A DNA stretch of 37,561 bases. Source: a virus. Shown here piece by piece: positions 1-37,561 of this stretch (position 1 is its first letter; each line of letters opens with the position of its first letter). Location of the stretch: positions 1 through 37,561 of IMG/VR virus record IMGVR_UViG_3300030098_001864; one strand, given 5' to 3'. The notes below the pieces were generated by a model. It had not been told where the DNA came from, searched no databases, and worked only from the letters and a program-made list of their open reading frames with translations. The position numbers and the translations under genes are program-made.

Positions 1-50
1 TTGACTTGCTTGGGTCCGGCTACTTCATTAGCCAACTTGTTCATGTCCAT
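1..50 (-). CDS. Partial CDS: first 17 codons of the 80-aa early protein (second copy at 36911..37153)
   Basis: The start codon is at 50 on the minus strand and the reading frame runs off the left edge. The translated start (MDMNKLANEVAGPKQVK) is identical to the N-terminus of the full gene ending at 37153. The GAAAGGGG ribosome binding site upstream is also conserved. This is the same gene seen through the terminal redundancy, not a separate paralogue. Confidence 0.85.
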   Translation of the reverse strand, partial: MDMNKLANEVAGPKQV

Positions 51-79
51 CAGTAACCCCTTTCAAGGTCAGAATAAAG
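1..79. repeat. Left copy of the terminal redundancy, first anchor
   Basis: These 79 bases are identical to 37104..37182. Similarity then continues with a few mismatches and one indel to about position 148, matching to about 37252. Such a match at a contig edge suggests a circular or circularly permuted molecule whose assembly broke at a variable site. Confidence 0.93.
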
Positions 80-121
80 CCCCGTCTTACATGCCGAAGC
101 AAAGCGGAGCGTGGGGAAGAA

Positions 122-140
122 CGTCAGCAACGTGCCGACG
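122..140. promoter_or_regulatory. Imperfect dyad around CAACGTG upstream of the 80-aa gene
   Basis: Arms CGTCAGCA and TGCCGACG flank a central ACG, giving 8-base arms with one mismatch. The same element is kept in the right-end copy at 37225..37243 although the bases around it vary. It lies in the about 100-base leader between the upstream gene and the 80-aa gene. It could be an operator or a small RNA hairpin; the sequence does not decide which. Confidence 0.3.
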
Positions 141-151
141 CGAAATAGTCG

Positions 152-718
152 TTATTTTGCATCCGACTTGGCTGCTGTCTTGAACGAAGTCCATTCCAAG
201 GTTCGGATGCCTTTGATGTCTTTGATCTTGTCTGCACCAAATCGCAGGTGAACAGACCGCATCAGGTCAATTTCCCAACGCTGGTTATTCATTCTGTCGC
301 TGACTTTGAACTGCCGCTTGTAGATGTAGTATTCGCCATCGCCGCAATCATCGGTTTGGACAAAGACCTTGGTTCGGGTCTTGGCCTTCCATTCCCTTGC
401 GACCATGTGTTCGTCGAACATTTCTCCAAACAAGCCTTCCATGTCCAGAATCACGTCTTCGCCATTGAAAGTCGAAGTAAACCACACAATGTTGGCCTGC
501 TTCAACTTGTATTCCAGTGCTTTGAACCGTACTGGAGCGATGACATCAATCATCAGTGAGCCGCCGTTGCCGTCATCGCTAATGCGAGCGATTGGCATGT
601 AGCCGTGCCACACTTCGGCGTTGTATGCGTGGCCTTCGTGAATCGGCCCTGCTAGGACGTTGACCTTCTTCAGTTCGATGTCGTTCTCAGCGACGAAGTT
701 CTTGATTTCGTTGTTCAT
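152..718 (-). CDS. Hypothetical early protein, 188 aa
   Basis: I do not recognise a family for this soluble, charged 188-residue protein. It has no signal peptide, membrane segment or cysteine cluster. The ATG at 718 follows GAAAGGGG with good spacing. It is the first gene after the terminator at 825..852 and so probably opens the early operon that continues through the small genes and the methyltransferase. The C-terminus differs between population variants: here it ends in lysine-serine-aspartate-alanine-lysine, while the right-end copy (37473..37561) ends in alanine-threonine-glutamate. Its leader and first codons are nearly repeated in front of the 62-aa gene at 37255..37443. Confidence 0.75.
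   Translation of the reverse strand: MNNEIKNFVAENDIELKKVNVLAGPIHEGHAYNAEVWHGYMPIARISDDGNGGSLMIDVIAPVRFKALEYKLKQANIVWFTSTFNGEDVILDMEGLFGEMFDEHMVAREWKAKTRTKVFVQTDDCGDGEYYIYKRQFKVSDRMNNQRWEIDLMRSVHLRFGADKIKDIKGIRTLEWTSFKTAAKSDAK
167..243. repeat. Left copy of the terminal redundancy, second anchor
   Basis: These 77 bases are identical to 37485..37561, the extreme right end of the window. They lie in the 3' part of the 188-aa gene. Two exact matches of 79 and 77 bases at the contig edges look like k-mer-length anchors on either side of an assembly bubble. Confidence 0.93.
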
Positions 719-743
719 TGTTGGCCCCTTTCAAGAGCGTGGT
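706..743 (-). repeat. Leader repeat, copy 1 (ribosome binding site and first codons)
   Basis: This 38-base stretch holds the GAAAGGGG ribosome binding site, the start codon and the first codons of the 188-aa gene. It matches 37431..37468, in front of the 62-aa gene, at 35 of 38 positions. The two proteins are otherwise unrelated after the shared MNNE start, so a leader cassette rather than a whole gene has been copied. Confidence 0.8.
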
Positions 744-824
744 TTAGGCGACATTGCCCAACCTTTATTTGTATTATCGGTTGATTGTCGGCAAAACGAA
801 AGCCAAACAAGGGGAAAAGTAGGG

Positions 825-852
825 AAAAAGGCGATTAGTTTTGCTTCGCCTT
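825..852 (-). terminator. Rho-independent terminator after the helicase-loader operon
   Basis: Read on the minus strand, AAGGCGA and TCGCCTT form a 7-bp stem with an 11-base loop, and the 3' arm runs into a T-tract. It lies about 90 bases after the stop of the DnaC-like gene. It separates that operon from the early gene starting at 718. The rest of the 719..938 gap holds a short GGCTC/GAGCC hairpin and an AT-rich stretch with TAATAC; I could not pair that with a convincing -35 box. Confidence 0.65.
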
Positions 853-938
853 AGGAGGCTCAGGGAGCCGCTGTGAGGCGTTTTGACAGCGACCCCCCTA
901 TGCCTCCTCGTTTCATCCCAAAAGCCGCCAGACGCCAC

Positions 939-1601
939 CTATCGGCTTCGGAACGAGTCCCAAAGGCATTCGATGATCCCACCGGTCTCGTCAGCCCTGG
1001 AGACGATGCTCGGACCGATCTTGTCCGAAAGCAACTTGCCCTGATCGTTCGTGATCAGGATCGTGTCCAACTTGGCACCATATCGAGTGTCAACAACCTG
1101 GTTGAGCACCCTATTTTCCCAAGCCGATCCACCCCTGTCGTGCATCTCATCGAGCACCAACAGTCTCGGCCGATTATCAGCATAGCGACTTCGGCCGCCA
1201 AGTCTATTGATGATCTCATTTTCAGACTCGTTTCCTTCTCCGTTGAAAGACGCTTTGATCGCCATGAAGAAATCAGCCACCCGATAATATTGGACTGGCT
1301 GCATGTTCAAACAGAACAACCTCCCAATGCATGTGGCCATCTGAGTCTTTCCTGTGCCACGCTTGCCTGAGAGTATGAACAACGACCCTCCTCCAAGCTT
1401 CTTCATGGCATATCTATAAGTTGCACCCCAGGGGCATTTCTCGTCTGTCACGGAATGCGACTGCTTTGCGTTCTCTTTGTGCAAATCTGGGAAACCTGAA
1501 CGCTCCCAACAACCCTTGACGATTTTCGAATCATGCTCCGTTAATGTCAACGACTTTCCCAAGTCCAGTTTCGGCGTGTTCTGTGGCATAGTTATTTCCA
1601 T
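939..1601 (-). CDS. DnaC/IstB-like AAA+ ATPase, putative helicase loader
   Basis: This 220-residue protein has a Walker A motif GKRGTGKT (79-86), a Walker B motif LLVLDEMHD (147-155) and a sensor-like ILITND (181-186). That is the pattern of DnaC/IstB-type ATPases that load the replicative helicase onto DNA. It is the last gene of the replication/recombination operon and overlaps the preceding DUF1376 gene by about 70 bases. The ATG at 1601 is favoured because AAAGGG lies seven bases upstream; a second ATG at 1589 has no such site. With no phage DnaB or polymerase seen, it presumably recruits the host helicase to the phage origin. The IstB and DnaC branches cannot be told apart by eye. Confidence 0.82.
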   Translation of the reverse strand: MEITMPQNTPKLDLGKSLTLTEHDSKIVKGCWERSGFPDLHKENAKQSHSVTDEKCPWGATYRYAMKKLGGGSLFILSGKRGTGKTQMATCIGRLFCLNMQPVQYYRVADFFMAIKASFNGEGNESENEIINRLGGRSRYADNRPRLLVLDEMHDRGGSAWENRVLNQVVDTRYGAKLDTILITNDQGKLLSDKIGPSIVSRADETGGIIECLWDSFRSR

Positions 1602-2241
1602 GCGAAGTCCCTTTCGTTTTCTCGTTCGCCCTGGCGAACCAACTGTTCACGAATCTCATGTACTGCTTTTTCCGCTTCTTCGGATTGGCAAGGAGCCATT
1701 GGTGGATGACCAGCAACTCAGAGTCAATGTCAACGTATGGGTATGCGTCTGCCCAAGAAGCTTTCCGCTCATCAGTCAACCCGATGAACCCGTCTTCAGT
1801 CCAATCGAACTTGACCTCATTAGTTTTATCTTTTTCCTTTTTCCTTTTTGCACTGCGATCGCATTGCGTCCGCATGCTTTCTTTTTTCCACCTCGCTTCG
1901 GCTCCCCTCTTGCCGGCTTCAGACCTTTGAGCGAGAGTCTCAGACACGTTTGCATGATCACGAACCATCCGGTCCTGAACCCACTCTCCGCCGGGATATG
2001 ACTCGTTTAACCAAAACGGCATCATGACCTTGTCCTTGATCTGGTTCCATCTGAGAGGAGCCAGTCGAGTCCAAGTCGCAAGATACTCATCATTATTGGG
2101 AAGGGAGCCAGGGCGGTCTTGCTGCCAAGCCCTGCAAAGCAGTAGTATGTATGCCCCGACCTCTTCGGTGGACATCAAAGCAACCTTGTCGTCCGCCAAG
2201 AAATCGGCAATGTTGAATGGTATGTACGGTAAATCTGACAT
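1531..2241 (-). CDS. DUF1376 (YdaU-like) protein, putative replication protein
   Basis: The start, YIPFNIADFLADDKVALMS followed by GAYILLLCRAW, is the hallmark of DUF1376 proteins, which occur beside DnaC-type loaders in many phages and are thought to act in replication initiation. I take the ATG at 2241 because GGAGAAG lies just upstream; an earlier in-frame start at 2274 lacks this. Length from there is 236 residues. The middle is lysine and arginine rich (about residues 105-135), as expected for DNA contact. The C-terminal part (WLLANPKKRKKQYMRFVNSW) also resembles phage replication proteins. Its end overlaps the helicase-loader gene. Confidence 0.78.
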   Translation of the reverse strand: MSDLPYIPFNIADFLADDKVALMSTEEVGAYILLLCRAWQQDRPGSLPNNDEYLATWTRLAPLRWNQIKDKVMMPFWLNESYPGGEWVQDRMVRDHANVSETLAQRSEAGKRGAEARWKKESMRTQCDRSAKRKKEKDKTNEVKFDWTEDGFIGLTDERKASWADAYPYVDIDSELLVIHQWLLANPKKRKKQYMRFVNSWFARANEKTKGTSHGNNYATEHAETGLGKVVDINGA

Positions 2242-2293
2242 AACTTCTTCTCCGCAACGTCCCTCTCGCTCCAATCACGGGGGACGTTGTGTT

Positions 2294-2608
2294 TTACAGA
2301 CAGGGCCACCACAACGACATGGCGGAACCCTTCACTTGACATCGGCGTCGACCGCTCATTAACAAAACACCATCTCTGCACAAATCGCTGAGGCGGCGTT
2401 GGGTTTCCACATGAGACAACCCAATCTTCTGCGCCACCTCTGCAGCTGTGTGTCCGGGATAAGTTGAAACACCTTTGAGCACAATGCTCCGATGGGATTT
2501 CAGGTTACCGTTGTCGATGTGTTTCTGAAATGCCTCTCGTGACGTACTTGGGTTCCTATTCCTGAAATTCAAACCTGTCCCTTGTGTTTCACTAATTGGC
2601 GTGATCAT
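2294..2608 (-). CDS. Small winged-helix-like protein
   Basis: From the ATG at 2608 this gives 104 residues. The centre, GHTAAEVAQKIGLSHVETQRRLSDLCRDG, reads as a helix-turn-helix with a following basic wing, typical of MarR/ArsR-like phage DNA-binding proteins. The start at 2608 is chosen over 2638 because GGAG sits upstream at good spacing and the overlap with the preceding gene is then only 17 bases. It sits between an excisionase-like protein and the DUF1376 replication protein, so it could control the operon or take part in replication. No specific family is assigned. Confidence 0.6.
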   Translation of the reverse strand: MITPISETQGTGLNFRNRNPSTSREAFQKHIDNGNLKSHRSIVLKGVSTYPGHTAAEVAQKIGLSHVETQRRLSDLCRDGVLLMSGRRRCQVKGSAMSLWWPCL

Positions 2609-2792
2609 TGGCCGGCTCCACCGAAGGCTGAGAAGCAATCCAATTTTCGATGGCTTCTGGTTTCCACATCATTGTTTTACCGTTCAAACGGATAGGAGGG
2701 GGGATTGCCCCCTCCTTGACCCATCGGTGAACGGTTGTAGGCTTGACGCGGCAAACCTCAGCGACGTCTTTGACCGTGTACATAGGTTTCAT
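2592..2792 (-). CDS. AlpA/excisionase-like helix-turn-helix protein
   Basis: This is a 66-residue protein starting MYTVKDVAEVCRVKPTTVHRW and continuing with a wing that ends MMWKPEAIENWI. That is the standard layout of HTH_17 or MerR-type excisionase and AlpA-like proteins. The ATG at 2792 has GAGGTG upstream. No integrase is present, so an excision role is unlikely; a transcriptional or replication-origin role in the recombination operon fits better. Its stop overlaps the start of the next gene. Confidence 0.8.
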   Translation of the reverse strand: MKPMYTVKDVAEVCRVKPTTVHRWVKEGAIPPPIRLNGKTMMWKPEAIENWIASQPSVEPANDHAN

Positions 2793-2801
2793 TTGTTCAC
2801 C

Positions 2802-3197
2802 TCAAAATGGAATGTCTTTGGAAGGAACACTGACTGGTGCAGTGCTTGCGGTTGCTTGTTTGTCTTTCTTCTGGATCAACTCGACTTCTTTGACCTTGAT
2901 TATTGGCTTGGACCTGGGGTTGCCGTCCTTGTCCTCCCATTTGTCGATTCGGATCTCTCCGTTGACCGCAAGCTTGTCGCCTTTGCGGCAATAATCGTTG
3001 ACGAAGTTTGCAGAGGCTCCCCAGATTTCACAATCGAAGAACGAGCACGTCTCTTCTCGTTTGTGGAGTCGATTATTTGCGATCGTGAACTTCACCAGGG
3101 CGATGTTGTCACCGTTGCCTGTCTTGACCTGTTGAGCCTCTGGGTCTCTCGCAAGATTCCCGCAAAGCGATATTGAATTCATGTTTACTTTTGACAT
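2802..3197 (-). CDS. ssb: Single-stranded DNA-binding protein
   Basis: At 131 residues it has the SSB OB-fold pattern: an N-terminal GNLARDPE, then TIANNR, FFDCEIWG and the GEIRIDKWEDKDG strand-turn-strand. The linker is rich in Ala, Thr and Ser. It ends DIPF, the conserved acidic SSB tip that binds host replication and repair proteins. GAGGG lies in front of the ATG at 3197. It is four bases downstream of a probable annealing protein, a common phage recombination pair. It should coat single-stranded DNA made during phage replication. Confidence 0.92.
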   Translation of the reverse strand: MSKVNMNSISLCGNLARDPEAQQVKTGNGDNIALVKFTIANNRLHKREETCSFFDCEIWGASANFVNDYCRKGDKLAVNGEIRIDKWEDKDGNPRSKPIIKVKEVELIQKKDKQATASTAPVSVPSKDIPF

Positions 3198-3200
3198 CGG

Positions 3201-3932
3201 TTATCCCTCACCTTCGATTTTAGAAATGGAAGTTTGAATAAACTCCAGCATGGATTCGTTGTCTGTTTTTGAAGTCCGTTCCTCTCCTAGAAGAAGAACA
3301 CCAGTTGCGTCAAGTTCTGCAGGACACGCAGGATTTGATGCAAGTTTATCGGCAAGCTTCATCACCTCTGAGTTGTAGATGCCTCTCGGCTCTTTCTTCA
3401 TTGGCAACTTGCGACCGCTTGCATTGCTCAAGCCTTGCATCTCTTCAGCAGGAGTATCTGAGTCCGCACCGACCATCACATAGATGTGACCGAAATTGGC
3501 TCGGCACAGCTTTGCTTCGGCTCTTGTTTGAGTCATCGACAGCAAGGCATATTTCGGACCTTTCTGCCATCGTTTCTCATCATCTCCGACGTAGCCCCAG
3601 GCCCGCGCAACCTCTGATCCGGAGTTGCAGTCGTGCAACGTGGCTTCGGCTTTGTGGCATTGCAGGCTTTCATCGTAAACAGCATCGCCAACACTGACGG
3701 TGTAGCCAAGCGCATTGGCAATCGAGATGCCTCCGCTGACTTTCATGTAGTTGTTGCTGTTTACTTGGCAGAGATGAGATCGCTTGATCTCTGGTGACAA
3801 GGTCGCAATCAACTCTTTGTTTTGCTCAATGCGATCCATCGGAGTCATCTCTACCAACCTCTCACCATCAACCCCGATTGGGAATGTGGCGATCGGCTCA
3901 GGTGCGACAAGTTGTTTTTCTTCTTGTGACAT
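3201..3932 (-). CDS. Probable phage single-strand annealing / recombination protein
   Basis: This 243-residue protein contains WGYVGDDEKRWQKGPKYAL followed by SMTQTRAEAKLCR, a pattern I associate with phage proteins that sit next to SSB and are often labelled recombination proteins (ERF/RecT-like in role). An N-terminal segment of Pro-Glu-rich residues precedes the globular part, and a C-terminal helix ends in a charged tail. AAGGGG lies six bases upstream of the ATG at 3932. The family call rests on motif resemblance and position beside SSB, not on a catalytic signature, so the function is provisional. Confidence 0.5.
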   Translation of the reverse strand: MSQEEKQLVAPEPIATFPIGVDGERLVEMTPMDRIEQNKELIATLSPEIKRSHLCQVNSNNYMKVSGGISIANALGYTVSVGDAVYDESLQCHKAEATLHDCNSGSEVARAWGYVGDDEKRWQKGPKYALLSMTQTRAEAKLCRANFGHIYVMVGADSDTPAEEMQGLSNASGRKLPMKKEPRGIYNSEVMKLADKLASNPACPAELDATGVLLLGEERTSKTDNESMLEFIQTSISKIEGEG

Positions 3933-3966
3933 TATTTACCCCTTCTGGTAAATGGTTATAAGAACA

Positions 3967-4023
3967 CTGACAGGCACGCTTCCATGCGACCTGTCAGCAA
4001 CTTCGGATCTGGGAGTCAGATCC
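3967..4023 (-). promoter_or_regulatory. Two tandem hairpins before the recombination operon
   Basis: On the minus strand, GGATCTG and CAGATCC (4005..4023) form a perfect 7-bp stem with a 5-base loop. CTGACAGG and CCTGTCAG (3967..3997) form a perfect 8-bp stem with a small inner CGC/GCG helix. They fill the gap between the 4039..4335 gene and the annealing-protein gene. Only TGTTCTT follows, so simple termination is uncertain. Attenuation, RNA processing or an operator are alternatives. Confidence 0.5.
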
Positions 4024-4038
4024 TCTGTAGGCGAATTT

Positions 4039-4335
4039 TTAGCACTCGCTGTCTTCGTAAGCAATCCTTGCTTCTTCGTGCAAGTCGATCGTCGTTTGAT
4101 TAAAGACTTCTTCTGCTGCATCTGTTCGCAACTCAAAATCAGGCACATCGTTTCCTTCTGTATCCATCACGTCAGTGAGAGCAACATAGTAGTCACTCGC
4201 CTCGATGTCGAAACCTGGCTCTGGATCAGCAGAATCAATAGTCACATTAATCACGAATTGAGCGCAAGCTGTCAAATCTTTGCCGTCGTAGGCAAAATCA
4301 ACTGCGTCAACGTTCTTGTTTATCTGAAGGTTCAT
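4039..4335 (-). CDS. Hypothetical acidic protein, 98 aa
   Basis: I do not recognise this family. The protein is acidic, with no membrane segment. I prefer the ATG at 4335 (MNLQINKNVD); a TTG 15 bases earlier would add five residues. It overlaps the end of the upstream 58-aa gene by about 30 bases. It is the last gene before the tandem hairpins at 3967..4023, so it may belong to the preceding group of small genes rather than to the recombination operon. Confidence 0.6.
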   Translation of the reverse strand: MNLQINKNVDAVDFAYDGKDLTACAQFVINVTIDSADPEPGFDIEASDYYVALTDVMDTEGNDVPDFELRTDAAEEVFNQTTIDLHEEARIAYEDSEC

Positions 4336-4483
4336 AATTTCTGTTTCCAATCTTGATGAGTGTTTCCAAGTAATTCATGGCTTCAATAGGGAGCCCGCAA
4401 CCGTTTGGAGTTGTCTTTCGCAGATGGTCTCTTATCCAAACAAGTCCCGCCAAAGTTTCTCGATCTGGTGGTTTCGGTGCCAT
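4307..4483 (-). CDS. Small hypothetical protein, 58 aa
   Basis: The frame from the ATG at 4483 reads MAPKPPDRETLAGLVWIRDH and ends in KQER. The start codon directly abuts the TGA of the 36-codon gene upstream, and GAGG lies eight bases before it, inside that gene. This coupling is the main reason to accept such a short gene. It overlaps the next gene by about 30 bases in another frame. Function unknown; the sequence looks soluble and helical. Confidence 0.5.
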   Translation of the reverse strand: MAPKPPDRETLAGLVWIRDHLRKTTPNGCGLPIEAMNYLETLIKIGNRNYEPSDKQER

Positions 4484-4594
4484 TCACCAATCCTCGAGTC
4501 GGGATGTGTGATCAGACCCGAAGCCAGGCGGCACAGGTTTGCCAAGGAATGAAATAACCTTCCAAATACCAACCAACAGTTCTTTGATATTCAT
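4484..4594 (-). CDS. Tiny hypothetical protein, 36 aa
   Basis: The frame starts MNIKELLVGIWKVISFLGKP at 4594, with GAAAGGG upstream, the ribosome binding site used by several early genes of this phage. It ends at a TGA that abuts the ATG of the 58-aa gene. The N-terminal half is hydrophobic and could sit on a membrane. Support is the ribosome binding site and coupling only; no family is recognised. Confidence 0.45.
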   Translation of the reverse strand: MNIKELLVGIWKVISFLGKPVPPGFGSDHTSRLEDW

Positions 4595-4605
4595 CTCAAG
4601 CCCTT

Positions 4606-4680
4606 TCAGCACAGAGACGTCCTCGCCAGTTCAGCACCCACGATGATGATGATTCTCGGCCAGAACAGCATAGTTGCCAT
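4606..4680 (-). CDS. Possible 24-aa hydrophobic peptide
   Basis: A 24-codon frame starts MATMLFWPRIIIIVGAELA and could form a single short membrane helix. It ends beside the ribosome binding site of the next tiny gene. No clear ribosome binding site precedes it, so it may be spurious. The remaining 4681..4746 stretch is AT rich, with a GCAAA/TTTGC hairpin and no other gene that I can see. Confidence 0.2.
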   Translation of the reverse strand: MATMLFWPRIIIIVGAELARTSLC

Positions 4681-4746
4681 TATGTAGTTTTCGGCTTGTT
4701 TGGGTTGTTTGCTTTGGTTGTTTTTGCAAACTTTTGCCGTTTTTGT

Positions 4747-5004
4747 TCAGTTTGCCTCGCAAGCCTGAACCGGCTCAACCAGAAGAACCGTAGATTTAGG
4801 GATGCAATTGACGTCTCCAGCAATATCGTCGATGCAATCAAGGGTGCTTGCCACAGTGATGAACGACTCGGAGTCGACAATGAGCCATCCGACAGAAACC
4901 ATCGTTGCCGGCTTCATTTCTCTGACCTCATCAAGGTCTATCCAAGGCTCTGATTTGGATGTGATGTCTAACCAGGTGACTTTGATCAATTCGTATTCAA
5001 TCAC
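4747..5004 (-). CDS. Conserved-looking phage hypothetical, 85 aa
   Basis: The 85-residue frame appears to begin with GTG at 5004, overlapping the end of the metallophosphoesterase gene by eight bases. The core, PATMVSVGWLIVDSESFITVAST followed by GDVNCIPKS, looks like a small beta-rich phage protein I have the impression of seeing in other phages without a known role. No membrane segment. It is probably co-translated with the upstream gene. The ribosome binding site is weak, consistent with translational coupling. Confidence 0.6.
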   Translation of the reverse strand: MIEYELIKVTWLDITSKSEPWIDLDEVREMKPATMVSVGWLIVDSESFITVASTLDCIDDIAGDVNCIPKSTVLLVEPVQACEAN

Positions 5005-5812
5005 GAATCACCGTCCTGGCACTCCAGCATTTCCCGTTCATCCGCCCCACGCGACCTAGCTTTGCCTCGCCAATGACCATCCCACAATTCCATTGGTTCT
5101 GGTCTTTCCGCTGCATGTAGGGGACTTCCATGCCCATCGGTCCCGCCGTCCCCGCATTGGCGTACCAGTACGGGAGAAGCACGTTCGCGCTCCGCTTGCA
5201 CTGGGTGACGTGTTTCGGCCTGTGAGTATGCCCCCTGACCATCAGCCTGTGAGCATTGCCACCCAGAGCGTAAGCCACCTGAAGCCCCTCGAGTTCGTCA
5301 GAGTTGCTTCCGGCGTCAAACCCGTGGAAAAACACTACCTGGCCAAGCTCGTAGCACCCCTTGCGATCATGGATCGATGGCTTCTGGTACGGAACCTGTC
5401 GCCATTTCCGGTACACCTTGCCATGCTCGGCGTGGGCGTTCCAGTCACACAGCGACCTCAGATCAGATTGAATCCGCCTGGCGTCCGCTACCAGGATGTT
5501 TGAGTCGTGGTTCCCCAAGCACCAGACAAGATTGCACCCCTTTGGCAACTCACGCTCAATTGCCTCAAGGTAGTCAGCCCCGTCTCGGAACTCATCCTCG
5601 AGGGTATGTTCAATGTTGTCATCTCTTTGGTGGACTGATGCCGCCTGGGCATCCAGCAAGTCGCCCAACATCACAAATGTCTGCAATGGCCCGTTGAGCT
5701 TCTGATCATCCGCCAGGGTGGCAAGGATGAAATCTAGCGACCTAAGACGTTCTTTAGAGTCTGGCCCGACGTGTACGCACGATATGGCCGCGAATCTTGC
5801 TGTTTCTGGCAT
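4997..5812 (-). CDS. Calcineurin-like metallophosphoesterase with altered motif I
   Basis: This 271-residue protein has the two-metal phosphoesterase motifs in order: SCVH (11-14), LGDLLD (49-54), GNHD (100-103), FHGFD (162-166) and GHTH (194-197). These bind a dinuclear metal centre and hydrolyse phosphomono- or phosphodiester bonds. Motif I normally reads D-x-H; here the Asp position is Cys12, so metal binding may be altered. AGGGA precedes the ATG at 5812. It sits between the tail module and the small early genes. Possible substrates include nucleotides, nucleic acid ends or protein phosphates; nothing in the sequence decides. Confidence 0.85.
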   Translation of the reverse strand: MPETARFAAISCVHVGPDSKERLRSLDFILATLADDQKLNGPLQTFVMLGDLLDAQAASVHQRDDNIEHTLEDEFRDGADYLEAIERELPKGCNLVWCLGNHDSNILVADARRIQSDLRSLCDWNAHAEHGKVYRKWRQVPYQKPSIHDRKGCYELGQVVFFHGFDAGSNSDELEGLQVAYALGGNAHRLMVRGHTHRPKHVTQCKRSANVLLPYWYANAGTAGPMGMEVPYMQRKDQNQWNCGMVIGEAKLGRVGRMNGKCWSARTVIRD

Positions 5813-5827
5813 CTGCGTATCCCTGCA

Positions 5828-6514
5828 TCACCAATGACCTTTCGGGCAAGACTCTCCTTCGATTGTCACCTTGGACGCCAAGAAACAACCACACCCACCC
5901 CGCTCCTCATCACACACTCCGAAGTTGTAAATACCTTCGGGGCAATTCAAACAGATAGATTTCCGCTTGTCAACCAACGCTGGTTCTGCCTGGTCAATGC
6001 CCAATTCAGACTTCAGAAGACCCGGAACACCTTTAGCCAGCCTGCCCAGCAAGCTTCTTTTGCTTGACCCCTGCTCCGAGGCTTCGGCTTCGGCTTTGGC
6101 CTTTTCCATTGCCTGCCGCCGTTTCTCACAGGACGAACAACCGCTATCAATCTTCTCTCCGTTTAATTTTTCAATTCCATCTTTATTGGTCGTCGCGTGA
6201 TTGAGATGCCACGCCTCACTATCAGGCCGCACACTTAACGCATCCACGCCTGGTTCGCCATTGTGAGTCAATGCTTTAATCTGCTCATCTGTCATTTCTG
6301 ACATTTGAACCGCTTCAACCATATATCCATCTGGATGAACGACCGGAATGGTTCCTTCTACGGAAACATATGGTTCTGATATGTTCAACAGCCTCATGTC
6401 ACTGTTAAAAAACAGTTCAACGCAATGAGACTCCCCATTGATTTCGTCACATACGGTGAAGTTAGATTTAAATGGTACTGGCATAATCCGATAATACCAA
6501 TTACGGCTCGCCAT
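5828..6514 (-). CDS. Cysteine-cluster (zinc-ribbon-like) protein downstream of the cysteine-rich tail protein
   Basis: The 228-residue protein has two cysteine clusters. SGCSSCEKRRQAM lies near residue 125. The C-terminus carries C-x2-C-P, then C-x6-C-G-C-F, then C-P-K-G-H-W, a pattern I recall from many phage proteins and read as a small metal-binding knuckle. Between them is a charged helical segment. The ATG at 6514 overlaps the preceding gene by 14 bases; an ATG at 6484 (MPVPFKSNF) is an alternative. Its position after the 44-cysteine protein suggests a related role in virion assembly or folding (inference). Confidence 0.65.
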   Translation of the reverse strand: MASRNWYYRIMPVPFKSNFTVCDEINGESHCVELFFNSDMRLLNISEPYVSVEGTIPVVHPDGYMVEAVQMSEMTDEQIKALTHNGEPGVDALSVRPDSEAWHLNHATTNKDGIEKLNGEKIDSGCSSCEKRRQAMEKAKAEAEASEQGSSKRSLLGRLAKGVPGLLKSELGIDQAEPALVDKRKSICLNCPEGIYNFGVCDEERGGCGCFLASKVTIEGESCPKGHW

Positions 6515-7949
6515 TGCCCTTGAGGAACTGAAACTCTATGGCGTGGCAATATGCCTCACTTGAGTATCCATGATAACAAGGTGTACCACAAGCTGCCCAG
6601 GGGTAAGGTTCGCCTGTATCTGGATCAATACAACCATCTCCTCCATAACCCCCGCAAGGAATTTCTTCACCACCGCAGTTAAAGCACGAACCACCTTCCC
6701 ATCCCCACAAAGTCTTCAGGTTGTAAGGCTTTGTTCTGCATGTATCTAGGTCTTTGTTAACAAGAAGTGCCCATCCAAATATTTCACTTCTTGCGGAACA
6801 ACCGTTGACGCAATGAGAACAACCCCTTTGTCCCAAGTTGTATTGTTGAGCATCTGCTGTGCAGTCACATTCGCACGTAACCCCTGGAATATGTTCGTCT
6901 AATTCGGGGGGCACTGTTGCTTGGCAGCCCCCTAAGTCGCTACACAAAATTCTATTTGCCGCCCACTCAATACATTTGCTCGCCGTGCAGTCTTCTCTTG
7001 CAAACATACGAACTTTCCAACAACCAGAACCCAACCTTTCTCCATCCCAGTTTTCGTATGTCGTGGCTTCAAATTGACCGTCTCCGGGATACGCGGTCCC
7101 AAAGCACCGCCCTGGCCCATAATAGTTGCAACCTCCACAAGAAGCTGTTCCCATTGCCCCTTCGCATTCTCCATCGTCCGGGCAAGCGGAGTTAGGAGGA
7201 TATTTTACACAATCCTCACACGTAACATCTTCTGGGCAACCTACATATCTCGCCCATTCATTTTCTCCACTTGGAATCCAAGTGCATGACATATGCACAG
7301 CAATTGTAGGCTGTCCATACCAAGCGCAATTACCAAAGTTGTTTGCGTCAAGATACGCTTGCATCCTTTCGCAATAATAAGAATCGGGATCAATAACAAC
7401 TTCTTGGCCTACAACAATATACTTGGTTTGATAAAAAGCAGTTGTAGTAGAGAATCCATAAGTTTGACCACAAATAGTTGCGGGAGCATTTTCTATATCT
7501 GCATAGCATGCTCCGCAATCGAAACAATAGCCATAATCGTTTCCGTTAAAACACGGTCCATCTACTTCATCTAGAGCGGTGCAACACCTTGCGCATGTAT
7601 CAGTTAAGTGCGCGTCTGGATTAGTTCGGCACTTTGTTCTAAACGAACCAGAAAAGCCTGTGTAATCATTAGGATTGCTTGGGGTCCAGCAGTTAGAGCA
7701 AGGCCCGTTTCCACCACCACCACCACCACCTTCATCATCGTCTGGGCAACACTCAGAGCATTCCCATTCTTGCGACTCAAGGACTGTTGTTAAAGTTCTG
7801 TTTCCGTAAGCGTCAGTTCTAACAACATACCTAAATGTTCCGTCTGCCACTCGTTGTTTTGTAAGAACACGTTTGCCAGGAATGCGCGTTGTGTCGCCGC
7901 TCATTTCTTCTTGGAACTCTTCGTCGTAATCGTAAGGCCAAACAGGCAT
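6501..7949 (-). CDS. Extremely cysteine-rich tail-region protein, 482 aa
   Basis: I count 44 cysteines in 482 residues. Most are in C-x2-C, C-x3-C or CC arrangements between Gly, Asp, Pro and aromatic residues, starting after a Gly run (about residues 73-79). The first 60 residues lack cysteine and look like an attachment domain (RVLTKQRVADGTFRYVVRTD). GAGGG precedes the ATG at 7949. It lies at the distal end of the tail operon, where receptor-binding proteins are usual. It could be a disulfide-stabilised or metal-loaded fibre or tip. Either would be unusual for a phage protein folded in bacterial cytoplasm. No known family is recognised. Confidence 0.75.
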   Translation of the reverse strand: MPVWPYDYDEEFQEEMSGDTTRIPGKRVLTKQRVADGTFRYVVRTDAYGNRTLTTVLESQEWECSECCPDDDEGGGGGGGNGPCSNCWTPSNPNDYTGFSGSFRTKCRTNPDAHLTDTCARCCTALDEVDGPCFNGNDYGYCFDCGACYADIENAPATICGQTYGFSTTTAFYQTKYIVVGQEVVIDPDSYYCERMQAYLDANNFGNCAWYGQPTIAVHMSCTWIPSGENEWARYVGCPEDVTCEDCVKYPPNSACPDDGECEGAMGTASCGGCNYYGPGRCFGTAYPGDGQFEATTYENWDGERLGSGCWKVRMFAREDCTASKCIEWAANRILCSDLGGCQATVPPELDEHIPGVTCECDCTADAQQYNLGQRGCSHCVNGCSARSEIFGWALLVNKDLDTCRTKPYNLKTLWGWEGGSCFNCGGEEIPCGGYGGDGCIDPDTGEPYPWAACGTPCYHGYSSEAYCHAIEFQFLKGNGEP

Positions 7950-7953
7950 TTAA

Positions 7954-8301
7954 TTAACCCTCATAGTTCCAACCTACGGATTCGATCTGATCACAGGCTT
8001 GCGCCCTGGTTTCTTCTTTGCCGTCCCAAACAACTGCATTAATCTGGTCCTCGAGTCCGTTGCAATAATCTCGTACTGCATTGATCTTTGCCAAGAGAGC
8101 GGTTTTTTCGGCTCCCTTGATAATACCCATTGCGATGTTTCTTTGCTTGTATTCAGGAACGTCAGCTTCGATGGCCCAGGCTGCTCGCTTGCGAATACGA
8201 GACAAACGATAAGTACGGACAGCTTCAACCTCGCGCTCATCAATGATATCGATGACCGATCCATCCTGGCTACACCTCATATGTGATTTAAAGTTGCTCA
8301 T
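7954..8301 (-). CDS. Hypothetical tail-region protein, 115 aa
   Basis: A 115-residue charged, largely helical protein starting MSNFKSHMRCS. Its ATG overlaps the stop of the preceding fibre-like protein (ATGA), so the two are translationally coupled. The size and position just after a putative receptor-binding protein resemble a tail-fibre assembly chaperone, but there is no sequence signature for that. The C-terminal third (CNGLEDQINAVVW) could form a helix pair. Confidence 0.6.
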   Translation of the reverse strand: MSNFKSHMRCSQDGSVIDIIDEREVEAVRTYRLSRIRKRAAWAIEADVPEYKQRNIAMGIIKGAEKTALLAKINAVRDYCNGLEDQINAVVWDGKEETRAQACDQIESVGWNYEG

Positions 8302-8921
8302 GCCGTGTCAAACCTAATGCCAATTCTTGGCGTATATGTCAATTCAGCTCTGCCATTTGGGTTGGCAGAGTTTGGCAAATCGCTGCCTGACTCTTGGTAG
8401 CAAGCCCAATCTTGGCCGTAGTTGTCTAAAGACTGCGAATAAAAAGCCTTGTTGTTGTTCACGCCACCGCCATACGAATGCTCAATGTCAATCGCACCAG
8501 ATGTAATTACCGATGCCATCCAATACCATCCGGCTGTAAGTGTTGGTTTGCTGACAAATGCAACAGAAGAGTCGCCAGTTCCGTTTCCGGTAATTGAACC
8601 AGTTGTGCCAGTGATAAGATTAGTCGGAAGGCCTTTGTCGTTGTTATACATGCCAATCTTCAAGGTTCCGGTGTTTCCGGCATCGTCGCCGTTGATTCCG
8701 TATTGGGCAATCGTCAAGGTGTACGGAATGTACCAGAGTTGATACACGATAGTAGATTCGTGCGCCCGGCCTGAGTCATTGCCGTTTGACGTATACCCAA
8801 GGTAAAAACCGTTAGTTGTTTGGTCGGTGCGAAAGCCTGGATGTCCAAGCTGGTTGTTGTCAATAGTCGTAACTGAATTAGTCTTTAGCCGACCGCTACT
8901 GTCGTATATTTGTACACCCAT
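8298..8921 (-). CDS. Putative tail fibre / receptor-binding protein
   Basis: From the ATG at 8921 this is 207 residues, rich in Gly, Asn, Thr and Ser, with beta-strand-like repeats. The segment KPTLTAGWYWMAS, flanked by YQLWYIPYTLTIAQYGI, is typical of jelly-roll-like domains in phage tail proteins and fibres. The start is set by a strong GGAGGTG and by the TAATG overlap with the upstream 116-aa gene. It is one of the last genes of the tail module, where host-recognition proteins usually lie. The specific receptor is unknown. Confidence 0.55.
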   Translation of the reverse strand: MGVQIYDSSGRLKTNSVTTIDNNQLGHPGFRTDQTTNGFYLGYTSNGNDSGRAHESTIVYQLWYIPYTLTIAQYGINGDDAGNTGTLKIGMYNNDKGLPTNLITGTTGSITGNGTGDSSVAFVSKPTLTAGWYWMASVITSGAIDIEHSYGGGVNNNKAFYSQSLDNYGQDWACYQESGSDLPNSANPNGRAELTYTPRIGIRFDTA

Positions 8922-9271
8922 TAATACACCTCCCTTGCCCATACTGCCGACCACTCCGGTTCATTTGCCGACACAGCAGATGTTAGTTCTGTCACCAGGC
9001 TTTGGCCTGGGGTTAATACACAAACCACGCCTTGGTATTCCATATACTCAGATGTTTCCAGAGTTATATCTGGTATCAACCTAAGGTACTCTTCGTCGAA
9101 CCCAAGTTTATTTTCATCCAACACCCGAAGAATTGGAACAATACTTGCCGTATCTGTGTTAACCACACGCAACATGGTTACAACACTCAAGCCGCCAGTA
9201 TATGCGGGAACAAGTGTAATCTCGTCTGTTCCAACGAACAGCCCTTTTGCCGTATGTGTTGAAAGCGCCAT
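8921..9271 (-). CDS. Small tail-region structural protein, 116 aa
   Basis: A 116-residue protein with alternating hydrophobic beta pattern (GTDEITLVPAYTG, SVVTMLRVVNTDTAS), like a compact virion domain. It starts at an ATG preceded by GGTGGG, directly after the 737-aa tail protein, and ends in TAATG shared with the fibre-like gene. Probably a minor tail or adaptor protein. No family recognised. Confidence 0.6.
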   Translation of the reverse strand: MALSTHTAKGLFVGTDEITLVPAYTGGLSVVTMLRVVNTDTASIVPILRVLDENKLGFDEEYLRLIPDITLETSEYMEYQGVVCVLTPGQSLVTELTSAVSANEPEWSAVWAREVY

Positions 9272-11485
9272 TTAATACCCACCTATTGATGATAAGTTTG
9301 ATCCGTAAAACCCACCACTGCGGACTCCTGCCTGGTTGTTGCATATCGAATACAAGGGTTTTTCCCACACATACAAAACCAAATCCAACTCTTCTCCGTC
9401 AACATTAACACGGAAAATGTTGTGTATCTCTATGTTTCCAAACATGCCTCCAGATAATTCAATACCCTGCTCGGCGGCTTTTCTGACTTCTTCTGGAACG
9501 GTCTGATTTGCCACCCGATCAATCCCACCAAAGTCAGTTCTAGGAGAAGAATCGGTGCGCAAAGTAGGCGAGTACCGATTACTTCCAGAAAAACCAATAG
9601 CGGATGTAACACTACCTTGGAGAGAATTAAAAGATGGCACTTGCGGGTTTACAGCTTGCGGACTGGAAACCGCACCTCCTTCTTCTTCTTCTTCTTCTGG
9701 GTATTGTATGACGCCAATCATGCAGTGAGTCCCTACTAGCAACGGTTGTATATCCACAAATGCAGAGTTGTGTGGACTCATAGGGATTACGTTTTGAACA
9801 GCTATTATAGGGTCAGTTAACGAAACGGCACTGTACAATGGCCTTTGCAATGGCCCGCTCTGGTTGACTCCAGTAATTATCGCATGATGTACAGTTTGCC
9901 GAACATCAATTATAGGAGTAGTTATTTTCAATCTGCCGTCTGGCCGATGAGATATTTTTGTAGTTGAAGTTGAAACAACGCTACCAGAACCCAAATCATT
10001 TTTGGGCATCAAACCAAACAGTGGATGATTGTAAGATCCTGATATTTTTGTTATTGGCCCACGGCCAGTAATTGACCAAACAACTTCTTGCGAGCCAGGC
10101 CACAAGACCAAATCTTGTAAATTCCCAAACGTGCCTGACATAATCACGTCTACTGGGTCGCACCGAAACCGGTCGTAGAATCTGCGGCCAACCCAGTTTG
10201 CGTAGTTAAGACATTGGTTTTCGTTAGTCCAAACCATTTCCCCATTTTCATAGTTTTTAATCGCCGAAATCGTGGAATAAACAGGGTGTTGTCTGCCTAA
10301 CCAATAAATGTCTGGTCTACCATTTATCTCAGGGTCAGTCGATTGAACAACTTCGTAATCAGATAAAGCCGGATTGTGTTCTGGGTGTTGTTCTATAAAC
10401 TCACTTGGGGCATTTCCGAAAAACGCATTACGAAAGTACACATTTAGTTTTTCAGGAACAGACGCAGCAATAGAAGCTGGAGACATATCCAAGGTTGGGT
10501 CTGTAACTACTTCGGTCCCGTTGTGAACAACAGACGGGAGCATTCCCCCCGAAATAATGCTTCCTTCAAACTGCTCTGTAAATTCTTCGCTAAAGGCTGT
10601 GTTCGTATTTGCTATTGGAGAAATCCAATACCTATATGAAAGGGAACCAGTGTAACTTCTGCTTGGATATGCAATCAACACATGACCAGTTAGCGTAAGT
10701 ATTGAATCCAGAAACTCGCCAAACGGCCTTCCTGAAGCACTTATATCTATTAAATCGTTTACGTGATAAAGGTTTGAGTCTTCATTGTTGTCGTAATTCC
10801 AAGCTTCTTTTTTCGGCAAGTAGTAGAATTCTGCGCGCCCATTAACTTCTTGGTCATCGTGCAACCCCAACATGAAATTAATAAGCCTGGGCAAGTTCCA
10901 CAGGGTATCTTCTGTCTCGCTTGTTCCAAACAAAGTCTCGGGGTGAAAAGCACCTGGACCCAAAGATTCTTCCAGCATGTTTATTCCATACCGAAATCTG
11001 CTTTCTTTCCGCTCTCCGCCTGGAATAAAGAATGGTGCGCCGACTGTGTGCTTTTGCCACCAATACCTGTAATCGACAAAATCGCACGCATAAAACTGAA
11101 CGTCTTCTGAGTATGTAGTCGGTATCAAAACGGGAACGGGTGCAAGCATGTGCATCCCGTCAAACAACAATCCGTCAAACAGGATTGAAATTCCATCATT
11201 GCGATACCATTGCGTGTCTTCATCTAGAGAGAAGTTTACTTTTAAGGTTTCGGCTATCGCGTTGGCCGTTTTCCCGTCCAAAAGAAATCTTCCTCGGCCA
11301 AAATTAGAAGCTCCAATAGGCCAAGATATTTTATTAAACTCTTCGGGATTCCAGCCGGCAGATATAAGAAGGTTAGACAATTCGTTAGTAATTGAAACAG
11401 GGCTGATAACATCCTGGCCTTCGGCTCCAAAAGTTATTTCAATTCTGCCAAGAGGCGTTGTGCCTGTGTCTGGTTCTATGCCCAT
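9272..11485 (-). CDS. Large tail / baseplate-type protein, 737 aa
   Basis: At 737 residues this is among the largest proteins of the genome. It follows the 662-aa protein directly. The N-terminus (RIEITFGAEGQDVISPVSIT) looks like a beta-sandwich; the middle is rich in Trp and Tyr, as in baseplate hub or tail-tip proteins. A run of acidic residues (PEEEEEEGG) divides the last quarter, which contains a Ser/Gly/Asn-rich linker and a final beta domain. It probably belongs to the tail tip. I cannot match it to a named hub family. Confidence 0.6.
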   Translation of the reverse strand: MGIEPDTGTTPLGRIEITFGAEGQDVISPVSITNELSNLLISAGWNPEEFNKISWPIGASNFGRGRFLLDGKTANAIAETLKVNFSLDEDTQWYRNDGISILFDGLLFDGMHMLAPVPVLIPTTYSEDVQFYACDFVDYRYWWQKHTVGAPFFIPGGERKESRFRYGINMLEESLGPGAFHPETLFGTSETEDTLWNLPRLINFMLGLHDDQEVNGRAEFYYLPKKEAWNYDNNEDSNLYHVNDLIDISASGRPFGEFLDSILTLTGHVLIAYPSRSYTGSLSYRYWISPIANTNTAFSEEFTEQFEGSIISGGMLPSVVHNGTEVVTDPTLDMSPASIAASVPEKLNVYFRNAFFGNAPSEFIEQHPEHNPALSDYEVVQSTDPEINGRPDIYWLGRQHPVYSTISAIKNYENGEMVWTNENQCLNYANWVGRRFYDRFRCDPVDVIMSGTFGNLQDLVLWPGSQEVVWSITGRGPITKISGSYNHPLFGLMPKNDLGSGSVVSTSTTKISHRPDGRLKITTPIIDVRQTVHHAIITGVNQSGPLQRPLYSAVSLTDPIIAVQNVIPMSPHNSAFVDIQPLLVGTHCMIGVIQYPEEEEEEGGAVSSPQAVNPQVPSFNSLQGSVTSAIGFSGSNRYSPTLRTDSSPRTDFGGIDRVANQTVPEEVRKAAEQGIELSGGMFGNIEIHNIFRVNVDGEELDLVLYVWEKPLYSICNNQAGVRSGGFYGSNLSSIGGY

Positions 11486-11490
11486 TGCAA

Positions 11491-13479
11491 TTAGTTTCCA
11501 TAGATTTCTTCTGGGTTTCCAAGCTTAAACATTTGCCCCACCCCCTGGCTGTCGCCCTCATTAAATTGGAGCAGATTTCGAGTTATTGAACCAGGCTGGT
11601 TTTCATTCCCTTCAAACCTTGGGTCTGCCGGAGAAGAAATAGCTTTATATGGAGGCCACCAGGCCGTAAACGTCTGTTCTCCCCAACCTGGAATAGTTAC
11701 GTTTGTAGTATAAAAGCCGGAAGAATCTGCGTTGTCAAGAAGCCTAACAACCCGTCGATAAATTCCGATATACGTCCGGTTGTTATTTGCATCAACGTCT
11801 CCCCGGCTAACAATAAACGACTCTTCAAGAGTAATTCCATTGTTTGGTTTTGACATTGAAATGCGTCGTGGCGGCTTTCCTATTCTTGATACTTGGTACT
11901 CCGACTCCATGTAAACTTCTGGTGATCCGGTTTGATAAACAAGATCGCTGGCATTTGCATGCATTGACGGAACGACAACAATGTTGTTTTTTACCGTTAT
12001 AGACTCTGACCCAGAAACCAAACCATATGGTTTATCTATGTGGCCGGTTGCTTCAATTGAACTTTGTGTATGTTCTCCAGTTTCTTGCACTGGTGGCTCG
12101 GCAGCTTCTTCAAACTTAACGTCGTCAAACTCTAGCGATACGTCTTCTCCAGCCCACTCGTCTCCCCTTTTCCAAGTCGCTACCGGAAACTCGGAAGGCG
12201 ACCAGGCTTCGCTGTCATCCGGGTTCCAAGGGAAAAACATTTGTCGTTTTACTGAAGAGATCAGTTGAGCGCCATATTCGTTGGGACGTGGAGCTACCGA
12301 CAAATCATCTTGCTCAAAAAACGGCTTCAGCAAACCGAAACCACTTCCAGTTTCATTTTCAAGTCCAAACTGAGACGTTGTTTGCATACCCATTGCAACA
12401 ATTCTCAAAGAAATAGACCTCTTTGAAAATACATCGTTTTCAGATACTGTAATTGATTGAATCAGGTCGGTTGTAATTTCTGTATCACCGACAGCACCGC
12501 CAAAACTGATTCGAGAAGCTGCTATTCGGATTAAAGAATTAAGCAATTCTCGAGGATCTGAATTTACGTCCCCCTCAAGCTCTCCCTCAAAGGTCTTTGT
12601 TCCCATCATGTTGCCCAGGCCGCGTTGGTAAGTAAAACGACCCGACCCTGCTTTTGCTGGGTATGGCAACGGCCTGGAGTATTCTTTAAGGGTTATCCGG
12701 TACAGAAGCTTGCACCCCGTAGAATCGGTCGCCCAACGCATTGATTCGACCCGAAAATTCGGTGGTACTACTGGCATCACAAGAGTTCTATATCGGTCTG
12801 GATTTGCCCCCCTTGATCCAGAATTAGAAAACGAACCAGGGTTCATTTTTCCGTCGATAAAGTTTCTTACCCTTAGTTGACCGTCAACAACAAGGGTGGT
12901 TGCTCCAACATTATCTATCGTATATTCCTGCGTCCAAGTGTGGCTAAGAACGTGGTAGGTTACGTCTTCTGCTGGTGGCTCAATCTTGTGCCAGGTAATA
13001 GTAAATGACACAAGAGCCGTAAGCGTGCCGTACATTTCATTAATAGAGTACGAGCATGTAGGCGTTCCGTAATCATCTTCCATTGTCCCATAATAAACTA
13101 CGGATCTACCTTGAGACGTGGAGGTATTAATTTGCGTGTCTATACCCGCCACATCGTTGCTACTGTTTATCCCGCCTGTCATTTCGTTTGTGCCTGAGCT
13201 GTCGAAATCTAGCCAAACACGAACCGAAGTAGTTTCGCCTTGTTTAGGTTGACTTGTTAAATGCTCTCGAGCATTTAGCAAAGCGGTCCTAAAGTTAGAT
13301 TCTGTCGTTTCAGAAATTAGAGCAGTGCCAGTAATGGTGTGTTTAGTGGTTTCAATTGAAATGCCATCGTCAGAAAACACTGGGTCAGCAGACTGTGATT
13401 TGATGTTTACATGAGACCAGGTGTGTTGAGAAGCACCTTCGGAACCAAATCCGTTGAATGTAACAGCCCATTTAGCCAT
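11491..13479 (-). CDS. Large tail structural protein, 662 aa
   Basis: This 662-residue protein lies immediately after the short tape measure, where distal-tail or tail-tip proteins are normally encoded. The start MAKWAVTFNGFGSEGASQHTW and several beta-rich blocks suggest a virion protein. A central segment repeats short patterns, and an acidic linker (about residues 440-480) separates N- and C-terminal halves. The ATG abuts the TAG of the tape measure gene, with GTGGGG upstream. A distal-tail role is inferred from position only. Confidence 0.6.
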   Translation of the reverse strand: MAKWAVTFNGFGSEGASQHTWSHVNIKSQSADPVFSDDGISIETTKHTITGTALISETTESNFRTALLNAREHLTSQPKQGETTSVRVWLDFDSSGTNEMTGGINSSNDVAGIDTQINTSTSQGRSVVYYGTMEDDYGTPTCSYSINEMYGTLTALVSFTITWHKIEPPAEDVTYHVLSHTWTQEYTIDNVGATTLVVDGQLRVRNFIDGKMNPGSFSNSGSRGANPDRYRTLVMPVVPPNFRVESMRWATDSTGCKLLYRITLKEYSRPLPYPAKAGSGRFTYQRGLGNMMGTKTFEGELEGDVNSDPRELLNSLIRIAASRISFGGAVGDTEITTDLIQSITVSENDVFSKRSISLRIVAMGMQTTSQFGLENETGSGFGLLKPFFEQDDLSVAPRPNEYGAQLISSVKRQMFFPWNPDDSEAWSPSEFPVATWKRGDEWAGEDVSLEFDDVKFEEAAEPPVQETGEHTQSSIEATGHIDKPYGLVSGSESITVKNNIVVVPSMHANASDLVYQTGSPEVYMESEYQVSRIGKPPRRISMSKPNNGITLEESFIVSRGDVDANNNRTYIGIYRRVVRLLDNADSSGFYTTNVTIPGWGEQTFTAWWPPYKAISSPADPRFEGNENQPGSITRNLLQFNEGDSQGVGQMFKLGNPEEIYGN

Positions 13480-14478
13480 CTATGTACCCCACTTTTTCTT
13501 ATCATCGTCTGGCAAATTCTCAAAAGCAATTGGGTTTAATTCTCTGCCGGACGCAAGGCCACCACGAACTTGCGTACTGTGTTTCCACATTCCGCTAGTC
13601 ATTGCTTCCAGATGTTTCATTAACAAAGCATTTGCTTCCGCAGATGGATCTGGTTCACCTTGATTTTTAATATCTTTAACATCACGGCTAATTTCCGCAA
13701 TCGCCTCGTCGATCGCCTTTGAAATATCAAGCCCCAAATTCCCCAAAACACCAAATGCTGGACCGCCTACGCCTGGAACCAAAGAAATAATTTTAATCAA
13801 CCAACTTTGCACCTCAATCAAGGTGCTTGCCACATGAAGTACAGTAAGCGCACATGTTCTAGCAGCTTCCGCTAAACCGTTTATACCGCCAAATGCGTCA
13901 ATCAAAGGTTGAATCAGTTTTTCCATTGTCGTAAAAAAGACTTCAAGCACAGTAATCTTGATTGCGCCAAACGCTGTATCAAGTGCATTCTTGACGTTGG
14001 CAAACCCTTCTCTTGCCCTTGTCATCTCGAGCAGCATTGGACCCAGTGCTTTGGCCTTTTCCATTTGCCTGTTGAAATCGCCAATGGCAGTGATTGCGGA
14101 TGCCATTGCAGCTTGTCCGCTCAATGCTGCGAGCTGGGAAATCAGTTGTTGAGTCTCAGAATCCCAACGTTGCATTGTTGCAACAAACTTCTTTATTGCA
14201 TTTACTACTGTGTCAAACGCTTTTTTAGCAGCAAGAACTGCAACGGCAGCAACGCCCAAGCCCGCTGCAAACTTGCCCATTTTGCCCATGTTGCCTAAAG
14301 GAGCAAATCCGCCTCCACCGCCTCCTCCTCCACCGCCTCCGCCGTCTGTTTGGCCTGGGACAATCGGCGGTATAAACCTACCACCACCTCCGCCTTCATT
14401 TCCGACTCCACCAGGCAATGGCAACGTCTGATCATCAGACTGGATTACAACGTCAATCTGTCCAAGGTTTTCAGCCAT
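13480..14478 (-). CDS. Putative short tape measure protein, 332 aa
   Basis: After a Gly-rich N-terminus (about residues 20-60, with a run of twelve Gly) the protein becomes a long chain of hydrophobic and amphipathic helices: GKFAAGLGVAAVAVLAAKKAF, then helical stretches with QLAALSGQ and LVPGVGGPAFGVLGN. This is the composition of tape measure proteins, which set tail length and pass through the membrane. At 332 residues it would specify a short tail. It sits two genes after the tail-assembly-chaperone pair and just before the large tail-tip proteins, as expected. Its start overlaps the upstream stop (TGATG). Confidence 0.6.
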   Translation of the reverse strand: MAENLGQIDVVIQSDDQTLPLPGGVGNEGGGGGRFIPPIVPGQTDGGGGGGGGGGGGFAPLGNMGKMGKFAAGLGVAAVAVLAAKKAFDTVVNAIKKFVATMQRWDSETQQLISQLAALSGQAAMASAITAIGDFNRQMEKAKALGPMLLEMTRAREGFANVKNALDTAFGAIKITVLEVFFTTMEKLIQPLIDAFGGINGLAEAARTCALTVLHVASTLIEVQSWLIKIISLVPGVGGPAFGVLGNLGLDISKAIDEAIAEISRDVKDIKNQGEPDPSAEANALLMKHLEAMTSGMWKHSTQVRGGLASGRELNPIAFENLPDDDKKKWGT

Positions 14479-14951
14479 CAGGTAATCTCATATCCAAACT
14501 TGTAGGTATCGGCCATGTAGCACCACCCTGGCTGCTCAGGAGACTCAAACAACCTGCTGCCACGCTCAAACGTGATCGGCAACGAGGCGTTGTCTTCCAA
14601 ATCGTCATTGCCATCGTGAGACAAGATGTGATTGAACAAACCAGACCGGATTTCGGTCATTACCCTCAGAACGCCATACGTCAGGTTGGCGAACTTTTCG
14701 GTAGACCTGTTCCCTTGATCCAAGTACAAACGGCTCCACACCGCCACCTCAAACTCCTCCTGGATCAAGTAGTAGCCCGCCTGGGGAGTTACAGCAGTTG
14801 GAACGCCCGGAACGATCTGGATATATTGATCGTCCTCCTGAGTAAACACAGGCTCATGCGAGATGTAGATAAAGTCATCGTGAACCAGGCTGACAACCGC
14901 CTTGACTTTCGTCAAGAGAGCTTGATACATCTTGTCAGGCGTCGTACTCAT
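14478..14951 (-). CDS. Tail-module protein, 157 aa (possible tail terminator)
   Basis: A 157-residue protein starting MSTTPDKMYQALLTKVKAVV. The pattern of an N-terminal helix followed by strands with YIQIVPG and EEFEVAVWSRLYLD resembles tail-terminator or tail-completion proteins such as lambda gpU-like folds. Those usually lie before the tail tube gene, so the position here is unusual. Both ends overlap neighbours (TAATG upstream, TGATG downstream). The fold assignment is tentative. Confidence 0.45.
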   Translation of the reverse strand: MSTTPDKMYQALLTKVKAVVSLVHDDFIYISHEPVFTQEDDQYIQIVPGVPTAVTPQAGYYLIQEEFEVAVWSRLYLDQGNRSTEKFANLTYGVLRVMTEIRSGLFNHILSHDGNDDLEDNASLPITFERGSRLFESPEQPGWCYMADTYKFGYEIT

Positions 14952-16318
14952 TAGGCGATCAAGCTATCTGCAATGGTTTCGCTTCCGCCAGTGTGTTCTG
15001 GAAGTTGTTTCCCACGGCTGTACATATTAAAGAACTTGTCAAAATTCTCCTGCATGGTTCCGGTGCTGCTTTTTGCTACTGCTATCACAAACTGATCGTC
15101 TTTGACAAAATCAGTAGTTCCTCGAAGAATTGCAACATATGGTCCGTTTCCGACTTGGACAGCCTTGGCCACACACAACTGATCAATGTAAGCACTTTTT
15201 GTGTTTGTCATTGCAGTAGTGAGTTCTAGTGTGATCTGGTATGGCGTATTTGTAGACAATGCTTCAGGCGTCTTAAAGAACGTAGAAGACGTATTCCACT
15301 GGCTGTGTGATGCTGCGCTCAAGTTGATAGTCGAAGAAGCGGTAAGGCCGTTGTTGGTTACTTCTGTTCCTCCGGCATCTTCCAGGCTGACTTTAAGAAC
15401 ACCAGCAGCAACGCCAGAATCCAAGTAATACTTGTAAGTCAGAAAATAGACTGTATTCGGCAGAAGCTTTCCGGCAGTACCGCCAGATGTGTTCAGTTGC
15501 TGAGTCAACTTTGTGAGATTTGAACCATCTCCCGTGATTTTCAGGTTTGCATCACCTTGGAAAATCTTTGCCGTAGTCGTGTTTTTGTATACGTGCGTTC
15601 CAGCTGTACCAGTTGCAATAGTCCAATTGGAAGGCGTGTTAGTGCTAAACGACTCAAACGATGAATTAGTAAGAAGATTCTTGTTCAATTGGGAGGAAGC
15701 ATCTACAGCCGGATCTGTGACCGTTACAGTTACGCTGGCACCAGATCCGCCAGGCCAATCAGGATCCATAATGTCAGAAATAGGTGCTTCGCCAGTAATT
15801 GTAAATACTTCTCTGCCGGCAGTCCCTGTTACCTGGGAATCTTTTGTGCATTTGATTACTAGAGACTCTGCTCGAGTGTTTGCAGTCGATTTTGTCAAGG
15901 CTGAAGTTGTTGCCAAGATAGTCCCGTTGCCGGTGTTTCCAGAATCGGCTGTGTCAGGCGCACCATAGGCAGAAGCGTTAATTGATGCACTGCCATCTTC
16001 CATTTGTTTAATAAGTCGATCAATCGCAAGTGACAATGTTTTAGATGTCAACGGGTCGTCGTCATTTACCATTTCTATCAGGGTTTTATGCGCAACTGTT
16101 CTGATAGCGTTGTAAACGGCTGCGCAAGACTTTTGCGAAGACAACTTAACATCGGTCAACGCCAGTGCGTGGTCGTTGTCCCCACCATCAAACTCATCCA
16201 GGGCGTCTTGGATTTCTGTTGCCAAGGTTGCCTGGAACGATTTAACTTGGACAGCGATTTGAAACAGCTTGCCAAGTCTTGTAAAAAGGCCATTAGACCC
16301 GGTGAGTGTGACTGCCAT
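14951..16318 (-). CDS. Tail-module protein with carbohydrate-binding-like domain, 455 aa
   Basis: The first about 120 residues are helical (AVQVKSFQATLATEIQDAL). A Thr/Ser/Gly-rich beta part follows. From about residue 212 the segment NLLTNSSFESFSTNTPSNW begins a domain resembling CBM4/9-type carbohydrate-binding modules, which bind sugars or decorate virions. AGGAG precedes the ATG at 16318, and the gene overlaps the frameshift product by TAATG. It lies where a tape measure would often be found but lacks that composition. A surface-decorating tail protein is likely (inference). Confidence 0.5.
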   Translation of the reverse strand: MAVTLTGSNGLFTRLGKLFQIAVQVKSFQATLATEIQDALDEFDGGDNDHALALTDVKLSSQKSCAAVYNAIRTVAHKTLIEMVNDDDPLTSKTLSLAIDRLIKQMEDGSASINASAYGAPDTADSGNTGNGTILATTSALTKSTANTRAESLVIKCTKDSQVTGTAGREVFTITGEAPISDIMDPDWPGGSGASVTVTVTDPAVDASSQLNKNLLTNSSFESFSTNTPSNWTIATGTAGTHVYKNTTTAKIFQGDANLKITGDGSNLTKLTQQLNTSGGTAGKLLPNTVYFLTYKYYLDSGVAAGVLKVSLEDAGGTEVTNNGLTASSTINLSAASHSQWNTSSTFFKTPEALSTNTPYQITLELTTAMTNTKSAYIDQLCVAKAVQVGNGPYVAILRGTTDFVKDDQFVIAVAKSSTGTMQENFDKFFNMYSRGKQLPEHTGGSETIADSLIA

Positions 16319-16587
16319 TACATGCTCCTAGACGCGCTTGCGTTCTTACTTTTAATTATCTGCAATTCTGTTGATTGCAGTTGTTTGTCTGATGCCCCTG
16401 CTGCCTGGAGAACAGATAAATACGCTTCGCCGTCCAATGCCGCACCAATGCCCTGTGCGGACATAAGTATTTCGGAAGCGTTTATCTTGTTCATACATGC
16501 AAGCAGTCCAATGTCTACTTCGCCCTCAGATAAGCCTCTCACCTTTGGCTTGTAACCATACGTTCGGACGAACTTAGCGTATGGCAA
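16318..16587 (-). CDS. Tail assembly chaperone extension (T part), read by -1 frameshift
   Basis: This 89-codon frame begins only with a TTG and lacks its own ribosome binding site. It lies in the -1 frame relative to the 90-aa gene just upstream, which ends at a TGA directly after the slippery heptamer GGGAAAC. Slippage there would yield one protein of about 181 residues, as in the G/GT pairs of lambda and many siphophages. These proteins act as chaperones for tape measure folding during tail assembly. The position right after the tail tube gene supports this. The true product is probably the fusion, not a free protein. Confidence 0.7.
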   Translation of the reverse strand: MPYAKFVRTYGYKPKVRGLSEGEVDIGLLACMNKINASEILMSAQGIGAALDGEAYLSVLQAAGASDKQLQSTELQIIKSKNASASRSM

Positions 16588-16589
16588 GG

Positions 16590-16862
16590 TCAGTTTCCCA
16601 ATTGCTCCATTCGCATAATTGCTTTGGAAGCAACTGCAAACAACTCATATTTGGTCACCTGGTCCAAGCTGCTGCCCTCAGGTGTCCATGAGATTTCTCT
16701 CATGATTTCGTCTATCTGCGCGATGGTTGGATTCTCGCCTTCTTGAAGCCCGGCTTCCATAATCTTTCCAGACAACTCAAAGGCGTCCACATACACCGTG
16801 CATTTCTCTTTGACCTGAACCATAAAGGTATGGTCATCGTTCTCCGTGTTAATAATTGGCAT
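16590..16862 (-). CDS. Tail assembly chaperone (G part), 90 aa
   Basis: A 90-residue acidic protein with GGAGGTGG before its ATG at 16862. Its last sense codons overlap the -1 slippery site, and it stops at 16590. Size, placement between the tail tube and the tape measure, and the shift signal match the short G-type chaperone that is made in excess over the frameshifted form. No sequence similarity to lambda G is evident by eye, which is usual for this fast-evolving group. Confidence 0.7.
   Translation of the reverse strand: MPIINTENDDHTFMVQVKEKCTVYVDAFELSGKIMEAGLQEGENPTIAQIDEIMREISWTPEGSSLDQVTKYELFAVASKAIMRMEQLGN
16593..16599 (-). promoter_or_regulatory. -1 programmed frameshift slippery heptamer G GGA AAC
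   Basis: In the zero frame the codons read TTG GGA AAC TGA, so the heptamer GGGAAAC has the X-XXY-YYZ form and sits directly before the stop. After a -1 slip the tRNAs pair with GGG and AAA and reading continues CTG ACC TTG into the 89-codon frame. The stop immediately after the slip site and the tail-chaperone context both favour function. Efficiency and any downstream structure were not assessed. Confidence 0.8.
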
Positions 16863-16881
16863 TAGCCACCTCCTTCAAAGG

Positions 16882-17421
16882 TTATGAACTTGCGCGCATG
16901 AACAACTGTCCACCAGACGCTCTTACCGCTTTGATTGTTAGAACCAGTTTCTTGGGTGCGTTGCCCCATCCAGTTTCGGCCATTGATTCGACCCAACACT
17001 TGAGAAATTGGTACGAGTTTGTTTCCATGTTGCTGGTGAAAGTTGGGACAACTTTAACTTGCAAGTTTTCTACATGAGTAAAGTTTGCTGCTGCAAGTTG
17101 ATCTTGACCAATAGAGCCTGGTTTACCGTCCCCTGTACCACCTTCCCATACACACGTTTTTAGAGTGTCAAGTACAGCTGTGTCCCACTTAATCAAGGTT
17201 GCAGTGATTGTTGCAACTGTACCTTGATAAATCATTGCAGCAGGTTCCCTTCCGCTTTCAGTTGAGTAGTAAGGATCAAGGATGTTTGCAAAGTCCACTG
17301 CAATAAGATCGTCGTTGTCGGTAACTCCCAAAGTGCTAAAGCTAGACGCGGTGGTCGTGCCTTCAGCCTGCTGCTTAATCTGCAACGTAGTCGGACCTTG
17401 GATGTTAAATGATGTTGCCAT
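16882..17421 (-). CDS. Putative major tail tube protein
   Basis: The 179-residue protein starts MATSFNIQGPTTLQIKQQ and has the alternating hydrophobic pattern of a tail tube beta-sandwich (ATITATLIKWDTAVLD, NLQVKVVPTF, KKLVLTIKAVRAS). It lies between the gpG-like tail completion protein and the tail assembly chaperone pair, the canonical place for the tube subunit. AGGA precedes the ATG. It would polymerise into the tube through which DNA passes. No sheath gene follows, which supports a non-contractile tail. Confidence 0.7.
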   Translation of the reverse strand: MATSFNIQGPTTLQIKQQAEGTTTASSFSTLGVTDNDDLIAVDFANILDPYYSTESGREPAAMIYQGTVATITATLIKWDTAVLDTLKTCVWEGGTGDGKPGSIGQDQLAAANFTHVENLQVKVVPTFTSNMETNSYQFLKCWVESMAETGWGNAPKKLVLTIKAVRASGGQLFMRASS

Positions 17422-17428
17422 TGTGTTC

Positions 17429-17986
17429 CTACCTTATCTTGTTTGCTATTGCATCACCAATCGCACGTTTCAACTCCTGAACGTCCTCTGGTGGAAGGTT
17501 AAAAATCTTGCGTTGCGGAACGGTCACGCCATTCCACGCCATGAAGTAATCCTTGCCTTCCACCAGGCCCTCTTCAGCCGGGTCATTGCCCTTCTGATGA
17601 GTCCTCCTGGCTTTCAGTGTCAAGGGTATGAAGTTTGGCCCCTCGGTCTTGAAACCGTGCTGGTGGTAAACACCGTATCCAGCACCGTCCTTGAGTGACA
17701 TCGTAAACTTGTCTGAGCTTGAAACGACTTCCCCACGCAGTCCGGCCATCAAATGGCCGTTATCTTGCAAGGGATTGCCTCCAGACCTGTAGTGGCCTGA
17801 AACCTTGTTTGCCCACAGGTCGGGATATTGATGCGTCGAATCGCCTTTGTTCTTGATCCGGCGAACGGCCTGGCCCCGAAGAATGCCTTTCAGACCTTCG
17901 TGGTTGTTCAACGCACCAATAGCCTTCTTCTTGAGAATGCTCTTCAGCCTAGGAAGCTCGTCGGCTCTGATGCGAATGGTCGCCAT
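17429..17986 (-). CDS. Mu gpG-like tail completion / virion morphogenesis protein
   Basis: This 185-residue basic protein contains SGHYRSGGNPLQDNGHLMAGL, then YGVYHQHGFKTEGPNFIPL. The spaced DTGxL-like segment and the YGxxHQxG motif are typical of the phage virion morphogenesis family (Mu gpG, P2 gpS type), which completes heads or tails before joining. It starts in a TAATG overlap with the DUF1320 connector gene. Its place between connector and tail tube agrees. Confidence 0.75.
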   Translation of the reverse strand: MATIRIRADELPRLKSILKKKAIGALNNHEGLKGILRGQAVRRIKNKGDSTHQYPDLWANKVSGHYRSGGNPLQDNGHLMAGLRGEVVSSSDKFTMSLKDGAGYGVYHQHGFKTEGPNFIPLTLKARRTHQKGNDPAEEGLVEGKDYFMAWNGVTVPQRKIFNLPPEDVQELKRAIGDAIANKIR

Positions 17987-18483
17987 TAGTACGCTCTGTC
18001 CTGGCGAGTCGGAAAATACTCGGAATCCGAAACCATATTGATCCGTCCTCGAGTAGCGTTGTTTACGACTTTGACAGCAGCCTTGCCCGCCGAAGCTGCG
18101 GTTGAGAGGTTGAATACCCGCTCACCTTTGCCCAACGCCTCACAGGTCGCTGTAGCCTCGTCAATCATCGCCTGGACGTCCGGGGGAGCTGAAGTAGCCT
18201 TGCCCCGGAACAGGTGCTTTATCGTCAGAGTGGCACACAGTCCCTTCAGGGACCAATCATCTGCTGCGTAAATCGTGTCTAGGTTTTCAGACGTGTACCT
18301 TTCGCCTCGAAGTGCATAAGACTGGATTTCTCCAGAAGCCTTTTCGATAGCGTTCAACGCCACTCCATTACTCTCGCCAAGTGAAGGTATCGGAGTGCCA
18401 GAGTATGAACACAACTGACTGAGCATACGAGTATCAAACGATTCCTTGAGTTCAGCGACTGTCAGGTACTTGGTTTGTGCCAT
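17986..18483 (-). CDS. DUF1320 (Mu gp36-like) head-tail connector protein
   Basis: The 165-residue sequence begins KYLTVAELKESFDTRMLSQL and has two helical blocks with EIQSYALRGERYTSE and LKGLCATLTIKHLFRG. This matches the DUF1320 / gp36 pattern of adaptor proteins that bind under the portal. It is the first gene after the capsid gene and its hairpin, with TGGAGAAG before the ATG. It should form the connector ring between portal and tail. Confidence 0.75.
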   Translation of the reverse strand: MAQTKYLTVAELKESFDTRMLSQLCSYSGTPIPSLGESNGVALNAIEKASGEIQSYALRGERYTSENLDTIYAADDWSLKGLCATLTIKHLFRGKATSAPPDVQAMIDEATATCEALGKGERVFNLSTAASAGKAAVKVVNNATRGRINMVSDSEYFPTRQDRAY

Positions 18484-18505
18484 TTATTACTTCTCCAACC
18501 CAAAG

Positions 18506-18535
18506 CGGGTAGAGGCCATTTCTGACCCCTACCCG
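18506..18535 (-). terminator. Strong hairpin after the major capsid gene
   Basis: On the minus strand, CGGGTAGGGG pairs with CCTCTACCCG (10 bp with one G-T pair) around a 10-base loop. It fills the gap after the capsid stop codon, next to a smaller GGGC/GCCC hairpin. The following tract has only CTTT, so full termination is doubtful. A partial terminator or mRNA-stabilising hairpin that lifts capsid expression over downstream genes is plausible. Confidence 0.55.
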
Positions 18536-18579
18536 CCGTGAAGGGGTGGGCTAATGCCCGATTGTGGAGGTCAATCCAA

Positions 18580-19602
18580 TCAGTCAACAACGTCCTGGAG
18601 GAGATATCCAGAAAGCGGAGCCGTCAGGGCGATTGCCGAATCATCGACAACTCGACCACGGGTTCGACGGTTCCAAGTGTCATCCATCGTCTCAACCGTC
18701 ATGTCTTCGTAAGCGAAGCAAGTAACGGTGGAGAAATCGGGGACGCCTTCCGTACCCATCAGGCCGCCTGGGCGGCTAACGAAGACGATATCGTCCTCAA
18801 AGATGGCACTCCGGGCCTTGGTTGCGCCTTTTCGGTTGGTAACGCGGGTGGTCGTGTCAACCACGATACCGCCAACACCGAAGAAGTTGTCAAGCAAAGC
18901 GTAATCATTGAACTCGCCAGCACCGCGAACAAAGTTGGCCGCGAATGGGGAGCCGTTGAAATACTCACGGTATTCAGCAGACTGCGTGATCTGATGAGCC
19001 GTGTTGGTACTCATGATTGCAATGATGTCACGCGGGCTAACAGCTTCGCCGGTGTTTTCCATGATCTTTTCGACCACGCCGTTAAAGCCCTTCTGGATGT
19101 AGTTGTTAGAACCAGTTGCAACATCCATCTTGCCGCCACCAATATTTGCAGCCGTGTCGGTAGTTCCGGTAGGCCAGTTGCTGGTTGTGGTAAGAAGGGT
19201 GGCTGCACGGTACGAACGAAGACGCATAGCCTTGGAGGCTGCGATTCGTGCGTGTGCTGCAACAACGTCCCAGTCGGCGTTACCGACAGCACGGTGTCCA
19301 AGTGTAAACGTCGGGCTAAACCGTTCAGTCGTGTACGAGGTGAACTCGTGATCGACCTGGTTGCCTTCAGGAGCATCGTTGCCATCACGCCAAACGTAAT
19401 CGTTGGTGCTGACGATACGGCTTGCTTCTTCCTCGTCAATCTTGAGGTAGTAGCCAGTTGACTTAGAAACCGGAGTCAGCTTGCAATACTGAGTGACCGG
19501 GAACGAATTAGGTGCGCGGGTGAATTCAACTTGAATCTGCCCCGTCGCCTCTGAGAATGTGGGGACGAATGTGTTTCCGCCACCGGGTGCGACTTCTGCC
19601 AT
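18580..19602 (-). CDS. Major capsid protein
   Basis: This 340-residue protein sits between the decoration protein and the connector genes and has the strongest ribosome binding site of the head module (GAGGAAT before the ATG). The N-terminal arm carries EVAPGGGNTFVP (3-14), also found in the protease/scaffold protein. The body includes RSYRAATLLTTTSNWP and ISPRDIIAIMS-like blocks and ends in strands FVSRPGGLMG and TVTCFAYEDMT. This arrangement suits an HK97-fold major capsid protein. I did not match it to a named subfamily. It is followed by a strong hairpin. Confidence 0.85.
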   Translation of the reverse strand: MAEVAPGGGNTFVPTFSEATGQIQVEFTRAPNSFPVTQYCKLTPVSKSTGYYLKIDEEEASRIVSTNDYVWRDGNDAPEGNQVDHEFTSYTTERFSPTFTLGHRAVGNADWDVVAAHARIAASKAMRLRSYRAATLLTTTSNWPTGTTDTAANIGGGKMDVATGSNNYIQKGFNGVVEKIMENTGEAVSPRDIIAIMSTNTAHQITQSAEYREYFNGSPFAANFVRGAGEFNDYALLDNFFGVGGIVVDTTTRVTNRKGATKARSAIFEDDIVFVSRPGGLMGTEGVPDFSTVTCFAYEDMTVETMDDTWNRRTRGRVVDDSAIALTAPLSGYLLQDVVD

Positions 19603-19635
19603 TGTTTTATTCCTCTATAAAGTGAAAGGGTCAGA

Positions 19636-20040
19636 TTATGAAAGTGCCGGACGCCATTGGCTAGGCTGCCAGAGCATTCGGAAAATAGTTCCTGATGCTG
19701 CGGACTCAAGACAAATGCCAGCGATTTCTTGAACCGTAGTTCCAGATTCGGTAGCAGCCGTCGCCTTGCCGTCTGCGTCTGATGTGCATTGCTTGCCACG
19801 GGTAATAGAGCCACCAGCTTCGACAAGTACAACTGCACCCGTTTGAAGAGAGATTTGATCTCCGTCTTCAGCGTGGTTTGCTGAGTCATGTGATTTCGTG
19901 TCACCAGAAGCGACACCAATGGCTCTCTCGTTGTCATCGGCTTCGAGGCCAGTGTTATCAGCAGCGGTGCTGCACTTTACAAATCGGTATGGCCGGATAG
20001 TTCCTCCGGCGGCAAGATTAGGTGTTGATGCGAAAGGCAT
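19636..20040 (-). CDS. DUF2190-like head decoration (cement) protein
   Basis: From the ATG at 20040 (TTG six bases earlier is less likely given the AGGAG spacing) this is 134 residues. It has the pattern RPYRFVKCSTAADNTG, then AIGVASGD, then SLQTGAVVLVEAGGSITRG, a small beta-barrel typical of DUF2190 capsid proteins. These trimerise on the capsid surface and stabilise it. It lies directly upstream of the capsid gene, as usual for this family. Confidence 0.75.
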   Translation of the reverse strand: MPFASTPNLAAGGTIRPYRFVKCSTAADNTGLEADDNERAIGVASGDTKSHDSANHAEDGDQISLQTGAVVLVEAGGSITRGKQCTSDADGKATAATESGTTVQEIAGICLESAASGTIFRMLWQPSQWRPALS

Positions 20041-20065
20041 ATTCAATGTCTCCTACGTCGGGCTA

Positions 20066-21415
20066 TCAGCCGGACTTCAATTCTTGTTCAAAGACCTGCT
20101 GGAACTGATCCGCGTTCAGGTTCTCTTTTGTCATACGAGCAACAGCACGGTCGGATGCCGACTTGCGATCTGCTGCGGAATACTCAGTCTTTCCGTTGAC
20201 TCGAGCATCTGTCATATTCAAACGCTTGCCAATCGGGTTCTTCTTGAGAGTTGCACGCCAGAACTTGAGCTTGGCTTCAACGTCCTTGGTGGCGAGCAGT
20301 TCGTTCATCATGTGGTCACGATGCCCTCGGACCCGGTAGCCAGCAGCCTGCAAAGCGTCCAGTTCCTTGGAGAACTTGGCCTTGCGGAGCTTCAGGCCCA
20401 GGCCACGCGCTACCTTGCGGTATGCGTTTCGCTGACTCTTGAGCTTCTTGAAACGAGCAACGACTTCTTTGCCGTTCTTGGTGCGACGAATGCGTGAGAA
20501 CATTTCTTTGTCCTCTTCCTCTTCGTCTTCGTCGTAATGCGTTTCTTCGGCTTCCATTTCTTCATAATGGGCTTTGCCGGACTTCATTTCTTCGTCCTCT
20601 TCCATGCCCATCATCATTTCATCGTCTTCGTCATCGCCGTTGAGCTGCATTTTGAGCTGCTCCAGGTCTTCACGAAGGGTGTCATTCTCAGCACGAAGCT
20701 TGGCGATGAGATCCTTGTCATCGCCGTCATGCTCGATCGTCAGGCGACCGTCATTTTCTTCAGCCATTTCATGTTCCTTCTTATCACTGCCCGCCATACC
20801 GGGTACAAAAGTGTTAGACCCGCCTGGAGCAACCTCAGAGAAGGTAACAGGACGGGTATACGTTGATTTCTCGCCAGTTTTGGCGAACCGTGTGTCTCGT
20901 AGGGGACGGGCTGGTGTTTCCCGGCCAAGCAAAGCGACCTCACTCATGTGGCCGTCTTTCCAAATCTCGGCAGAGCGACGCGGGAAACGGTTGGAGGAAA
21001 TGTACTCCTCGAAGTCAGACTTCGACATTACAACATCCCCAACGATACCAGGCCCGCTGTAATTCTCCCCATCGCCCGTATTGATGTAAATATCCTTGCG
21101 GCCAATGTTAACGATATCGCCAAGAGCTTCAGGGGGGCAATCTTTGCCTTCCTCCTGGTGAAGCATAACCAGCTTCGGGTTGCTTCCCGCGCTCATGTGG
21201 GCTTTGGTGCGAGAAATGATCTTCTCGATAGCCTCATCGTCCAAATCTTCCATGCCCGAATCATCTGCATCGAAGCCAGGGATATGGCCTACAAATAATT
21301 CAAGGTCGTGGATCGTGACCTTATCCCCGTTTTCTGATACCTGATGAGACGGCATATTTGTAACCTGCTCGGTCGCCATATCCGTGTTCATACTAAATCT
21401 TTCGGTTATTGTCAT
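20066..21415 (-). CDS. Prohead protease-scaffold fusion protein
   Basis: The 449-residue protein has two parts. Residues 35-190 look like a capsid maturation protease, with SGMEDLDDEAIEKIIS, then RSAEI (147-151) and ALLGRETPA (161-169), a block seen in head proteases or scaffolds with a protease domain. Residues 235-310 are acidic coiled coil (KLRAENDTLREDLEQLKMQL followed by Asp/Glu runs), and the C-terminal part is basic helix; this is scaffold composition. The two are separated by EVAPGGSNTFVPGMAG (194-209), near-identical to the capsid N-terminus. A separate scaffold may also be started internally at the Met after this motif (MAEENDG). Catalytic residues could not be assigned. Confidence 0.7.
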   Translation of the reverse strand: MTITERFSMNTDMATEQVTNMPSHQVSENGDKVTIHDLELFVGHIPGFDADDSGMEDLDDEAIEKIISRTKAHMSAGSNPKLVMLHQEEGKDCPPEALGDIVNIGRKDIYINTGDGENYSGPGIVGDVVMSKSDFEEYISSNRFPRRSAEIWKDGHMSEVALLGRETPARPLRDTRFAKTGEKSTYTRPVTFSEVAPGGSNTFVPGMAGSDKKEHEMAEENDGRLTIEHDGDDKDLIAKLRAENDTLREDLEQLKMQLNGDDEDDEMMMGMEEDEEMKSGKAHYEEMEAEETHYDEDEEEEDKEMFSRIRRTKNGKEVVARFKKLKSQRNAYRKVARGLGLKLRKAKFSKELDALQAAGYRVRGHRDHMMNELLATKDVEAKLKFWRATLKKNPIGKRLNMTDARVNGKTEYSAADRKSASDRAVARMTKENLNADQFQQVFEQELKSG

Positions 21416-21433
21416 CGAGATTATGTGAGTTTC

Positions 21434-21637
21434 TTACGAAATACCTACCGTTGTCGTGCCGTGTCGGTTGTTTCTGGTCCTCGTAATGAACTTTTGCAGT
21501 TGTTCTTCGTCAACTCTCCATTGCAATCCAACCTTGTAACCCTTCAATTCTCCACGCTTGAGGAGCCTGTAAACCGTTTCATCGCACACTCTCAATCGCG
21601 ATGAAACCTCTTGAGCCGTGAGTTGTCTGCCAACCAT
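21434..21637 (-). CDS. Small excisionase-like helix-turn-helix protein in the head operon
   Basis: A 67-residue protein with QLTAQEVSSRLRVCDETVYRLLKRGEL and a basic wing (GYKVGLQWRVDEEQL), a clear HTH_17/excisionase-type DNA-binding domain. AGGGTGG precedes its ATG, three bases after the MuF stop codon. A DNA-binding regulator between the MuF gene and the protease/scaffold gene is an unusual place. It could regulate late genes or bind DNA in packaging. No integrase is nearby. Confidence 0.8.
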   Translation of the reverse strand: MVGRQLTAQEVSSRLRVCDETVYRLLKRGELKGYKVGLQWRVDEEQLQKFITRTRNNRHGTTTVGIS

Positions 21638-21639
21638 GC

Positions 21640-23469
21640 TTATGCCACCCTGCTTGTGAACCCTGGGTCTGGATATTCGCCGCGATCTATGTAGCCCTGG
21701 CGATTGCCGTTGTATCGCTCAAGAGCCTTCCAGTCGATTTCCCCGTCATCACCGACCAGGCCAAGGTTTTCCGCCTCCGTCCAAGATACGACACGGACGG
21801 TCCCTCTGCAATTGAAGCCGTTAGGTGGGGCAATCTGCATACGGTCGAAATACTCCACCGTATTGATGTATCCGTCCATTGCCGCGTGGTGATCTCGAGA
21901 GCGAGGGTCTTGGATTTCGACAATCATTGCCAGGGGTGCAACGTCTTTGACCTCTTGCGACCGCATAGAAGACATATGGCCTTCGTTGTATGCGGTTTGC
22001 AGGTTGGTGCGATAAACGGTTTCAAGTCGTGCAGCAGTAAGGTCTTGCGCGCCCTCAAGCCATGCCCGGTCAATAAACTCCGGCAAGGTCATGCGTTCGT
22101 CTGGCATCACGCCCCGCAACGCCTGGCCGATCAGGTCTTTCAGGGCAATCGTTGTAGGCATGTCAACGTCAGAAACCCAGAACGCCTGTCCTAGTGCCTT
22201 GGATATCGCATTTGACTGGGCATCGAGCTTGGCGACCACGCCCATGCGTTCAGCCATCGCAATCTCGGCGGCTTGCTGCCTTGCAATCTCAGCAATGTGC
22301 GGGACGTTGTGTGCCAGCATCGGAACGCGATCTTCAAACAGGTCAATCGCCTCCTGGAATGGCTCTGGAGCAAACTCCTCAAATCCAACCTCCATCGGCC
22401 AATCTTCCTTGGCGTAGGTCGCTTTGGAGTTCTTTGATTTAGCCTCGCCAAAGATTTCCGGCCAATCTTGTTTCACTTGGTCAGGGAGATCGCCTTTTTT
22501 ATCAACACTCCGAAGGTAGGTGATTTGATTTGATGTGAGACTGTCTGGTTTATCAATCGGGGGGGTTAGAGCAACAAACCCAGCGTCGTTGAAAAACTCC
22601 ATATCTTTCATGCTGGCCCCGTTGACCCTGACAACTTCTCCGTCTGGAGATTCCGCAAGGTAAGAATAAGGCACCATATTTCCAGTCTTGTTATACAGCA
22701 AGTTAGCCTTGCCCAAGAGACTCATTCCTCTCGCGCCCTCGGTATTTTCAACTCCAACTACTCGTGTCAGTCTTTGTTCGTCATCAAGTTTCGCCATGCG
22801 CTTTGTGTGTTCTTTCATCTCCAAAGCTGCAAGAATTTCACTTTGTTTGACTTGATCTCCGTATACCTCAGAAGGGTGTGCAATTGAACCGTCTGGCAAA
22901 GTAATGAAACGGCGAATCTTGGCTCCAGTGATATCAGACGTAAGGAACAACTCAGGAAGATGCGGGTAGCCGTATATGGGATCTCCGTCGTGATTTACGC
23001 CTTTGATCTCATCCTTCTTAATCCCGTTCATCAAATAAACATCGCTGATACTTTGCAGCACCTCTTCTTTTTGTTTCTTTGTCAGCTTGCTTCCGGCTTC
23101 GTATCGAACCCGTTTCTTGGGCTTGTCAGTGTCTCTTGCCTGGCCACTGCCCTCTCCCGCGCAAGTGTTCCCTGGCTGGAAGCCTGGGGCATCGTCATCG
23201 CCTGCACCGCAACCAGATTTAGCGTAGGTCGCCTTGTCGGAGAAGAAATCAGCACCAGCTATTTCAGCGTCCTCAATGACCTGAGACAAGCCCAACAGGT
23301 AAGAAAGCAGAATAGCACGAGCCGTGACAAGCTCGAAGTCATGCCAGGCTCGGCCATCTGCCCTTCCTTCAATAGTCGATGCGACCGCTTCAATGTATGG
23401 AACGACGCTTTCCTCGAAAGCAGCCGCCATAAGGTCATCAAACTCTTTGTCTGTATGAACCTTTGCCAA
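21640..23469 (-). CDS. MuF (Mu gp30-like) head morphogenesis protein with an inserted domain
   Basis: The C-terminal region (about 440-590) carries the MuF domain: TVYRTNLQTAYNEGHM, then DPRSRDHHAAMDG and APPNGFNCRGTVRVVSW. MuF proteins are minor head proteins that can be injected with the DNA. Residues 1-84 look like the normal N-terminus. Between them, from SGCGAG (85-90) and GFQPGNTC (96-103) to about 348, lies an extra segment. It is bounded by KATYAK at 79-84 and again at 349-354, encoded by near-identical 18-base repeats. AAGGA precedes the ATG. At 609 residues it is far longer than simple MuF proteins. The inserted part may be an effector or enzyme domain; its fold is unknown to me. 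Confidence 0.8.
   Translation of the reverse strand: MAKVHTDKEFDDLMAAAFEESVVPYIEAVASTIEGRADGRAWHDFELVTARAILLSYLLGLSQVIEDAEIAGADFFSDKATYAKSGCGAGDDDAPGFQPGNTCAGEGSGQARDTDKPKKRVRYEAGSKLTKKQKEEVLQSISDVYLMNGIKKDEIKGVNHDGDPIYGYPHLPELFLTSDITGAKIRRFITLPDGSIAHPSEVYGDQVKQSEILAALEMKEHTKRMAKLDDEQRLTRVVGVENTEGARGMSLLGKANLLYNKTGNMVPYSYLAESPDGEVVRVNGASMKDMEFFNDAGFVALTPPIDKPDSLTSNQITYLRSVDKKGDLPDQVKQDWPEIFGEAKSKNSKATYAKEDWPMEVGFEEFAPEPFQEAIDLFEDRVPMLAHNVPHIAEIARQQAAEIAMAERMGVVAKLDAQSNAISKALGQAFWVSDVDMPTTIALKDLIGQALRGVMPDERMTLPEFIDRAWLEGAQDLTAARLETVYRTNLQTAYNEGHMSSMRSQEVKDVAPLAMIVEIQDPRSRDHHAAMDGYINTVEYFDRMQIAPPNGFNCRGTVRVVSWTEAENLGLVGDDGEIDWKALERYNGNRQGYIDRGEYPDPGFTSRVA
22408..22425 (-). repeat. Direct repeat flanking the MuF insertion, copy 2
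   Basis: This 18-base stretch (encoding K-A-T-Y-A-K at residues 349-354) matches 23218..23235 except at synonymous wobble positions. The spacing of 810 bases is a multiple of three, so the frame is kept across the inserted segment. Confidence 0.8.
23218..23235 (-). repeat. Direct repeat flanking the MuF insertion, copy 1
   Basis: The partner of 22408..22425, encoding K-A-T-Y-A-K at residues 79-84. Immediately after it comes the cysteine motif shared with the 735-aa protein, which marks the beginning of the inserted segment. Confidence 0.8.
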
Positions 23470-23472
23470 TCG

Positions 23473-23757
23473 CTAATCCTTGCGCTTGTCTTGATCGTCC
23501 AGCTTGCCCAGGCGTTCCCAGTCCGGGTTCATGTCGTTCAGAATCCGTATCATCGTCTCGAGGCGGATAATCGAGTTATCCAATGCCCTGGTGCGGTCGA
23601 TCAGCTTCGTGATCATATTCCACTGGGCATCCATCTTGTGCATCAGCGTATTCATCATCCACCGTCCCAACAGGTAGATGCCGCCCATCAGGGCAATCGC
23701 TATGAATACAGGGAAGCCAAGAGTCTCGATAACCTTGATGACATCAGAACCTTGCAT
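23473..23757 (-). CDS. Small membrane protein with coiled coil, possible holin
   Basis: The 94-residue protein has one hydrophobic helix near the N-terminus (GFPVFIAIALMGGIYLLG, about 14-31) followed by a charged helix (RALDNSIIRLETMIRIL). The layout resembles BhlA/UviB-type or XhlA-type small phage proteins linked to lysis. It sits in the head operon between the 735-aa protein and MuF, so a head or injection role is also possible. No strong ribosome binding site precedes the ATG at 23757. The function is a guess from topology. Confidence 0.5.
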   Translation of the reverse strand: MQGSDVIKVIETLGFPVFIAIALMGGIYLLGRWMMNTLMHKMDAQWNMITKLIDRTRALDNSIIRLETMIRILNDMNPDWERLGKLDDQDKRKD

Positions 23758-23760
23758 TAA

Positions 23761-25968
23761 TTAACTACTAGAGTTTTCTCTTATCCAAGATTCAATATCG
23801 TTGATTACGTTGTCGTAATCTGCCTTAAACATGGAATCTACCCAGCGATCAATCTCTTTGTCTCCTGCTCCCATTGCAACGGCCTGGTCGTAAAGATCGT
23901 TGGCTTTATCGCCTGCATCTCTAATAGGCTGGCTAGCTTCACTCTGGGATCTAAGAAACTCGTCAACTGATTCGCTTAGGGTTTTGCCGGTTTCATTTGC
24001 AAGCATCTCCCTCATTTCGTCTACAGATTGAAGTGCTACGCGCTCAAACTCAACGTAAGCTTCGTCGGCAGAATTGACGTTCGGAAACTTTGCCTTAAAG
24101 TCTTTTCCAGACATATTTTTCATATCCATTAATTCTTGATATGAGGGGCTGTCTTGCGGATTAAGCCCGTTGTATTCCAGCATTTCAGCCGTGTCGTTCG
24201 CCCTTGGGCCAACAGAGAATGAGTCTAGATTCAACTTTGCGCCTTCAACAATGATTTCATCATCCATATCAGTTGCGGCTGCTGGTTTTGGAAAATCTGG
24301 TCTGGTATTCAAAACCGCCGATGCTGCATCGGCAACTTCAGGATCCCCACCGCCGTAGAATTGTCTTTGCATTACGGCTCGAAGTTCGTCATTTGACAGG
24401 GTTTCAAGATATTCCGACCTGGTGCTTGGATCAGACACCGCCTGCTTGAACTCCGGTGAATCCATGTCCAAATCGCTTCCGATGGACTCTAGGAGGTTAT
24501 CAGCAAAATCGTCAGGGTCGCGTGTTACGGGTGCGTCGCCCGCTGCGGTCCGCGCATCCAACATTTGTTGCGCCATTTCTGATGTTGGTTCTTCAGAATC
24601 AGCCCAGTTTGACAAGTCTTCATTAGACCACTCGCCCATGTCCTCTGCTGTCGGTTGCCCACGAAGTTCGTTTGTTGTTATTTCGTGGCCTGGAGTTCCG
24701 AGTCTTTCCTCCAACATTTCCTGGGCTTTGTCCGATGTCGGTTCGCCAGAATCAGCCCAGTTCGAAAGGTCTTCATCTGTCCAATTTTCCATATCTGAAG
24801 CTGTCGGTTGCCCCGGCGATTCGTCGGCCGTTGCAGCAATTGCAGCTTCTTCGTCTTCAATAGCCGCTCGTTCCTCTGCAGTAGCGTCATCTTCGGCTTC
24901 AAGAGCAACCAGTTCATCTAATTCGGGGTCGCCTGTAAAGGGTGCGTCTGCTGCTGGTGCGTCTTCTTCAAGGATTTCGTCGATAGACCGTTTGTCATAC
25001 GGCAGAATTTCGTTGATGTAGAAAGACTCGATTTCAGCCTCAGTCGGGTTCGTGCCCATGAACTCTTTTACTTCGTCGTACACATCCCATTTAGCAAGCG
25101 GCTCTGGTGTTGTTTCAACGGTTGCACGCATCGCATCGGCTTCGGAAGAAGAAATCTCTCCTGACTTTTCCAGATAATCGATGTTCTCTGTTGAATAGCC
25201 TTCTCCACGATCTGTCACAAGAACATCCGGATCTTCAACTGGCCCTTTCGTTGCAGTAGGCTCATCGTCGTAAGGGTTGACTCCGTATTTCGTCCGAAGT
25301 CCTGAACGCTCTTCTTCAAATGCAGACTCACTCAGCAAACCTTCTTCTTTCAAATGTTGAATATCTTCTAGCTCATTCAAATAAAACTGAGTCCAACGTT
25401 CTTGATTTTTGGATTCCTTGTTTTCATCCATCCACTCTTCGATTTCACGTTCTGCTTTCTCCCAATCGCCGTCATCAATCATTTCTTCGTACTTGATGAC
25501 TGTGTCTTCATCCATGCCAGCTTCTTCGGCTTTATACAAGGCATCGGATGCATTTTCATCTCCACGCACATCATGTTCGCCTTCAAATTCGCTAGCCAAA
25601 ACTCCAGCCATGTGTTTTCTGACGTCAGCAGGTGACTCGGCTTTCTCCCAATCCGCCATGTCTCTCCAAATTCTTGTGAGGTTCTCTTCTTTTTCATCGT
25701 TATCAATAGCATCGGCAAGATTAGATTGCTTAGCAGTCAAAAGTGCGTCGCCTCGATCAATCTTTTTACGATCACCACCGCCCTGGTCGCCAGCGTCGTT
25801 CTTACCGTCGCCGTCGCCGCCACAGGTGTTGCCAGGCTGGAAGCCCTTGTTACCTTGCTCGCCTGCACCACAACCCGACCCGAACGTGTACTTGTGCCGT
25901 GCCTTGGGGTGAATCTGATGCTGATACTTAGCGGCTTCCGCCTTGGCTCGTCTGCTGAAGGTACTCAT
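23761..25968 (-). CDS. Acidic repeat protein of the head module, 735 aa
   Basis: This very acidic 735-residue protein is not a family I recognise. Near its N-terminus SGCGAG (31-36) and GFQPGNTC (42-49) form the same cysteine motif as in the MuF protein, followed by a Gly/Asp stretch. Two tandem units of 51 residues begin at 386 and 437 (GQPTASDMENW and GQPTAEDMGEW, each with EDLSNWADS). Much of the rest is helical with no membrane segment. It overlaps the portal stop by ATGA and has GAGG upstream. Being encoded between portal and MuF, it could be an internal or ejected protein. Its bulk recalls a DNA mimic in charge, but that is only composition. Confidence 0.7.
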   Translation of the reverse strand: MSTFSRRAKAEAAKYQHQIHPKARHKYTFGSGCGAGEQGNKGFQPGNTCGGDGDGKNDAGDQGGGDRKKIDRGDALLTAKQSNLADAIDNDEKEENLTRIWRDMADWEKAESPADVRKHMAGVLASEFEGEHDVRGDENASDALYKAEEAGMDEDTVIKYEEMIDDGDWEKAEREIEEWMDENKESKNQERWTQFYLNELEDIQHLKEEGLLSESAFEEERSGLRTKYGVNPYDDEPTATKGPVEDPDVLVTDRGEGYSTENIDYLEKSGEISSSEADAMRATVETTPEPLAKWDVYDEVKEFMGTNPTEAEIESFYINEILPYDKRSIDEILEEDAPAADAPFTGDPELDELVALEAEDDATAEERAAIEDEEAAIAATADESPGQPTASDMENWTDEDLSNWADSGEPTSDKAQEMLEERLGTPGHEITTNELRGQPTAEDMGEWSNEDLSNWADSEEPTSEMAQQMLDARTAAGDAPVTRDPDDFADNLLESIGSDLDMDSPEFKQAVSDPSTRSEYLETLSNDELRAVMQRQFYGGGDPEVADAASAVLNTRPDFPKPAAATDMDDEIIVEGAKLNLDSFSVGPRANDTAEMLEYNGLNPQDSPSYQELMDMKNMSGKDFKAKFPNVNSADEAYVEFERVALQSVDEMREMLANETGKTLSESVDEFLRSQSEASQPIRDAGDKANDLYDQAVAMGAGDKEIDRWVDSMFKADYDNVINDIESWIRENSSS

Positions 25969-27452
25969 TTGGTTGCCTCGTCCTTGGTGTTATCCGCTCG
26001 GAGAGCGTAGGTGTATTTCTTGAATGCCTCACTTCGAAGTTTACCGCCTCCAAGTAACGCCGTTAGTGGGTTTTCTTCCTCTTGACCTGGTGCGGCCATT
26101 TGCTCCTGCTGCTGCTGGCTTGAGAGAACCGGCTCCCCCTCTTCGGGTTCAGTCAGTCCAAGGATCTCTCGTGCTTGTCGCTGCGATACCTCGCCGCCCA
26201 TCTCAACGAATCCGCGTACAGCTTCCATAAACTCATGCGGATCGTTCTTCTCGAGCGAGAACTCGAATCGGGGCTTGTAGGCCGTTTCCCCGAAGTTCAT
26301 CTCGTGGTACTTCCAAACAAACTCTCTGGTCAGGGTGTCAGCCAGATTCATAGCGTCCGCACGGATAATCCGCTTGAACGTCTCAGCGTGTTGATCGCCT
26401 ACCGATGATCCAAGCCCGGTCGATGTGGCTTCGGTCGTTGCCGTTTGCCCAATAACCAGTTCTTTGATTTGTCCAGCCAAATAACCTTCAATCAAATCCG
26501 CAAATGTCTTTGCGTGGCCGGCATTTGGCTCTTGAACCTCAATCGAATATGCGTCTCGGCTCTCGCCTGGTTGTCTCGGGATAACCACCGAAACATCGCC
26601 AACGAGGTTCTGCAAGACTTCTTCCATGACATCCTTAGCAGCGTTGTTTCCGTCCGGGTAGGTTCCGATGCGGATACCCATGCCGTAACGCTCGATCCAA
26701 GTCATCCAGAATTGGAGAGCGGTTTGCTTCATCATCCAGTAGAACCAGACCGTATCCCTGATGCCTCGGCCTGCATAAACGTATGCAGCTTCTTGCGGCT
26801 CTTCGTAATCTGGCCCTTGGCGACCATGCGTGTGAAGAACGACCAATTCGCGTTCCTCATCGTCAAGGGTGTGGATCATGCCGTATGGCCCTGTTTCCTT
26901 GTCCCCCTCGTATTTCAGGCCGACGTACATGGTCAGATCGCCATATTCGGTAAACGCCAGGGTATCTGAATGAATTGGCATCCATTCGCCAGGCACGACG
27001 AAACCATCCCGCATTTCCGGCGTCACCTGGACGGCAGCAGGTCCGTACCAAACAGCGTCAAGCAACGCCATAAAGAACTCAAACGGCTTGTACAGGTTGG
27101 TCTTGATCAGTTTCTCGAGGGTAGCCGCCTGTTCGATCTGTACCGGATCGTTCTCGTCTTCTGGCTTGATCTCGTATTCGAGCAGGGCAACCGCTGATTG
27201 CCGTTGATAAAGCGGTCCCATCACGTCCGGGTCTCGCCGCATCTGTCGCTGAAGCTTGCGGTCTTTCCGCAAAGCCATGTCAGAACGTCGAAGCACCTTG
27301 GTGAAGTGATTGACGTAGGAGCGTTGAAGCTCGACTACAGACGCGAATGGCGGCTCTGCCACTGCGCGAGGATTCTCGTTCGGGACGATCTCGCCGTCTT
27401 CTGTCTTAGCGAACCGTCCTTTTTCATTTCGGGCTTGTTTTGGATTTGCCAT
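25965..27452 (-). CDS. Portal protein, Mu gp29-like (DUF935)
   Basis: The 495-residue protein contains LRRSDMALRKDRKLQRQMRR, then DPDVMGPLYQRQSAVALLEYEI and the WYGPAAVQ and MPIHSDTLAFTEYGDL blocks, typical of the DUF935 portal family of Mu-like phages. Portal dodecamers form the vertex through which DNA is packaged and ejected. It lies directly after the large terminase gene and before the MuF module, the usual order. The ribosome binding site before the ATG at 27452 is weak. The gap upstream contains the palindrome CCGTATACGG. Confidence 0.85.
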   Translation of the reverse strand: MANPKQARNEKGRFAKTEDGEIVPNENPRAVAEPPFASVVELQRSYVNHFTKVLRRSDMALRKDRKLQRQMRRDPDVMGPLYQRQSAVALLEYEIKPEDENDPVQIEQAATLEKLIKTNLYKPFEFFMALLDAVWYGPAAVQVTPEMRDGFVVPGEWMPIHSDTLAFTEYGDLTMYVGLKYEGDKETGPYGMIHTLDDEERELVVLHTHGRQGPDYEEPQEAAYVYAGRGIRDTVWFYWMMKQTALQFWMTWIERYGMGIRIGTYPDGNNAAKDVMEEVLQNLVGDVSVVIPRQPGESRDAYSIEVQEPNAGHAKTFADLIEGYLAGQIKELVIGQTATTEATSTGLGSSVGDQHAETFKRIIRADAMNLADTLTREFVWKYHEMNFGETAYKPRFEFSLEKNDPHEFMEAVRGFVEMGGEVSQRQAREILGLTEPEEGEPVLSSQQQQEQMAAPGQEEENPLTALLGGGKLRSEAFKKYTYALRADNTKDEATK

Positions 27453-27471
27453 ATCTGGACTATATCGGAAT

Positions 27472-27481
27472 CCGTATACGG
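27472..27481. promoter_or_regulatory. 10-bp palindrome CCGTATACGG before the portal gene
   Basis: A perfect 10-base palindrome lies 20 bases upstream of the portal start, in the only gap of note (27453..27535) inside the head operon. TATAGT just before the ATG resembles a -10 box but has no good -35. CGG/TTGT-type half-sites also occur here. It may be an operator or part of a late promoter; evidence is limited to position and symmetry. Confidence 0.3.
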
Positions 27482-27535
27482 TTGTGTCCGGCTTTTTGAC
27501 CGAAAGAAACGGATTGTTAGCCGTTGTCGGTTTGT

Positions 27536-28942
27536 TTAGGCTCCATACACCCTGCTAAGACCAGTAGCACGCTCGATCCTGTTAGGTTTCGGCGGTGGTT
27601 TGGACTTAGAAGCCAAATCCATCAAATCAATGCAAGCGTCGACAGTGTCGTCGTGAGCAGCGATCGGGAACGTGGTCATCTCGTCGAACAAAGGCTCAAA
27701 CGCTGGAAGTATGATTGATTTGTTGCTCGGGAAATGCAGCCGTCCACCCTCAACAAATGCTTGTCTTGCTGCTGCCCTAGTGACCTTGTCTGTTGTTCTC
27801 TTGGCGGGCATGATCGGGAACCGTGAAGCCTCGTTCATCTGTTGAACAAGCCCCTTCTGTGGCCCGTTAGCCTCGCCTATGGCCCTCACGACGCCATGGT
27901 GGTGGCAAAGCCCCAAAGCACGCCTGGAGAAGTCTGGGAACGTCGCCCGGACCCTCAGCATGTCCACCAGATACAGATGATTGTCGAATCCAAGCCAAGC
28001 GATCAAACAAACGCTGTAGTCAGGGTCGCCGCCAGACCGGGACTCACTGAAAGCGAAATCGAATGCAGCCACCATTTCTCCGTTTTCCGGCCTGGTACTC
28101 GGATCGTATGAGGAACTGTTCAGCCAATCGCCGCTGAAAATCATCGTTTCTGCGCTAATAGGCAGCAATTCATAAGCCCTGCCATACGCTACCGGTCCGA
28201 TCTCGTCTCTGATCTCTTGGAGGAGTTCTGGTGTTATCTCTTCCGGCCAGGGGGAATCGAAACCATCGACCGGGATTCTGAGCAAGCCACCGTCATCTTG
28301 ATGCTGTTTCCGCCAATCGGCTGTGATGTCATCAACGTGGTAACAGGTGCCAATCTTCCAGGTCTTAGGCTCCTTGCCGGCGGTAAAATCACGCATCGGC
28401 AACCAGTTGTTATTCCAGAAATCTTTGACCTGCTCTCGTAGCGATGGCTGCTGGACTGAGTTCCTCAAGTCGCAGATATCGTCAGCAATCAAGATATCCG
28501 CACGTCCGCCGGCTCGGCCGAAGATACCTTTCGCCTCCATCGTGCTGTCACGCTGCCAAGAGTCGCAATGCACCTTGAAGTCGGTATTGCCCCAAAAGTC
28601 CTTAACAGGCGTGATATTGGGGAATACTGCTTGGAACTTCGGCGATTCGATGATGTTCTTGACCAGGGCTGTAGTCTTCGACGCATCCCGGTCTGATTGC
28701 TGGATGTACTTGATTCGTACGTTCGGGTTCCTGCCTATCTCCCAGGCACACCGTGCGGCCATCTGAGACGTTTTTCCGTGTCCACGGGGCAACTCGATAT
28801 AGCAGTTGTCAAACTCGCTTAGGTGGCCATTCAGACGCTTGTGGAGCTTAGCCTGGCTAAATCCGATGACGTAGGTACAGAACCAGATTGGGGAAGCCCG
28901 GCACAGGGCTAATACGTCGTTCTCGTCGAGCTGCTTGGTCAT
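27536..28942 (-). CDS. terL: Terminase large subunit
   Basis: From the ATG at 28942 this is 468 residues. It has a Walker A PRGHGKTS (52-59), a Walker B DILIADDICD (149-158) and a C-terminal nuclease domain with AAFDFAFS (first catalytic Asp near residue 295) and AHDDTVDAC close to the end. It drives DNA into the prohead with ATP and cuts it. The start is chosen because it follows the upstream stop and has GGGG at suitable spacing; a GTG 15 bases earlier is less likely. Its family placement within terminases (headful or cohesive-end type) cannot be judged by eye. Confidence 0.92.
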   Translation of the reverse strand: MTKQLDENDVLALCRASPIWFCTYVIGFSQAKLHKRLNGHLSEFDNCYIELPRGHGKTSQMAARCAWEIGRNPNVRIKYIQQSDRDASKTTALVKNIIESPKFQAVFPNITPVKDFWGNTDFKVHCDSWQRDSTMEAKGIFGRAGGRADILIADDICDLRNSVQQPSLREQVKDFWNNNWLPMRDFTAGKEPKTWKIGTCYHVDDITADWRKQHQDDGGLLRIPVDGFDSPWPEEITPELLQEIRDEIGPVAYGRAYELLPISAETMIFSGDWLNSSSYDPSTRPENGEMVAAFDFAFSESRSGGDPDYSVCLIAWLGFDNHLYLVDMLRVRATFPDFSRRALGLCHHHGVVRAIGEANGPQKGLVQQMNEASRFPIMPAKRTTDKVTRAAARQAFVEGGRLHFPSNKSIILPAFEPLFDEMTTFPIAAHDDTVDACIDLMDLASKSKPPPKPNRIERATGLSRVYGA

Positions 28943-28944
28943 AA

Positions 28945-29781
28945 TTAAACCCCGCACATCCCATCACACTCGTCATCCCATCCAAACACGTTCTGGCCCT
29001 TTTCAACGTCTGAACGAAGATCTACTTCCTCGAGGGGCTTGCAGCTACGGTGAATAAACGCTTCCCCGGCCATATTGGTCCCCTGGCGTATGGTTCTGTC
29101 GAAATCGACCGCATCTGCCCATTCTTTGGGGTTTTCCTTGATTCTCCGCCATTCTTCGTTGCTGTGGTAGGGGCATCCAATGCAAGCTGATCGAGGAACG
29201 TGGATATCCGGGTAGTTCTTCTCGAGCCATTCAATGCACTGGTAGCGTTTAATCGGCTTTGGGAAGTAGTCTGCCGGCATGTTGCAGAACGGGAATACAT
29301 GCTCTTTCCACTTGTCTGAACTGGCCTTCGCCCTTTGTATCTCGTCCCAAGATATGCCCATCCATTGCTGAATAACGACCTCTTTGGGAGCGCGTTGCCT
29401 GGGCTTCAGTCCTATCACCTCACGCCTCATGAAACGCTCTACAGGCTTAATCTTGTACTGGAAAGTGCATTGCCTGCGTACCATGCTCGGCTTACCGTTT
29501 TCTTGGATGACGTACAGGGGGATAGCCATAAATCGCCCCCCGTCGTTGCGGTTTGTAGGCGTGAAATCCTCTCTTAGATTTCCGTTGGTGACCCGTACAA
29601 CCTTGATTCCGTAGTCAGCAGCGTACTTTTCGCACCACTCCAGGTGAGTGTAAACCTCTTCTGGCTCCCATTGTGTGTCTGCGAAGATTGCGTAATCGAG
29701 CTTGGGCAGTATCCCCTGGCAAGACATCAGCAAAAGAGCGGTTGATTGAACCCCGGCTCCAAATGAAAGTACCTGTTTCAT
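28945..29781 (-). CDS. PP-loop ATPase, PAPS-reductase-like
   Basis: The 278-residue protein starts with a PP-loop, SFGAGVQSTALL (6-17), and continues FADTQWEPEEVYTHLEWC, typical of the phosphoadenosine phosphosulfate reductase / adenine nucleotide alpha-hydrolase superfamily. The C-terminal ACIGCPYHSNEEW (199-211) is the cysteine signature of the phage branch. Such enzymes adenylate or sulfurate a substrate; phage members are unassigned, and relatives such as DndC modify DNA. AAGGTG lies upstream of the ATG at 29781; a GTG 30 bases earlier is an alternative. It is flanked by terminase and the modification cluster, so a DNA-modifying role deserves thought (inference). Confidence 0.85.
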   Translation of the reverse strand: MKQVLSFGAGVQSTALLLMSCQGILPKLDYAIFADTQWEPEEVYTHLEWCEKYAADYGIKVVRVTNGNLREDFTPTNRNDGGRFMAIPLYVIQENGKPSMVRRQCTFQYKIKPVERFMRREVIGLKPRQRAPKEVVIQQWMGISWDEIQRAKASSDKWKEHVFPFCNMPADYFPKPIKRYQCIEWLEKNYPDIHVPRSACIGCPYHSNEEWRRIKENPKEWADAVDFDRTIRQGTNMAGEAFIHRSCKPLEEVDLRSDVEKGQNVFGWDDECDGMCGV

Positions 29782-29818
29782 GCTCCACACCTTCTGACGC
29801 TGAAACGTCACCTTTGGC

Positions 29819-30172
29819 CTAAGCTCGCCGTTTTCTCCTGCGCATCGGCAGTAAGGCTACTCCAAATATAGCCAAAGTTCCGGGAGCTGGTGCGATCACT
29901 TCAGTCAGGTTTGAAGCACCCGATTTGAAGGCGTTAATTGAGTCAAGCCATTCAACCAGGCTGTCCAACGCTTCTTTGCCAAAAATGACCCCAATGGCTA
30001 CAGCAATGATAGTCAGCGTAAATACGCGCTTGTCCAGCTCTCGGATCTTCTTGTCTTTAGCCTGGGTGTTCTTCTTACAGTTGAACAGGTCTGATTTAAG
30101 CTGATCAACCTCTTTATTTCGGCAGTACGGGCAATCGCCCTTGGCTGCGTTCTTTGTTTCCCCGGGGTCCAT
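29819..30172 (-). CDS. Membrane protein with a PEP-CTERM-like C-terminal sorting signal
   Basis: The 117-residue protein has an N-terminal C-P-Y-C zinc-knuckle-like motif (14-17) and another Cys at 32, a charged coiled segment, and a hydrophobic stretch (50-64). It then ends in PAPGTLAIFGVALLPM (95-110) followed by RRRKRRA. The tail closely follows the exosortase PEP-CTERM pattern of Pro-x-Pro-Gly/Ser, one hydrophobic helix and a terminal Arg cluster. Such signals are known from exopolysaccharide-making Gram-negative bacteria, Planctomycetota and Verrucomicrobiota. No typical N-terminal signal peptide is visible, so the topology is puzzling. Sits between the small and large terminase genes. 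Confidence 0.7.
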   Translation of the reverse strand: MDPGETKNAAKGDCPYCRNKEVDQLKSDLFNCKKNTQAKDKKIRELDKRVFTLTIIAVAIGVIFGKEALDSLVEWLDSINAFKSGASNLTEVIAPAPGTLAIFGVALLPMRRRKRRA

Positions 30173-30175
30173 AAT

Positions 30176-30541
30176 CTAATCTCGCCAATCGTCTGTCTGA
30201 TTCAGAAGCTTCGACAGCCTGTCCATGTCCTCTTCTTCAAACAAGGGTCCGCCGTCATGCCCAGCAAGCCTATCTGCGATCTTGCCGTCGATACGCTCTA
30301 GAATCAAGTTAAAGAACTTGTAATCGCCCTCCAACGCTTGCCTCAAGGCCTGGGTCACAAGCCCCTTGACGATCTTCTCGCCGTCTTCACCGTCAGCCAG
30401 TCTTCGCCGGAGCTCGGCTTCGATACTGACCGTTCCCTTTGGCCTTCCGCCGGGATTACCGGATTGGCCTGGCTTGAACTGGAACTGTCTCAGCCAAGGC
30501 CTATCGTTGCTGTTCTTATGCTGTTCTTCAGGTTTGGGCAT
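30176..30541 (-). CDS. Putative terminase small subunit (DUF5681-like)
   Basis: This 121-residue protein carries FKPGQSGNPGGRPKGT near its start, the mark of DUF5681 and related small phage proteins often encoded just before the large terminase. A helical acidic C-terminal half follows (IERLDGK-like segments, EEEDMDRLSKLLNQ). GAGGGA precedes the ATG at 30541. Small terminases recognise the packaging site on phage DNA. The assignment follows motif and location; two other genes separate it from terL. Confidence 0.65.
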   Translation of the reverse strand: MPKPEEQHKNSNDRPWLRQFQFKPGQSGNPGGRPKGTVSIEAELRRRLADGEDGEKIVKGLVTQALRQALEGDYKFFNLILERIDGKIADRLAGHDGGPLFEEEDMDRLSKLLNQTDDWRD

Positions 30542-30552
30542 TCTTTAATCCC

Positions 30553-31356
30553 TCAAAATGGCTTTACCACCGGCATCCGCGTCGTTGTTATCGATTTCAA
30601 TCGAAGATTAGCGCGTCCACCTGCTTTCATTTTCATTGTTGCAAGGCCCGGATACGCATCTGCTATCTGTTGGAGCCTTTGTTCATGCCGATCGAATCGA
30701 TCATCCCCTTCTTTTTTGACCTCTTCATCTATTCCACCAGGGGCGAAATACTGGGTTTTGACTGTCACATTTTCCATTCTAACCATGCTTTGAAACCAAA
30801 ACCAAGCGATCAAACTGGTTTCAAAATCTTCTGCACTTGATTCATCTGACAGCCGTTTAGACGTCCATATTCTATTTCCGGCAAACGAGCCAAAACAACA
30901 ACCAATGATGTATCTCAACCCATTGACGATTTGGTTTTTCATGTAAAAAGCGTTGCGTGCCGGGTAAACACCCCAAATCGGAGATCCTTGATCTTGGCAA
31001 ATCTTGAACCCTGTTGTTGCCCAGTCGTCAAAATGATCTGTGAACTCTTCGAGTTTCCCATTCTCATTCAATTGCTCGATTTTCTCAATATCATCGTCTA
31101 AACTCAGAACAGGGGTGCCAGGTGCGTAATGTTGTGTCATGTAAAAACGCCTGCATTCGAATATGCCCAACTTTGCTATGGTTATTTCCCATTTATCATC
31201 TAAAGCTTCTCTGTATTTGACATACTGGTCGTGATTTGCGACAAACACTGTTACACGTTCTGGATCAACTTTGTTTCTTTCCAAAGTGTTAAGTGTTTTG
31301 TTTTTCAACACTTCCGAACGTTCATAAGACGGCACAGCGATTTTGTAATCGATCAT
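30553..31356 (-). CDS. TET-associated glycosyltransferase-like protein
   Basis: The 267-residue protein begins YKIAVPSYERSEVLKNKTL and has VLSLDDDIEKI, giving a D-D-D (87-89) DxD-type metal site of a GT-A fold. This start and the partner gene match the glycosyltransferases found beside TET/JBP enzymes in phages (TAGT family), which add sugars to 5-hydroxymethylcytosine. AAGGGA lies upstream of the ATG at 31356, and it overlaps the TET gene by ATGA, so the two are coupled. The sugar donor is unknown. Confidence rests on the conserved start, the DDD motif and the neighbour. Confidence 0.85.
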   Translation of the reverse strand: MIDYKIAVPSYERSEVLKNKTLNTLERNKVDPERVTVFVANHDQYVKYREALDDKWEITIAKLGIFECRRFYMTQHYAPGTPVLSLDDDIEKIEQLNENGKLEEFTDHFDDWATTGFKICQDQGSPIWGVYPARNAFYMKNQIVNGLRYIIGCCFGSFAGNRIWTSKRLSDESSAEDFETSLIAWFWFQSMVRMENVTVKTQYFAPGGIDEEVKKEGDDRFDRHEQRLQQIADAYPGLATMKMKAGGRANLRLKSITTTRMPVVKPF

Positions 31357-32279
31357 GTTAAAGACGTCCCTTCTCCACCCATGGGGTTGTTGTGGCTCCG
31401 GTTCTTAGCCCGGTCCACTTCATCAGACGCTGAGCCGCAATGTTTCATCTTGTCTCGGTAGTAAAGCACCAACGCTAAACGTCGATATTGCCCAGGGTGT
31501 CCATAAAAAGGCGTGTTTCCATGCCACCTGTGGACATTAGCGAACAAGATGCCCCTGGTTCTCATGTCTACCGCCAACCGGTACTCAGGGAAACAGGTCA
31601 AACACCCCTCGTAGTATCCGGCTTCCATAGCGGTCATTACTCCGCAACCGTCAGGATAATCGCCCTGGTCTTTATGGACTGCTGTTTGCCAGTTGGCATT
31701 GACGGTGACTGTCGTGAACACTGAATCGCCGATCACGAAGTCTGGAGACGTTTCTTTGACCACTGATTCTTGGTTTGAATACAGCTCTGGGACGTTGTCT
31801 TTGAACGCTTGGGAGATGAACTCAATCATCGGGATCGCAGATTCGTATTTCTCGCGATGTTTGACGGTATAACTGGTCTGCCGGCAATAGGGCATTCTCG
31901 GAGTCCGGTCGAAATACCCGACTATTCCAGACATCACGCTCGCAGCCCGATTGGTGTTGCTCATGGTGCCGTCTTTTTTGACAGCCCGCCATTTTGCAAC
32001 TTGTTTCCCTGTTTCAGACGTAATATCCTCATTGATACCAGCAGCAATTCCCCTGTTGTCAGTGGTTCCTGCTGCGTCATTCAACGCGTCATAACCCTGG
32101 CGAATCAATGATGTTGGGATGATGTTAGGTATGTACCTGGCGAGAAGCTTGCCTTCTTCGTCCAGAACCAGGGAGTCTTCCCTCACTACGGTGTCGTAGG
32201 AAGCTTCGGTCAACTGCTTGCCGGCCAATTCCCCAGCTTCTTCGTCGGTCAAATGACGCTTGGCTTCAATCGTTTTCAT
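31353..32279 (-). CDS. TET/JBP-family 5-methylpyrimidine dioxygenase
   Basis: This 308-residue Fe(II)/2-oxoglutarate oxygenase has the TET/JBP core: FTTVTVNANWQTAVHKDQGDY with the metal ligands His202 and Asp204, then LAVDMRTRGILFANVH and WHGN (His253, likely third ligand), and YRRLALVLYY with Arg266 or Arg267 for 2-oxoglutarate. The family oxidises 5-methylcytosine (or thymine) in DNA. A methyltransferase and a TAGT glycosyltransferase in the same genome indicate 5mC as substrate. It overlaps ParB upstream and TAGT downstream. The N-terminal 130 residues are a family-typical helical part. Confidence 0.93.
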   Translation of the reverse strand: MKTIEAKRHLTDEEAGELAGKQLTEASYDTVVREDSLVLDEEGKLLARYIPNIIPTSLIRQGYDALNDAAGTTDNRGIAAGINEDITSETGKQVAKWRAVKKDGTMSNTNRAASVMSGIVGYFDRTPRMPYCRQTSYTVKHREKYESAIPMIEFISQAFKDNVPELYSNQESVVKETSPDFVIGDSVFTTVTVNANWQTAVHKDQGDYPDGCGVMTAMEAGYYEGCLTCFPEYRLAVDMRTRGILFANVHRWHGNTPFYGHPGQYRRLALVLYYRDKMKHCGSASDEVDRAKNRSHNNPMGGEGTSLT

Positions 32280-32955
32280 GTGTTGTCACTTTCTCGAGAG
32301 CCGCCAATACGGTATCTGTCGGGTTGTCCGTCCCCAAGACTTCGGCGGCCATTTTCAACCTATCGAGGTAAATCTCGATCGATTCTACGTCAAAGTACAG
32401 TTGAACCATACGGACATGGGAAGAGGGAGCATCTGTCTTGACGTTCGGCATCGTCCTGGACAGCCCTGGGTCACTGGTGGTTTCCAACGTATCGTCTTCG
32501 TCCATACGAAGTTCTAGTGTCTTCGTGATCTTATTCAACATCTTGTTGAGGTCGTTTTGGCTGAAACCTGTAGAAGCGATGTCCTCAATAGCGATCTCTT
32601 GAAGGGTGGCCGCAAGCTGGATTTCGTCCCAATCAGACAACTCCGACGTCCTGTTGTCGGCGATCGCGTATCCCATTTTTTCGGCTTCTGTTAGGTCCGT
32701 TCGAACGATGTCGATGCTTTCCCAACCAAGTTCTCGAGCAGCCGCCAACGTGCCGTTACCAGCGATAACCACGTTCTGGTGGTCAACCACGATCGGTTTC
32801 TGAAGCCCCCATCGCCTCAGAGACTCTTTGATCGCTTCCATGTTGTGATGGCTATGCTCTCTGGCATTCTTCTGGTCATTCGTCAAAGAGTCGACCGGAA
32901 CACTCTCTACGGTCAGGCCTGGTGTTTTATTCTTCTTCGTCTGGCTTTTGGACAT
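32266..32955 (-). CDS. ParB/sulfiredoxin-like phage protein
   Basis: From the ATG at 32955 (GAGGA upstream; a GTG 27 bases earlier is rejected) this is 229 residues. It shows the ParB/Srx core: QKNAREHSHHNMEAIKESL, then KPIVVDHQNVVIAGNGTLAA (64-72 loop) and AIADNRTSELSDWD. Such proteins bind or cut DNA or hydrolyse nucleotides; they are frequent next to phage DNA-modification genes. It opens the TET-TAGT cluster and overlaps the TET gene. The C-terminal about 90 residues are variable and may bind a partner. Confidence 0.85.
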   Translation of the reverse strand: MSKSQTKKNKTPGLTVESVPVDSLTNDQKNAREHSHHNMEAIKESLRRWGLQKPIVVDHQNVVIAGNGTLAAARELGWESIDIVRTDLTEAEKMGYAIADNRTSELSDWDEIQLAATLQEIAIEDIASTGFSQNDLNKMLNKITKTLELRMDEDDTLETTSDPGLSRTMPNVKTDAPSSHVRMVQLYFDVESIEIYLDRLKMAAEVLGTDNPTDTVLAALEKVTTHEND

Positions 32956-33199
32956 TCGGGATTTCCTCAACGATTGCGCCACCTTGAATGGCGATCACTG
33001 CGTACAAGGCGCGAGCAACCTGCTCCCAAACCTCCCTGTACGATCGTTTCAAATCATCCCAATCTGTGAAGTCGTAGTCAAATGCCGTGTCCATGCTGGT
33101 TGCCATAGCAAGATAACCCGCCTTCGCGCAGGCCTTGATGAGAGCCTGGGAAGGTGCGGGCATCCTTGCTTCGGTGTGGTCTACGCGTTTGGCTATCAC
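32927..33199 (-). CDS. Hypothetical phage protein, 90 aa
   Basis: A 90-residue protein containing SQALIKACAKAGYLAMATSMDTAFD and ending in acidic residues. It most likely begins with GTG at 33199: AAAGGG lies five bases upstream and the GTGA overlap with the stop of the 44-codon gene is a standard coupling. An ATG at 33163 is the alternative. It overlaps the ParB-like gene by about 30 bases. Function unknown; the centre is a helical pair. Confidence 0.65.
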   Translation of the reverse strand: MIAKRVDHTEARMPAPSQALIKACAKAGYLAMATSMDTAFDYDFTDWDDLKRSYREVWEQVARALYAVIAIQGGAIVEEIPNVQKPDEEE

Positions 33200-33330
33200 T
33201 TAGACCCTTTTTTCGGACATTTGTCTTTGCAAGTACGACGAAGCTTGCACATGAGCCATTTGAAATAGCCAAGTTCGCTAACGGCAATACCACCAGCAAC
33301 GCTGATTAGAATCATCCAAATATCACTCAT
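33196..33330 (-). CDS. Tiny membrane protein with basic cysteine tail, 44 aa
   Basis: This frame of 44 codons starts MSDIWMILISVAGGIAVSEL at 33330, preceded by GGAGAG. Its start overlaps the stop of the lipoprotein gene (ATGA) and its stop overlaps the GTG of the next gene (GTGA). It has one N-terminal membrane helix and a tail rich in Lys, Arg and Cys (CKLRRTCKDKCPKK). Small size and context beside a lipoprotein and a holin-like gene suggest a role in lysis or the envelope, but no family is recognised. Confidence 0.65.
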   Translation of the reverse strand: MSDIWMILISVAGGIAVSELGYFKWLMCKLRRTCKDKCPKKGSK

Positions 33331-33968
33331 TTGTTGTCTCTCCGTTTGATCTTCTTCCGGGCAGCTTCATACGCTGGATCGGAAGTTCTTCGAATAGCGA
33401 CAGCCTCACGTTGGGCCATCTCGTTATTGTTATCTAGCATTTTCAGGTCGGCTTCGGCTGAACGCATCGTGGCCTTGGGGATAAACATGCCCAATGACCA
33501 CACGACTCGCTTGATCAGCATCCCCAGGCCAGTTTGCCACAGGAGTACGATTACCCCGATGACGATACCGGCAATAGCCAGGTTGCTCATCAGACGCGCC
33601 CACCAGGGGGTCGAATCCTCTACACGGTGCAATGATGATTGAATTTTGACCGTAGCGACTTGGATCTGGTCTTGTTCCGCGATAATCGAGCTGCCAAGCG
33701 TGACTATCTGGCCTTGAGCCTCCATAGCCACAGAATCGGCTTTTACTGACTCGAGAGCCTGGGTAGCCTGGGCAAGCTCAATTATTTGCGTAGCAGATCG
33801 TTTTGAATTTGCAGCCTGGACGTTGACGCTTTGGGCTGAGGAGCCAATCGCCTGTTTGGCCGAAGAGCAGCCAGTGAGGAAGATTGCCCCAACAATTGCG
33901 AAAGATGTGCAAACAGCCGCGATGAACATGGCGGCTGTAATTCGTTCCCAAGCTCTTTTGCTGAGCAT
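33327..33968 (-). CDS. Putative phage lipoprotein with C-terminal membrane helix
   Basis: From the ATG at 33968 (AAGGA upstream) this is 213 residues. It has a basic start, a hydrophobic stretch and a lipobox ending in LTGC with Cys34 as the expected lipid site. Next comes a Gln/Ala/Ser-rich helical region, and at about residue 140 a second hydrophobic helix (NLAIAGIVIGVIVLLW). It may link outer and inner membrane like a u-spanin, or exclude superinfecting phage. Its neighbour upstream is a holin-like protein, which favours lysis (inference). Confidence 0.65.
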   Translation of the reverse strand: MLSKRAWERITAAMFIAAVCTSFAIVGAIFLTGCSSAKQAIGSSAQSVNVQAANSKRSATQIIELAQATQALESVKADSVAMEAQGQIVTLGSSIIAEQDQIQVATVKIQSSLHRVEDSTPWWARLMSNLAIAGIVIGVIVLLWQTGLGMLIKRVVWSLGMFIPKATMRSAEADLKMLDNNNEMAQREAVAIRRTSDPAYEAARKKIKRRDNK

Positions 33969-33969
33969 T

Positions 33970-34254
33970 TTAGGTTTCCTTGTCACGGAACCGTTCAAGA
34001 CGTTCAACTCGGTCAATCAATTCTTTGAGTTTCATGTCTGTAGCGGCTTTTTGGCTTGCTGCTTTCCAAACCAACGTAGTTGTCATCGCCAAACCTGCCA
34101 AAAACAGGCCAAGCGGTATCAATGTGCTTTCGTTTATTACGTTTCCCCCTGGCGAGCCCACGTCCATGACTCCGGCTAGTCCAACGGCTGTGGTCCCGCT
34201 TGACGCTACCCCTGTAGCGAGCAGCCATATCAATTCTGTTGCTTCTTTGACCAT
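33970..34254 (-). CDS. Possible holin, 94 aa
   Basis: The 94-residue protein has a hydrophobic N-terminal stretch (ELIWLLATGVASSGTTAVGLAG), a second helix (STLIPLGLFLAGLAMTTTLVW) and a charged coiled C-terminus (LKELIDRVERLERF). Two membrane segments plus a short charged tail is a class-II holin layout. It is followed directly by the lipoprotein. No endolysin was recognised near it, so the lysis assignment is tentative. Confidence 0.5.
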   Translation of the reverse strand: MVKEATELIWLLATGVASSGTTAVGLAGVMDVGSPGGNVINESTLIPLGLFLAGLAMTTTLVWKAASQKAATDMKLKELIDRVERLERFRDKET

Positions 34255-34257
34255 CGT

Positions 34258-34647
34258 TTACTCAATCGCTGTAGTTTCGCCGTCCCATAGTGTTTCGGTT
34301 GTACGATTCTTTTTGACGATCTTCAAGGGGAATGGACCATATTTCAACCACAGGCGTCGTATCCTTCGGAACGCTTCCGTTTCCATTCCTTTGACTTCGA
34401 TAGCCTCAAGAATGCCATCGGTGTAACAAACAACGAAATCCACTCGATATCGGTCATCTTCTGTCAAGTCAATCGGAACCTGGCGGAGCCACCAGAGCAC
34501 AAGTCTGGCACCCACCATTGAGTCAAGTTTCTTGGCAAACTCCGCTTCCGCTTTCGAATCAAATCGCCACCCTCGGTAGGTAGTCGGATTCGCGTTGAAC
34601 TTGTTTCGTTTAGGAAATCTGACTCTTGGGTGTTTGCGTTTGGCCAT
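34258..34647 (-). CDS. DUF1064-like endonuclease
   Basis: From the ATG at 34647 this is 129 residues. It contains RFDSKAEAEFAKKLD, then YRVDFVVC and EAIEVKG, giving a D...ExK arrangement (Asp70, Glu84, Lys86) of the PD-(D/E)xK nuclease fold. Phage DUF1064 proteins are thought to resolve DNA junctions or process replication intermediates. It begins just after a strong terminator, so it needs either read-through or a promoter in the 34697..34814 gap. A TTG further upstream lies inside the terminator and is rejected. Confidence 0.7.
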   Translation of the reverse strand: MAKRKHPRVRFPKRNKFNANPTTYRGWRFDSKAEAEFAKKLDSMVGARLVLWWLRQVPIDLTEDDRYRVDFVVCYTDGILEAIEVKGMETEAFRRIRRLWLKYGPFPLKIVKKNRTTETLWDGETTAIE

Positions 34648-34662
34648 CCGTAGATGATACGT

Positions 34663-34696
34663 AAAAAACAACAAGACCGGAAATAAATCCGGCCTT
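34663..34696 (-). terminator. Strong rho-independent terminator between early and middle genes
   Basis: On the minus strand, AAGGCCGGA pairs with TCCGGTCTT (9 bp, one G-T) around a 6-base loop, followed by GTTGTTTTTT. This is the clearest terminator in the window. It separates the early operon (ending with the 48-aa gene) from the nuclease, lysis-like, modification and terminase genes. The T-tract ends 15 bases before the next start codon, so full termination would silence that gene unless another promoter or antitermination acts. Confidence 0.8.
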
Positions 34697-34713
34697 GCTG
34701 CGAAAGGGGTCGA

Positions 34714-34763
34714 GTGAGTTACTGTGTCTTAGAAAGCGATGAACAAAATAAGACAAGACTCAC
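34714..34763. promoter_or_regulatory. 50-base interrupted inverted repeat in the intergenic region
   Basis: Outer arms GTGAGT (34714-34719) and ACTCAC (34758-34763) and inner arms TGTCTTA (34725-34731) and TAAGACA (34749-34755) are perfect inverted repeats with a 17-base loop. A further GCTGC/GCAGC hairpin lies beside it, toward the stop of the 48-aa gene. The 118-base gap has no gene on the minus strand. It could be an operator, an antitermination site or a small RNA. Confidence 0.5.
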
Positions 34764-34814
34764 TGCAACAAATTCGTGCTGCTCCAAGCAGCTTGGGGAA
34801 ATGTCAAGAATAAA

Positions 34815-34961
34815 CTACCTTCTGTGATCTTCCAACGCAACTCTCTTTGCCTCTTCCAGCGAAAGGCCGCCGTCATGGATGCAGATAGCGATTCGTTCAC
34901 GATACGCATCTACGGCATCAGGACCGCTTCGGGAGACTTCTTCGGGTATTTCTTCTGTCAA
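34815..34961 (-). CDS. Small acidic protein, 48 aa
   Basis: The stop of the 102..68-aa gene upstream (TGA) overlaps a TTG at 34961, with AGAGG nine bases ahead, so I start the gene there and not at the in-frame TTG at 35018 that would overlap deeply. The 48-residue product (TEEIPEEVSRSGPDAVDAY and a helical Glu/Arg-rich tail) has no known family. It is the last gene before the strong terminator. Confidence 0.5.
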   Translation of the reverse strand: MTEEIPEEVSRSGPDAVDAYRERIAICIHDGGLSLEEAKRVALEDHRR

Positions 34962-35161
34962 GTGTCTAATCCTCTGATGGGATACTTCGTCAATGACCCT
35001 GTTCTTTCCGCTTGCCAAATTCGGCTTTCAGCTTCTTGCCTGTCCCAACCGTATCTTTTCCGCAGCCATTCAAGCATTTCAGGATGACTCATGTCGTATC
35101 GGATTCTCTTGTTGTCGATCCAGGTTGCCAGGTCGTAAGGTGTTGGACCATCTTGTTTCAT
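34958..35161 (-). CDS. Hypothetical protein, 67 aa
   Basis: From the ATG at 35161 (AAAGG six bases before it) this is 67 residues, MKQDGPTPYDLATWIDNK and then a helical part rich in Arg and Trp. An upstream in-frame extension exists but lacks a ribosome binding site. The stop TGA overlaps the next gene's TTG. Soluble, function unknown. Confidence 0.6.
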   Translation of the reverse strand: MKQDGPTPYDLATWIDNKRIRYDMSHPEMLEWLRKRYGWDRQEAESRIWQAERTGSLTKYPIRGLDT

Positions 35162-35185
35162 TTGTAACCTTTGAAGCGATATAAA

Positions 35186-35242
35186 CCCCGTTGTTTTTCC
35201 AGCACGGGGCCACACTGGGTTAAGTAACCAACAACGTGTTGG
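35186..35242 (-). promoter_or_regulatory. Hairpins between methyltransferase and the next early gene
   Basis: CCCCGT (minus strand) pairs with ACGGGG around a 12-base loop (35186..35209), followed by TTTAT, a weak terminator at best. Next to it lies a perfect 15-base dyad CCAACA-ACG-TGTTGG (35228..35242), whose centre CAACGTG is also the centre of the dyad at 122..140. The gap 35162..35274 contains no gene that I can see. Confidence 0.35.
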
Positions 35243-35274
35243 CGTGAGATAGAGATTCGCATGAATCAAACAGC

Positions 35275-36150
35275 CTACATGGCATTAGTAGGTTTACAAA
35301 CCTCTTTCTCGTAAGTCAATATCGCTTCTCCAATCAACTGTGGTATCTGAGGAACTACGGCGTTTCCGAGTTGTTTAAGTCTGTCCATCCGATTGGGAAC
35401 CCCATCAGCCACTCGACCCACGTTGGATTCAGTTTGCCAGTGACTTGTTCCGCTTCTTGCACTGAGGCATCCAAATAGCCTTTCTCTAATCGGTGCAGAT
35501 GAGATTTGGAACCCAGTGGACCGACACCCTTCCATTCCGATGCGCGTGGCGTCGGCCATAACCTGACAGCACCGCCGAGCGTTGTTCCGCGCTTCGTCCC
35601 CCTGGTCGCACCTGCCCCGCGCACTTGGTTGTTGTCCTGTGTCGTGGGGTTGGGCCACAATCCAGATGCGGTCCCTCTGGTGAGGCGCGCCAACGGCGCT
35701 AGCGGGTATGCAATGCCATTCAGCGCAATACCCGATCTCGCAGAGATTTTGTAAGACCAGGGTAAGCCCCTTAGATCGAAGGGTTGATACATTTTCAATA
35801 ATTGCCCACGCTGGCCGTACATCTCTGATGAGTCGAAACATCTCCGACCAGAGACCGGAACGCTCCCCGATGATTCCTTCGCCTTTCCCTGCGGAACTGA
35901 TGTCCTGGCAGGGGAATCCTCCGGTGATGACGGTTGGAATAAGTCCATCTGCTTGCAGTCGTTCAAACGTCAACTCCTTTATATCCCCATAGACAGGAAC
36001 GGTAGGCCAGTTCTTATTCAGCACCAGCTTTGCCTTTTCATCTTGCTCACAGAAAGCCACAGTCTCAAATCCGCCAGTCCTTTCAAGGCCAAGACTGAAT
36101 CCTCCCACGCCACTGAATAGGTCAAGGATTTTGAATTTAGTTTCGCTCAT
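35275..36150 (-). CDS. DNA C5-cytosine methyltransferase
   Basis: The 291-residue enzyme has all core motifs: LDLFSGVGGFSLGLE (I, 9-23), GGFPCQDIS with catalytic Cys81 (IV), ENV (119-121, VI), QRDR (158-161, VIII) and LGNAVVPQ (261-268, X). It transfers a methyl group from S-adenosylmethionine to cytosine C5 in DNA. The short target-recognition region (about 170-240) cannot be read for sequence specificity. The ATG at 36150 overlaps the preceding gene and has GAAGAG upstream. With TET and TAGT it would supply 5mC for hydroxylation and glycosylation. A 197-codon frame runs inside it in another phase. Confidence 0.93.
   Translation of the reverse strand: MSETKFKILDLFSGVGGFSLGLERTGGFETVAFCEQDEKAKLVLNKNWPTVPVYGDIKELTFERLQADGLIPTVITGGFPCQDISSAGKGEGIIGERSGLWSEMFRLIRDVRPAWAIIENVSTLRSKGLTLVLQNLCEIGYCAEWHCIPASAVGAPHQRDRIWIVAQPHDTGQQPSARGRCDQGDEARNNARRCCQVMADATRIGMEGCRSTGFQISSAPIRERLFGCLSARSGTSHWQTESNVGRVADGVPNRMDRLKQLGNAVVPQIPQLIGEAILTYEKEVCKPTNAM
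35355..35948 (-). CDS. Overlapping ORF inside the methyltransferase gene (possible overprinted protein)
   Basis: A 197-codon open frame runs same-strand inside the methyltransferase gene, shifted by one base. Its product has strikingly ordered features: SPARTSVPQGKA near the start, SGLWPNPTTQDNNQV in the middle, LWPTPRASEWKG and LNPTWVEWLMGFPIGWTDL at the end. I recall these signatures from a widespread family of phage hypothetical proteins. Each falls opposite a conserved methyltransferase motif (GFPCQDIS, QRDRIWIV, GRVADGVPNRMDRL). So this family may be an overprinted gene or a systematic by-product of methyltransferase codons. The start is uncertain: ATG at 35948 has no good ribosome binding site. 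Confidence 0.35.
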   Translation of the reverse strand: MDLFQPSSPEDSPARTSVPQGKAKESSGSVPVSGRRCFDSSEMYGQRGQLLKMYQPFDLRGLPWSYKISARSGIALNGIAYPLAPLARLTRGTASGLWPNPTTQDNNQVRGAGATRGTKRGTTLGGAVRLWPTPRASEWKGVGPLGSKSHLHRLEKGYLDASVQEAEQVTGKLNPTWVEWLMGFPIGWTDLNNSETP

Positions 36151-36493
36151 GCTGCTCTTCAACATCTGAGTTCATGTTCAGATCGACCAGGCGTTCCATG
36201 TTTTTGGCCTTGTGCGCTTTGACCACATCCATCATGCTCAATCCAATGTGCGCAGCCAACAAATGGTCGTATGGCATTCCGTGCGAAAATGAAACAACTT
36301 CTCCCGTCGTTTGACACTCGAAGTTCCACCCTTGCGGGTGACCGTTTTCCCCGTCAGTTGTCAACGTGTAACGCCAGCAATCTGAAACGGGTGGAGTCGG
36401 AGTAGTTCTGAACTCCCACCCGTACTCTTTTCGTTGCGTGTCAAGACAGTGAACAATGAACCTGCCTCTTGTTTGAATCAGTCTGTCAAGCAT
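36137..36493 (-). CDS. Hypothetical early protein, 118 aa
   Basis: A 118-residue protein with GRFIVHCLDTQRKEYGWEF near its start and WNFECQTTGEVVSFSHGM in the middle, ending in a charged tail. No family is recognised. It overlaps the upstream 78-aa gene by eight bases and the methyltransferase by 14 bases, so all three are probably translated from one message. GGGGG lies upstream of the ATG. Confidence 0.7.
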   Translation of the reverse strand: MLDRLIQTRGRFIVHCLDTQRKEYGWEFRTTPTPPVSDCWRYTLTTDGENGHPQGWNFECQTTGEVVSFSHGMPYDHLLAAHIGLSMMDVVKAHKAKNMERLVDLNMNSDVEEQHERN

Positions 36494-36722
36494 CTTTCGT
36501 ACCCCCTGGCTTGTTGATTTTTACTCGAAAGTGGCCTTGCATCCAACTTTCAGCGACTCCTTTCGGCATGCTGTGACCACCTTCAGGTTGGACTGGTCTG
36601 CCATCGTCTACGCAGAGATTTAGTTGGACGTAATTAAGTTCTTCGGGAGGAAGATCAATAACCTCGCAGACAATGTATTTGGAACCATCCATTGCTGTGA
36701 CTTTGATTTGTTTATCGCTCAT
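36486..36722 (-). CDS. Hypothetical early protein, 78 aa
   Basis: The 78-residue product (MSDKQIKVTAMDGSKYIVCEV, with PPEELNYVQLNLCVDDGR) looks like a compact beta-rich small phage protein. GAGG precedes the ATG, which overlaps the stop of the 62-aa gene (ATGA). No known family or membrane segment. Confidence 0.65.
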   Translation of the reverse strand: MSDKQIKVTAMDGSKYIVCEVIDLPPEELNYVQLNLCVDDGRPVQPEGGHSMPKGVAESWMQGHFRVKINKPGGTKDA

Positions 36723-36907
36723 GGTGCAACCTCGTTTCCGTTGTCATCGTATTTCTCAGGCACAAGATGCGGGAAGTGATCTGTGATGTTGAGCGTGGGA
36801 TCTCCGGCCAGTTTACGACAGAAGTCCTGAGCCTTATTAACTGAGTTGAAGGTGATAATCTCACCGTCCAATATGAAGGTCAAACATTTGTCATTGATGA
36901 TTGGCAT
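36719..36907 (-). CDS. Hypothetical early protein, 62 aa
   Basis: A 62-residue protein starting MPIINDKCLTFILDGEIITF with a helix (VNKAQDFCRKLAGD) and an acidic tail. AAGGG lies before the ATG at suitable distance. It starts four bases after the stop of the 80-aa gene and ends in ATGA with the next. Function unknown. Confidence 0.6.
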   Translation of the reverse strand: MPIINDKCLTFILDGEIITFNSVNKAQDFCRKLAGDPTLNITDHFPHLVPEKYDDNGNEVAP

Positions 36908-36910
36908 GGT

Positions 36911-37153
36911 TCATTTTCCCTTCCATACGGGAAGTCCCGCAAGTTCCAAGATTCTTCTCATGGGCATCGTGAACGTGGCAGAAGCTGCTGCCTCTTTTGG
37001 GTTGTCAGTGTCTTCGGCATCAACCAAGACCAGTTCACAATCATCAACGGAAATCAATGTTCCCGAACCTGGGTCGAATACCATCGGAACAAGCTTGTCG
37101 CGTTTGACTTGCTTGGGTCCGGCTACTTCATTAGCCAACTTGTTCATGTCCAT
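36911..37153 (-). CDS. Hypothetical early protein, 80 aa
   Basis: An 80-residue protein, MDMNKLANEVAGPKQVKRDK followed by a beta-like core (GTLISVDDCELVLVDAED) and a C-terminal helix (MRRILELAGLPVW). GAAAGGGG precedes the ATG. The first 17 codons recur at 1..50 through the terminal redundancy. It is the first gene downstream of the variable cassette site. Function unknown. Confidence 0.65.
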   Translation of the reverse strand: MDMNKLANEVAGPKQVKRDKLVPMVFDPGSGTLISVDDCELVLVDAEDTDNPKEAAASATFTMPMRRILELAGLPVWKGK

Positions 37154-37182
37154 CAGTAACCCCTTTCAAGGTCAGAATAAAG
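37104..37182. repeat. Right copy of the terminal redundancy, first anchor
   Basis: Identical to 1..79. Beyond it the two copies drift (one base at 37183, several near 37210, one indel) and then diverge completely where the 62-aa gene is present here but absent at the left end. Confidence 0.93.
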
Positions 37183-37254
37183 GCCCGTCTTACATGCCGA
37201 AGCAAAGCGGACCGAAGGGAAGAACGTCAGCAACGTGCCGACGCGAAAATAGGT

Positions 37255-37443
37255 TCAGGCTTCTTGTTTTGCTTGAGCGTTCATTTCAACTTCGACGGCA
37301 TCCAAGAACTGCTCGACAGAGGCTGGTCGGGAAGCGATCGATTGCCAAGTAAGACCGGCGTACTTTGCAGCCGCTTTAATTCGGCGGAGTGTTTTAGGCG
37401 ACACGCGGTAGATGGTGCTTCCAACTTTGGTTTCGTTGTTCAT
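37255..37443 (-). CDS. Small basic protein on a variable cassette, 62 aa
   Basis: The 62-residue protein (MNNETKVGSTIYRVSPKTLRR and a helical, Ala-rich remainder) is present only at this end of the redundancy and missing from the left-end copy. GAAAGGGG precedes the ATG at 37443, in a leader nearly identical to that of the 188-aa gene. The sequence RIKAAAKYAGLTWQSIASRPASV could be a small helix-turn-helix-like fold. It appears to be an optional early gene in this phage population. No family is recognised. Confidence 0.6.
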   Translation of the reverse strand: MNNETKVGSTIYRVSPKTLRRIKAAAKYAGLTWQSIASRPASVEQFLDAVEVEMNAQAKQEA

Positions 37444-37468
37444 CGTTTGCCCCTTTCGAGAGCGTGGT
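37431..37468 (-). repeat. Leader repeat, copy 2
   Basis: Matches 706..743 at 35 of 38 positions, covering the ribosome binding site and the first codons (MNNE) of the 62-aa gene. It lies right after the stop of the variant 188-aa gene, as if the cassette had brought its own copy of the leader. Confidence 0.8.
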
Positions 37469-37472
37469 GTAA

Positions 37473-37561
37473 TTATTCAGTCGCCTTGGCTGCTGTCTTG
37501 AACGAAGTCCATTCCAAGGTTCGGATGCCTTTGATGTCTTTGATCTTGTCTGCACCAAATC
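37473..37561 (-). CDS. Partial CDS: C-terminus of a variant 188-aa protein
   Basis: The frame enters from the right edge and stops at 37473..37475. It encodes the same C-terminal region as the 188-aa gene up to FKTAAK, then ends ATE instead of SDAK. From 37485 to the edge the DNA is identical to 167..243. This is the other variant of that gene at the contig join, not a separate gene. Confidence 0.8.
   Translation of the reverse strand, partial: FGADKIKDIKGIRTLEWTSFKTAAKATE
37485..37561. repeat. Right copy of the terminal redundancy, second anchor
   Basis: The last 77 bases of the window are identical to 167..243. With the first anchor pair this shows that the left and right ends are two versions of one locus that differ by about 215 bases. 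Confidence 0.93.

What the first reader, a model, noticed from the sequence alone, without database searches (positions are those of the whole stretch)
30553..36150. Predicted cytosine hypermodification pathway: C5-methyltransferase, TET dioxygenase and TET-associated glycosyltransferase in one small phage
Seen: a complete C5-cytosine methyltransferase (35275..36150), a TET/JBP dioxygenase with HxD, HGN and Arg motifs (31353..32279) and a DDD-type glycosyltransferase overlapping it by ATGA (30553..31356), with a ParB/Srx-like gene opening the cluster. Known: comparative genomics and enzymology of phage TET systems describe 5mC made by a phage methyltransferase, oxidised to 5hmC by TET and glycosylated by TAGT-type enzymes; from memory, GpC sites were preferred in those studied. 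Inferred: this phage carries glycosylated 5hmC at a subset of cytosines to resist host nucleases.
Basis: partly seen in the sequence, partly recalled or inferred. Interest (0 to 1): 0.85.

Follow-up and report, generated by a model that had tools for sequence, protein, structure and literature searches.

The report
Phage TET–glycosyltransferase DNA modification cassette
A small uncultured phage carries a compact gene cassette predicted to oxidise a methyl group on its DNA bases and attach a sugar to it, but comparison with related phages suggests the modified base may be thymine rather than cytosine, and the neighbouring DNA methyltransferase needs a second protein encoded inside its own gene in another reading frame.

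Summary
The three enzyme genes are real. The TET gene (31353-32279) has an intact iron and 2-oxoglutarate site and a TET2-like predicted fold. The glycosyltransferase (30553-31356) is a DDD/GT-A protein of the TAGT family. The C5-methyltransferase is present but incomplete alone: motif IX lies in a second protein (35355-35966) nested in the +1 frame, the M.EcoHK31I alpha/beta arrangement, conserved in all 167 related loci examined. The cytosine pathway is only partly supported. ParB-TET-TAGT is a discrete cassette; a sibling phage (TerL 85%, portal 94% identical) lacks it yet keeps the methyltransferase. In the window's TET clade 2 of 50 contigs carry a C5-methyltransferase (both near relatives), whereas 30 of 50 carry an amino-acid:DNA transferase known from thymidine hypermodification. 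In another phage TET clade 61 of 61 have a C5-methyltransferase beside TET. I lean to a thymine (JBP-like) TET whose 5-hydroxymethyluracil is glycosylated, with 5mC-5hmC-glycosyl-5hmC a close rival. Between near-identical siblings the glycosyltransferase was swapped gene-for-gene and the methyltransferase recognition region replaced, as in an arms race. All is prediction; no modified base has been measured.

The parts
30553..31356 (-). TET-associated glycosyltransferase (TAGT, GT-A type; SLDDD and AEDFE motifs), start codon overlaps TET stop (ATGA)
   Evidence: PF20691 29 bits, phrog_25200, 13-sequence alignment; 5/5 TAGT-relative contigs carry TET
31353..32279 (-). TET/JBP dioxygenase; Fe ligands H202, D204, H253; 2OG arginine R267; D207 and R275 at base-contact positions
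   Evidence: PF12851 77 bits; alignments; TET2 profile alignment; AF2 model pLDDT 78, Z 21.3 to TET2-DNA and 19.4 to NgTET1
32266..32982 (-). ParB-N-domain protein opening the cassette; role inferred only
   Evidence: PF02195 30 bits, phrog_620 E 2e-40; precedes TET in most relatives
35275..36165 (-). C5-cytosine methyltransferase, alpha subunit (motifs I-VIII and X; likely start ATG at 36150 or 36165)
   Evidence: PF00145 149 bits, TIGR00675 118 bits, phrog_363 E 1.3e-75
35355..35966 (-). Nested +1-frame ORF: M.EcoHK31I-beta-like subunit with motif-IX-like LNPTWVEWLMGFP and the more constrained recognition region
   Evidence: phrog_1008 E 6e-21; same register in 167/167 loci; openness beyond synonymous shuffles; codon-position rates; frame test
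35974..35979 (-). Shine-Dalgarno AAGGAG, 7 nt before the TTG start of the nested ORF
   Evidence: sequence; SD plus TTG/GTG/ATG at the same residue in close relatives such as L045, L047, L048 and L051
28945..29811 (-). PAPS-reductase-like gene, not assigned to the pathway; absent from sibling G001
   Evidence: phrog_424 E 3e-47; alignment gap in G001

Best explanation
A three-gene cassette (ParB, TET, TAGT) hypermodifies phage DNA after replication: TET hydroxylates the 5-methyl group of a pyrimidine in DNA and TAGT puts a sugar on the hydroxymethyl group, shielding the DNA from host nucleases. The base is more likely thymine (thymine to 5-hydroxymethyluracil to glycosyl-5hmU, base-J-like) than cytosine. 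The C5-methyltransferase 3 kb upstream is a separate two-subunit enzyme of the M.EcoHK31I kind: alpha carries catalysis, and beta, encoded in the +1 frame inside the alpha gene, supplies motif IX and probably much of the target recognition. Shown by computation: gene identities, TET active site and fold, TET-TAGT linkage, cassette presence/absence, dual coding. Inferred: all activities, the sugar, the base, the protective role, and that alpha and beta pair.
For: TET site and fold: H202, D204, H253 and R267 invariant, Z 21.3 to TET2-DNA. Coupling: 5/5 TAGT-relative contigs have TET. Thymine lean: in the window's TET clade ADDT 30/50, C5-MTase 2/50, TAGT 5/50; TET+TAGT phages such as P12024L, Acadian and Prairie have no PF00145 gene; [quoted passage not shown] Contrast clade: 61/61 Melnitz-type TETs have an adjacent C5-MTase, with D or G instead of R at position 275. 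Independence of the MTase: sibling G065 has alpha/beta MTase, no TET, and an empty site between g_32927 and TerS. Dual coding.
Against: No modified base has been measured. The window's subclade carries the C5-MTase where the rest of the TET clade does not, and has private TET changes near the active site at otherwise conserved positions (F212C, S269A), so it may have moved to 5mC. ADDT's thymine role is from other phages. Many contigs are fragments and related to each other. The TAGT Pfam score is marginal. The beta subunit gave a poor model (pLDDT 58).
Confidence: 0.48

Rival explanations
1. One reading: the phage C5-MTase makes 5mC at its target, TET oxidises it to 5hmC and TAGT glycosylates it, so only a sequence-defined subset of cytosines is hypermodified.
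For: The window and the two nearest TET phages that have sequence there, G001 and G003, carry the C5-MTase. The subclade has private substitutions beside the TET active site. T6 TAGT acts on glucosylated hmC (PMC13216743). From memory, Burke et al. 2021 (cited in PMC11347163) found phage TETs acting on 5mC next to C5-MTases. The MTase recognition region and TAGT both differ between siblings.
Against: C5-MTase in only 2 of 50 contigs of this TET clade; TET+TAGT phages without it; sibling G065 keeps the MTase without TET; ADDT in 30 of 50; the MTase gene is not inside the cassette.
Confidence: 0.35
2. TET acts on both thymine and 5mC, as reported for NgTET1 (from memory), so virion DNA has two glycosylated bases.
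For: The model resembles NgTET1 (Z 19.4); both substrates should be present in this phage.
Against: No direct evidence; not separable by sequence.
Confidence: 0.1
3. The nested ORF is a by-product of MTase coding, not a protein, and the MTase works as a single polypeptide.
For: No expression data; poor fold model alone; absent from Pfam and NCBIfam.
Against: +1 stops 0.15 observed against 3.93 expected in 41 genes nearly all fetched by the MTase query, +2 control at expectation; third-position suppression and frame-B pattern; conserved SD and start; M.EcoHK31I precedent (PMC3404938).
Confidence: 0.05

Closest known systems
Phage TET / C5-MTase / glycosyltransferase cytosine hypermodification (Burke et al. 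2021 PNAS; from memory, reference seen)
   Same: TET/JBP dioxygenase with a TAGT-type glycosyltransferase in a phage, C5-MTase in the same genome
   Different: The MTase is not in the cassette, is of EcoHK31I type, and is absent from nearly all the TET's relatives
Thymidine hypermodification cassettes with TET/JBP, for example Rhodococcus phage Tonitrus (PMC11955845)
   Same: ParB followed by a TET/JBP-like gene at the head of the cassette; the window's TET clade commonly carries ADDT
   Different: The window has TAGT instead of ADDT and 5hmU kinase
Base J synthesis (JBP dioxygenase plus glucosyltransferase) in kinetoplastids
   Same: Two-step logic: methyl hydroxylation in DNA, then sugar transfer
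   Different: Here the base is not known, the glycosyltransferase is a phage TAGT, and no J-binding domain was looked for or seen
M.EcoHK31I (YGGCCR), two-polypeptide C5-MTase (Lee, Kam and Shaw 1995; summarised in PMC3404938)
   Same: Motifs I-VIII and X in the large subunit, motif IX in the small one; nested alternative-frame gene (nesting from memory)
   Different: Solitary phage MTase, different recognition region; here codon rates suggest the recognition region is constrained mainly in the beta frame, whereas the predicted TRD of EcoHK31I is assigned to alpha
[quoted passage not shown]
   Same: Same Pfam family, DNA glycosyltransferase of GT-A fold (PMC13216743)
   Different: T6 enzyme adds a second glucose to glucosyl-hmC made from dCMP hydroxymethylase; here TET would make the hydroxymethyl group

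Membership tests
TET/JBP dioxygenases (PF12851) | HxD...H iron triad and 2OG arginine | tested here: met
   H202, D204, H253 and R267 invariant; aligned to TET2 H1881/R1896 region
TET/JBP dioxygenases (PF12851) | TET fold and profile score | tested here: met
   77.4 bits against 34.9; Z 21.3, rmsd 3.0, 253 residues to 4nm6
TET/JBP dioxygenases (PF12851) | Substrate base 5mC or T | not testable with these tools
   Only indirect gene-company evidence
TAGT (PF20691) | Profile match with GT-A DxD | tested here: met
   29.0 bits against 27.5, LSLDDDI motif; marginal score
TAGT (PF20691) | Genomic linkage to TET | tested here: met
   Overlapping genes in the window; 5/5 TAGT-relative contigs have PF12851
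Phage TET cytosine hypermodification with linked C5-MTase | C5-MTase co-occurring with TET across relatives | tested here: not met
   2/50 contigs, 1/10 complete phages; 61/61 in another TET clade
M.EcoHK31I-type two-subunit C5-MTase | Motifs I-VIII and X in alpha, motif IX in a second polypeptide | tested here: met
   literature definition
M.EcoHK31I-type two-subunit C5-MTase | Second gene overlapping in an alternative frame and translated | tested here: inconclusive
   Overlap and dual-coding selection shown; translation not testable here
M.EcoHK31I-type two-subunit C5-MTase | Both polypeptides needed for methylation | not testable with these tools
   Needs expression
Base J / JBP pathway | Thymine hydroxylation and glucosylation in DNA | not testable with these tools
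   Needs LC-MS

The most novel reading that the evidence does not exclude
The phage makes a base-J-like glycosylated 5-hydroxymethyluracil in its own DNA with a JBP-like TET and a swappable TAGT, while the co-resident alpha/beta overprinted C5-MTase is an unrelated second modification; phages of this genus gain, lose and re-tip the cassette as one unit.
Probability: 0.42. Interest if true: 0.75.

Novelty: new member of a known kind. Interest (0 to 1): 0.55.

Why it matters
It shows that the presence of a C5-methyltransferase in a TET phage does not by itself make cytosine the substrate, and gives a direct test: TET clades with an adjacent MTase against clades travelling with thymidine-hypermodification enzymes. 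A phage TET acting on thymine would bear on the proposed phage origin of TET/JBP enzymes and of base J. The sibling set (with cassette, without cassette, with swapped glycosyltransferase) is a natural series for testing what the sugar protects against. The nested beta subunit means that expressing the annotated MTase alone, for example codon-optimised so that the inner frame is lost, could give a false negative.

Tried and rejected
phmmer of the single TET sequence against PDB sequences found nothing; the profile did find TET2 weakly. The AF2 model of the nested subunit was too poor (pLDDT 58, pTM 0.24) and was not fold-searched; its profile against PDB gave only designed helical repeats, judged spurious. 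Palindrome and dinucleotide under-representation showed general palindrome avoidance, no signature that identifies the MTase target or the modified base. Literature searches for overprinted phage methyltransferases found no prior survey; the Burke 2021 paper is not held. I considered that the nested ORF was a misread of a single MTase by two frameshifts and rejected it, because third-position suppression extends over motifs IV-VIII. I first took the MTase's presence in the nearest relatives as support for the cytosine route; sibling G065, with MTase but no TET, removed most of that weight. Host not determined.

Full report
OBSERVATION. The window is a 37.6-kb virus record with TerL, portal, head and DnaC-like loader genes, nearly all on the minus strand. 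TAGT and TET overlap by ATGA; TET and ParB overlap by 14 nt.

TET. In an alignment of 22 relatives H202, D204, H253 and R267 are invariant, and in a wider set of 87 they are also fixed. A profile of the family aligns R267 to R1896 and H253 to H1881 of TET2 (TET2 numbering is established knowledge). The AF2 model (pLDDT 78) matches TET2-DNA at Z 21.3 (rmsd 3.0, 253 residues) and NgTET1 at Z 19.4, well above AlkB and FTO (about 12-13).

TAGT. The DDD motif and an ED motif are shared by most of 13 homologues. All five contigs that a TAGT-only search fetched carry TET. So oxidation followed by sugar transfer is a well-supported module.

THE METHYLTRANSFERASE IS TWO PROTEINS. A 203-aa ORF (35355-35966) lies inside the MTase gene in the +1 frame and matches phrog_1008 (E 6e-21). 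All 167 loci with an MTase match also have a match to this ORF, in the same +1 register. In 116 distinct genes the +1 frame is open for 227 codons on average against 99.5 in synonymous shuffles, with 97% significant at 0.05 and 1% for the +2 control. In 41 genes, nearly all fetched by the MTase query, +1 stops average 0.15 against 3.93 expected. Codon-position divergence is normal outside the overlap (0.11/0.06/0.37), third positions are suppressed over motifs IV-VIII (0.13/0.05/0.19), and in the recognition and motif IX regions the pattern is that of frame B (0.41/0.29/0.28 and 0.18/0.05/0.10). At 121 places with the WVEWLMGFP motif the catalytic part is found in the shifted frame at nearly all, and never only in the same frame. 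AAGGAG stands 7 nt before the TTG start, and close relatives have an SD and start codon at the same place. M.EcoHK31I has this division: I-VIII and X in the large, IX in the small polypeptide (PMC3404938); that its small gene is nested in another frame is from memory. The kind is known; its breadth in phages was not found described in the papers searched.

WHICH BASE? First, co-occurrence. In 50 contigs of the window's TET clade a C5-MTase is in 2, both nearest relatives, TAGT in 5, and ADDT (amino acid:DNA transferase) in 30. Some contigs are over 60 kb. Among 10 complete phages with TET or TAGT relatives, one has PF00145 and six have TAGT. Melnitz-type TETs behave differently: 61 of 61 loci with room upstream have a C5-MTase next to TET. 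Second, residues: position 275 (TET2 H1904 by offset from R1896) is R in all 87 relatives of the window's TET and D or G in the Melnitz clade; this is a correlate, not a mechanism. [quoted passage not shown] Fourth, siblings: G065 (TerL 85%, portal 94%) has the alpha/beta MTase but neither ParB, TET nor TAGT, with g_32927 followed directly by TerS; G066 lacks TET too. So the MTase belongs to the phage lineage whether or not TET is there. Against this stands that the window's subclade is the exception that has the MTase, and that its TETs alone have C212 and A269 where the rest have F/Y/L and, with one exception, S. I put thymine at about 0.48, cytosine 0.35, both 0.10.

ARMS-RACE SIGNS. Window and G001 are about 90% identical around this region. 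The break between 31352 and 30542 is exactly the TAGT gene (26-29% protein identity, while TET is 96%); the G001 TAGT is instead 62% identical to that of G002. The MTase recognition region 35432-35637 does not align either, and the PAPS-reductase-like gene is missing in G001. Protection against host nucleases is inference from this and from known systems.

LIMITS. Contigs are fragments and not phylogenetically independent; the ADDT function is carried over from other phages; nothing was expressed. The cassette's ParB gene has no demonstrated role.

Noticed in passing
window 29819-30172: Small gene between TerS and the PAPS-reductase-like gene ends in APAPGTLAIFGVALLPMRRRKRR, like a PEP-CTERM sorting signal, with a CxxC N-terminus; weak NCBIfam PEP-CTERM matches below cut-off, conserved in siblings G001, G065 and G066.
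   Followed up: partly
window 28945-29811: PAPS-reductase-like gene (phrog_424) present in the window and missing in sibling G001.
   Followed up: partly
window 1-243 and 37104-37561: The two ends repeat each other at 94-97% identity with an insertion, suggesting an imperfectly closed circular or terminally redundant genome.
   Followed up: no
L005, L008, L006, L026, L030: In TET relatives the slot after TET holds ADDT, a P-loop nucleotide kinase or a glutamine amidotransferase instead of TAGT.
   Followed up: partly
L343 1-3025: Mycobacterium phage Acadian has ParB-TET-TAGT directly before the terminase genes, with the TET annotated as queuine tRNA-ribosyltransferase.
   Followed up: no
L049 and L050: Nested-ORF C-terminal half 82% identical to the window's while the MTase as a whole is only 41% identical, suggesting recombination of the recognition segment.
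   Followed up: no
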